Positions 1 to 32,330 of a stretch of DNA of 32,330 bases are shown in pieces (within the stretch, counting starts at the first letter, position 1; every line of letters starts with the position of its first letter). Location: the NCBI RefSeq assembly GCF_000520735.1, contig NZ_ASSC01000447.1, forward strand, positions 1-32,330, given 5' to 3'. The notes under the pieces are model-generated. The model made no database searches. It saw only the letters and a program-made list of their open reading frames with translations, and was not told where the DNA came from. Made by a program: the position numbers and the translations under genes. This stretch comes from Paenibacillus forsythiae T98 (GTDB taxonomy: Bacteria > Bacillota > Bacilli > Paenibacillales > Paenibacillaceae).

Positions 1-462
1 GTTGACGATCACCCCGGCAATGCGGGTGCTCTCATCCAGCTTCTGGTAGCCCAGCACAACAGCAGCCGCGCTTCGGGCCATGCTCTGCGCATTCACAACC
101 AGAATGACCGGACTTTCCAGCAAGACTGAAATTTCCGCCGTGGAACCGGTATTGGACAGCGGGTCCTTCCCGTCGTACAGTCCCATGACCCCCTCAATGA
201 CGGACAGATCCGCTCCACCCGACGCCCGGAGAAAAATTTCGCGCATCGTATCCCGAGACAGCATCCAGGTGTCCAGGTTGCGGGAGGGCCTGCCCGTTAC
301 AGCGGTATGATAGGTTGGATCAATATAATCCGGGCCGCACTTGAAGCCCTGTACCTGAAGCCCCCGGCGCTTCAGGGCCGCCATCAGCCCGATCGTAACC
401 GTCGTTTTACCGGCGCCGCTGCCCGTTCCCGCAATAACGATCCGGTTTCTGTGTTCGCTCAT
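1..462 (-). CDS. cbiA: Cobyrinate a,c-diamide synthase, N-terminal part (cut by window edge)
   Basis: Amidates the a and c side chains of (cobalt) cobyrinate using glutamine and ATP in corrin synthesis. Translating the minus strand from ATG at 462 gives 154 residues with no stop before position 1. Near the N terminus is a P-loop, [10 protein letters not shown] (residues 12-21), followed by [14 protein letters not shown] and the [11 protein letters not shown] segment, all typical of the CbiA/CobB ATP-binding domain. The C-terminal glutamine amidotransferase domain lies outside the window. The start overlaps the cbiG stop as ATGA, which indicates translational coupling. It is the last gene seen of the cobalamin operon. 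Identity is clear; only completeness is unknown. Confidence 0.95.
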
Positions 463-1568
463 GATCCCGCCGCCCCTCCTGAAGCTAATGGGACGCGCGC
501 GATGGACAGGGTGACGTTGCCGCTCTTCCTTTTCTCCAGCAGCCATTCCGCCGCTCCGGATGAACGAAGCGCCGCAGGCTCGCTTACTCCGTATGCGCCC
601 GTATATTTATACACCGCTGCGGACGGATTTTTGAGAGGAATCTGATTCAGTTCATCCGGCGTGTAGAATTCAAGCTTCCACTTATGCTTCCGGCATACGT
701 CGAGAAGTCCCTCTTCATCCTTTTTCAACAGGATGGTGGCGGCATTCCGCACACTTTTGACAGACAGCCGCAGCTCGGACAATGTGCTGGTGATCATGCG
801 CTCAATCTCCTCCGCCGACGTTCCCCGGTTGCAGCCGATGCCAAGGACAAGCGTCTTCGGCCGGTACAGCACCCCGTTCTCAAGCAGCGCAGCTTCCTCG
901 TCCGCTTCCAGCAGTCGGTCCGTAATCACCAGCGCCGCGTCAAACTCCGCTTGCATCGCTTCTTGTGCGTGACTATAGACAGCAATATGCGCCGGGAGCG
1001 GCTTGTCATAGGTCCACCACCGCGTCTCGCCCGCTTCCTGCACAATCGCTATCCGTTCCTCATTGACCAGCGAGGCGCTGACCGATACCATCTTGCCGTA
1101 GCCTTCGATTTCCCAGCCGAATTCACGGCCGAAGAGATCCGCCGGAATCGTCTCCTGCACATCGGACGCGGTTGTAATGATGGGCTTGGCGCCGATGGCC
1201 TTTGCCGCCGCCAGCGTCAATTCATTTGCGCCGCCCAGATGGCCCGAGAGCACGCTGATTGCATGCCGCCCGCATTCGTCAATAACGATGACCGCCGGGT
1301 CCTTGGTCTTGTCCTCCAGCACTGGAGCGAGCATGCGGACCACCGCCCCGAGCGAAATGAAGATCATCAGCCCTTTGTAGGCTTTGAATAGGTCCTGGAG
1401 GACCGGCTTCACAGGCCCCTCGAACAGCCTGTACCCAAGCTGGGCCTCATCTCCCCGGGCCCATTTGCTCAAATAATAAAGGTCGATTCCAGGGAGCCGC
1501 TCGGCCAGCGCTCTCGCCTTATCCACCCCATGCTTCGTAATCGCGACGGCGGCATAAGGATTAGTCAT
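459..1568 (-). CDS. cbiG: Cobalt-precorrin-5A hydrolase CbiG
   Basis: Opens the delta-lactone ring of cobalt-precorrin-5A, releasing acetaldehyde, a step specific to the anaerobic route. The 369-residue product begins with [19 protein letters not shown], has the central GGANELT segment, and the C-terminal CbiG core [15 protein letters not shown]. An in-frame GTG/ATG path would extend the protein 30 residues upstream to 1658, but that stretch lies wholly inside cbiF and does not look like CbiG. ATG at 1568 overlaps the cbiF stop by 8 bp, like other junctions in this operon, so it is preferred. The stop overlaps the cbiA start. Confidence 0.94.
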
Positions 1569-2355
1569 CCGCAGCAAGTCCTGTCCGGCAGCCGTGGGTA
1601 AACGACTTGTCATACAGCCGGGAGCGGTGTTCATCCCGGTCGACCAGCCCGGGGTCAAGCGCCCAACCCGCCAGAATCATGGCGTGCATGCGGATGCCGG
1701 CCTGCCGCAAATCGCGGTCCAGCCGCCCGAGCGTCGTGCGCACGATGGTCTGATCCGGCCAGGTGGCCCGCTGAACGACGGCGACCGGCGTGTCCTTCGA
1801 CCAGCCCGCCTCCGTGAACTCCTTCACAACCTGCTCCGCGAGCGCGGCGCTGAGGAACAGGGCGACCGTGCAGTGATGGGAGGCCAGGGCGCGAAGCTTC
1901 TCCCGTTCCGGCACGGGCGTCCGTCCCTCGGCCCGGGTCAGGATGACCGTCTGCGTCAAATCCGGCACCGTCAATTCCGCGCCCAGCACGGCGGCGGCGG
2001 CAAAGACGGAGCTGACGCCCGGCACGATCTCGTAAGGGATGCCGCGCTGCTTCAGCAGCACCATTTGCTCCAGGATCGCGCCGTACACTGCCGGGTCGCC
2101 CGTATGCACCCGGGCCACGCTGTTTCCGGCGAGGACGGCCTCGGCCATCACCTCGACCATCTGCTCCAGATCCATCCCGGAGCTTGGGAGCACCCGGGCA
2201 TGACTTCCGGCGCGGGAGATTAACTGTTCGCTCACCAGCGAATCGGCATACAGGACCAGATCGGCGTTCATCAGGATGTTCTGCCCTTTCACCGTAATGA
2301 GATCCGGATCGCCCGGACCGGCGCCGACCATATACACCCTTGGCTTCAGTTCCAC
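1561..2355 (-). CDS. cbiF: (Cobalt-)precorrin-4 C11-methyltransferase CbiF/CobM
   Basis: SAM-dependent methylation of C11 of the corrin precursor. The 264-residue product has the tetrapyrrole-methylase signatures VGAGPGDPDLITVKG at the N terminus and HTGDPAVYGAI near residue 85, and the ASHHCTVALFLSAAL segment typical of CbiF. The start is GTG at 2355, sharing one base with the cbiL stop (TAGTG), so the two genes are probably translationally coupled. The C terminus overlaps the cbiG start. Its place between cbiL and cbiG fits the anaerobic order of reactions. Confidence 0.94.
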   Translation of the reverse strand: MELKPRVYMVGAGPGDPDLITVKGQNILMNADLVLYADSLVSEQLISRAGSHARVLPSSGMDLEQMVEVMAEAVLAGNSVARVHTGDPAVYGAILEQMVLLKQRGIPYEIVPGVSSVFAAAAVLGAELTVPDLTQTVILTRAEGRTPVPEREKLRALASHHCTVALFLSAALAEQVVKEFTEAGWSKDTPVAVVQRATWPDQTIVRTTLGRLDRDLRQAGIRMHAMILAGWALDPGLVDRDEHRSRLYDKSFTHGCRTGLAADD

Positions 2356-3077
2356 TATTTTTTCACCGCCATTAATGTCAAATATTCAAGCTCCCTGCCC
2401 TTTAATTCCCGTACATTTCGCCAGATCAGCTCGCCCGGGGAGGTCACTTTCATGACAACCGACGCTTTGTCCGCAAGCTCCATCTCCTCCAGCAGATCGA
2501 TAATCAAATCCAGCACCTTCGCCACCTTGATGAACACAACCGCATCATGGTCTTCAATCGCCTTCCTCATCGCCTGGCGGTCATTCCTCGCCGGAATAAT
2601 CGCCACCTGCTCGTCACCGTCTGCCAGGGGGATTCCGAGACGGGCGGCAGCCCCCAGAACAGAGGAGATGCCCGGAACGGACAGAACAGGGACCTCCGGA
2701 TGAAGCTCCCGCATATAGCGGGCCATATGAATAAAGGTGCTGTACAGATTGGGATCGCCCTCCGTTACAAAAGCGATATCGCTCCCTTCCTTCAGATGCT
2801 CCCAGCACAGGGAAACCGTCCGGCTCCACTCCCTGTCCAGCGTGTCCTGATCCTTGGTCATGGGAAATACAAGCCCCAGCATGTCCTTCCCCGCCGTATC
2901 TATATGCAATTCTACAATTTCCAGAGCATAGGATTTGCCTCCCATCCGTTTCTTGGGATAGGCAATGACCGGACATTCCTGCATCAAGCGGAGCGCCTTG
3001 ACCGTGATCAGCTCCGGGTCGCCGGGACCTACGCCGATCCCGTATAAAGTTCCTGTTGTTGCTGCTGTGGTTGTCAT
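2355..3077 (-). CDS. cbiL: (Cobalt-)precorrin-2 C20-methyltransferase CbiL/CobI
   Basis: Methylates C20 of cobalt-precorrin-2 using SAM, the first committed methylation after cobalt insertion. The 240-residue product has GIGVGPGDPELITVKAL at the N terminus, CPVIAYPKK, and FVTEGDPNLYSTF near residue 105, which distinguishes CbiL/CobI from the other corrin methylases. Start ATG at 3077 has a GAGGGAA ribosome binding site at a rather long spacing. It follows cbiET by 21 bp and shares a base with cbiF. Confidence 0.93.
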   Translation of the reverse strand: MTTTAATTGTLYGIGVGPGDPELITVKALRLMQECPVIAYPKKRMGGKSYALEIVELHIDTAGKDMLGLVFPMTKDQDTLDREWSRTVSLCWEHLKEGSDIAFVTEGDPNLYSTFIHMARYMRELHPEVPVLSVPGISSVLGAAARLGIPLADGDEQVAIIPARNDRQAMRKAIEDHDAVVFIKVAKVLDLIIDLLEEMELADKASVVMKVTSPGELIWRNVRELKGRELEYLTLMAVKK

Positions 3078-3098
3078 GCTTGCTCGGTTCCCTCTCTT

Positions 3099-4328
3099 TC
3101 ACTTTCCGTGCTTCGCGAAGCCGGTAATTACATAAATGGGATTGAGTCCCTCGAAGCGGGTCATATCCAGAATCGGTTTGCTGCGCGAAATCTGCACCAG
3201 CGTAATCCGGGAATCGAAGCCGTGCTCAGTGAGCGCCTGCCTGCATTCGGACAATGTCTCGATCGTAGCCGCGTTCACGACGATGCGCCCTCCCGCTTTC
3301 AGCCGGGCGCAGCAGATCCGGATCAGCTCCCGCAGCTCTCCTCCGCTGCCGCCAATGAACACCGCATCCGGGTCGGGAAGCGGCTCAAGGCCATGCGGGG
3401 CTTTATCATGGATCACCGTGAAATCGGCGCGGAATTTCTTTCGGTTCCGCTCAATATTCTCTATATCTCCGGCGTTCTTCTCAATGGCAAACACCTGCCC
3501 GCAGGGCGCTGACAACGTACATTCCACAGCGACCGATCCGCACCCGGCTCCAATGTCCCAGACGACGCTGTCTTTCCTGAGCGCAAGCTCGGACAGGCTC
3601 AGTATGCGGACTTCCTTTTTCGTAATCAGTCCCTTTTCCGGCTTGCGCTGACAGAATTCCTCATCCTCTATGCCAAATCCGAATTGCGGCGATGTAAATC
3701 CTGGCTTTCGGCGCAGGATGACGATATTCAGGGGTGAACATTCCGACCGGGACATCTCCTCCAGAGTCCGAAAGCGGCATCTTTCATGCTCGCCGCCCAG
3801 ATTCTCCGCAACAAAAGCGTCATATTCCGTGATCCCGAAATCGATCAGATAATGGGCAATGGCGGACGGGGTGTTAACGTGATCCGTCAGTAGGGCGATC
3901 TTCTCCCGGCCGCTGACCTTCTGCGCCAGCCCCTTCAGCGCTCGCCCATGGATGCTCTCCAGCACGGCATCCTGCCAGCTTTCGCCCATTCTCGCAAAGG
4001 CCAGCTGCACGGAGCTGACATGAGGATGGACTTCCACCGCATCCGGCCCCAGCTTCTTCACCATGAAACCAGCGATGCCGTAAAACAACGGATCTCCGGA
4101 GGCCAGCACCACAATATCCTTGTCCGCCCGCAGAGCGTCCAACTGCCCGGCAATGCTTCCCAGCCCTCCCTTGAGCCTGATCGCTTCTCCCCGGTGCCCG
4201 GGGAACAGGGAGAGATGCCGGTCGCCGCCTGCGAGAATATCCGCCCGTTCAATCCGCTTCAGAGCAGCCGTGGACAACCCGGCAGGACCTTCGTCTCCAA
4301 TACCGATAATCTTGATACGCCTATCCAC
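3099..4328 (-). CDS. cbiET: Fused CbiE-CbiT, precorrin-6B/-7 C5,C15-methyltransferase (decarboxylating)
   Basis: A fusion that methylates C5 and C15 and decarboxylates the acetate side chain at C12. Residues 1 to about 200 form a CbiE tetrapyrrole-methylase domain (IIGIGDEGPAGLS, ASGDPLFYGIAGFM). Residues from about 215 form a CbiT Rossmann methyltransferase with the SAM loop VWDIGAGCGSVAVE and the DAVFIGGSGGEL motif. At 409 residues it matches the length of CobL-type fusions. The start is GTG at 4328, overlapping the cbiD stop by 8 bp. The name cobL is also used for this architecture. Confidence 0.93.
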   Translation of the reverse strand: MDRRIKIIGIGDEGPAGLSTAALKRIERADILAGGDRHLSLFPGHRGEAIRLKGGLGSIAGQLDALRADKDIVVLASGDPLFYGIAGFMVKKLGPDAVEVHPHVSSVQLAFARMGESWQDAVLESIHGRALKGLAQKVSGREKIALLTDHVNTPSAIAHYLIDFGITEYDAFVAENLGGEHERCRFRTLEEMSRSECSPLNIVILRRKPGFTSPQFGFGIEDEEFCQRKPEKGLITKKEVRILSLSELALRKDSVVWDIGAGCGSVAVECTLSAPCGQVFAIEKNAGDIENIERNRKKFRADFTVIHDKAPHGLEPLPDPDAVFIGGSGGELRELIRICCARLKAGGRIVVNAATIETLSECRQALTEHGFDSRITLVQISRSKPILDMTRFEGLNPIYVITGFAKHGK

Positions 4329-5430
4329 GCCGAACCTCCCTTCCCAAAAGCTCGCCTTTCCTGGTCAGCAGCGCTACTTCAACCGTCACGCCGCCCCCGA
4401 TATGCTCTAGACAGCAGCGGCAGGCATACTGGCATAAGCGATCGAAAAAACTGCGCAGTCCCGCTTCAATCATCAGGTCGGCGGCCTGTGCCGCCGTGTT
4501 GCATCCCCGAATCTCGTTCTGGAGCTGTGATGAAGCCCCCGCCTCGCTGGCAACCCTCGCCAGAAACCCGAAATCGACGGATGAGCCGCCGGAATGAACC
4601 ATCATCTCGCCCTGGGCCAGCTTCGAGAATTTGCCGATCATGCCGACAAGGCTGATTGTGCTTATCCCGAGGCGCTTGGCGTGCAGCAACGAGAACCCGG
4701 CAAAATCACCCATCAGGATAAACGACTCTTCGCTGAGGTCCGGATTCATCTCCATCGCATATTTCTCGCTGCCGGCCCCTGTCGTCAGAACAACATGCGC
4801 GCTGCCGGAGGCAGCGGCCACCCGAAGGGCCTGAATTATGCTCGCCTTATACGCGGAGGTCGAGAAAGGAACGACCGTCCCCCTCGTACCCAAAATGGAA
4901 ATCCCTCCAACGATACCCAGCCGCCCGTTTAACGTCTTCCTCGCGATTTCTTCTCCGCCCGGCACGGAAATCACCACTTTCACGCCGCGGTTCATGCCAT
5001 AATCCTTCAGGACTTCCTGCACTTCCTTGCGGATCATCCGGCGGGGCACCGGATTAATCGCCGCCTGGCCTATCGGAACCGGCAGCCCCGGCTTCGTAAC
5101 ACGCCCTACCCCGTCGCCGCCGTCAAGTTCGATGCCGCTTCCGTCCGTCCATTTCGCCACAGCGACAATTCTCGCCAGGTGCGTAGCGTCCGGATCATCG
5201 CCCGCGTCCTTCATCGTGGCGCACCGCGCCGCGCCGGAGATAAGTTCGCTTTCTACTATGGTGAACGTTTGGAACCATCCGGCCGGAAGCCAGATGGTCG
5301 ATTCGGCAACCCGGGTACGGGTGACCAGCATCAGAACCGCTGCTTTCGCCGCCGCTGCCGCGCAAGCGCCTGTCGTCAATCCGTGCCGCATCTCTTTGGG
5401 CTTGTTCTTTGCTCCCGCCAAATCGCTCAT
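4321..5430 (-). CDS. cbiD: Cobalt-precorrin-5B C1-methyltransferase CbiD
   Basis: Methylates C1 in the anaerobic pathway. The 369-residue protein has the CbiD N-terminal hallmark RHGLTTGACAAAAAKAA, the DGGDGVGRVTKPGLPVPIG segment, the INPVPR motif, and the C-terminal GAGSEKYAM and GMIGKFSKLAQGEMMVHS blocks. The size is normal for the family. ATG at 5430 lies 17 bp after cbiC and has an AAGGGA-type ribosome binding site. With cbiG it marks this as the oxygen-independent, cobalt-early route. Confidence 0.95.
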   Translation of the reverse strand: MSDLAGAKNKPKEMRHGLTTGACAAAAAKAAVLMLVTRTRVAESTIWLPAGWFQTFTIVESELISGAARCATMKDAGDDPDATHLARIVAVAKWTDGSGIELDGGDGVGRVTKPGLPVPIGQAAINPVPRRMIRKEVQEVLKDYGMNRGVKVVISVPGGEEIARKTLNGRLGIVGGISILGTRGTVVPFSTSAYKASIIQALRVAAASGSAHVVLTTGAGSEKYAMEMNPDLSEESFILMGDFAGFSLLHAKRLGISTISLVGMIGKFSKLAQGEMMVHSGGSSVDFGFLARVASEAGASSQLQNEIRGCNTAAQAADLMIEAGLRSFFDRLCQYACRCCLEHIGGGVTVEVALLTRKGELLGREVRRG

Positions 5431-5447
5431 GTGATCCCTTCCCTGGC

Positions 5448-6098
5448 CTACGCCTTCTTCTCCGCCATAATGGCAAGCGCGTTGACCGCCGCCGCCGCAA
5501 CCGTACTGCCGCCCTTGCGTCCAATGTTGGCAATGAACGGAATATCGAGCTTGCGAAGCTCGTCCTTCGATTCCGCAGCGGACACAAAGCCCACCGGCAG
5601 CCCGATAATCAGGCCCGGGCGCGCTTCCCCTTCCTTAACCATGCGGATTAATTCAAGCAGGGCGGTAGGCGCGTTGCCGATGACGTAAATTCCGTCCACC
5701 GCCTCGCGCGCCGCCTTGCGCATGGCGAGGATCGCACGGGTTGTGTTGAGCCGCTTCGCTTCCTCCGTTACGTCCGGGTCGGAGATGTAGACATGGACGC
5801 TTCCGCCGAACTGTTCGATACGCGGCTTGCTGATCCCGGCCTGAACCATCCGGACATCGGCCACAATCTTGTTTCCGTTACGAATGGCTGCTATTCCCGC
5901 TTCAACCGCTCCCGGGTGAAACACCATACTCCGGCCAAGCTCGAAGTCCGCCGTGGCATGGATAATTCGCTGGACGACCGGGTATTGCTCCGGTGTAAAG
6001 GGATGCTCCCCCAGTTCCTCGGTAATGATCTCGAAGCTTGTGCTCTCAATCTCCCGGGGCTGTACCGTCAGCGGCTTAAATTCCGTCTTGAAATCCAT
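5448..6098 (-). CDS. cbiC: Cobalt-precorrin-8 methylmutase CbiC
   Basis: Moves a methyl group from C11 to C12, giving cobyrinate. The product has PVVQRIIHATADFE with the catalytic His, MVQAGISKPRI, and the C-terminal GLPVGFVSAAESKDEL and GRKGGSTVAAAAVNAL segments. A TTG codon at 6119 would extend the N terminus by 7 residues, but the sequence between them contains GGGGAGAAGG (6101-6110) placed correctly for ATG at 6098, so that ATG is taken as the start (216 residues). cbiJ lies 21 bp upstream. Confidence 0.93.
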   Translation of the reverse strand: MDFKTEFKPLTVQPREIESTSFEIITEELGEHPFTPEQYPVVQRIIHATADFELGRSMVFHPGAVEAGIAAIRNGNKIVADVRMVQAGISKPRIEQFGGSVHVYISDPDVTEEAKRLNTTRAILAMRKAAREAVDGIYVIGNAPTALLELIRMVKEGEARPGLIIGLPVGFVSAAESKDELRKLDIPFIANIGRKGGSTVAAAAVNALAIMAEKKA

Positions 6099-6119
6099 AA
6101 CCTTCTCCCCTATGTTCAA

Positions 6120-6887
6120 TTAGCGGGCAACTTTGTTCAACTGCTCAATAACATCCTGAAAATCCGTAAACACAGCGCCAAAATCAATGTCGGGCCGGGA
6201 GATCAATATGACCCGGATTCCCAGCTCCAGCGCGGCTGCAATCTTCTCGTCTACGGCTCCGGGCTTGCCGCTCTCCTTCGTGACCATCACTGTAGTGCCG
6301 TACTGCCGGTACAGAGCTTCATTCAGTTCCCGGGAAAATGGCCCCTGCAAGGCAATGATATTTTTCTGTTCAACGCCCAGTTCTTCACATCTCTCCATGT
6401 TATCGCGCCGGGGCAGCGTGCGAACGACCAGGCGGATCTCCGGGTCGCCCAGCAGATGTCCGGCGAAAATATGCAGAGTCTTGCAGCCGGTGGTCAGCAT
6501 AACGGAGCCTTTGCATTTCTTGGATTCCGCCGCCGCCTCTTCATAGGAGGACACCACCGTAAGCCTTGGATCATCGCCGTAATCAAGCGACGCCCGCTCA
6601 AACCGGATATAGGGAATCCCGGCTTCTTCCGCCGCCGCCATCGCATTCCTGTGCGCTTCTTCGGCAAACGGATGGCTCGCGTCCACAATCGCCCTGACCT
6701 CTTCCCTACGGATCAGCGTCACAAGCCCATCCTTGCCCAAACGTCCAATACGGACGGACAAATTGGCTTCTCTAAGGCTGTTCGCCGCGTTATCGGTAAC
6801 CACCGATGTCAACAATTCAAATCCGCTCTGTTGTATCCGGACCGCAAGCTCCCTCGCATCGCCGGTTCCGCAAAGAGCAAAAATCAT
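6120..6887 (-). CDS. cbiJ: (Cobalt-)precorrin-6A reductase CbiJ/CobK
   Basis: Reduces the corrin macrocycle at the precorrin-6A stage with a nicotinamide cofactor. The protein starts MIFALCGTGDARELA and contains VDASHPFAEEAHRNAMAA and the TTGCKTL motif, all typical of CbiJ/CobK. ATG at 6887 has GGGAGGAAG just upstream. The reading frame stays open to 7037, but that extension only reads the histidine-repeat end of cbiX in another frame (a Thr/Ile/Met run) and is rejected. The length of 255 residues is usual for the family. Confidence 0.93.
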   Translation of the reverse strand: MIFALCGTGDARELAVRIQQSGFELLTSVVTDNAANSLREANLSVRIGRLGKDGLVTLIRREEVRAIVDASHPFAEEAHRNAMAAAEEAGIPYIRFERASLDYGDDPRLTVVSSYEEAAAESKKCKGSVMLTTGCKTLHIFAGHLLGDPEIRLVVRTLPRRDNMERCEELGVEQKNIIALQGPFSRELNEALYRQYGTTVMVTKESGKPGAVDEKIAAALELGIRVILISRPDIDFGAVFTDFQDVIEQLNKVAR

Positions 6888-6921
6888 ACCGCTTCCTCCC
6901 TGGGGGCTGCCCTGGCTGCTT

Positions 6922-7878
6922 CTATGTGTGATTATGCAGGTGATGATCGTGGTTGTGGTGATGCTCATGCTCATGATCGTGATCGTGATGATCGTGATCA
7001 TGATGATTGTGGTGATGATCGTCGTGCCCGTGGTCATGATGATGGTGATGATCGTGACCGGCCGCGAGCCGATGCTGACACAGACTGCAATTCATCACGG
7101 CCTGTCCCTCCACCGCTTCGGCCACCCGATCAAGCAGCGCTTCAACCAGCTTCGGATGAAACCCGAAGTACCCAGCAAGCTCAACGGAAATATCCGGGTG
7201 CAGCGCGGCAAATTTCGCTGTCATGTCCTCAATGCGCTTGATCAGGATTCCTGTAAACAGGAAATAGGGAAGCACGAAAATCTTTTTCGCTCCAAGCCGC
7301 AGCACTCTTTCCAGGCCATCCTCAAAGGTAGGCTCCGTAACGCCGATAAAGCAGTTCTCCACCCATTTGACCGGAAGCTGCTCCCACAGAAGGCGGGTCA
7401 TCTTGAAAAAATCGCCGTTGGCATCGCCGTCGCTGCTCCCCCTGCCTATCAAGAGAACGGCCGTTTCCGGCTCGCGAAAGCTTTGTGCTATGGGCAGCTC
7501 CGGGCTGCCCGTCTTAAACCCGGCTAACGCTACACGGGATGTCAGGATATCCATCACCTTCCGGTGAACGCCAATCGGACGCCCGTAGGCAAATTCCACG
7601 CCGGGATAACGCTCTTTGGCTCTATCCATCTCAAACGGGATATGAACCTTGGCATGGCCCGCCGCAAACAGCATGACTGGAATAATGACCACCCGCGCAG
7701 CTCCCTGTTCGACGCAGCTCGCAATTCCCCGCGCAATATCCGGCTGCTCAAACTCCAAAAAGCAAGTCTCTATCTTATACCGGGGCGCTTCCCGGCGCAC
7801 CATCTCGGCGAACTCCAGCAGTTCCTCGTTCCCCTCGGGGTCCCGGCTTCCGTGCCCCACCAGCAATATCGCGTCCAT
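6922..7878 (-). CDS. cbiX: Sirohydrochlorin cobaltochelatase CbiX, long form with His-rich tail
   Basis: Inserts cobalt into sirohydrochlorin, the entry step of the anaerobic pathway. The 318-residue protein has two CbiX repeats. The first carries the metal-binding histidines His9 (LLVGHGSRD) and His75 (AAGHAKVH). The second, from about residue 140, retains LLIGRGSSDGDAN with His replaced by Arg, as in long CbiX proteins. Residues 262-267 form MNCSLC, the MxCxxC motif known to hold a 4Fe-4S centre in the Bacillus megaterium enzyme. Residues 275-317 contain 27 histidines mixed with Asp, Glu and Asn, likely a metal store or delivery tail. ATG at 7878 has AAGGAGG upstream. Confidence 0.95.
   Translation of the reverse strand: MDAILLVGHGSRDPEGNEELLEFAEMVRREAPRYKIETCFLEFEQPDIARGIASCVEQGAARVVIIPVMLFAAGHAKVHIPFEMDRAKERYPGVEFAYGRPIGVHRKVMDILTSRVALAGFKTGSPELPIAQSFREPETAVLLIGRGSSDGDANGDFFKMTRLLWEQLPVKWVENCFIGVTEPTFEDGLERVLRLGAKKIFVLPYFLFTGILIKRIEDMTAKFAALHPDISVELAGYFGFHPKLVEALLDRVAEAVEGQAVMNCSLCQHRLAAGHDHHHHHDHGHDDHHHNHHDHDHHDHDHEHEHHHNHDHHLHNHT
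6925..7062. repeat. Low-complexity CAY/GAY codon repeat encoding the CbiX His tail
   Basis: The 3' end of cbiX is a run of His and Asp codons that reads on the plus strand as imperfect repeats of tgatcg, tgatgg and tcatga. It is a coding repeat, not an array with spacers. It produces long open frames on both strands that should not be annotated as genes. Such repeats may expand or contract. Confidence 0.8.
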
Positions 7879-7905
7879 CTTCTTCCTCCTTGTCAGGCCG
7901 ATTAT

Positions 7906-8751
7906 TTATTCCTTCGCGCCCAGAGACCAAGGCTCCGCCTCCGCTTTAAGACGCTCGCCGGGCTTTAGTGTCTGCTCATCCGAGTCCAGCGCATATTTGC
8001 GCTGGTAGCCCCTCGGCGTAATCATCAAGCCGTTATACACCACCGTCGAGGAGTTGCCGACAATAGCCGTGGTGAGCATCCCGATCTCGTGCTCCAGCAT
8101 GTCCGCCAAGGTGGCAAGCACGACCCGCTGACGGTCCCGGTAAGCGCTCGTCACCAGGCCCACCGGCGTGTCTGCGGAACGGTGTCTGAGCAAGATCCGC
8201 TGAGCCTCGGCAATCTGCCGGGTACGCCTACCGCTTTTCGGATTATACAGAGCAATCACAAAATCCGCTGAGGCCGCAGCCTCCACCCGCTTGGCGATGG
8301 TATCCCAGGGGGTCAAATGATCGCTCAGGCTGATCGTGCAGGCATCATGCATAATAGGCGCCCCAAGCAGCGCGGCGCAGGAGTTGATCGAGGATATTCC
8401 GGGAATGACTTCGACCTGTACTCCCTCCAGCGGATTCCAGCTCTTTTCCATCAGCACCTCATAGATCAGCCCGGCCATGCCGTATACACCGGCGTCACCG
8501 CTGGAAATTACCGCAACGGTCCTTCCCAGATACGCCTGCCGTACCGCTTCCTGAGCCCGGCTTACTTCCTCCGTCATACCGCTTCCTACGATCTCCTGAG
8601 TGGTCAGAAGATTGCGGATCAAATCGACATAGGTGTTGTAGCCGATAATAACTTCGCTTTCTCCAATAGCCCGGCGGGCGCGTTCCGTAATCTGTTCGGC
8701 AGCCCCCGGGCCAAGCCCGATTACAAGCAGTTTGCCTCTCTTCTGTTCCAA
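7906..8751 (-). CDS. cbiH: (Cobalt-)precorrin-3B C17-methyltransferase CbiH/CobJ
   Basis: Methylates C17 and drives ring contraction. The 281-residue protein has LLVIGLGPGAAEQITERA at the N terminus, ISSGDAGVYGMAGL near residue 80, and FVIALYNPKSGRRTRQI, which is diagnostic for CobJ/CbiH. A short hydrophilic C-terminal extension follows the methylase fold. The start is TTG at 8751, supported by AGGAGG at 8759-8764 seven bases upstream. It follows cobT by 13 bp, and cbiX begins 27 bp after its stop. Confidence 0.94.
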   Translation of the reverse strand: MEQKRGKLLVIGLGPGAAEQITERARRAIGESEVIIGYNTYVDLIRNLLTTQEIVGSGMTEEVSRAQEAVRQAYLGRTVAVISSGDAGVYGMAGLIYEVLMEKSWNPLEGVQVEVIPGISSINSCAALLGAPIMHDACTISLSDHLTPWDTIAKRVEAAASADFVIALYNPKSGRRTRQIAEAQRILLRHRSADTPVGLVTSAYRDRQRVVLATLADMLEHEIGMLTTAIVGNSSTVVYNGLMITPRGYQRKYALDSDEQTLKPGERLKAEAEPWSLGAKE

Positions 8752-8764
8752 CGTGCAGCCTCCT

Positions 8765-9862
8765 CTATTTCAAACCATCAACCGCAAGGCTGAATTCATC
8801 TTCTTCGGGGGCCGGACTCGGGATGCCGAGATCTTCAAATGTGGCCATCCTTGAAACGAGCTGTACAGCCGATTCGATGACAGGCAGCGCCAGCGCGGCT
8901 CCCGTCCCTTCTCCAAGACGCATGTCCAGATGCAAGAGAGGCTTCAGCCCAAGCTCATCCAGCACGATACGGTGCGCCGGCTCAACGGACAGATGGGAAG
9001 CGAATAGATAATCCCGGCAGCGAGGCTCTATCCGGCAGGCGGCGAGCGCCGCGGCGCCTGTAATCACCCCGTCGATGACTACCGGAACCCTGCGGGCCGC
9101 CGCTCCCATTATCACACCGGCAAGCCCGGCGATTTCGAGTCCCCCCACTTTGGCGAGCACGTCGACAGCATCGCCCGGATCAGGCTGGTTGACCTCGATC
9201 GCCCGTTCGATCACCTTCGTTTTGGCGGCCAACGCTTCATCGTCGATACCGGTTCCCCTCCCGGTGATTTGTTCCACCGGATGATTCGTGAACACCGCCG
9301 TCATGGCGCTGCTGGGAGTCGTGTTGCCGATTCCCATTTCTCCTAGACCGATCACTTCGATCCCTTTATCGGCAAGCTCGTAAGCCGTGTCCATCCCGAC
9401 ATGAATGGCGGCAACCGCTTCTTGCTTGGTCATCGCCGGCCCTTGGGCCATATTAGCCGTTCCCGGGCGGACTTTCCGCCGAACCACGCCTTCCGGCAGA
9501 TCCGTCAGCAGCGTCCCGACATCAATCACTTGAACCTCCGCTCCCGCTTGCTGCGCGAGCACATTGACAGCGGCGCTGCGCCGAATGAAATTCGCCATCA
9601 TCAGCCCGGTCACTTCTTGCGGGTAGGCGCTGACGCCCTCCTGCACGACGCCATGATCGCCGCACATCACGACAATCGCTTTTTTGTCCACACTCGGCTG
9701 AACGCTGCCTGTTATCCCGGCGAGCCTTACAGCAATTTCCTCCAGACGCCCGAGACTTCCCAAGGGCTTGGTCAGGTTGTTGACGCTTCTTCTCATTTGA
9801 TGCATCGACACCATATTCAGCCGTTCAATCCGGTTGATGACCTGAAATAATTTTTCCAACAC
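8765..9862 (-). CDS. cobT: Nicotinate-nucleotide:dimethylbenzimidazole phosphoribosyltransferase CobT
   Basis: Makes alpha-ribazole phosphate from a lower-ligand base and nicotinate mononucleotide, for nucleotide loop assembly. The product has the CobT signatures LTKPLGSLGRLEEIA, VVMCGDHGVVQEGVSAYPQEVT, EMGIGNTT and RLGEGTGAALALP, the last with the catalytic Glu. The frame is open to ATG at 9907. However, GAGGGG at 9872-9877 lies 9 nt from the GTG at 9860-9862 and would be wasted by the longer start, so the GTG (365 residues) is preferred. It is the first gene after the riboswitch. The start choice is less certain than the identity. Confidence 0.92.
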   Translation of the reverse strand: MLEKLFQVINRIERLNMVSMHQMRRSVNNLTKPLGSLGRLEEIAVRLAGITGSVQPSVDKKAIVVMCGDHGVVQEGVSAYPQEVTGLMMANFIRRSAAVNVLAQQAGAEVQVIDVGTLLTDLPEGVVRRKVRPGTANMAQGPAMTKQEAVAAIHVGMDTAYELADKGIEVIGLGEMGIGNTTPSSAMTAVFTNHPVEQITGRGTGIDDEALAAKTKVIERAIEVNQPDPGDAVDVLAKVGGLEIAGLAGVIMGAAARRVPVVIDGVITGAAALAACRIEPRCRDYLFASHLSVEPAHRIVLDELGLKPLLHLDMRLGEGTGAALALPVIESAVQLVSRMATFEDLGIPSPAPEEDEFSLAVDGLK

Positions 9863-9916
9863 AATCACAATCCCCTCTACAATCTTAGAGACGCATGCAA
9901 TGATCATCTAACAAAC

Positions 9917-9955
9917 AAAAAAGCACTCCCCACACACAAAAGAGCGTAGAAGTGC
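9917..9955 (-). terminator. Intrinsic terminator between the B12 riboswitch and cobT
   Basis: Read on the minus strand, GCACTTC (from 9955) pairs with GGAGTGC (to 9923) and is followed directly by a run of six T residues (9922-9917). It lies downstream of the B12 box and 55 bp before the preferred cobT start. This is the expected place for the expression platform of a transcription-terminating cobalamin riboswitch. Confidence 0.75.
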
Positions 9956-10017
9956 CGTTAATCGCCGCAATACAAGCGTTCTCCCCCTTCCTATCCTCGT
10001 AGGTCAGTCGTGCTGTT

Positions 10018-10205
10018 GAAAAAGGCAGGTCTCCTGACTTGTGGATCAGACGCAATAACCGGAATCATACTGATCCGGGTGCTTAAGCCTTCCCATTTGA
10101 CACAGTGGCTTAAGCTTGCTCTCCATTTACAGTGGCGGGACCGCGACGGACTTTCACCGTTCTTCCCTTTTAATAAACGCCTTGGCGTTTCACCTTTTTC
10201 ATCCA
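10018..10205 (-). promoter_or_regulatory. Cobalamin riboswitch controlling the cob/cbi operon
   Basis: The minus strand carries the B12 box AAGTCAGGAGACCTGCC at 10040-10024. Upstream of it are the conserved core segments GGGAAGAACGGTGAAAGTCC and GGTCCCGCCACTGTAAATGG (about 10170-10120). A perfect 9-bp stem, GCTTAAGCC with GGCTTAAGC, spans 10081-10115. The element sits between a promoter at 10244-10273 and the terminator before cobT. By analogy with the family, adenosylcobalamin binding should favour termination and switch the operon off. The outer borders are approximate. Confidence 0.93.
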
Positions 10206-10243
10206 TATGCAGTTGTAGACAAGATATGCTGACAATAAGGTTC

Positions 10244-10273
10244 ATTATAACTTGAGCTTTAAAGAGAAGTCTA
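10244..10273 (-). promoter_or_regulatory. Probable sigma-A promoter of the cob operon
   Basis: On the minus strand, TAGACT (10273-10268) and TATAAT (10249-10244) are separated by 18 bp, some 40 bp upstream of the riboswitch aptamer. The -10 matches consensus perfectly and the -35 is partial. Confidence 0.6.
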
Positions 10274-10323
10274 TGAGTCTGCTCATACATGAGGTCTGGA
10301 TGAACTGTCGCTGCCTGTGGACT

Positions 10324-10370
10324 AAAAAATCCGCTCCCACGGGACAACTATCCCGGAAGGAGCGGATTTT
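10324..10370 (-). terminator. Terminator of the DJ-1/PfpI gene
   Basis: Perfect 12-bp arms AAAATCCGCTCC and GGAGCGGATTTT (10326-10337 and 10359-10370) enclose a smaller CGGGA/TCCCG stem. On the minus strand a T run follows. It lies 28 bp after the stop of the PfpI-like gene and separates it from the cob operon promoter. Confidence 0.85.
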
Positions 10371-10398
10371 CGACGGTATCAATTAAGCCTGCCGGGGA

Positions 10399-11058
10399 TC
10401 AGCCCAGCTGTTCAATAACCGCTTTTGTGACGGCCAGCGTTGACTGCGGGTTCTGCCCTGTAATCAGGTTGCCGTCCACCTCGTAATGGGACGTCCAGTT
10501 CGGGGCCGCGACATAGATCGAACCCAGATCGCGAAGCTTGCTTTCGAGCAAGAAAGGAAGATGTTGATCCAGCGTCGTTTGCGCCTCCTCCCGATCGGTA
10601 AAGGCACTTACCCGTTTGCCCGCCACAAGCGGTTGACCGTTCGACAGCGTAGCGCCGACAAGCCCGGCCGGACCGTGGCACACGGCAGCGACAATCTTGT
10701 CTCCCTCATAAAAATCGCGCAGCAGCTTCTGAAGGACCTTATTATCGGGGAGATCATACATCGTTCCATGACCGCCCGGCAGGAAAATCGCATCGAAGCC
10801 CTCAGCGGATACTTCGTCCAGCTTGACCGTGTTTTCCAGATATTTCTCCGTATCCAAAATTTCTTGCGGTGTATTGGCATCGACACTGCCGGGATCAACA
10901 GGAGCCTGCCCTCCAAGCGGGCTTGCGATCACAAGCTCATACCCCTGTTTTGTAAATTCAATATAGGCTTCGGCAAATTCGGACAGCCAAATCCCGGTCG
11001 ATTTGCCTTCATGAACTTTCGTATGATTAGTTACAACGATTAACACTTTTTTAGCCAT
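10399..11058 (-). CDS. DJ-1/PfpI family protein (class I glutamine amidotransferase-like)
   Basis: A cytoplasmic protein of the DJ-1/ThiJ/PfpI superfamily, whose members include glyoxalases (Hsp31/HchA type), chaperones and proteases; the reaction here is not determined. The 219-residue product has IFLPGGHGTMYDL and the nucleophile elbow AAVCHGPAGL, with Cys127 followed by His128. Residues 1-10 form the first Rossmann strand (KKVLIVVTN). An ATG five codons upstream exists, but the GGAGG in between is 8 nt from ATG at 11058, so the shorter form is chosen. The LysR gene directly upstream on the same strand may regulate it. An Hsp31-like glyoxalase III role is possible. Confidence 0.85.
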   Translation of the reverse strand: MAKKVLIVVTNHTKVHEGKSTGIWLSEFAEAYIEFTKQGYELVIASPLGGQAPVDPGSVDANTPQEILDTEKYLENTVKLDEVSAEGFDAIFLPGGHGTMYDLPDNKVLQKLLRDFYEGDKIVAAVCHGPAGLVGATLSNGQPLVAGKRVSAFTDREEAQTTLDQHLPFLLESKLRDLGSIYVAAPNWTSHYEVDGNLITGQNPQSTLAVTKAVIEQLG

Positions 11059-11097
11059 TTGTTTTGCCTCCATTACGAATATTTTGTTGCTTTCTTT

Positions 11098-11126
11098 ATA
11101 TTAGTTCCAGCCCTTCTATAAAACAA
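11098..11126 (-). promoter_or_regulatory. Possible promoter of the DJ-1/PfpI gene
   Basis: TTGTTT (11126-11121) and TAATAT (11103-11098) with 17 bp spacing, 40 bp upstream of the start codon on the minus strand. The match is moderate. It would allow expression separate from the upstream LysR gene. Confidence 0.4.
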
Positions 11127-11158
11127 ATTATGAAATAATGATCTATCCATAAATATAT

Positions 11159-12028
11159 TTATACATCTTCGCGAATTCGGATCATCATTTCATGAATTTG
11201 CGGTAATTGCTTATGCTTCAGCTTATAGGCGAAAAACAGCTCATTCTTCACTTTCAAATCCTCATAGATCACCTTTGCTTTTCCATCAACTGAATTTTCC
11301 AGTATATATGTAGGGATAACGCTTAAGCCGGCGCCATTCCCGACAGCCGTCAAGATGAGCCGCAGATCAGGAATGATATGGGCGGGTCTGATTTGCGGCC
11401 GCTTTGTAAAATGCTCTCTCCAAATTCTTCGGATGATCGGCAAATCCGCCCCATAGCTTATCCAATGCTGCATGGATAGCCATTGCTCTTTTAATTCAAG
11501 GTCGTCTGTATCGCGTATTTCACAATCGCCGGGGGCAACCATCACAAATTGTTCGTCCATCAATTTCACATACTCAATGCCTGGAATTTGATACTTTTTC
11601 GATGTAATGACAAGATCGAGCTTATCTTCCTTCAGCAGCTCCAGCAACTGATCGGCGGTTCCAAAGCTGGAAATGGTACGGATGTTATAGGTATGCAGCC
11701 GGGGGAGTATTTTTTCCGTGTAAAATTCATGTGCGGCTCCCAACTTTATAACTGTAAGCGCAGGTAAGGAAGCCGCCTTGAAATTCATCGTGGTCTCCTC
11801 CAAAGACTCGATCAGCGGAGCCACCTCTGAATACAGCTCCTTCCCCCGTTCCGTCGGAAACAGCTTTCTTGAGGTTCGAATGAATAGCTGTTCACCAACC
11901 TCGGCCTCCAGAGAAGCCAAATGCTGGCTCATGGCGGGTTGCGTCATTATGCGCACTTTGGCCGCCTCGGACACAGAGTTATGCTTGTAGATCGTGCAGA
12001 AGCTTCTGTACCATTCAAAATCAACCAT
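11159..12028 (-). CDS. LysR family transcriptional regulator
   Basis: DNA-binding regulator of 289 residues. The N-terminal winged helix is FEWYRSFCTIYKHNSVSEAAK followed by MTQPAMSQHLASLEAEVGEQLF. The C-terminal part is a periplasmic-binding-fold effector domain (LDLVITSKK, GNGAGLSVIPTYILE). A TTG two codons upstream is possible, but AGGAAAGGGG is spaced better for ATG at 12028. It lies upstream of the PfpI-like gene on the same strand and divergent from the MBOAT operon; either could be its target. The effector is unknown. Confidence 0.9.
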   Translation of the reverse strand: MVDFEWYRSFCTIYKHNSVSEAAKVRIMTQPAMSQHLASLEAEVGEQLFIRTSRKLFPTERGKELYSEVAPLIESLEETTMNFKAASLPALTVIKLGAAHEFYTEKILPRLHTYNIRTISSFGTADQLLELLKEDKLDLVITSKKYQIPGIEYVKLMDEQFVMVAPGDCEIRDTDDLELKEQWLSMQHWISYGADLPIIRRIWREHFTKRPQIRPAHIIPDLRLILTAVGNGAGLSVIPTYILENSVDGKAKVIYEDLKVKNELFFAYKLKHKQLPQIHEMMIRIREDV

Positions 12029-12063
12029 GTGCAATGCCCCTTTCCTTTAAATGCTTTTTGATA

Positions 12064-12092
12064 TTGATTTATATGACGATAAAACATATCAT
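12064..12092 (+). promoter_or_regulatory. Possible promoter of the MBOAT-SGNH operon
   Basis: TTGATT (12064-12069) and TATCAT (12087-12092) with a 17-bp spacer, in the A/T-rich gap divergent from lysR and 56 bp before the MBOAT start. The gap could also hold LysR sites. Confidence 0.45.
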
Positions 12093-12148
12093 AAGTGAGT
12101 TCGGCGTTCTTTCATGATTTTTCCTATTTTTCGAAAGTGAGGGCGGGT

Positions 12149-13525
12149 ATGTTATTTAATTCTTATCCTTTTATTTTTGCCTTTCTTCCTGCTGTTTTAC
12201 TGATCTATTTTATCTTCGTAAAATATCGCTGCTTCTTCACGGCCAAGCTTTGGCTGGCGTTGTCTTCCCTGTTTTTTTATGGCTGGTGGAATTTAAAATA
12301 CATACCGCTCATCCTGCTATCCATCCTGTTTAATTACATCGTAGGCCGCAGGCTGTTATCTGCTATATCCTTCAGGAAGCTTCTGCTCTTCTTCGGGATA
12401 TCGGCCAATGTCCTTCTGCTGGGGTACTATAAATATGCCGGTTTCTTAATAGACAACTGGAACGGGCTGACAGGAAGCAACCTGCCGGCGCTTCACCTGC
12501 TTCTGCCGCTGGGCATCAGCTTCTTCACCTTTACCCAGATCGCCTATCTCGTCGATGCTTACCGGAGACAAGTCCAGGAATACAGCATGATTAACTATGT
12601 GCTGTTTGTGACTTTTTTTCCGCATCTTATCGCGGGTCCGATCCTTCATCACAAGGACATGATGCCACAGTTCGAGAGGCTCCGCAATAAGGTCTGGAAC
12701 TGGAATAACGTCATGTCGGGTTCTTTGCTGTTCTGCATCGGCCTGTCCAAAAAAATGCTGATCGCCGATACGCTTGCCGGTTATGCTGGCAGCGGTTTTG
12801 CGAATGCCGCCCAATTTATGGATTCCTGGATCGCAGCCTTAAGCTACACCTTCCAAATCTATTATGATTTCAGCGGCTATACGGATATGGCGATAGGCAT
12901 TGCCCTGCTGTTTAACATCAGACTGCCGCAAAATTTCAACTCGCCTTACAGGGCAACAAGCATCCAGGACTTCTGGCGGCGCTGGCATATTACGCTAAGT
13001 CAGTTTCTCCGGGACTATATTTATATTCCTCTGGGCGGGGGCAGAAGAGGCTTCTGGACTGCCATTCGAAATGTCCTTATTACGTTCATCATCGGCGGAA
13101 TTTGGCACGGGGCAAGCTGGATGTTCATTATATGGGGGCTGCTTCATGGCGGAGGACAGGCTGTGGAGCGCATTTGGAAACGCTGGGGCAAGCCCCTTCC
13201 TGCCCAGTTATGCTGGCTGATTACGTTCCTGTTTATTAATATGACGTGGGTGTTCTTCCGGGCTGACAATATTTCGCAGGCCACAAGGCTGCTGCGCGGG
13301 ATGGCCGGCATGAACGGACTGGGGCTTTCAAGGCTTACAGGATTGGCGCCGGTAATTCCCATCCTTGCCGTCCTTCTGCTGGTCATGCGGGTATCCCCCA
13401 ATTTAACCTGGACGCTAAGCAAGCTGCGCCCCAATTGGAAGACAGCCCTCCTGATGGCATTGATGTTTATGATTTCTCTTCTCTTCTTCAACCGGATTAC
13501 GGAATTTCTATACTTTAATTTTTAG
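12149..13525 (+). CDS. MBOAT family O-acyltransferase (AlgI/DltB-like)
   Basis: A polytopic membrane acyltransferase that passes acyl, usually acetyl, groups across the membrane to an extracellular polymer. The 458-residue product begins MLFNSYPFIFAFLPAVLLIY, the classic AlgI start, and has many hydrophobic segments. It contains DFSGYTDMAIGIALLF, the QDFWRRWHITLSQFLRDYI block (His280) and the MBOAT catalytic site GGIWHGASW (His320). ATG at 12149 is preferred over the frame opening at 12095 because GAGGG lies upstream and the protein then starts like AlgI. The next gene encodes an SGNH-like partner, the usual pairing for polysaccharide O-acetylation. No polymer synthase is nearby, so the substrate is unknown. 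Confidence 0.93.
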   Translation: MLFNSYPFIFAFLPAVLLIYFIFVKYRCFFTAKLWLALSSLFFYGWWNLKYIPLILLSILFNYIVGRRLLSAISFRKLLLFFGISANVLLLGYYKYAGFLIDNWNGLTGSNLPALHLLLPLGISFFTFTQIAYLVDAYRRQVQEYSMINYVLFVTFFPHLIAGPILHHKDMMPQFERLRNKVWNWNNVMSGSLLFCIGLSKKMLIADTLAGYAGSGFANAAQFMDSWIAALSYTFQIYYDFSGYTDMAIGIALLFNIRLPQNFNSPYRATSIQDFWRRWHITLSQFLRDYIYIPLGGGRRGFWTAIRNVLITFIIGGIWHGASWMFIIWGLLHGGGQAVERIWKRWGKPLPAQLCWLITFLFINMTWVFFRADNISQATRLLRGMAGMNGLGLSRLTGLAPVIPILAVLLLVMRVSPNLTWTLSKLRPNWKTALLMALMFMISLLFFNRITEFLYFNF

Positions 13526-13561
13526 TGTGAGCTTAATCTACTATTTTAGGGGGAATATAGA

Positions 13562-15040
13562 TTGCTGCCGCGGCAAAAGACCGATACCGATATTGTATTA
13601 AACGCTGCCCCATCTCGGGGATTTCATTCCCAATCCAGACAAGCTATGGGTTATTTCGTTCTATTCACCTTGATTCTTGCAGTTCTTATGGCCTTATTCA
13701 TTATAATTGTGGACCCTCTGCAATTTTATCATCGCGCAACCTGGTATTCACCGGTATTTTCCAAGCAGGAACGCTACCAGAATCCGGGGCTGGCCAAAAA
13801 CTTCGACTACGACACCATTATTATCGGAACGTCCATGACCGAGAACTTCCTGCCTTCTGAAGTGAGCCAAAGTCTGGGCGGAAAGGCGATGAAGCTGTCC
13901 ATTGAAGGGTCGACGGCCGAGGAGCATTACAAAATTGCCAAGCTGGCCTTGAAGACCGGTAAAGTTAAGAAAGTGCTTTGGGGACTGGATTACTTCTCCC
14001 TGAAAAATAATACGGAGGAGGAGCAGCAGACCTTTCCCCATTATTTGTATGACGATAAACTGTGGAATGATTATAAATATATCTTTAATTCATCCGTCTA
14101 TGCCCAGTTCGCTATAAGCATCAAAGATATGCTCCAGGGCAAGACCAATGATCTGGAGCACCTGAATAACTGGAATGATGAATCCACCTTTTCCAAAGAG
14201 CGTACGGCTAAATCTTACTACGATCACAGCGCCAGCGAAGTGTATTTCGGCATGAATGAGGAAGATATACCGGTGCTTCAGCAGCGCTTCAACACTTACG
14301 TCGGCCAGCTGCTTGCCGATTATCCCGATGTTCAGTTTTACTTTTATTATCCGCCCTACAGTGTTATGAGACAGGCAGCCTGGTACAATACCAATCCGAA
14401 ACGCTTCAATAATCAGCTGGAAATGCGCAAATGGATGTTTCAGCAGATTAACAAGCACCCCAATGCGATGCTGTATGACTTCCAGTCGGAGGCGGACTGG
14501 ACCTTTAACCTGGATTTATATAAGGATATCAGCCATCACAGCGGAGCGGTGAATAGCCGGATCGTCCGGAGCATCGGCAAAAATGACGCAAAATACCGGG
14601 TGACCGAAGATAATGTCGAACTGTTCAACCATGAACTGGTATCGCAAACAACGTCTGCGCTCATGGACAAGCAAGGGAATGTATATGCCTACAAGGTCAA
14701 GATCAATTCGCGCGATTACCCCTTTAGCAAGCGGCTAATTCAAGGAGATGGCGAGCTGTTCCTTCCAGCCTCCGAGACCGCATCATCGCTGAGAGCGGCC
14801 ATTGCCTGGGATGCCGCAGCTAAAACGGCTGTCTTCACTACTGAACAGCAGAGAATTGAATTGTCCGCAGGAAATAAAGTCGCAAGGGTGAATGGCCAAG
14901 AAGTCTTGATGACCCGTCCGCTGCTGATTGCTGGAGGACGAGCCATGGTCCCTATAAAGTTCGTAGCTGAACAGTTAGGATTGGAGACAGCCTTGCATAT
15001 TGAGCAAAGAAATTATTCTTTAAATATAAACTCCTTATAG
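13562..15040 (+). CDS. Membrane-anchored SGNH-like protein with C-terminal stalk (Cu-amine-oxidase-N-like) domain
   Basis: Probable extracellular partner of the MBOAT protein. Residues 29-50 form one membrane segment. The outside domain has a block I-like IIIGTSMTENF with candidate Ser91, and a DLYKDISHHS motif with candidate Asp322 and His325, as in the SGNH/DltD-AlgX/AlgJ group. Residues from about 396 (GELFLPASE and GRAMVPIKFVAEQLG) match the stalk/copper-amine-oxidase N-like domain common in Paenibacillus surface proteins. The start is TTG at 13562 with AGGGGG upstream; the next in-frame ATG (residue 29) would remove the cytoplasmic N terminus. It lies 36 bp after the MBOAT gene. Acetyl transfer is inferred from context; esterase activity is possible. 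Confidence 0.78.
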   Translation: MLPRQKTDTDIVLNAAPSRGFHSQSRQAMGYFVLFTLILAVLMALFIIIVDPLQFYHRATWYSPVFSKQERYQNPGLAKNFDYDTIIIGTSMTENFLPSEVSQSLGGKAMKLSIEGSTAEEHYKIAKLALKTGKVKKVLWGLDYFSLKNNTEEEQQTFPHYLYDDKLWNDYKYIFNSSVYAQFAISIKDMLQGKTNDLEHLNNWNDESTFSKERTAKSYYDHSASEVYFGMNEEDIPVLQQRFNTYVGQLLADYPDVQFYFYYPPYSVMRQAAWYNTNPKRFNNQLEMRKWMFQQINKHPNAMLYDFQSEADWTFNLDLYKDISHHSGAVNSRIVRSIGKNDAKYRVTEDNVELFNHELVSQTTSALMDKQGNVYAYKVKINSRDYPFSKRLIQGDGELFLPASETASSLRAAIAWDAAAKTAVFTTEQQRIELSAGNKVARVNGQEVLMTRPLLIAGGRAMVPIKFVAEQLGLETALHIEQRNYSLNINSL

Positions 15041-15049
15041 TTCCTAAAT

Positions 15050-15090
15050 AAATCGCCCTGTTCCTCTCTGGAAGAACAAGGGCGATTTCG
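15050..15090. terminator. Bidirectional terminator, copy 1
   Basis: AAATCGCCCT-GTTC and GAACAAGGGCGATTT pair with one bulged base between the convergent SGNH-like and VOC genes. A nearly identical element occurs at 19020-19060. Confidence 0.85.
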
Positions 15091-15098
15091 TTATTCCA

Positions 15099-15521
15099 TT
15101 ACCCCTCGCCGGTCCCGTGGTTGAATTGCCACTCCACACCGAACTTGTCCGACAGACTTCCGTAACATTTGCTCCAAAAGGTTTCCTGAAGCTCCATGCC
15201 TACTTTACCGCCTTCTTTAAGCTTGTCAAACGCGGATTGCAAGGCGTCTATATCATCGCTTACAATAGCAAGGCTTATGTTGTTCCCCGCCACAAAAGGC
15301 ATACCGGGAAAGACATCGGAAAACATCACAGTGCTTCCAAAAATAATAAGCCGGGTATGCATGATCAGATCTTTGGCTTCCTCCGGAAGCGGATATTCCG
15401 GGTTGGGAGGCGCTTCCCCAAAGGTCATCAGCTTGGGTTCTTCCGTTCCAAAGACCTGCGCATAAAATTCCACAGCCTCACGACAGTTTCCGTTAAAATT
15501 CAAATAAGCTTCAACAGCCAT
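15099..15521 (-). CDS. VOC family protein, PhnB-like
   Basis: Small glyoxalase/bleomycin-resistance fold protein of the PhnB/3-demethylubiquinone-methyltransferase-like subgroup, for which no single reaction is established. The 140-residue product begins with EAYLNFNGNCREAVEFYAQVFG and ends with SDKFGVEWQFNH, both characteristic of the subgroup. HTRLIIFGSTVMFSD is the middle strand pair. Of two in-frame ATGs, 15521 is preferred because GGAG lies 7 nt before it and abuts the other. It is a stand-alone gene ending at the shared terminator. Confidence 0.88.
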   Translation of the reverse strand: MAVEAYLNFNGNCREAVEFYAQVFGTEEPKLMTFGEAPPNPEYPLPEEAKDLIMHTRLIIFGSTVMFSDVFPGMPFVAGNNISLAIVSDDIDALQSAFDKLKEGGKVGMELQETFWSKCYGSLSDKFGVEWQFNHGTGEG

Positions 15522-15740
15522 TTGCATTCTCCTTTATTTCAAAATTGTTGGTTCCATAATACATCATGTCTAAAAAAGCATTCGATCATACCGTATGGCC
15601 TACGCTATCGACATCATCGGGAAGCCGCAGAACGCCGCATGATCCAATTGCAGCGAGGCTTTCCTCATTTCCTAGTATAACCGAACATAAGTTCTTATTC
15701 AAGAGTTTCCAGAGAAAAAATATTATCAGGGTAAGATACT

Positions 15741-16619
15741 TCAGGGCAATAACGAGAGAAAGGCCCTTGCCGCAGCGGACAAAGGGACGCCTCGAAGTGA
15801 GGCGATTCCTATATGGCGCATTGGGATTGGCGGATTCAGGGGGATTTCAACAAGCTGGCCGGCAGCAAGCTCGTCTGCCACATAATTGCGAATAACAAAC
15901 GCCAGGCCGAAGCCGCGTATTGCGAACTGCACAAGAAGATCAATGCTGCCAAGCTCGAACTCGGGGGCTATTCTGACGCCATTTGAAGCCGTATATTCGT
16001 CAATGAAGCTTCGGGTACTCCCTCCCGGCTCAAGCAAGAGCAAGGGATAATTGTTGATGGCATTAAGCTCCAGCATCCCTTCTGCCAGCTTGAAAAATGC
16101 TTTTCCGCCTACAAGGCAGTCTTGAATGGAGATGCTTCTACGGAAATCAATCTGTTTGTCCGAGGCTGGAAGATTGACGATGCCAAAGTCGATTTTCCCC
16201 TCTTTAAGCAACGCAAGTGTCTCCGGAGTCGTTCGGTTCGTTACATGAATGCGGATACCCGGATACTGCTCGTGAAAATGTTCAAGGCAGGGCAGCAGGT
16301 AATACTTGCACAATGTGTCGCTCGCTCCAATATTGATCTCCCCGCTATTTAAGCTATGCATGTCCGCAATGGCCCTCTCGCCAATCTCTACGAGGTTAAA
16401 GGCTTGTTCCACATAGCGAAGCAGCACTTCACCTTCAGCCGTAAGCGTAACTCCTTTTGTCGTTCGGAAAAATAATTGTCCTCCAAACCTCCCCTCCAGT
16501 CGCTTGATGGTATGGCTTACAGCCGGTTGAGTGATATAGAGCCGCTCAGCTGCCTTGGACAAGCTGCCGGTCTTTGCCGTCCAGTAGAAAACGCGATACC
16601 ACTCTAAATTAATCTCCAT
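15741..16619 (-). CDS. LysR family transcriptional regulator, divergent from the purA paralogue
   Basis: A 292-residue LysR regulator: the N-terminal helix-turn-helix is GSLSKAAERLYITQPAVSHTIKRLEGRFGGQLF, written here in overlapping pieces GSLSKAAERLYITQ and PAVSHTIKRLEG. The effector domain has NIGASDTLCKYYLLPCLEHF and FAIRGFGLAFVIRNYV. ATG at 16619 has GAGG 8 nt upstream. It is divergently transcribed from the PurA-like gene with 108 bp between the starts, the usual layout of a LysR regulator and its target. The ligand is unknown; a nucleotide-related effector would be a guess. Confidence 0.9.
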   Translation of the reverse strand: MEINLEWYRVFYWTAKTGSLSKAAERLYITQPAVSHTIKRLEGRFGGQLFFRTTKGVTLTAEGEVLLRYVEQAFNLVEIGERAIADMHSLNSGEINIGASDTLCKYYLLPCLEHFHEQYPGIRIHVTNRTTPETLALLKEGKIDFGIVNLPASDKQIDFRRSISIQDCLVGGKAFFKLAEGMLELNAINNYPLLLLEPGGSTRSFIDEYTASNGVRIAPEFELGSIDLLVQFAIRGFGLAFVIRNYVADELAAGQLVEIPLNPPIPMRHIGIASLRGVPLSAAARAFLSLLP

Positions 16620-16648
16620 ATATATTACCTCACATTATATCTGGCATT

Positions 16649-16689
16649 ATAACTATTAATTATTCTTATGTCTCCACCAGCATTATAAT
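16649..16689 (+). promoter_or_regulatory. Divergent control region: LysR-type dyad and purA-paralogue -10
   Basis: An imperfect A/T-rich dyad with ATAA/TTAT ends (16649-16669) lies just upstream of a perfect TATAAT (16684-16689). The -35 position has only TATTCT, a poor match. A weak -35 next to a dyad is the usual layout of a LysR-activated promoter. Activation is inferred. Confidence 0.5.
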
Positions 16690-16727
16690 AGGGAACGCAG
16701 ATGAAAACAATTTAGGAGGCGAGTCCT

Positions 16728-18011
16728 TTGACAGTAACCGCAATCGTAGGAGCAAATTGGGGAGATGAAGGCAAGGGGAAAATGATTGACGTGATGGCGG
16801 CAAAATCATCTTTTGTCGTAAGGTATCAGGGTGGAAGCAACGCCGGGCATACGATTATAAACAACTATGGTAAATTCTCTTTGCATCTGCTGCCTTCGGG
16901 CGTTTTTTATCCCACGGTTACAAACGTCATCGGCCCGGGAACGGCACTTGACATAGAAGTGTTGAGAGGGGAATTGCATGAGCTGTCCCAAAGGGGAGTC
17001 CCGGTGCCGAAGCTGTTCATATCCGAACGGGCCCAAATCCTTCTACCCGTACACCGACTGTTTGATCAACTCGAAGAGGAACGGCTGGGAACACGCGGAT
17101 TTGGTTCCACCAAGCGTGGTATTGCGCCATTTTACGCTGATAAATACATGAAGCTCGGCATTCAGGCTGCCGATCTGTTTGATCCAGCCCGACTTCAGGA
17201 GCGGCTCGATCAACTGCTTACAACAAAAAACATTTTGTTAAAGCATCTGTACGGACGGATGCCCATTCAATCTGAAGAATGGCTGGCACAACTGCTGGAG
17301 CAGGCGGAGTGGTTGGCGCCGTATGTTTGTGATACGACTGAACTGCTGCAAAAGGCATGGGCCAACGGGGAACAGATTTTGCTTGAAGGACAGCTCGGAG
17401 CCCTTCGCGACCCCGATCACGGAATATATCCGTTCTCCACATCATCCTCCACGCTCGCTGGATTTGCTTCTGTCGGCGCCGGACTTCCTCCGTACGCCAT
17501 AACTAAAGTTGTCGCCGTAATCAAGGCTTACTCCAGTTGTGTCGGTGCAGGGCCATTTGTAACCGAATTACAAGGCGACGAGGCAGACGATCTTCGACGT
17601 CGCGGCGGTGATGCCGGAGAATATGGAGCAACTACAGGCCGGCCACGGCGTATGGGGTGGTTTGATGCTGTAGCCACGCGCTATGGCTGTAAGTTGCAAG
17701 GAGCGACTGAAGCAGCGCTGACAAATCTTGATGTGCTGGGATATCTGGATGAGATTCCTGTATGCGTGGGATACAGGCTGGATAAAGGCACAATAACCGA
17801 TCAGTTTCCGGTAACGGGCAAGCTGAATACGGCAAAGCCGGTATTGGAGGAGCTGCCGGGCTGGAAATGTGACATCTCTCAAATCAAACGATTTGCAGAT
17901 CTGCCTGAAGCGGCCAAAAAGTACATTGAATTTGTGGAATCAAGGGTTGGTGTCCAGATTTCTACGATTTCTGTCGGCCCCAGACGTGATCAGATCATTC
18001 ATGTTGTATAA
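16728..18011 (+). CDS. Adenylosuccinate synthetase paralogue (PurA-like)
   Basis: Homologue of adenylosuccinate synthetase, which joins IMP and aspartate using GTP. The 427-residue length is normal. GANWGDEGKGK (catalytic-type Asp13), AGHTIIN (His41), VGAGPFVTEL, GEYGATTGRPRRMGWFD and a C-terminal VGPRRDQI motif are intact. Some IMP-contact motifs differ: the canonical EGAQG reads EGQLG (Leu at 223), TSSN reads TSSS, and the Arg of the YxDKxxR block is Lys (142). TTG at 16728 has AGGAGG at 16714-16719. With a divergent LysR regulator and no purine genes nearby, it may be a dedicated paralogue and not the housekeeping purA, which cannot be checked from this window. Confidence 0.9.
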   Translation: MTVTAIVGANWGDEGKGKMIDVMAAKSSFVVRYQGGSNAGHTIINNYGKFSLHLLPSGVFYPTVTNVIGPGTALDIEVLRGELHELSQRGVPVPKLFISERAQILLPVHRLFDQLEEERLGTRGFGSTKRGIAPFYADKYMKLGIQAADLFDPARLQERLDQLLTTKNILLKHLYGRMPIQSEEWLAQLLEQAEWLAPYVCDTTELLQKAWANGEQILLEGQLGALRDPDHGIYPFSTSSSTLAGFASVGAGLPPYAITKVVAVIKAYSSCVGAGPFVTELQGDEADDLRRRGGDAGEYGATTGRPRRMGWFDAVATRYGCKLQGATEAALTNLDVLGYLDEIPVCVGYRLDKGTITDQFPVTGKLNTAKPVLEELPGWKCDISQIKRFADLPEAAKKYIEFVESRVGVQISTISVGPRRDQIIHVV

Positions 18012-18178
18012 CCTTTACGCCAGTTATCATAGTTACCCGTCCATCTGGCCGCTCCTTGCGCTAAGCTCTAAAATCACAGGTTATCTAAGACTTCCCAAGT
18101 CCTTCATAAACCGCTTCGCAAAGGTCTGTTGTAAACTGTCCCGATCTACTTTATCATTAGAAATGGATAGTTTTGGTC

Positions 18179-18208
18179 TAAAAAAGTCCTCGAATGATAT
18201 CGAAGACC
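18179..18208 (-). terminator. Terminator behind the recombinase remnant
   Basis: On the minus strand GTCTTCGA (18207-18200) pairs with TCGAGGAC (18193-18186), with a 6-nt loop, followed by a T run. It lies 11 bp past the end of the recombinase fragment and fits as its old terminator. Confidence 0.7.
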
Positions 18209-18218
18209 TACTTTTTGT

Positions 18219-18520
18219 TCACCTAAATTTATCCTTACACCAAGGATTATTCAACACAACATTGGCTGCTGAAGCTGACCATGGTTTGCCTTTCGCCGTC
18301 TTAAATCCTTTTTCATTCAGCAGTTTGACTAGACGATATTGACCATATACCTCTTCTACCACCATTTCATACTAACTTGACAACTTCTGCTTTTTCAGCG
18401 TCAAAAACGACTTGAAGCAGTTCATCCTCTTTTGTTGAAACTACGAAACGTTCTATTTTGTAGCCAAAAGGAACACTCGCTCCACGATACCCTCCCTTCT
18501 TCAACTTCTTTATTGTTAGC
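18219..18520 (-). pseudogene. Serine site-specific recombinase, C-terminal remnant with frameshift
   Basis: No intact gene is present, but the minus strand encodes recognisable pieces of a large serine recombinase. From about 18512 one frame reads LKKGGYRGASVPFGYKIE and LLQVVFDAEKAEVVKLV, then stops. A shifted frame continues EVYGQYRLVKLLNEKGFKT and KPWSASAANVVLNNPWCKD and ends at 18219. This order (GG..PFGY, then D..EA..V, then G....I/LN..G......W) is typical of the recombinase domain downstream of the catalytic domain. The catalytic N-terminal domain is absent; upstream to about 18600 the same frames are full of stops. It is a decayed mobile element next to another transposase-like relic. 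Confidence 0.75.
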
Positions 18521-18617
18521 TTTCATTTACTCGTATAGAGATTTTGCTGCTTTCACGTTGGATTGCCAATACTGAAATTCACTAACCCAGTAGTCCCTGC
18601 ATAAAAGAAACTAGGGC

Positions 18618-19004
18618 GGATTGATTAACTGACTGTTATTCTTGAAGGGTGCCGACAAATCCAAATGGGAGGTGCTGAAAATGAATGAACCGACATTGAA
18701 GAAAGCGATGGATACACTGGAATTTCTGAGCCAGGATCGTGAAGCTCGCCGCTTATACGAGGAACGACAGAAGTTTCTGCATGATGAGGCTTCCGCTATA
18801 GAGTGGGCTACGGAGAAAGGTCTGAAGGAAGGCATGGCTAAAGGGATAGCTGAAGGACTAGCTGAAGGGCTTGCCGAAGGAGAACGCAAGAAAGCCATTG
18901 AAATTGCAAAGAACCTGCTGACGTTAGGAATCGAGATTGCTGTTATTTCCAAAGCAAGTGGCTTGTCTGAATTGGAAGTTAAATCGTTGAAGACAGTCCA
19001 ATAA
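18618..19004 (+). pseudogene. Rpn/YhgA-like PD-(D/E)XK nuclease-transposase, C-terminal remnant
   Basis: The open frame from TTG 18642 encodes about 120 residues that match only the C-terminal third of Rpn family proteins (usual length about 290): WEVLKMNEPTLKKAMDTLEF, EARRLYEERQKFLHDEASA, then an EGLAEGLAEG-type repeat and a final LLTLGIEIAVISKASGLSE helix pair. The family resemblance continues upstream of the frame as LIN-stop-LLFLKGADKSKW, with TGA at 18630 where Trp is usual, and then breaks down. The nuclease domain is missing. ATG at 18681 with GGGAGG upstream could still make a 107-residue peptide, but no function is expected. Confidence 0.75.
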
Positions 19005-19019
19005 TAGCTGTAACAAACC

Positions 19020-19060
19020 AATCGCCCTGTTCTTCTCTAAAAGAACAAGGGCGATTTCTT
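19020..19060. terminator. Bidirectional terminator, copy 2
   Basis: AATCGCCCT-GTTCTT and AAGAACAAGGGCGATT pair with one bulge and end in TTCTTTG. It lies between the Rpn remnant and the convergent SMP-30 gene and repeats the element at 15050-15090 with few changes. Confidence 0.85.
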
Positions 19061-19135
19061 TGTATCTGAACACGGTACAGGGTATCATTCATTGGACTTG
19101 CTTTATTTGAACCTCTTGGCTTGCCTTGAAGGGAA

Positions 19136-20299
19136 TCATTTTGTTAGCGGCACGCGATGAACGCCCTTGCTGCCTCCGGGCGCCGTTCCTATATACAGAT
19201 ATCCGTTATGGCTTACAGCTGTAGTTACGCCATACAGCGAGCCTTCCGGATCTTGCCAGCTTTCGATTAGCTCTCCCTGCGGGCTAATCTCCGCAACAAG
19301 CCCATGCTTCACCGGTGCACTCGCGCCGCTAAGCAGTGACTCCGGCAATTTGGCCATAGTACCGGCCAACCACGGGCTGCGATGCATCTGATCTACAAAA
19401 GAAATGCGAGTCGTGAAGATCCCGACCCAGAAATGACCTTGCTCATCGCGCGTAATGTTGTCGGGAAAGCCTGCGAGATTGTCCGCAAAAATTTCAGATG
19501 TCCCCTGCTTTGGACCCTTCAGCCAGTATCTGGTCAACTGATAATGATACGATTCTGCCACAAGCACAAAATCCTCCTCACTAGACAGGGCAACTCCGTT
19601 TGCAAAATAGAGACCCTCTAGCAGGACAGTCGTCTGCTTGGTTACGGGATCATACTTCAGCAAACGTCCATGCGGCTTGTTCTCGGCCATTTCTTTGAAC
19701 ATCACACGGCCATAGGTCGAGGTGTCGGAAAAATAAATTGTACCATCCTCGGCAATATCAAGCTCATTGGTTAAATAGATCGGCTTGCCATCCACTTGAT
19801 CGGCCAATACCTCTATGGTTCCAGATGGGTTTACAGATAGCAGTCCCCTCTTGATATCAGCAACAATCAAATTCCCATTGTCATCGAATTTAAGTCCGTT
19901 GGGCGTTCCTTTGGTGTCTGCAAACACTTGAGTCTCTTGCGGATTACCCTCAGCATCGAAAGGGACCTTGTAAATTTTCCCGTCAGAATCTCCTGTATAT
20001 AGATTACCTTCCTTGTCAAAGGTAATGAATTCCGGGGATTCAGGGGCATCCGTAACAAGCTGTGCCGAGCTGAGTTTGTTGTTCTCTTGCCACGGACCCG
20101 CTTCCTTAAAAGACGGGGCCGTTGGCGCAATCCATTTTGCCGGTTCGACGGGTGAAGGCACAAGCAAGAAAGCGATTACTCCAAGAAGGATCAACGCAAG
20201 CAGCGATAATCCTACTCTGCGTATCCTTTTATGTGTTGAGCGTTTCGGATGATTTCCGCCTGGAGGAGCTTTTGTAGAGAAATCTGTCGTATTAGGCAT
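19136..20299 (-). CDS. SMP-30/gluconolactonase/strictosidine synthase-like protein, membrane-anchored
   Basis: Six-bladed beta-propeller protein of the SMP-30/LRE superfamily (lactonases, strictosidine synthase-like enzymes). The 387-residue product has a basic N terminus and one membrane segment at about residues 29-47, so the propeller is probably outside the cell. Propeller motifs include PEFITFDKEGNLYTGDSDGKIYK, LTNELDIAEDGTIYFSDTST and LAGFPDNITRDEQGHFWVG, here shown as overlapping short pieces of the domain. ATG at 20299 has AGGAGG 8 nt upstream. It is the last gene of the SDR-MDR-SMP30 operon, 32 bp after the MDR gene. The true substrate is unknown. Confidence 0.85.
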   Translation of the reverse strand: MPNTTDFSTKAPPGGNHPKRSTHKRIRRVGLSLLALILLGVIAFLLVPSPVEPAKWIAPTAPSFKEAGPWQENNKLSSAQLVTDAPESPEFITFDKEGNLYTGDSDGKIYKVPFDAEGNPQETQVFADTKGTPNGLKFDDNGNLIVADIKRGLLSVNPSGTIEVLADQVDGKPIYLTNELDIAEDGTIYFSDTSTYGRVMFKEMAENKPHGRLLKYDPVTKQTTVLLEGLYFANGVALSSEEDFVLVAESYHYQLTRYWLKGPKQGTSEIFADNLAGFPDNITRDEQGHFWVGIFTTRISFVDQMHRSPWLAGTMAKLPESLLSGASAPVKHGLVAEISPQGELIESWQDPEGSLYGVTTAVSHNGYLYIGTAPGGSKGVHRVPLTK

Positions 20300-20331
20300 T
20301 TAAAGCGCCTCCTATGTTAGAAAGTAAAATT

Positions 20332-21345
20332 TTAAATTTGGACTGCGATTTTACCGAAATATTGCTTTCCTTCAGCCAAGAGCGCGAATGCTTCTCCAAT
20401 TCGGTTCAGCGGGAATACTTGGTCAATGACAGGATGTAAACCATGATGGGCAATTGCCCGATTCATCTTTTCAAAGTGATCGCGGTTGCCGACTTGACTG
20501 CCGCGAACTGTTGCAGCTTTCTGCAAGATGCCGGTGACATCGTATTCCGGAATGGTCAATCCCGATAAGAACCCGACCATACTCACTGTCCCTCCAATGC
20601 GAAGCGCATTGATGGATTTCACCATCGTTGCCGCTCCTCCAACATCCAGAACATGGTCGACGCCGCCGTCAGTCAGCTCTAACGCCACCTTATCCCAATC
20701 GGGAACTTCCGAATAGTTGATCGTTTGCCATGCGCCGAGAGCCTTTGCCCGTTCCAGCTTGGCGTTGCTGCTTGATGTAATGATGGCTCTTGCTCCGGCC
20801 ATAACAGCGAATTGAAGGCCGAAGATGGAAACACCTCCTGTTCCTTGCAGCAGCACGGTATCACCCGCTTGCAAACCGCCGTATTCGATCAGCATGCTCC
20901 ATGCAGTTAATGCCGCGATCGGCAATGTGGAAGCCTCCTCCCAAGTGAGGTGGTCGGGGATACGGACGATTCCATTTTCATGCAGGACGACATACTCGGC
21001 TGCCACTCCGTTCAACGGACCTGCCAAGCTTTCTCCTAATACCTCCGCGCTTGGGTTGCCGGCAATGAATCGTTGCTGCAAATTACCCGCTACCCGCTGT
21101 CCTACCTGAAATCTTGTTACTCCTGGGCCTACAGCTACAATTTCTCCCGCTCCGTCTGATACTGGAATGAAGGGAAACTTGATGTCGACCGGCATTAATC
21201 CATTCACGATTACTAAATCCCGGTAGTTGAGAGAAACTGCCCTCATGCGGATCAGCACCTCCTGAGGGCCAGGTGTTGGTATGTCGAGTTCCGTCAAGGT
21301 CAATTCCTCAAGGCCGAAGCCGTTTGTCAGTTGAATAGCTTTCAT
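20332..21345 (-). CDS. Medium-chain dehydrogenase/reductase (quinone oxidoreductase type)
   Basis: NAD(P)H-dependent oxidoreductase of 337 residues. The N-terminal GroES-like domain has SLNYRDLVIVNG and PVSDGAGEIVAVGPGVTRF. The cofactor domain has LLQGTGGVSIFGLQFA (about 166-181) and HVLDVGGAATM. The zinc-binding Cys and His residues of alcohol dehydrogenases are absent (SLNYRD in place of the Cys site), so a zinc-independent quinone- or enoyl-reductase-like role is more likely than alcohol oxidation. ATG at 21345 overlaps the SDR stop as ATGA and has GGAGG upstream. It is coupled to the SDR and probably acts in the same pathway. Confidence 0.9.
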   Translation of the reverse strand: MKAIQLTNGFGLEELTLTELDIPTPGPQEVLIRMRAVSLNYRDLVIVNGLMPVDIKFPFIPVSDGAGEIVAVGPGVTRFQVGQRVAGNLQQRFIAGNPSAEVLGESLAGPLNGVAAEYVVLHENGIVRIPDHLTWEEASTLPIAALTAWSMLIEYGGLQAGDTVLLQGTGGVSIFGLQFAVMAGARAIITSSSNAKLERAKALGAWQTINYSEVPDWDKVALELTDGGVDHVLDVGGAATMVKSINALRIGGTVSMVGFLSGLTIPEYDVTGILQKAATVRGSQVGNRDHFEKMNRAIAHHGLHPVIDQVFPLNRIGEAFALLAEGKQYFGKIAVQI

Positions 21346-22184
21346 TGATTTGTCCTCCCTGCAAGATCAGATTGATTACCAAGATTCTTATATTTGCCGG
21401 ATCCTTCGCGCGGACGAAGCATGCCTGCAACAAGCCGAAGACCTTGCTTTCGTGTAATGAATCGCGCTAACTGCGCCCCCATATAGTTCTGCATACCGGG
21501 AACGACATACAGTTTCCCTTCCTTCAGCGCGCGAAGCGCAACCTCTACAACTCTTTCCGGTGTGTCTTTCTTTCCGACGGAGGCTTCTTCTGCTCCTACG
21601 ACATTAAAGAAACTGGTATCCGTCGAACCGGGACAAAGTGCGAAAAATTTGACGCCGCGGTCGCGGTTTTCCCAATATAATGCTTGAGTAAACGATAAGA
21701 CGAAAGCTTTCGTCGCCCCATACACAGCCATATAGGGAAGCGGTTGAAATCCGGCGGTTGAGGCAACATTGATTACTGCACCTGAGCTTTTGCGCAACAT
21801 GTCCGGCAAGAACAAGTGGGTCATATCTACAACAGCCGCGACATTGAGCATCACTTCTTCATGTTGGCGCTCTCCTGACACTTGTTCAAACAAACCATGC
21901 GTAGCAAAACCTGCATTGTTAACCAGCAATTCGATATCCACTTTCAAAAGCCGACATTGCCGATATAACTCGCTGGGCGCACCCTCTTTCGCAAGATCCA
22001 TAGGGATAACCTCGGCTTTGATGCCATACCTCTTCCTAAGCTCTGATGCCAGGTCCTCAAGCTTGCTCTCCGATCGGGCCACGAGCACCAAATGGCTGCC
22101 TTGTTTGGCCAGTTGTCTCGCGAATTGCTCTCCAATACCGGAAGAAGCTCCCGTGACGAGCGACCATTTCCCCTTCATTTCCAT
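21342..22184 (-). CDS. SDR family NAD(P)-dependent oxidoreductase (first gene of operon)
   Basis: Classical short-chain dehydrogenase of 280 residues: TGASSGIG (11-18) for cofactor binding, NNAG (89-92), Ser142, and Tyr155/Lys159 in YGATKA. Basic residues after the Gly motif region (VARSESK) suggest NADP(H). The C-terminal region, about 40 residues longer than in minimal SDRs, is basic and may contact membrane. Start ATG has AAGGAGG upstream. It is the first gene of the three-gene operon divergent from tetR; the 281-bp gap upstream contains a copy of the candidate operator. The substrate is not predictable. Confidence 0.9.
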   Translation of the reverse strand: MEMKGKWSLVTGASSGIGEQFARQLAKQGSHLVLVARSESKLEDLASELRKRYGIKAEVIPMDLAKEGAPSELYRQCRLLKVDIELLVNNAGFATHGLFEQVSGERQHEEVMLNVAAVVDMTHLFLPDMLRKSSGAVINVASTAGFQPLPYMAVYGATKAFVLSFTQALYWENRDRGVKFFALCPGSTDTSFFNVVGAEEASVGKKDTPERVVEVALRALKEGKLYVVPGMQNYMGAQLARFITRKQGLRLVAGMLRPREGSGKYKNLGNQSDLAGRTNQ

Positions 22185-22284
22185 ATCACATCCTCCTTTC
22201 GGATACTACGTTTTAATTTAGAAACATTGTTGCCGAAAAGTTAAAAATAATCCCCAATTTTCCAAGAAAATTAAGAATCATCGC

Positions 22285-22306
22285 ATTATCCGGTAACAGT
22301 GTTTCC
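22285..22306 (-). promoter_or_regulatory. SDR operon -10 with candidate TetR operator 1
   Basis: GGTAAC-AGT-GTTTCC (22292-22306, one mismatch in the dyad) lies directly upstream of a minus-strand GATAAT (22290-22285), where it would fill the -35/-10 spacer. TTCCAA is a poor -35. The same palindrome recurs at 22419-22433. Confidence 0.5.
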
Positions 22307-22346
22307 GTTGGAATTCATTGTAACTCCCCTTTTCTAGAAAGTCAAT

Positions 22347-22363
22347 ATGTTCTCTTCGAACAT
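22347..22363. repeat. 17-bp palindrome in the tetR/SDR divergent gap
   Basis: ATGTTC-TCTTC-GAACAT has perfect 6-bp arms and lies just upstream of the tetR -35. It is unrelated in sequence to the GGWAAC palindromes and may bind a second regulator. Confidence 0.45.
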
Positions 22364-22373
22364 CCAACGTACA

Positions 22374-22402
22374 TTGACAACTGCATAACAACTATATAAA
22401 AT
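22374..22402 (+). promoter_or_regulatory. Promoter of tetR
   Basis: Perfect TTGACA (22374-22379), 17-bp spacer and TAAAAT (22397-22402), with the predicted start of transcription near 22409. Confidence 0.75.
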
Positions 22403-22418
22403 TCTTGGTAAGAGAGTC

Positions 22419-22433
22419 GGAAACCCTGTTTCC
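22419..22433 (+). promoter_or_regulatory. Candidate TetR operator 2 (tetR leader)
   Basis: Perfect palindrome GGAAAC-CCT-GTTTCC between the predicted tetR transcription start and its ribosome binding site. It matches the element at 22292-22306 except for the spacer and one arm base, which supports shared binding and autoregulation. Confidence 0.55.
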
Positions 22434-22465
22434 TAACGAAAACATGATAACCGAAGGTGATAATA

Positions 22466-23125
22466 ATGAGCGACCAAGATATCTCCTCCAATGCGAGCAC
22501 ACGAAAGTTGAAAACCTACCAAGAAGCTCGCTTGCAAAATATAGAAAATCTACGAAAGCTCGTTGTTGATGCTGCGGCAACGCTTTTGCAAGAAGAGGGG
22601 CCGGAAGCCGTTACGGTTCGTAAAGTATCGCAGAAAATGGATTGCTCGACAAAAATCATTTATAGCTTGTTTGTCAATAAAGAGGGCCTGGCTCAGCAGT
22701 TGTATCTAGAAGGTTGTAAGATTCTAGCTAACGAATTTGAGGGGACGCCGAAAGCTGCTGTTCCCGCACAGCACTTACTGAATTTTGGCGAAACCTTTTG
22801 GGAATTTGGGCAGCGTTACTCCAGCTATTATAAGCTGATGTTCGGAGGAGCCTTCGCAGATTTCAAACCGGATGAGGAAAGTATGCATGGCACCGTAACA
22901 GCCATGCAGCAATTATTGACCGTGATCAGCAATGCGCAAGAGCAAGGACTGATTTCCGGCCAGTATGATACGGAATCCGTTGTACGTATATTCTGGGCCT
23001 CGCTCCACGGCGTTATTCATCTTTACATGGGTGGACACTTGGGAGATGTACAATCGGCCCATGCCGTATACAAGCAAACGTTATCTTTGATCGTCAGCTC
23101 TTTATTTTCAACTCAAAGCAGCTGA
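22466..23125 (+). CDS. TetR/AcrR family regulator of the divergent SDR operon
   Basis: A 219-residue regulator. Helix-turn-helix: LVVDAAATLLQEEGPEAVTV followed by VRKVSQKMDCSTKIIYSLFVNKEGL, in which the usual ...YxHFxxKexL signature reads YSLFVNKEGL. The C-terminal domain is like WHG/TetR_C-type ligand domains (GETFWEFGQRYSSYYKLMF). A GTG three codons upstream is in frame, but GAAGG lies 8 nt before ATG at 22466. It is divergent from SDR-MDR-SMP30; matching palindromes at both promoters suggest it represses both. The ligand is unknown. Confidence 0.88.
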   Translation: MSDQDISSNASTRKLKTYQEARLQNIENLRKLVVDAAATLLQEEGPEAVTVRKVSQKMDCSTKIIYSLFVNKEGLAQQLYLEGCKILANEFEGTPKAAVPAQHLLNFGETFWEFGQRYSSYYKLMFGGAFADFKPDEESMHGTVTAMQQLLTVISNAQEQGLISGQYDTESVVRIFWASLHGVIHLYMGGHLGDVQSAHAVYKQTLSLIVSSLFSTQSS

Positions 23126-23170
23126 AGGGAATTACGCTAAGGATGAGCAATCCCTTCTCAATAAACGCCA

Positions 23171-23205
23171 AATAGCCTCCCAACTTTTGAAAGATGGAGG
23201 CTATT
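23171..23205. repeat. Perfect 10-bp inverted repeat after tetR
   Basis: AATAGCCTCC (23171-23180) and GGAGGCTATT (23196-23205) with a 15-nt loop. It lacks a good T run on either strand, so it is listed as a hairpin and not as a terminator. A second pair, GTTAGCC (23209-23215) and GGCTAAC (23248-23254), follows. Confidence 0.7.
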
Positions 23206-23256
23206 GACGTTAGCCCAAATTTTAGCGAAATGATCAATCGATACTTTGGCTAACAA

Positions 23257-23288
23257 AACGGAGATTCCCATGAAATCTCCGTTTTTTT
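23257..23288 (+). terminator. Terminator between tetR and the SLH gene
   Basis: AACGGAGATT (23257-23266) and AATCTCCGTT (23274-23283) form a 10-bp stem followed by a T run to 23288. It serves tetR on the plus strand and probably the convergent SLH gene on the other. Confidence 0.88.
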
Positions 23289-23289
23289 C

Positions 23290-24348
23290 CTAGTATTCGT
23301 TGGTACGTATAGCGTAGATTTTCCAGCTATTATCCGCCATTTTCTTTAGCAGGTATTGGCCATCCGTCTTGATGGTGTCTTCGTAGGTATTGGCGCCGTT
23401 TGAAATTTTCATTTTCAACTCCCCATATACCGAATCAAGTACCGCAAGACGGTCGGAACGCTCGGCCACCAGATAAGTCGGGGCTTTCATGACTTCAATG
23501 TCTATCGTTACGCCAGCGGCGGCCATTTGATTGATCTCGGCCAAGGAAGACATGTTGTAAGCAAACTGATAGCCTGTGTAATATTTAAGAAAAATCCGCT
23601 CAAGCTCAGCGTACTTCTTGCCGATCATTAGCTGCATTTCTTCACTGTCTGCCTTGGCAGCAGTGTCGATCAAATCCTGTTCCAGCGGCAAGTTCCCCTT
23701 CTGCAACTTCAGGGAGCGTTCCAGCATGACAACCGCTTGAGCGCGGGTGGCACGGTTGAACGGCTTGAATTCGGTCTGGGTCATCCCCGTCACGATGCCA
23801 GCCTGGCCGGCTTTTTGGATGGCAGATGTCGCATAATATTGCGGTACATCCGTAAAGGCTTTGGCTTGTCCGTCGAACGCTACAGATGAGGAAAAAGCGT
23901 TGACGACCATCACGGCGATCTCGCCTCGTGTGATCGGCCGGTCAGGACCGAAATCCGTATTAGTTATGCCGTCGACGATGCCGAGGGAACTCGCAATCCG
24001 GATCGGATCGGCGTACCATTTTCCAGCCTTGACGTCTGTGAAGGCTTTACCTGACTGGCTGCTGGTCAGACCCGCCGCATTAACAAGAATCGTTACGAAT
24101 TCGGCGCGGGTAATATTATTGTTCGGCTTAATATTGATGGTTCCGTCCGCGTCCGCATAACCGCTTAGCAAGTTGGCATTGACGAAATTATCAATCGCGT
24201 CGTAGGCCCAATGCCCTTCAATGTCGGCAGGGTAATACTTGTCCAGCGGATCGGTTTCGGCTGCATGGGCCGCTGGGGGAAAGCTCGTAATAATCAGGAA
24301 CAAGGGTAAAAGCAGGAAAAGAGCAATGCGATGTAACTTCGGTCTCAT
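23290..24348 (-). CDS. SLH domain surface protein
   Basis: Secreted protein of 352 residues with a signal peptide (hydrophobic FLLLPLFLIITSF, cleavage probably after AAHA, residues 27-30). Three SLH repeats follow: about 40-97 (IEGHWAYDAIDNFVNANLLSGY), 100-158 (FTDVKAGKWYADPIRIASSLGI) and 164-213 (FTDVPQYYATSAIQKAGQAGI), each ending in an R/A-E-motif helix (TRAEFV, TRGEIAV, TRAQAV). SLH triplets bind pyruvylated wall polysaccharide. The last 140 residues form an alpha/beta region of unknown function. ATG at 24348 has AGGAGG upstream. It appears monocistronic. Confidence 0.9.
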   Translation of the reverse strand: MRPKLHRIALFLLLPLFLIITSFPPAAHAAETDPLDKYYPADIEGHWAYDAIDNFVNANLLSGYADADGTINIKPNNNITRAEFVTILVNAAGLTSSQSGKAFTDVKAGKWYADPIRIASSLGIVDGITNTDFGPDRPITRGEIAVMVVNAFSSSVAFDGQAKAFTDVPQYYATSAIQKAGQAGIVTGMTQTEFKPFNRATRAQAVVMLERSLKLQKGNLPLEQDLIDTAAKADSEEMQLMIGKKYAELERIFLKYYTGYQFAYNMSSLAEINQMAAAGVTIDIEVMKAPTYLVAERSDRLAVLDSVYGELKMKISNGANTYEDTIKTDGQYLLKKMADNSWKIYAIRTNEY

Positions 24349-24404
24349 CTAAGATGTCCTCCTAATATTTATAATATTTACAAAGCAACAGGGAGGAGCT
24401 TTAT

Positions 24405-24435
24405 GCATAAGCCCTTCATTTCGTGGGACATTAAT
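24405..24435 (+). promoter_or_regulatory. Possible sigma-G/F (forespore) promoter of sspH
   Basis: GCATA (24405-24409) and CATTAAT (24429-24435) resemble the -35 and -10 of forespore promoters, with a spacing of 18-19 bp, about 30 bp before the sspH start. Forespore expression is expected for this family; the promoter match is by eye. Confidence 0.5.
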
Positions 24436-24468
24436 CATGGTTATCTGAAATTGGAGGAGGGTACAGCA

Positions 24469-24648
24469 ATGAATCCGCAAAGAGCTCAAGAGATCGCCGC
24501 GTCGCCGATTATGGAAAATGTAACCTATGAAGGAACGCCAATCTATATCCAGCATGTGGATGAGAACAATGGCACGGCCAGAATCTATCCATTGAATCAG
24601 CCGGAACATGAACAAACGGTCCCCGTCAGAAACCTGATTGAACATTGA
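24469..24648 (+). CDS. sspH: Small acid-soluble spore protein, H type
   Basis: A 59-residue minor spore protein of the SspH family, found in the spore core. The sequence begins MNPQRAQEIAASPIMENVTY, includes the family-defining PIYIQHVDENNGTARIY and ends TVPVRNLIEH. The ORF is open to ATG at 24403, which also has an upstream GGAGGAG, but family members start at MN(I/P)QRA and GGAGGAGGG precedes ATG at 24469, so the short form is annotated. It confirms the host as an endospore former. It is divergent from the SLH gene. Confidence 0.93.
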   Translation: MNPQRAQEIAASPIMENVTYEGTPIYIQHVDENNGTARIYPLNQPEHEQTVPVRNLIEH

Positions 24649-24675
24649 ACATTACTCACTGCTTATAAAAAGTAC

Positions 24676-24712
24676 AAGCCGCGGAACGATTGGTGTCCGG
24701 CGGCTTCTTTTT
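24676..24712 (+). terminator. sspH terminator
   Basis: AAGCCGCGGA (24676-24685) and TCCGGCGGCTT (24696-24706) pair with one bulge, followed by a T-rich run. Confidence 0.8.
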
Positions 24713-24737
24713 CGAATGATAGGACTCTCCTAATTCC

Positions 24738-25016
24738 TTATGACGTACGTAAATAAACGAGACATTTCCGAAGAAAACGCCTGGTATAAAGGAATGAAAG
24801 CATCAGCACAGCAGCCAGGCACACCCCAAAAGGCAGGCTAAGAGATTTCGGCACAGATAACCCGGGATAGATGGTCATGCCGATCCACCCCATTCCAAAG
24901 TTACGAAGCACCCCTGCAATGACGGCAATTACCGAGCAAATGAGACTTCCTGCAAGCCAAACGCTAAGAATCGGGATGCAAAACAATCCAATCAGCCCTT
25001 TATAGATGTATTTCAC
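24738..25016 (-). CDS. Small hydrophobic membrane protein, unknown function
   Basis: No family is recognised. The 92-residue product has hydrophobic segments at about 7-40 (long enough for two spans, LIGLFCIPILSVWLAGSLIC and VIAVIAGVL) and 60-78 (FGVCLAAVLMLSFLY), with a basic C terminus. It starts 10 bp after the bactofilin-like gene, with GGAGGGG upstream of ATG 25016, and is probably cotranscribed. Its placement suggests it anchors or works with that protein. That is inference. Confidence 0.7.
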   Translation of the reverse strand: MKYIYKGLIGLFCIPILSVWLAGSLICSVIAVIAGVLRNFGMGWIGMTIYPGLSVPKSLSLPFGVCLAAVLMLSFLYTRRFLRKCLVYLRTS

Positions 25017-25026
25017 AAGCCCCCTC

Positions 25027-25668
25027 CTATTCTTTCAGTAGAACGATGTTTTCGACATGTGAACCGGGATCGGCTTGAAAGCTTTTACTATAACGGACCT
25101 CCCGGATCGTGCAGCCTGGTCCGATGATGATCTCTTCTCCGCAAACGAGCTTTGCCTCTGTCCGGTACAATGTAACGTTAACCGCCTGCACCATTTCACA
25201 ACGAAGCTTCGAGAAAGGACGCATAAAGTAATTGAACGCCCGGGAAGAAGGCCGGACTGTGATACTCCTATAGGCCTTCATCGTTCCGACTTGGCAGACC
25301 GAACTTAAACTAATATCAATCGACTCGGTGGCAATCAGGTTGTCTATCCGCACAGCGCCTTTGGCCTGAAAGCTATCTACTACAGCTTTTTGTGAAACGG
25401 ACAAGTAGCCCGATGAACTAACCCGGTCGGCTTGAAGGCTTTGAACTCGCAAACTTCCCAAATTTTCCACCTGCATGGCCTGGCAATGGTTTCGGATCGA
25501 ACAATCCCCGAGCACTTTCAACTTCGATGTGGTCATATTGCCCGTAACGCGCAAATAACCGATCACTTCCACGAAGCTCCTATGCACATCCTCCTTTTTA
25601 ATAAGTGAGCCTTTTACTTTCAAAGGGATTCCGTCTGCCCCGTCTATTATTTTCTGATCATGCTGCAC
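25027..25668 (-). CDS. Bactofilin-like (polymer-forming beta-helix) protein
   Basis: A 213-residue protein without membrane segment or signal peptide. It is built of short, regularly spaced hydrophobic strands (LKVLGDCSIRN, LGSLRVQSLQADRV, SGYLSVSQKAVVD, AVRIDNLIATESID), the pattern of bactofilin-type right-handed beta-helices. It resembles bactofilin-family proteins of Bacillus by fold pattern, not by a unique motif. It starts at GTG 25668 with a purine-rich GGGAGAG upstream. The next gene is a small membrane protein. The promoter contains the element shared with the MarR gene, so MarR probably controls it. A cytoskeletal scaffold role is inferred. Confidence 0.6.
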   Translation of the reverse strand: MQHDQKIIDGADGIPLKVKGSLIKKEDVHRSFVEVIGYLRVTGNMTTSKLKVLGDCSIRNHCQAMQVENLGSLRVQSLQADRVSSSGYLSVSQKAVVDSFQAKGAVRIDNLIATESIDISLSSVCQVGTMKAYRSITVRPSSRAFNYFMRPFSKLRCEMVQAVNVTLYRTEAKLVCGEEIIIGPGCTIREVRYSKSFQADPGSHVENIVLLKE

Positions 25669-25702
25669 TGTGCCACTCTCCCTCCTCGCAGAATTTATTT
25701 TA

Positions 25703-25739
25703 ATAATTAAAATATATACTTATTATAAATTATATTCAA
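25703..25739 (-). promoter_or_regulatory. Bactofilin-like operon promoter with MarR-type element
   Basis: On the minus strand TTGAAT (25739-25734), a 17-bp spacer and TATATT (25716-25711). The region 25703-25731 aligns without gaps to 26271-26299 before marR, with 24 of 29 bases identical. Confidence 0.6.
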
Positions 25740-25831
25740 TAAAATAATTGGCCTTCCACAGCAAAAAAAGTACTGACACCAATGATTTGATGTGCAGTAC
25801 TTTTAATGGTTTTCCATATTGCCGATGCGTC

Positions 25832-26248
25832 TTACTCCGCGATTTCTGCCATCAGGCGATTTATTTTTTCCAAGGTCCCGGAAATCTTCGTAAGCTCCGA
25901 AGCCTCAAAATCGCGGAACAGGTCAACAATTTGTTGTTCGCCTTGTTCGGTGAGCACGATTGTGACGACCCGCCGATCTTCGCTCGCCCGCATTCTCCGC
26001 AAAAGACCGAGATCCTCAAGCTTGTCGGACATCGAGGACGCGGCTCCTGGCGTAACAGCAAACCACTCAGCAACATCGGTAATTGTCAGACTTCCGGAGA
26101 GACGGAGCTGAAACAGCAGCAGAATCTGGTTGGGGGTCAGCGAACTCGGCTTAATGATCCGTTCAATGAAAGCTTGCGACTTTTGTTGAAGTTCGGTCAT
26201 TTGATTCATAACGTTGCTGACCGCGTCTTCCCTATCTTTGATGCTCAT
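25832..26248 (-). CDS. MarR family transcriptional regulator
   Basis: A 138-residue winged-helix regulator: LTPNQILLLFQLRLSGSLTI, DVAEWFAVTPGAASSMSDKLE and LRRMRASEDRRVVTIVLTEQG form helices 3-4 and the wing, with the DRR motif intact. It is followed 163 bp later on the same strand by the bactofilin-like operon. A nearly identical 29-bp element lies in both promoters, so autoregulation and control of that operon are likely. The signal is unknown. Confidence 0.9.
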   Translation of the reverse strand: MSIKDREDAVSNVMNQMTELQQKSQAFIERIIKPSSLTPNQILLLFQLRLSGSLTITDVAEWFAVTPGAASSMSDKLEDLGLLRRMRASEDRRVVTIVLTEQGEQQIVDLFRDFEASELTKISGTLEKINRLMAEIAE

Positions 26249-26270
26249 GACAACACTCCAATTTATTATA

Positions 26271-26308
26271 GTAACTAAAATATATATACATTATAAATTT
26301 ATTGTCAA
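26271..26308 (-). promoter_or_regulatory. marR promoter with shared element
   Basis: On the minus strand a perfect TTGACA (26308-26303), an 18-bp spacer and TATATT (26284-26279). The 29-bp stretch 26271-26299 matches 25703-25731 and covers the spacer and -10, where binding would block polymerase. Confidence 0.6.
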
Positions 26309-26362
26309 CCAGCCTCACATAGCTTCTATGCCTCAGTATGAAACTCTCCCGCATGATTAGTG

Positions 26363-26812
26363 TCACTGTCCATAGATCGGAGAAGCTAACAGAACTGCCG
26401 CGATAAACAGGATTTGCAGCAAAGTCCGGACAAGCAGCTTGGGTACAGGTTTGCCGCTAATCGTCAACTTGTGCCGAGCCGCATATACATTTGCAGGGAA
26501 CATCGCGATCAGCAGAAGCGTCAAGCCAATCGAAGCTGGAAGCGAGGTAAGGGGGAGCAGAATTCCGATAGCCCCGGCAATTTCCAGGACTCCTGTTGAC
26601 GTCACGATCCATCCGCCCTTCGGAACAAAAGGAGGAACCATTCGAACCAGGTCAGCACGCCGTTTTCCCCAATGCGCTGAAGCAGTGAGCAGAAACATGA
26701 CAGCCACCGCCCCTTGAAGTGATGTGTGCCAATTATCGAACAAAGATAGTCCAAGCCACCCCATTACCCGGAACAATAAAAAAGATCCAACAAGCGCAAT
26801 AAATGGCGCCAT
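26363..26812 (-). CDS. DoxX family membrane protein
   Basis: A 149-residue protein with four hydrophobic segments and a DoxX-like layout: FIALVGSFLLFRVMGWLGL, SLQGAVAVMFLLTASAHWG, GVLEIAGAIGILLPLT and a C-terminal LLQILFIAAVLLASPIYG. The central GxLEIxGAIGLLLP motif is typical. Of two ATGs, 26812 has GGAGGG at good spacing. It follows tetR by 33 bp in one operon. Its function is unknown; some DoxX proteins take part in redox or thiol stress responses. Confidence 0.82.
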   Translation of the reverse strand: MAPFIALVGSFLLFRVMGWLGLSLFDNWHTSLQGAVAVMFLLTASAHWGKRRADLVRMVPPFVPKGGWIVTSTGVLEIAGAIGILLPLTSLPASIGLTLLLIAMFPANVYAARHKLTISGKPVPKLLVRTLLQILFIAAVLLASPIYGQ

Positions 26813-26845
26813 TTTCATCCCTCCGTATGTTTGCCTTGAAGCAGT

Positions 26846-27439
26846 CTATTGACCTTTCAAAATGCTGGCCATGTATGCGGATAAATCCCTGGCCGCAACA
26901 GCAGTCGTGTTAATGGGTAAGGAAGAACGAACGCGCAAACCGAGCGATAGAAGAACGAACATCTCCGCCGTCTTGTCCGGATCAACCGATTCCGGAATAA
27001 CTCCGTGCCGCTGGCCGCTCCCAATCCATTCCCTGGAAAAATGTACAGACTGCTCATAATATTTCTTGAGCACTTCCGCGAGCGGAGGTTCATCTTCCTT
27101 GCCCAGCAGGTACATCAGAACCTTGTTGGTCATATCACTCGCGTCTTCCAATGCCGCAAGATGGCTTGAGATGACTTGCATCGGTCCGTCAAAGGTCTGC
27201 GGGACCCGCATCACTTCATTCATGAAATGTTTGTTGATTTCCTCAAGCTGTTCTTGCAGCACCCAGGCAAAAATTTCGTCTTTACTTTTCACGTAATGGA
27301 AGATCGCCCCCTTGGATAATTCCGATTTTTCCATAATATCCTTCATAGTGATACTGTGGCAGCCTCTATCCCGCAGCAGCTCCTTGGTCGCATCCAGCAG
27401 TTGGCGGATGGTTTGTTCTCTGCGTTCCTCTTGCTTCAA
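26846..27439 (-). CDS. TetR/AcrR family regulator (operon with doxX)
   Basis: A 197-residue TetR protein with the N-terminal QLLDATKELLRDRGCHSITM, DIMEKSELSKGAIFHYVKSKDEIF helix-turn-helix region (written in two pieces) and a C-terminal ligand domain typical of TetR_C proteins. The start is TTG at 27439 with GGAGG 7 nt upstream. Its promoter carries an ACAGACCG/CGGTTTGT dyad in the -35/-10 spacer, a strong sign of self-repression. The downstream DoxX protein, and possibly the divergent SDR, are its likely targets. Confidence 0.9.
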   Translation of the reverse strand: MKQEERREQTIRQLLDATKELLRDRGCHSITMKDIMEKSELSKGAIFHYVKSKDEIFAWVLQEQLEEINKHFMNEVMRVPQTFDGPMQVISSHLAALEDASDMTNKVLMYLLGKEDEPPLAEVLKKYYEQSVHFSREWIGSGQRHGVIPESVDPDKTAEMFVLLSLGLRVRSSLPINTTAVAARDLSAYMASILKGQ

Positions 27440-27499
27440 GATAATTCCTCCATAATCGTTCTTAATCGGTCAGAAAATAGGCGTTCCACTAATATCATT

Positions 27500-27528
27500 A
27501 TTATATAAACAGACCGTCGGTTTGTAAA
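27500..27528 (-). promoter_or_regulatory. tetR-doxX promoter with operator in the spacer
   Basis: On the minus strand TTTACA (27528-27523), a 17-bp spacer and a perfect TATAAT (27505-27500). ACAGACCG-T-CGGTTTGT (27509-27525, one mismatch) fills the spacer, like known TetR/QacR-family operators. Confidence 0.75.
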
Positions 27529-27556
27529 TATCCGATAATTCGTGACAGGAATGACG

Positions 27557-27585
27557 TTGACATCATGATATACTCGTACTATAAC
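27557..27585 (+). promoter_or_regulatory. Promoter of the plus-strand SDR gene
   Basis: Perfect TTGACA (27557-27562), 17-bp spacer, TATAAC (27580-27585). The leader to the start codon is about 110 nt; no second dyad was found in it. Confidence 0.7.
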
Positions 27586-27702
27586 AAAATAAGATACTTT
27601 TCTCTCAATACATAGCATGAATTACCCGATAGTTAAACGAGAGTTTCTCACTTCAGGTGGCTTCTCTTGAAATAAAATCTCACCAAAACAGGAGGACTAA
27701 TC

Positions 27703-28503
27703 GTGGATTTAAAATTGACGGATAAAGTAGCCGTAGTATCTGGGGCAAGCAAAGGAATAGGACTGGCGATCGTCCAAAGATTTGTTCAGGAAGGTGCAAA
27801 AGTCATCGCCATCAGCCGTTCTCTCACAGCAGAGCTGGAGCAGCTCGTCCACAATCATCCGGTCAAGCATTTAGCGATTGACGTTAATACCGCGCGCGAT
27901 ACGAACGAGCTGTCCCGGAAGCTTATCGAAGCATTCGGCAGGATTAATATTCTGGTTAACAATGTTGGAGCCATTGATGAAAGAAGAGGCCAAGGCTTTC
28001 TGGCAACACCCAGCGAAGAATGGGAGCAGCTCTATAACTTGAACTTATTCAGTGTGGTCCGGCTTACACAAGCGGCCCTGCCTCATATTCTTGAGCAGAA
28101 CTCCGGCTCCATTGTCAACATCTCTTCGATTAACGCCCAAATGCCCGAATTGCTGCTGCCTATATACGGCACAACCAAGGCTGCTCTGAACAATCTGACC
28201 AAGGTGCTGGCCGGAGAATTTGGTCCGCGCCAAATCAGAGTGAACTCCATCTCGCCAGGTCCGGTAGTGACACCGCTCTGGGATCATGCTGAAAGTGGAC
28301 TTGCAAAATCCGTTGGCGAAGCGTCGGGCATGACTTCAGAAGATATTATGGAGAAGCTCCCCGCCATCGCCGGCATCACTTTAGGCCGGTTTGCCCAGCC
28401 AGAGGATATTGCGAACCTGACTGTATTCCTTTCTTCCGATCAGGCTTCCATGATTACGGGCGCGGATTATGTCATTGACGGTAATTTGCTCAAAACCATC
28501 TAG
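27703..28503 (+). CDS. SDR family oxidoreductase
   Basis: A 266-residue short-chain dehydrogenase: SGASKGIG (13-20), NNVG (86-89), Ser141/142 in NISSINAQ, Tyr155 and Lys159 in YGTTKA, and the C-terminal GRFAQPEDIANLTVFLSSD and ITGADYVIDGN typical of the FabG-like group. GTG at 27703 has AGGAGG 7 nt upstream. It is divergent from the tetR-doxX operon, which may control it. It is a single gene; the substrate is unknown. Confidence 0.92.
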   Translation: MDLKLTDKVAVVSGASKGIGLAIVQRFVQEGAKVIAISRSLTAELEQLVHNHPVKHLAIDVNTARDTNELSRKLIEAFGRINILVNNVGAIDERRGQGFLATPSEEWEQLYNLNLFSVVRLTQAALPHILEQNSGSIVNISSINAQMPELLLPIYGTTKAALNNLTKVLAGEFGPRQIRVNSISPGPVVTPLWDHAESGLAKSVGEASGMTSEDIMEKLPAIAGITLGRFAQPEDIANLTVFLSSDQASMITGADYVIDGNLLKTI

Positions 28504-28510
28504 GGAAACA

Positions 28511-28553
28511 ATGCCTCCATCTCCCGCATATAGCGCGGTTTGGAGGCACTTTA
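28511..28553 (+). terminator. Weak terminator after the SDR gene
   Basis: TGCCTCC (28512-28518) and GGAGGCA (28542-28548) with a long loop and only a short CTTT tail. It is plausible but weak. Confidence 0.4.
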
Positions 28554-28809
28554 ACCTGGCATCCAAAGCAAGCCGAATAATCAACTTAATATTAAGCCTC
28601 TCCGCGGCCTCTTTTGCAGATCTCGTAAAATGGCTTGTCGTCACAATCCAGGCATCGTAGCAGCCATGAACCTGCTTGCCAGCCTTGAGCCGCAGAACAA
28701 TGTCATTTCCGGCATCCTGCTTCCATCGCTTGCACTGCACGGCAATTTTGTAGCCGGAGCCGCCGACTGCGAGTCCACATGCCGCCGATGTACCTAATAA
28801 CACCGTCAT
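28554..28809 (-). pseudogene. Mrr-type restriction endonuclease fragment
   Basis: Part of a PD-(D/E)XK Mrr_cat domain: SGYKIAVQCKRWKQDAGND, CYDAWIVTTSHFTRSAKEAAERL and IKLIIRL match its second half closely, including the QxK motif. The first half is missing. Where the family has a GaDlvv strand with the catalytic Asp, this reads ACGLAVGG. After LIIRL the frame runs on without homology into the convergent SDR gene. It is therefore a truncated and probably inactive remnant, not a gene. The 350-bp gap between SDR and sigZ holds nothing else that I recognise. Confidence 0.7.
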
Positions 28810-28859
28810 TATGCTTGCTTATCCTTCCAAAATCTGCGGCTAATTTCACTGCCTAAATT

Positions 28860-29414
28860 TCAGGACCTGCTTAAGCGAGTTGGTTCTTCCAGCATGACGC
28901 GGTAGTCGATAATATTGCCGTACCGATCCGCTTCAATATCACAGCAACTGGTCATCATTTCTTTTAACATCTCCCGGCCTCGCTGCACTCTTGATTTGGC
29001 TCCCGAATAAGAAATCCCCAAATGCTCGCTCAGTTCCTTCTGGGACATTCCCTTCAGTTCGGAGAATTCAAGCGCTTCTCTGTATTTGTCCGGCAATAGC
29101 CGGATCACGTTCTTCAAGCCGATAACGGCCTCTTGATTGGGGTCAGGTTCCTCATACTCATCATCAAAGCGCAGCTGATCCGGCAATTCGTCGGTCCGCT
29201 TCTCTTTCCGGTAATGATCAACAATGCAGTTGCGTGCAATTTGAAAAAGCCAGGCGCGTATTTTCAAATCGTCTTTTACGTCGTCCAGGCGGGCGAAAGC
29301 CTTTATGAACACGTTTTGCACAATATCCTCGGCATCGGGATGAAAATTGGTTTTATGATTAACGAATCTTCTGACATGCTCATGATAGGCTTCCCAAAGC
29401 GCCTCCGTATTCAA
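28860..29414 (-). CDS. sigZ: ECF sigma factor, SigZ-like
   Basis: RNA polymerase sigma factor of the extracytoplasmic function type. Region 2 (residues 10-70) has FHPDAEDIVQNVFIKAFARL and IRAWLFQIARNCIVDHYR. Region 4 (about 105-155) has LPDKYREALEFSELKGMSQKEL and LGISYSGAKSRVQRGREML. The conserved SCCDIEADRYGNIIDY tail is typical of the SigZ group, and 184 residues fits it. The start is TTG at 29414 with GGGAGAG upstream. No anti-sigma gene is adjacent. It is divergent from an aldo/keto reductase gene. Confidence 0.82.
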   Translation of the reverse strand: MNTEALWEAYHEHVRRFVNHKTNFHPDAEDIVQNVFIKAFARLDDVKDDLKIRAWLFQIARNCIVDHYRKEKRTDELPDQLRFDDEYEEPDPNQEAVIGLKNVIRLLPDKYREALEFSELKGMSQKELSEHLGISYSGAKSRVQRGREMLKEMMTSCCDIEADRYGNIIDYRVMLEEPTRLSRS

Positions 29415-29523
29415 GAGAATTCACTCTCCCCATACCTTAAAAATTTTTCGCGATATTTTGCGTCCGTTTCTTTTTTCATGCGTCACCTTTAGTGTAATCC
29501 ATATTTCGAAAGGAGAAAAGAAA

Positions 29524-30561
29524 ATGAAGTACAATTTGCTTGGCAATACGGGAGTAATGATTTCGGAAATCGGTCTGGGTACGATGACGTTTGGCGGCGG
29601 GGAGATGTGGGGCGCATTCGGTTCGCTTGACGTGAAGGAAGCGGGACGATTGGTAGATCATGCGCTGGACGCCGGCGTTAACTTCTTCGACACGGCCAAT
29701 GCCTATGCGGAAGGTCGCTCCGAGCAGATACTCGGTAAGGCCCTGAAGTCCAAACGGCATCAAGCAATCATTGCAACCAAAGTGAGAGCGCGCATGGGTC
29801 CGGGTCCCAATGACCTTGGACTGTCGCGGCTGCATATGATCCGGCAGGTAGAAGAAAGTCTCAGACGGCTTGAAACAGATTATATCGATCTGTACCAAAT
29901 TCATAATCCGGATCAATTGACCGATTGGGAGGAAACGCTTCGCGCGCTCGACGATCTGATTCGCAGCGGTAAAGTTCGCTACATCGGCTGCTCCAACATG
30001 CAAGGATGGGAAATCATGAAGACGCGCGGGATATCGGAACTCCGGGGGCTTACTGCATTCAAGAGCAGCCAATCGTATTACTCGTTGACAGCACGCGAGA
30101 TTGAACGGGAGATTATCCCTGTTCTGAACGATCAGAAGATGGGGCTAATCGTGTGGAGCCCGTTGTCGGGCGGTTTTTTGTCAGGGAAATACACACGTGA
30201 ACATCAAGGGGACCCAGATGACCGGCATAACAAGGCAGCTTTTCCTCCCGTAGATAAAGAGAAAGCATTTCGCATCCTGGATGTACTCTCGAATATTGCT
30301 GCGGAACGCGAAACCACAGTGGCCCGGATCGCTCTCGCATGGCTGCTTAATCAACAAGCGGTCTCCAGTATCATCGTTGGAGCCAGAAGTCCCGAACAGT
30401 TCAGCGACAATTTGGAGGCATCAGGTATCGTCTTGAGCGATGGAGAATTGAACCAACTGAATGAGGTTAGCCAACTTCCGATCGAATACCCTAAATGGCC
30501 TTTTCTGGAGGATAATGATTCAATCGTCAGGAAGCATACGGGCAAGGTAATTGGTATTTAA
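29524..30561 (+). CDS. Aldo/keto reductase
   Basis: NADPH-dependent carbonyl reductase of 345 residues with an AKR TIM barrel. The catalytic tetrad Asp56, Tyr61, Lys86 and His127 is visible in FFDTANAYAEG, ATKVR and LYQIHNPD. The C-terminal VARIALAWLLNQQAVSSIIVGAR is the cofactor-binding segment. The open frame begins at 29458, but ATG at 29524 has AAAGGAG and starts with the usual MKYNLLGNTG. It is divergent from sigZ; control by SigZ is possible. The substrate is unknown. Confidence 0.92.
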   Translation: MKYNLLGNTGVMISEIGLGTMTFGGGEMWGAFGSLDVKEAGRLVDHALDAGVNFFDTANAYAEGRSEQILGKALKSKRHQAIIATKVRARMGPGPNDLGLSRLHMIRQVEESLRRLETDYIDLYQIHNPDQLTDWEETLRALDDLIRSGKVRYIGCSNMQGWEIMKTRGISELRGLTAFKSSQSYYSLTAREIEREIIPVLNDQKMGLIVWSPLSGGFLSGKYTREHQGDPDDRHNKAAFPPVDKEKAFRILDVLSNIAAERETTVARIALAWLLNQQAVSSIIVGARSPEQFSDNLEASGIVLSDGELNQLNEVSQLPIEYPKWPFLEDNDSIVRKHTGKVIGI

Positions 30562-30628
30562 AGGAGACTGAATTCACTGAAAAAGTGCTTGTTGGGGCTG
30601 ATTTTTTGCGACGAATGAAACCAAAACA

Positions 30629-30659
30629 AAAGAACGGCATCTCTGCCGTTCTTTCTGTA

Positions 30660-30660
<1 letters not shown>
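30629..30660. terminator. Bidirectional terminator between the AKR gene and tRNA-Lys
   Basis: AAAGAACGGCA (30629-30639) and TGCCGTTCTTT (30644-30654), 11-bp perfect arms with a TCTC loop. T-rich tails follow on both strands, best on the minus strand after the tRNA. Confidence 0.85.
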
Positions 30661-30732
<72 letters not shown>

Positions 30733-30743
30733 ATATTAAATTA

Positions 30744-30780
30744 TGGTGGAGCCTAGGGTGATCGAACCCCTGACCTCTTG
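30744..30780 (-). pseudogene. 3' fragment of a tRNA, with CCA
   Basis: The minus strand carries GAGGTC-AGGGG-TTCGATC-ACCCT-AGGCTCC-ACCA: variable region, T arm, acceptor 3' strand and encoded CCA. The D and anticodon arms and the 5' acceptor GGAGCCT are missing. The T stem has G-A at the pair that should be the invariant G53-C61. It lies 11 bp from tRNA-Lys, like neighbouring genes in a tRNA cluster, so it seems a broken relic of one. Confidence 0.7.
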
Positions 30781-30906
30781 GCGGTTTGTGTCGGGTCTAT
30801 GCTCGCGGATTGGTTGGTGATGGCCGTCAGGAAAACCGTTGACATTGGAGGCCGCCATTGACATTTATCGTCTAGGCGAGTGTTGGCGGCCGTCGTTGGT
30901 AGTGCA
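30781..30906. other. Unassigned DNA with an inverted repeat
   Basis: No gene is recognised. The stretch holds GGCCGCCA (30850-30857) and TGGCGGCC (30884-30891), perfect arms 26 nt apart, and two TTGACATT repeats (about 30839 and 30858). It separates the tRNA relic from the group II intron fragment. Confidence 0.5.
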
Positions 30907-31218
30907 CTCAGTGATTGCCCGCTGCTTTTCCTACTTGACGTCTGTGAGACCTCCCCGGGTAAGAGCGATAACTTTCCCCTCATCTATCTGCCACATTTAC
31001 ATGGTGAGATTCGGGCAGTATTCGACTTCGCTTTGTCTGGCAAGCTCGTCCGTCCCATCATGCCTTGTATGTGGTTTCTGTTCGTCAGACCGAGGGTTTG
31101 CCTCCGGCTTCCTTCAGATTCTGCCTCACGGCAGACACCCTTGCCTTTGGCTAACAGTTCCTACTGCCAAGCCTGTAGCGGACTTTCACCGCCAAGTTAT
31201 CGCCCATGCCGGGCGCAC
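30907..31218 (-). mobile_element. Group II intron, 5' domain I fragment (no reverse transcriptase)
   Basis: The minus strand from 31218 begins GTGCGCCCGGCATGGGCG, the characteristic 5' end of bacterial group II introns. It continues with recognisable domain I sequence: GGTGAAAGTCCGCTACAGGC, GTAGGAACTGTTAGCC, AATCTGAAGGAAGCCGGAGG, GACGAACAGAAACC, GCATGATGGGACGGACGAGC, and GGGGAGGTCTCACAGACG. Resemblance ends near 30907 (CACTGAG). No intron-encoded protein, domain V or domain VI is present downstream, so this is a dead fragment. It starts 10 nt from the base of the NRPS terminator stem. Confidence 0.85.
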
Positions 31219-31228
31219 ATGAAAACAA

Positions 31229-31256
31229 GGAGCAGACTGCCGCGGCAATCTGCTCC
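31229..31256 (-). terminator. Terminator of the NRPS gene
   Basis: GGAGCAGA (31229-31236) and TCTGCTCC (31249-31256) form an 8-bp stem with a GC-rich loop that can pair further; TTGTTTT follows on the minus strand. It lies 60 bp past the NRPS stop. Confidence 0.85.
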
Positions 31257-31316
31257 CTGTTTATTCCGCTATAAAGTCTCCCGTTTTCTACGCCTGTCTG
31301 CTTCCTGGGCCGGTTT

Positions 31317-32330
31317 TTATTTCTCGGTATGTTTCCGATGAATTGGAGCCCTCTCCGTTTGTTTGATTATTCCTTTTACAATGCGCTGAATGAGCTTCAC
31401 GTTTTTCTCGACATATCCAGGCGCCAGCAACTCTAAATGCTCTCCGATCACTTCATATTCCGCATAATGTTTCTGTGTCGCCTGTTTCCATAACAAAATA
31501 TCGTTGTCTGAAGCTCTTCCCACCTCCGAACCTTCCGCCACTAAACCGTGGATCTCAGCTTGGACTGCTCCTGTGTTAATAAGTTCACTCAAAAACATAT
31601 GATAAGCATGTATTTTATTTATTACTTTATCTCTGGTAATAGGGACAGTTAAAACTTGTTTATACGGCTCTGGGGCATGCTTCAATAAAAGGCGATCAAT
31701 GATTTGATCATCTATTTCTACTTCTGCATTCTTCATCTCCCAATTTTTCTTCTTGGAGTCGATCATAATGATGTCGGATACCTCGTATCCTCGTTCTTCC
31801 ATCGCTTTTGCTACTTCAAATGCAAGGTTTCCTCCCGCTGAATAGCCGATAAACACATAAGGCGCCTTCTCTTGAACACTTACAATGGCATCCACGTATT
31901 GATCTAGCATTTCTGAGCGATTGCGAGCATTCTCTATAAATTCGAGAGCGTAGACCACGCAGTGGTTTTCAAGATGTTTCGCCATTTCGGCAAACGCAAT
32001 TCCATATCCCAGTATTGGAGGAAAACAGAAAACATTCATCATTCCATTTTCGTTTAATTTCATGATGTTGTAGCTGTTCTTCCGTTCAAACTGCTGAAAC
32101 TTGAGTTTCAACAATTCCTCGGTCATTTTTTCGATTGTTTGACTTTCAAGCACGATACGCATGGGAACGTCGACTTCCAACTTTACATGAATCTTTTGAA
32201 TCAACTGCAGCACCTTCAAGGAGTGTCCCCCGATTTCGAAAAAGTTGTCTTTCACACCAACTTTCGAAAGACCGAGTATCTCTTGCCAAATCTGCACCAG
32301 CGCTTCTTCCACCGGCGTGCGGGCGGCGAC
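31317..32330 (-). CDS. Non-ribosomal peptide synthetase, C-terminal carrier-thioesterase part (cut by window edge)
   Basis: The frame is open to the window edge, so only the end of the gene is present (337 codons). It starts in the linker VAARTPVEEALVQIWQ, followed by a peptidyl carrier domain with the phosphopantetheine Ser in DNFFEIGGHSLK. A type I thioesterase follows: VFCFPPILGYG, nucleophile Ser in GYSAGGNLAFEVA, and the C-terminal His in GEHLELL. The thioesterase releases the peptide, so this is the last module of an assembly line. The adenylation and condensation domains lie beyond 32330, so the product cannot be named. Base composition is more A/T-rich than the cob operon. Confidence 0.93.
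   Translation of the reverse strand, partial: VAARTPVEEALVQIWQEILGLSKVGVKDNFFEIGGHSLKVLQLIQKIHVKLEVDVPMRIVLESQTIEKMTEELLKLKFQQFERKNSYNIMKLNENGMMNVFCFPPILGYGIAFAEMAKHLENHCVVYALEFIENARNRSEMLDQYVDAIVSVQEKAPYVFIGYSAGGNLAFEVAKAMEERGYEVSDIIMIDSKKKNWEMKNAEVEIDDQIIDRLLLKHAPEPYKQVLTVPITRDKVINKIHAYHMFLSELINTGAVQAEIHGLVAEGSEVGRASDNDILLWKQATQKHYAEYEVIGEHLELLAPGYVEKNVKLIQRIVKGIIKQTERAPIHRKHTEK

What the first reader, a model, noticed from the sequence alone, without database searches (positions are those of the whole stretch)
30907..31256. Truncated group II intron placed directly after the NRPS terminator
The GTGCGCC 5' boundary is 10 nt from the terminator stem base, as for introns that home to terminator hairpins (class IIC behaviour). 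Only about 310 nt of domain I remain, without the reverse transcriptase or domains V/VI. It is misread as several ORFs on the plus strand. The class is not settled here.
Basis: partly seen in the sequence, partly recalled or inferred. Interest (0 to 1): 0.6.

Follow-up and report, generated by a model that had tools for sequence, protein, structure and literature searches.

The report
Relic of a terminator-targeting group II intron
A broken, 293-base front end of a self-splicing mobile intron sits just behind a hairpin at the end of a peptide-synthetase gene in a bacterium that looks like a Paenibacillus; it is a dead copy of a well-known kind of mobile element.

Summary
On the minus strand, 31218 down to 30926 (293 nt) is the 5' part of a class IIC group II intron: Rfam RF02001 matches 30964-31135 at 154.5 bits, and introns of about 1,906 nt in relatives match it at 93-95%, one of them shown to encode a GsI-IIC-like reverse transcriptase. 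The GTGCGCC boundary is at 31218, 10 nt from the base of the hairpin behind an NRPS gene. Corrections: domain I plus the start of what I read as domain II remain. The hairpin is also a degenerate copy of a dispersed Paenibacillus palindromic repeat, and uninterrupted copies part from the window where the intron begins. EBS1 is at 31036-31039: across 49 copies it is among the most variable sites and pairs with each copy's own exon; the window's copy pairs 2 of 4, a sister copy with the same exon end 4 of 4, but 7 other copies are also at 2 of 4. The 3' part is lost in an A-run; then follow 148 nt of unknown origin and a cut tRNA-Ala. A second 97% copy breaks in the same A-run. No intact copy was found in this draft assembly. 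Dead copy of a known kind; low interest.

The parts
30926..31218 (-). 5' fragment (nt 1-293) of a class IIC group II intron; 5' end GTGCGCC at 31218
   Evidence: 94.5% over 293 nt to the copy in G022 and to one in G004 that has an N gap further on; 97% to own-genome copy C730:4033-4321
30964..31135 (-). RF02001 group-II-D1D4-3 core match (model 1-170 of 170)
   Evidence: 154.5 bits
31036..31039 (-). EBS1 (CAGA, intron nt 180-183); pairs with 2 of 4 of its own IBS1
31219..31222 (-). IBS1 (TCAT), last 4 nt of the 5' exon
   Evidence: sister copy C730 with the same exon end pairs 4 of 4
31229..31256 (-). GC-rich terminator-like hairpin, 12 pairs, 10 nt before the intron
   Evidence: fold -30.8 kcal/mol for 31219-31266; not reported by the simple terminator scan, in my reading because the stem extends into the T tract
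31219..31285 (-). left and central part of a dispersed Paenibacillus palindromic repeat that the intron interrupts after TTTTCAT
31317..32312 (-). 3' end of an NRPS gene (PCP and thioesterase domains)
   Evidence: PF00550 and PF00975
30778..30925 (-). 148-nt stretch of unknown origin directly after the break
   Evidence: only short weak matches
30744..30777 (-). 3' part (34 nt) of a tRNA-Ala gene
   Evidence: matches the intact tRNA-Ala at own contig C334:4892-4967
30659..30733 (-). tRNA-Lys (CTT), a diverged copy of C334:4806-4881

Best explanation
A class IIC group II intron reverse-spliced in, minus-strand sense, right behind a terminator-like hairpin downstream of an NRPS gene. The hairpin belongs to a dispersed palindromic repeat, and its TCAT lies where IBS1 lies. 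The intron later lost everything from an A-run behind domain I onwards (rest of DII, DIII, the RT-bearing DIV, DV, DVI and the 3' exon) through a rearrangement that left 148 nt of unknown DNA and a cut tRNA-Ala next to it. Without DV and DVI the relic should neither splice nor move. Shown by calls: intron identity, boundary, position, loss of the 3' part, EBS1 location and its 2-of-4 pairing. Inferred: class of this copy from its relatives, domain names, order of events, and that this copy is drifting.
For: RF02001 match. In 17 relatives' loci fetched, 17 of 18 main alignments cover 276-314 nt at 90-95%; the other covers 162 nt. Of five loci compared end to end, three are about 1,906 nt long (L049, L051, L054), L059 is about 1,569 nt with an internal deletion, and L048 has an N gap. 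L049 and L051 have ORFs of 466 and 490 aa; the L049 protein has RVT_1 and GIIM domains and is closest to GsI-IIC RT. By eye, all 15 5' flanks listed show a hairpin just before the intron. In 49 of 52 copies parsed, EBS1 pairs with the copy's own last 4 exon bases: mean 3.18 of 4 Watson-Crick over 26 genome/EBS1 groups, against 1.59 (sd 0.17) in shuffles, 0 of 20,000 reaching it; without the window and taking each of 18 EBS1 types once, 3.25 against 1.46 (sd 0.21), 0 of 20,000. The window differs from all 48 others at intron nt 196 (G, all others C) and nt 215. Of 11 repeat copies aligned, 5 read TCAT and run on where the window turns into intron.
Against: The genome is an 895-contig draft, so the break at an A-run could be an assembly join. 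Two own-genome copies breaking in the same A-run is more than I would expect from independent random deletions. The window's 2-of-4 pairing is not by itself a sign of decay: 7 of the 48 other copies parsed are also at 2 of 4. No occupied and empty allele of this NRPS locus was found, so the insertion is shown by repeat copies elsewhere. The simple terminator scan did not report the hairpin.
Confidence: 0.92

Rival explanations
1. The truncation is an assembly artefact: a full-length intron is present in the cell, and the draft assembly joined wrong sequence at the homopolymer A-run.
For: Both own-genome 5' fragments end in the same A-run, which is 6-15 A long in most relatives read, L053 and L058 lacking it; 895 contigs; the 148 nt after it have only short weak matches.
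Against: The stretch leads into a tRNA pair like that at C334; C730 leads into a transposase-family ORF some 400 nt on; no RT of this family was found in the 91.92%-complete assembly except a 43-aa C-terminal piece in C708, whereas a collapsed repeat would normally leave such a contig.
Confidence: 0.12
2. Half of a split, trans-splicing intron whose 3' half lies elsewhere.
For: A roughly 205-nt 3' end fragment of the same family lies at C708:6015-6226.
Against: The middle of the intron (reference nt 294 to about 1,700) is in neither piece; the DNA behind the C708 piece does not continue the host repeat; EBS1 pairs only 2 of 4 with the exon.
Confidence: 0.02
3. The stub has been taken over as a 3' extension, small RNA or second terminator for the NRPS transcript.
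For: 3'-truncated stubs recur in relatives: 8 of 18 partial-match loci that I picked from the list have no further intron sequence in the 1.0-3.0 kb fetched behind them, and no N there in the first 1.5 kb; two of the 8 share flanks and so one insertion.
Against: The window's copy has a private change at a column invariant in the 48 others; no sigma-70-like site in 30560-31340 (0 found, 0.5 expected); stubs differ in length (65-228 nt).
Confidence: 0.04

Closest known systems
Bacterial class C / IIC group II introns (inserted behind intrinsic terminators)
   Same: Position behind a hairpin, GTGCG start, short EBS1-IBS1 pairing in the family, a relative with a GsI-IIC-like RT. Passages read: PMC4424553, PMC3522654, PMC7161350.
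   Different: Only nt 1-293 are left; the target hairpin is part of a dispersed repeat; EBS1 pairs 2 of 4.
GsI-IIC (Geobacillus stearothermophilus, host name recalled) group II intron RT, PDB 6ar1
   Same: Best solved relative of the L049 RT (E 7.1e-115).
   Different: The window holds no RT at all.
EBS-defined families of Thermosynechococcus elongatus introns
   Same: Intron copies in one genome fall into families by EBS, most at largely complementary IBS sites (PMC2882425, passages); the Paenibacillus copies do likewise.
   Different: Those pair through EBS1, 2 and 3 (IIB, as the passage says); here a 4-nt EBS1 was tested, in introns behind hairpins.

Membership tests
Group II intron, class IIC | GTGYG-type 5' end and domain I fold of a group II intron | tested here: met
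   GTGCGCC at 31218; RF02001 at 154.5 bits, model 1-170
Group II intron, class IIC | Insertion just behind an intrinsic-terminator hairpin | tested here: met
   12-pair GC-rich stem ending 10 nt before the boundary; the simple terminator scan itself did not report it
Group II intron, class IIC | EBS1 pairs with IBS1 in the 5' exon | tested here: inconclusive
   The site pairs in the family (24 copies at 4, 17 at 3, 8 at 2 of 4); the window's copy is one of the 8
Group II intron, class IIC | Domains V and VI | tested here: not met
   RF00029 has no match in the window and homology ends at 30926: a fragment derived from the family, not an intact member
Group II intron, class IIC | Intron-encoded RT of class C | tested here: not met
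   Absent here; present in relatives L049 and L051
Group II intron, class IIC | Self-splicing / retromobility | not testable with these tools
   Not expected for this copy, which lacks DV/DVI
Intrinsic terminator | GC-rich hairpin followed by T tract behind a gene | tested here: met
   31229-31256, tail TTGTTTTCAT, 60 nt behind the NRPS stop; termination itself not tested

The most novel reading that the evidence does not exclude
Paenibacillus IIC introns spread by switching a 4-nt EBS1 'address' between otherwise similar copies, so that each copy's EBS1 records the hairpin tail it entered; the window's copy is a fossil that used a dispersed palindromic repeat as a landing pad, and 5' stubs left behind hairpins are a recurrent end state because deletions that spare the upstream terminator are tolerated.
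Probability: 0.27. Interest if true: 0.4.

Novelty: new member of a known kind. Interest (0 to 1): 0.2.

Why it matters
As an annotation result it settles a 293-nt stretch behind an NRPS that would otherwise be called as spurious ORFs. The by-product is of more use: 49 related copies show statistically which 4 nt go with the insertion site, which could guide retargeting of IIC introns.

Tried and rejected
Looked for a full-length or RT-bearing copy in the own genome: none of this family found; RT matches at C545 and C659 are 35-41% identical, other introns. Tested whether the 3' fragment at C708 is the missing half of the window copy: the DNA behind it does not continue the repeat, so no link. 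Looked for the origin of 30778-30925: searches of 60 and 100 genomes gave only short matches (27 nt at 93%, E 4.5e-4; 21 of 21 nt, E 0.001; 30 nt at 87%, E 0.006, each for one genome), too weak to use; in plasmids the best E was 2. Looked for the same NRPS end in 100 genomes of the genus (99 besides the own): within the gene the longest match was 74 nt; otherwise the hairpin repeat, in 14 of the 99 (at most 4 candidates scored per genome). In genome contigs the loci matching over most of the query are P. elgii, P. tyrfis (two) and P. caseinilyticus at 40-61%; these four of the 52 loci show no intron of this family and no tRNA in the DNA held. An excess of 5' stubs over 3' stubs looked possible, but at most 7 candidates were scored per genome and some partial matches are N gaps or contig ends, so I make no claim of asymmetry. 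At first I took the window's 2-of-4 EBS1 pairing as a sign of decay; a recount shows 7 other copies at 2 of 4, so I withdraw that as evidence and lowered the novel case from 0.30 to 0.27. Domain II: CUCACAG and CUGUGAG are exact complements in the L049 sequence, but the minimum-energy fold does not pair them; the domain name rests on recalled class C architecture.

Papers: only passages were read; only listings with starts of abstracts were seen. In these listings I saw no paper on EBS1 variation in Paenibacillus IIC introns or on this repeat; the library is open-access only, so this is weak.

Full report
What is there. On the minus strand, behind an NRPS gene that ends in PCP and thioesterase domains (31317-32312), comes a hairpin (31229-31256, 12 pairs of which one is G-T, loop of 4), the tail TTGTTTTCAT, and then GTGCGCC at 31218. 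Rfam RF02001 matches 30964-31135 at 154.5 bits. In relatives the same DNA is the start of introns of about 1,906 nt; homology to them ends at 30926. The window has no RF00029 (DV) match and no RT.

Organism. No name is given. G033, 'same genus', has a contig C2 with the length and match position of Paenibacillus sonchi plasmid NZ_CP068596.1, so the genus is inferred to be Paenibacillus.

Class. Relatives L049 and L051 carry ORFs of 466 and 490 aa; the former has RVT_1 and GIIM domains and is closest to GsI-IIC RT, 6ar1, E 7.1e-115. With the place behind a hairpin this is class IIC; reviews describe class C introns as inserting behind terminators and using only EBS1 and EBS3 (passages).

How much is left. 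293 nt. In the fold of the longer relative, nt 14-23 pair with nt 247-256, which I take to close domain I. Behind it come CUCACAG (nt 271-277), an A-run, and in the relative CUGUGAG; they are exact complements, although the minimum-energy fold does not pair them, and I read them as domain II from recalled class C architecture. The break lies in the A-run, 6-15 A long in most relatives read (L053 and L058 lack it). The own-genome copy C730:4033 breaks in the same A-run (homology ends at 4330-4332); a transposase-family ORF starts some 400 nt on. The two copies have different 5' flanks save the last 7 nt, so they are separate insertions.

The landing site. The hairpin plus tail is a degenerate copy of a dispersed repeat. 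With window 31219-32312 as query, the hairpin end matched in the own genome and in 14 of 99 other Paenibacillus genomes. An uninterrupted copy lies in the own genome at C727:11056-11144, 80% to the repeat of a relative. Of 11 copies aligned, 5 read TCAT at the window's exon end (L183, L184, L185, L188, L012), 1 CCAT, 2 TCGT and 3 differ more; the five run on into AAGCTAACGGGCAG-like sequence. The window leaves the repeat at the intron boundary, which is separate evidence for 31218.

Exon pairing. I parsed 49 of 52 copies. The 4 nt at intron positions 180-183 pair with the last 4 exon bases: 3.33 of 4 Watson-Crick over all copies; offsets 0, 2 and 3 give 0.73, 0.43 and 1.61. Over 26 genome/EBS1 groups it is 3.18, against 1.59 (sd 0.17) in shuffles, 0 of 20,000 reaching it. 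Without the window, and with each of 18 EBS1 types taken once, it is 3.25 against 1.46 (sd 0.21), 0 of 20,000. Positions 182, 181, 180 and 183 rank 1st, 4th, 7th and 9th in variability in the alignment of 296 columns. In G034 all 7 copies parsed have TGTG before the intron and a matching EBS1. In G022 two EBS1 types occur: both copies of one sit behind TTAA (4 of 4), and of the four copies of the other three sit behind TGTA (4 of 4) and one behind GCTA (2 of 4). Against: the groups are related and not independent; 24 copies pair at 4, 17 at 3 and 8 at 2 of 4, the window being one of the 8; and L049 and L140, of the two G022 types, differ at 11 places and not at EBS1 alone, so no special mutator follows. 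The sister copy C730 with the same exon end pairs 4 of 4. The window has a private base at nt 196, where all 48 others agree, and at nt 215. Drift after death is my reading; the poor pairing alone does not show it.

Beyond the break. 30778-30925 has only short weak matches. Then come 34 nt of the 3' part of tRNA-Ala and a tRNA-Lys that ARAGORN and Rfam still recognise, 123 of 129 nt identical to the pair at C334. What rearrangement made this I cannot tell; a decayed integration site in the tRNA, or a deletion with filler, are both open.

Other stubs. Of 18 partial-match loci that I picked from the list, 8 are 5' stubs with no later intron sequence in the stretch fetched (L115, L116, L118, L119, L121, L123, L125, L126; L118 and L119 share flanks), 4 run into N gaps (L111-L114), 1 ends at a contig end (L117) and 5 resume the intron further on (L120, L122, L124, L127, L128). 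So 3'-truncated stubs are not unique to this window.

Verdict. It is a dead fragment of a known class of retroelement, ordinary in kind; the EBS1 statistics and the repeat landing site are the only parts that go beyond annotation.

Noticed in passing
window 30659-30777: Both the tRNA-Ala remnant and the tRNA-Lys carry a C-to-A change at what looks like the same T-stem position, relative to the C334 pair (by eye); chance, sequencing error or shared decay not settled.
   Followed up: no
L183, L185, L184, L012 (C727:11056-11144): Dispersed Paenibacillus repeat: pieces of the type AAGCTAACGGGAAACGATAGTT and AAGCTAACGGGCAGGATAGTT around a GC-rich palindrome. No name seen in the listings of two paper searches.
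   Followed up: partly
window 10007-10212, minus: Cobalamin riboswitch at 104.6 bits.
   Followed up: no
own genome C659, C545, C90, C708: Four RF00029 group II intron matches. C708 is a 3' piece of this family; RTs at C545 and C659 are only 35-41% identical to it, so other group II introns are present in the genome.
   Followed up: partly
C334:3517-4646 (L082): ORFs that look by eye like a helix-turn-helix regulator and a metalloprotease lie next to the intact tRNA-Ala/tRNA-Lys pair, perhaps part of an integrated element.
   Followed up: no
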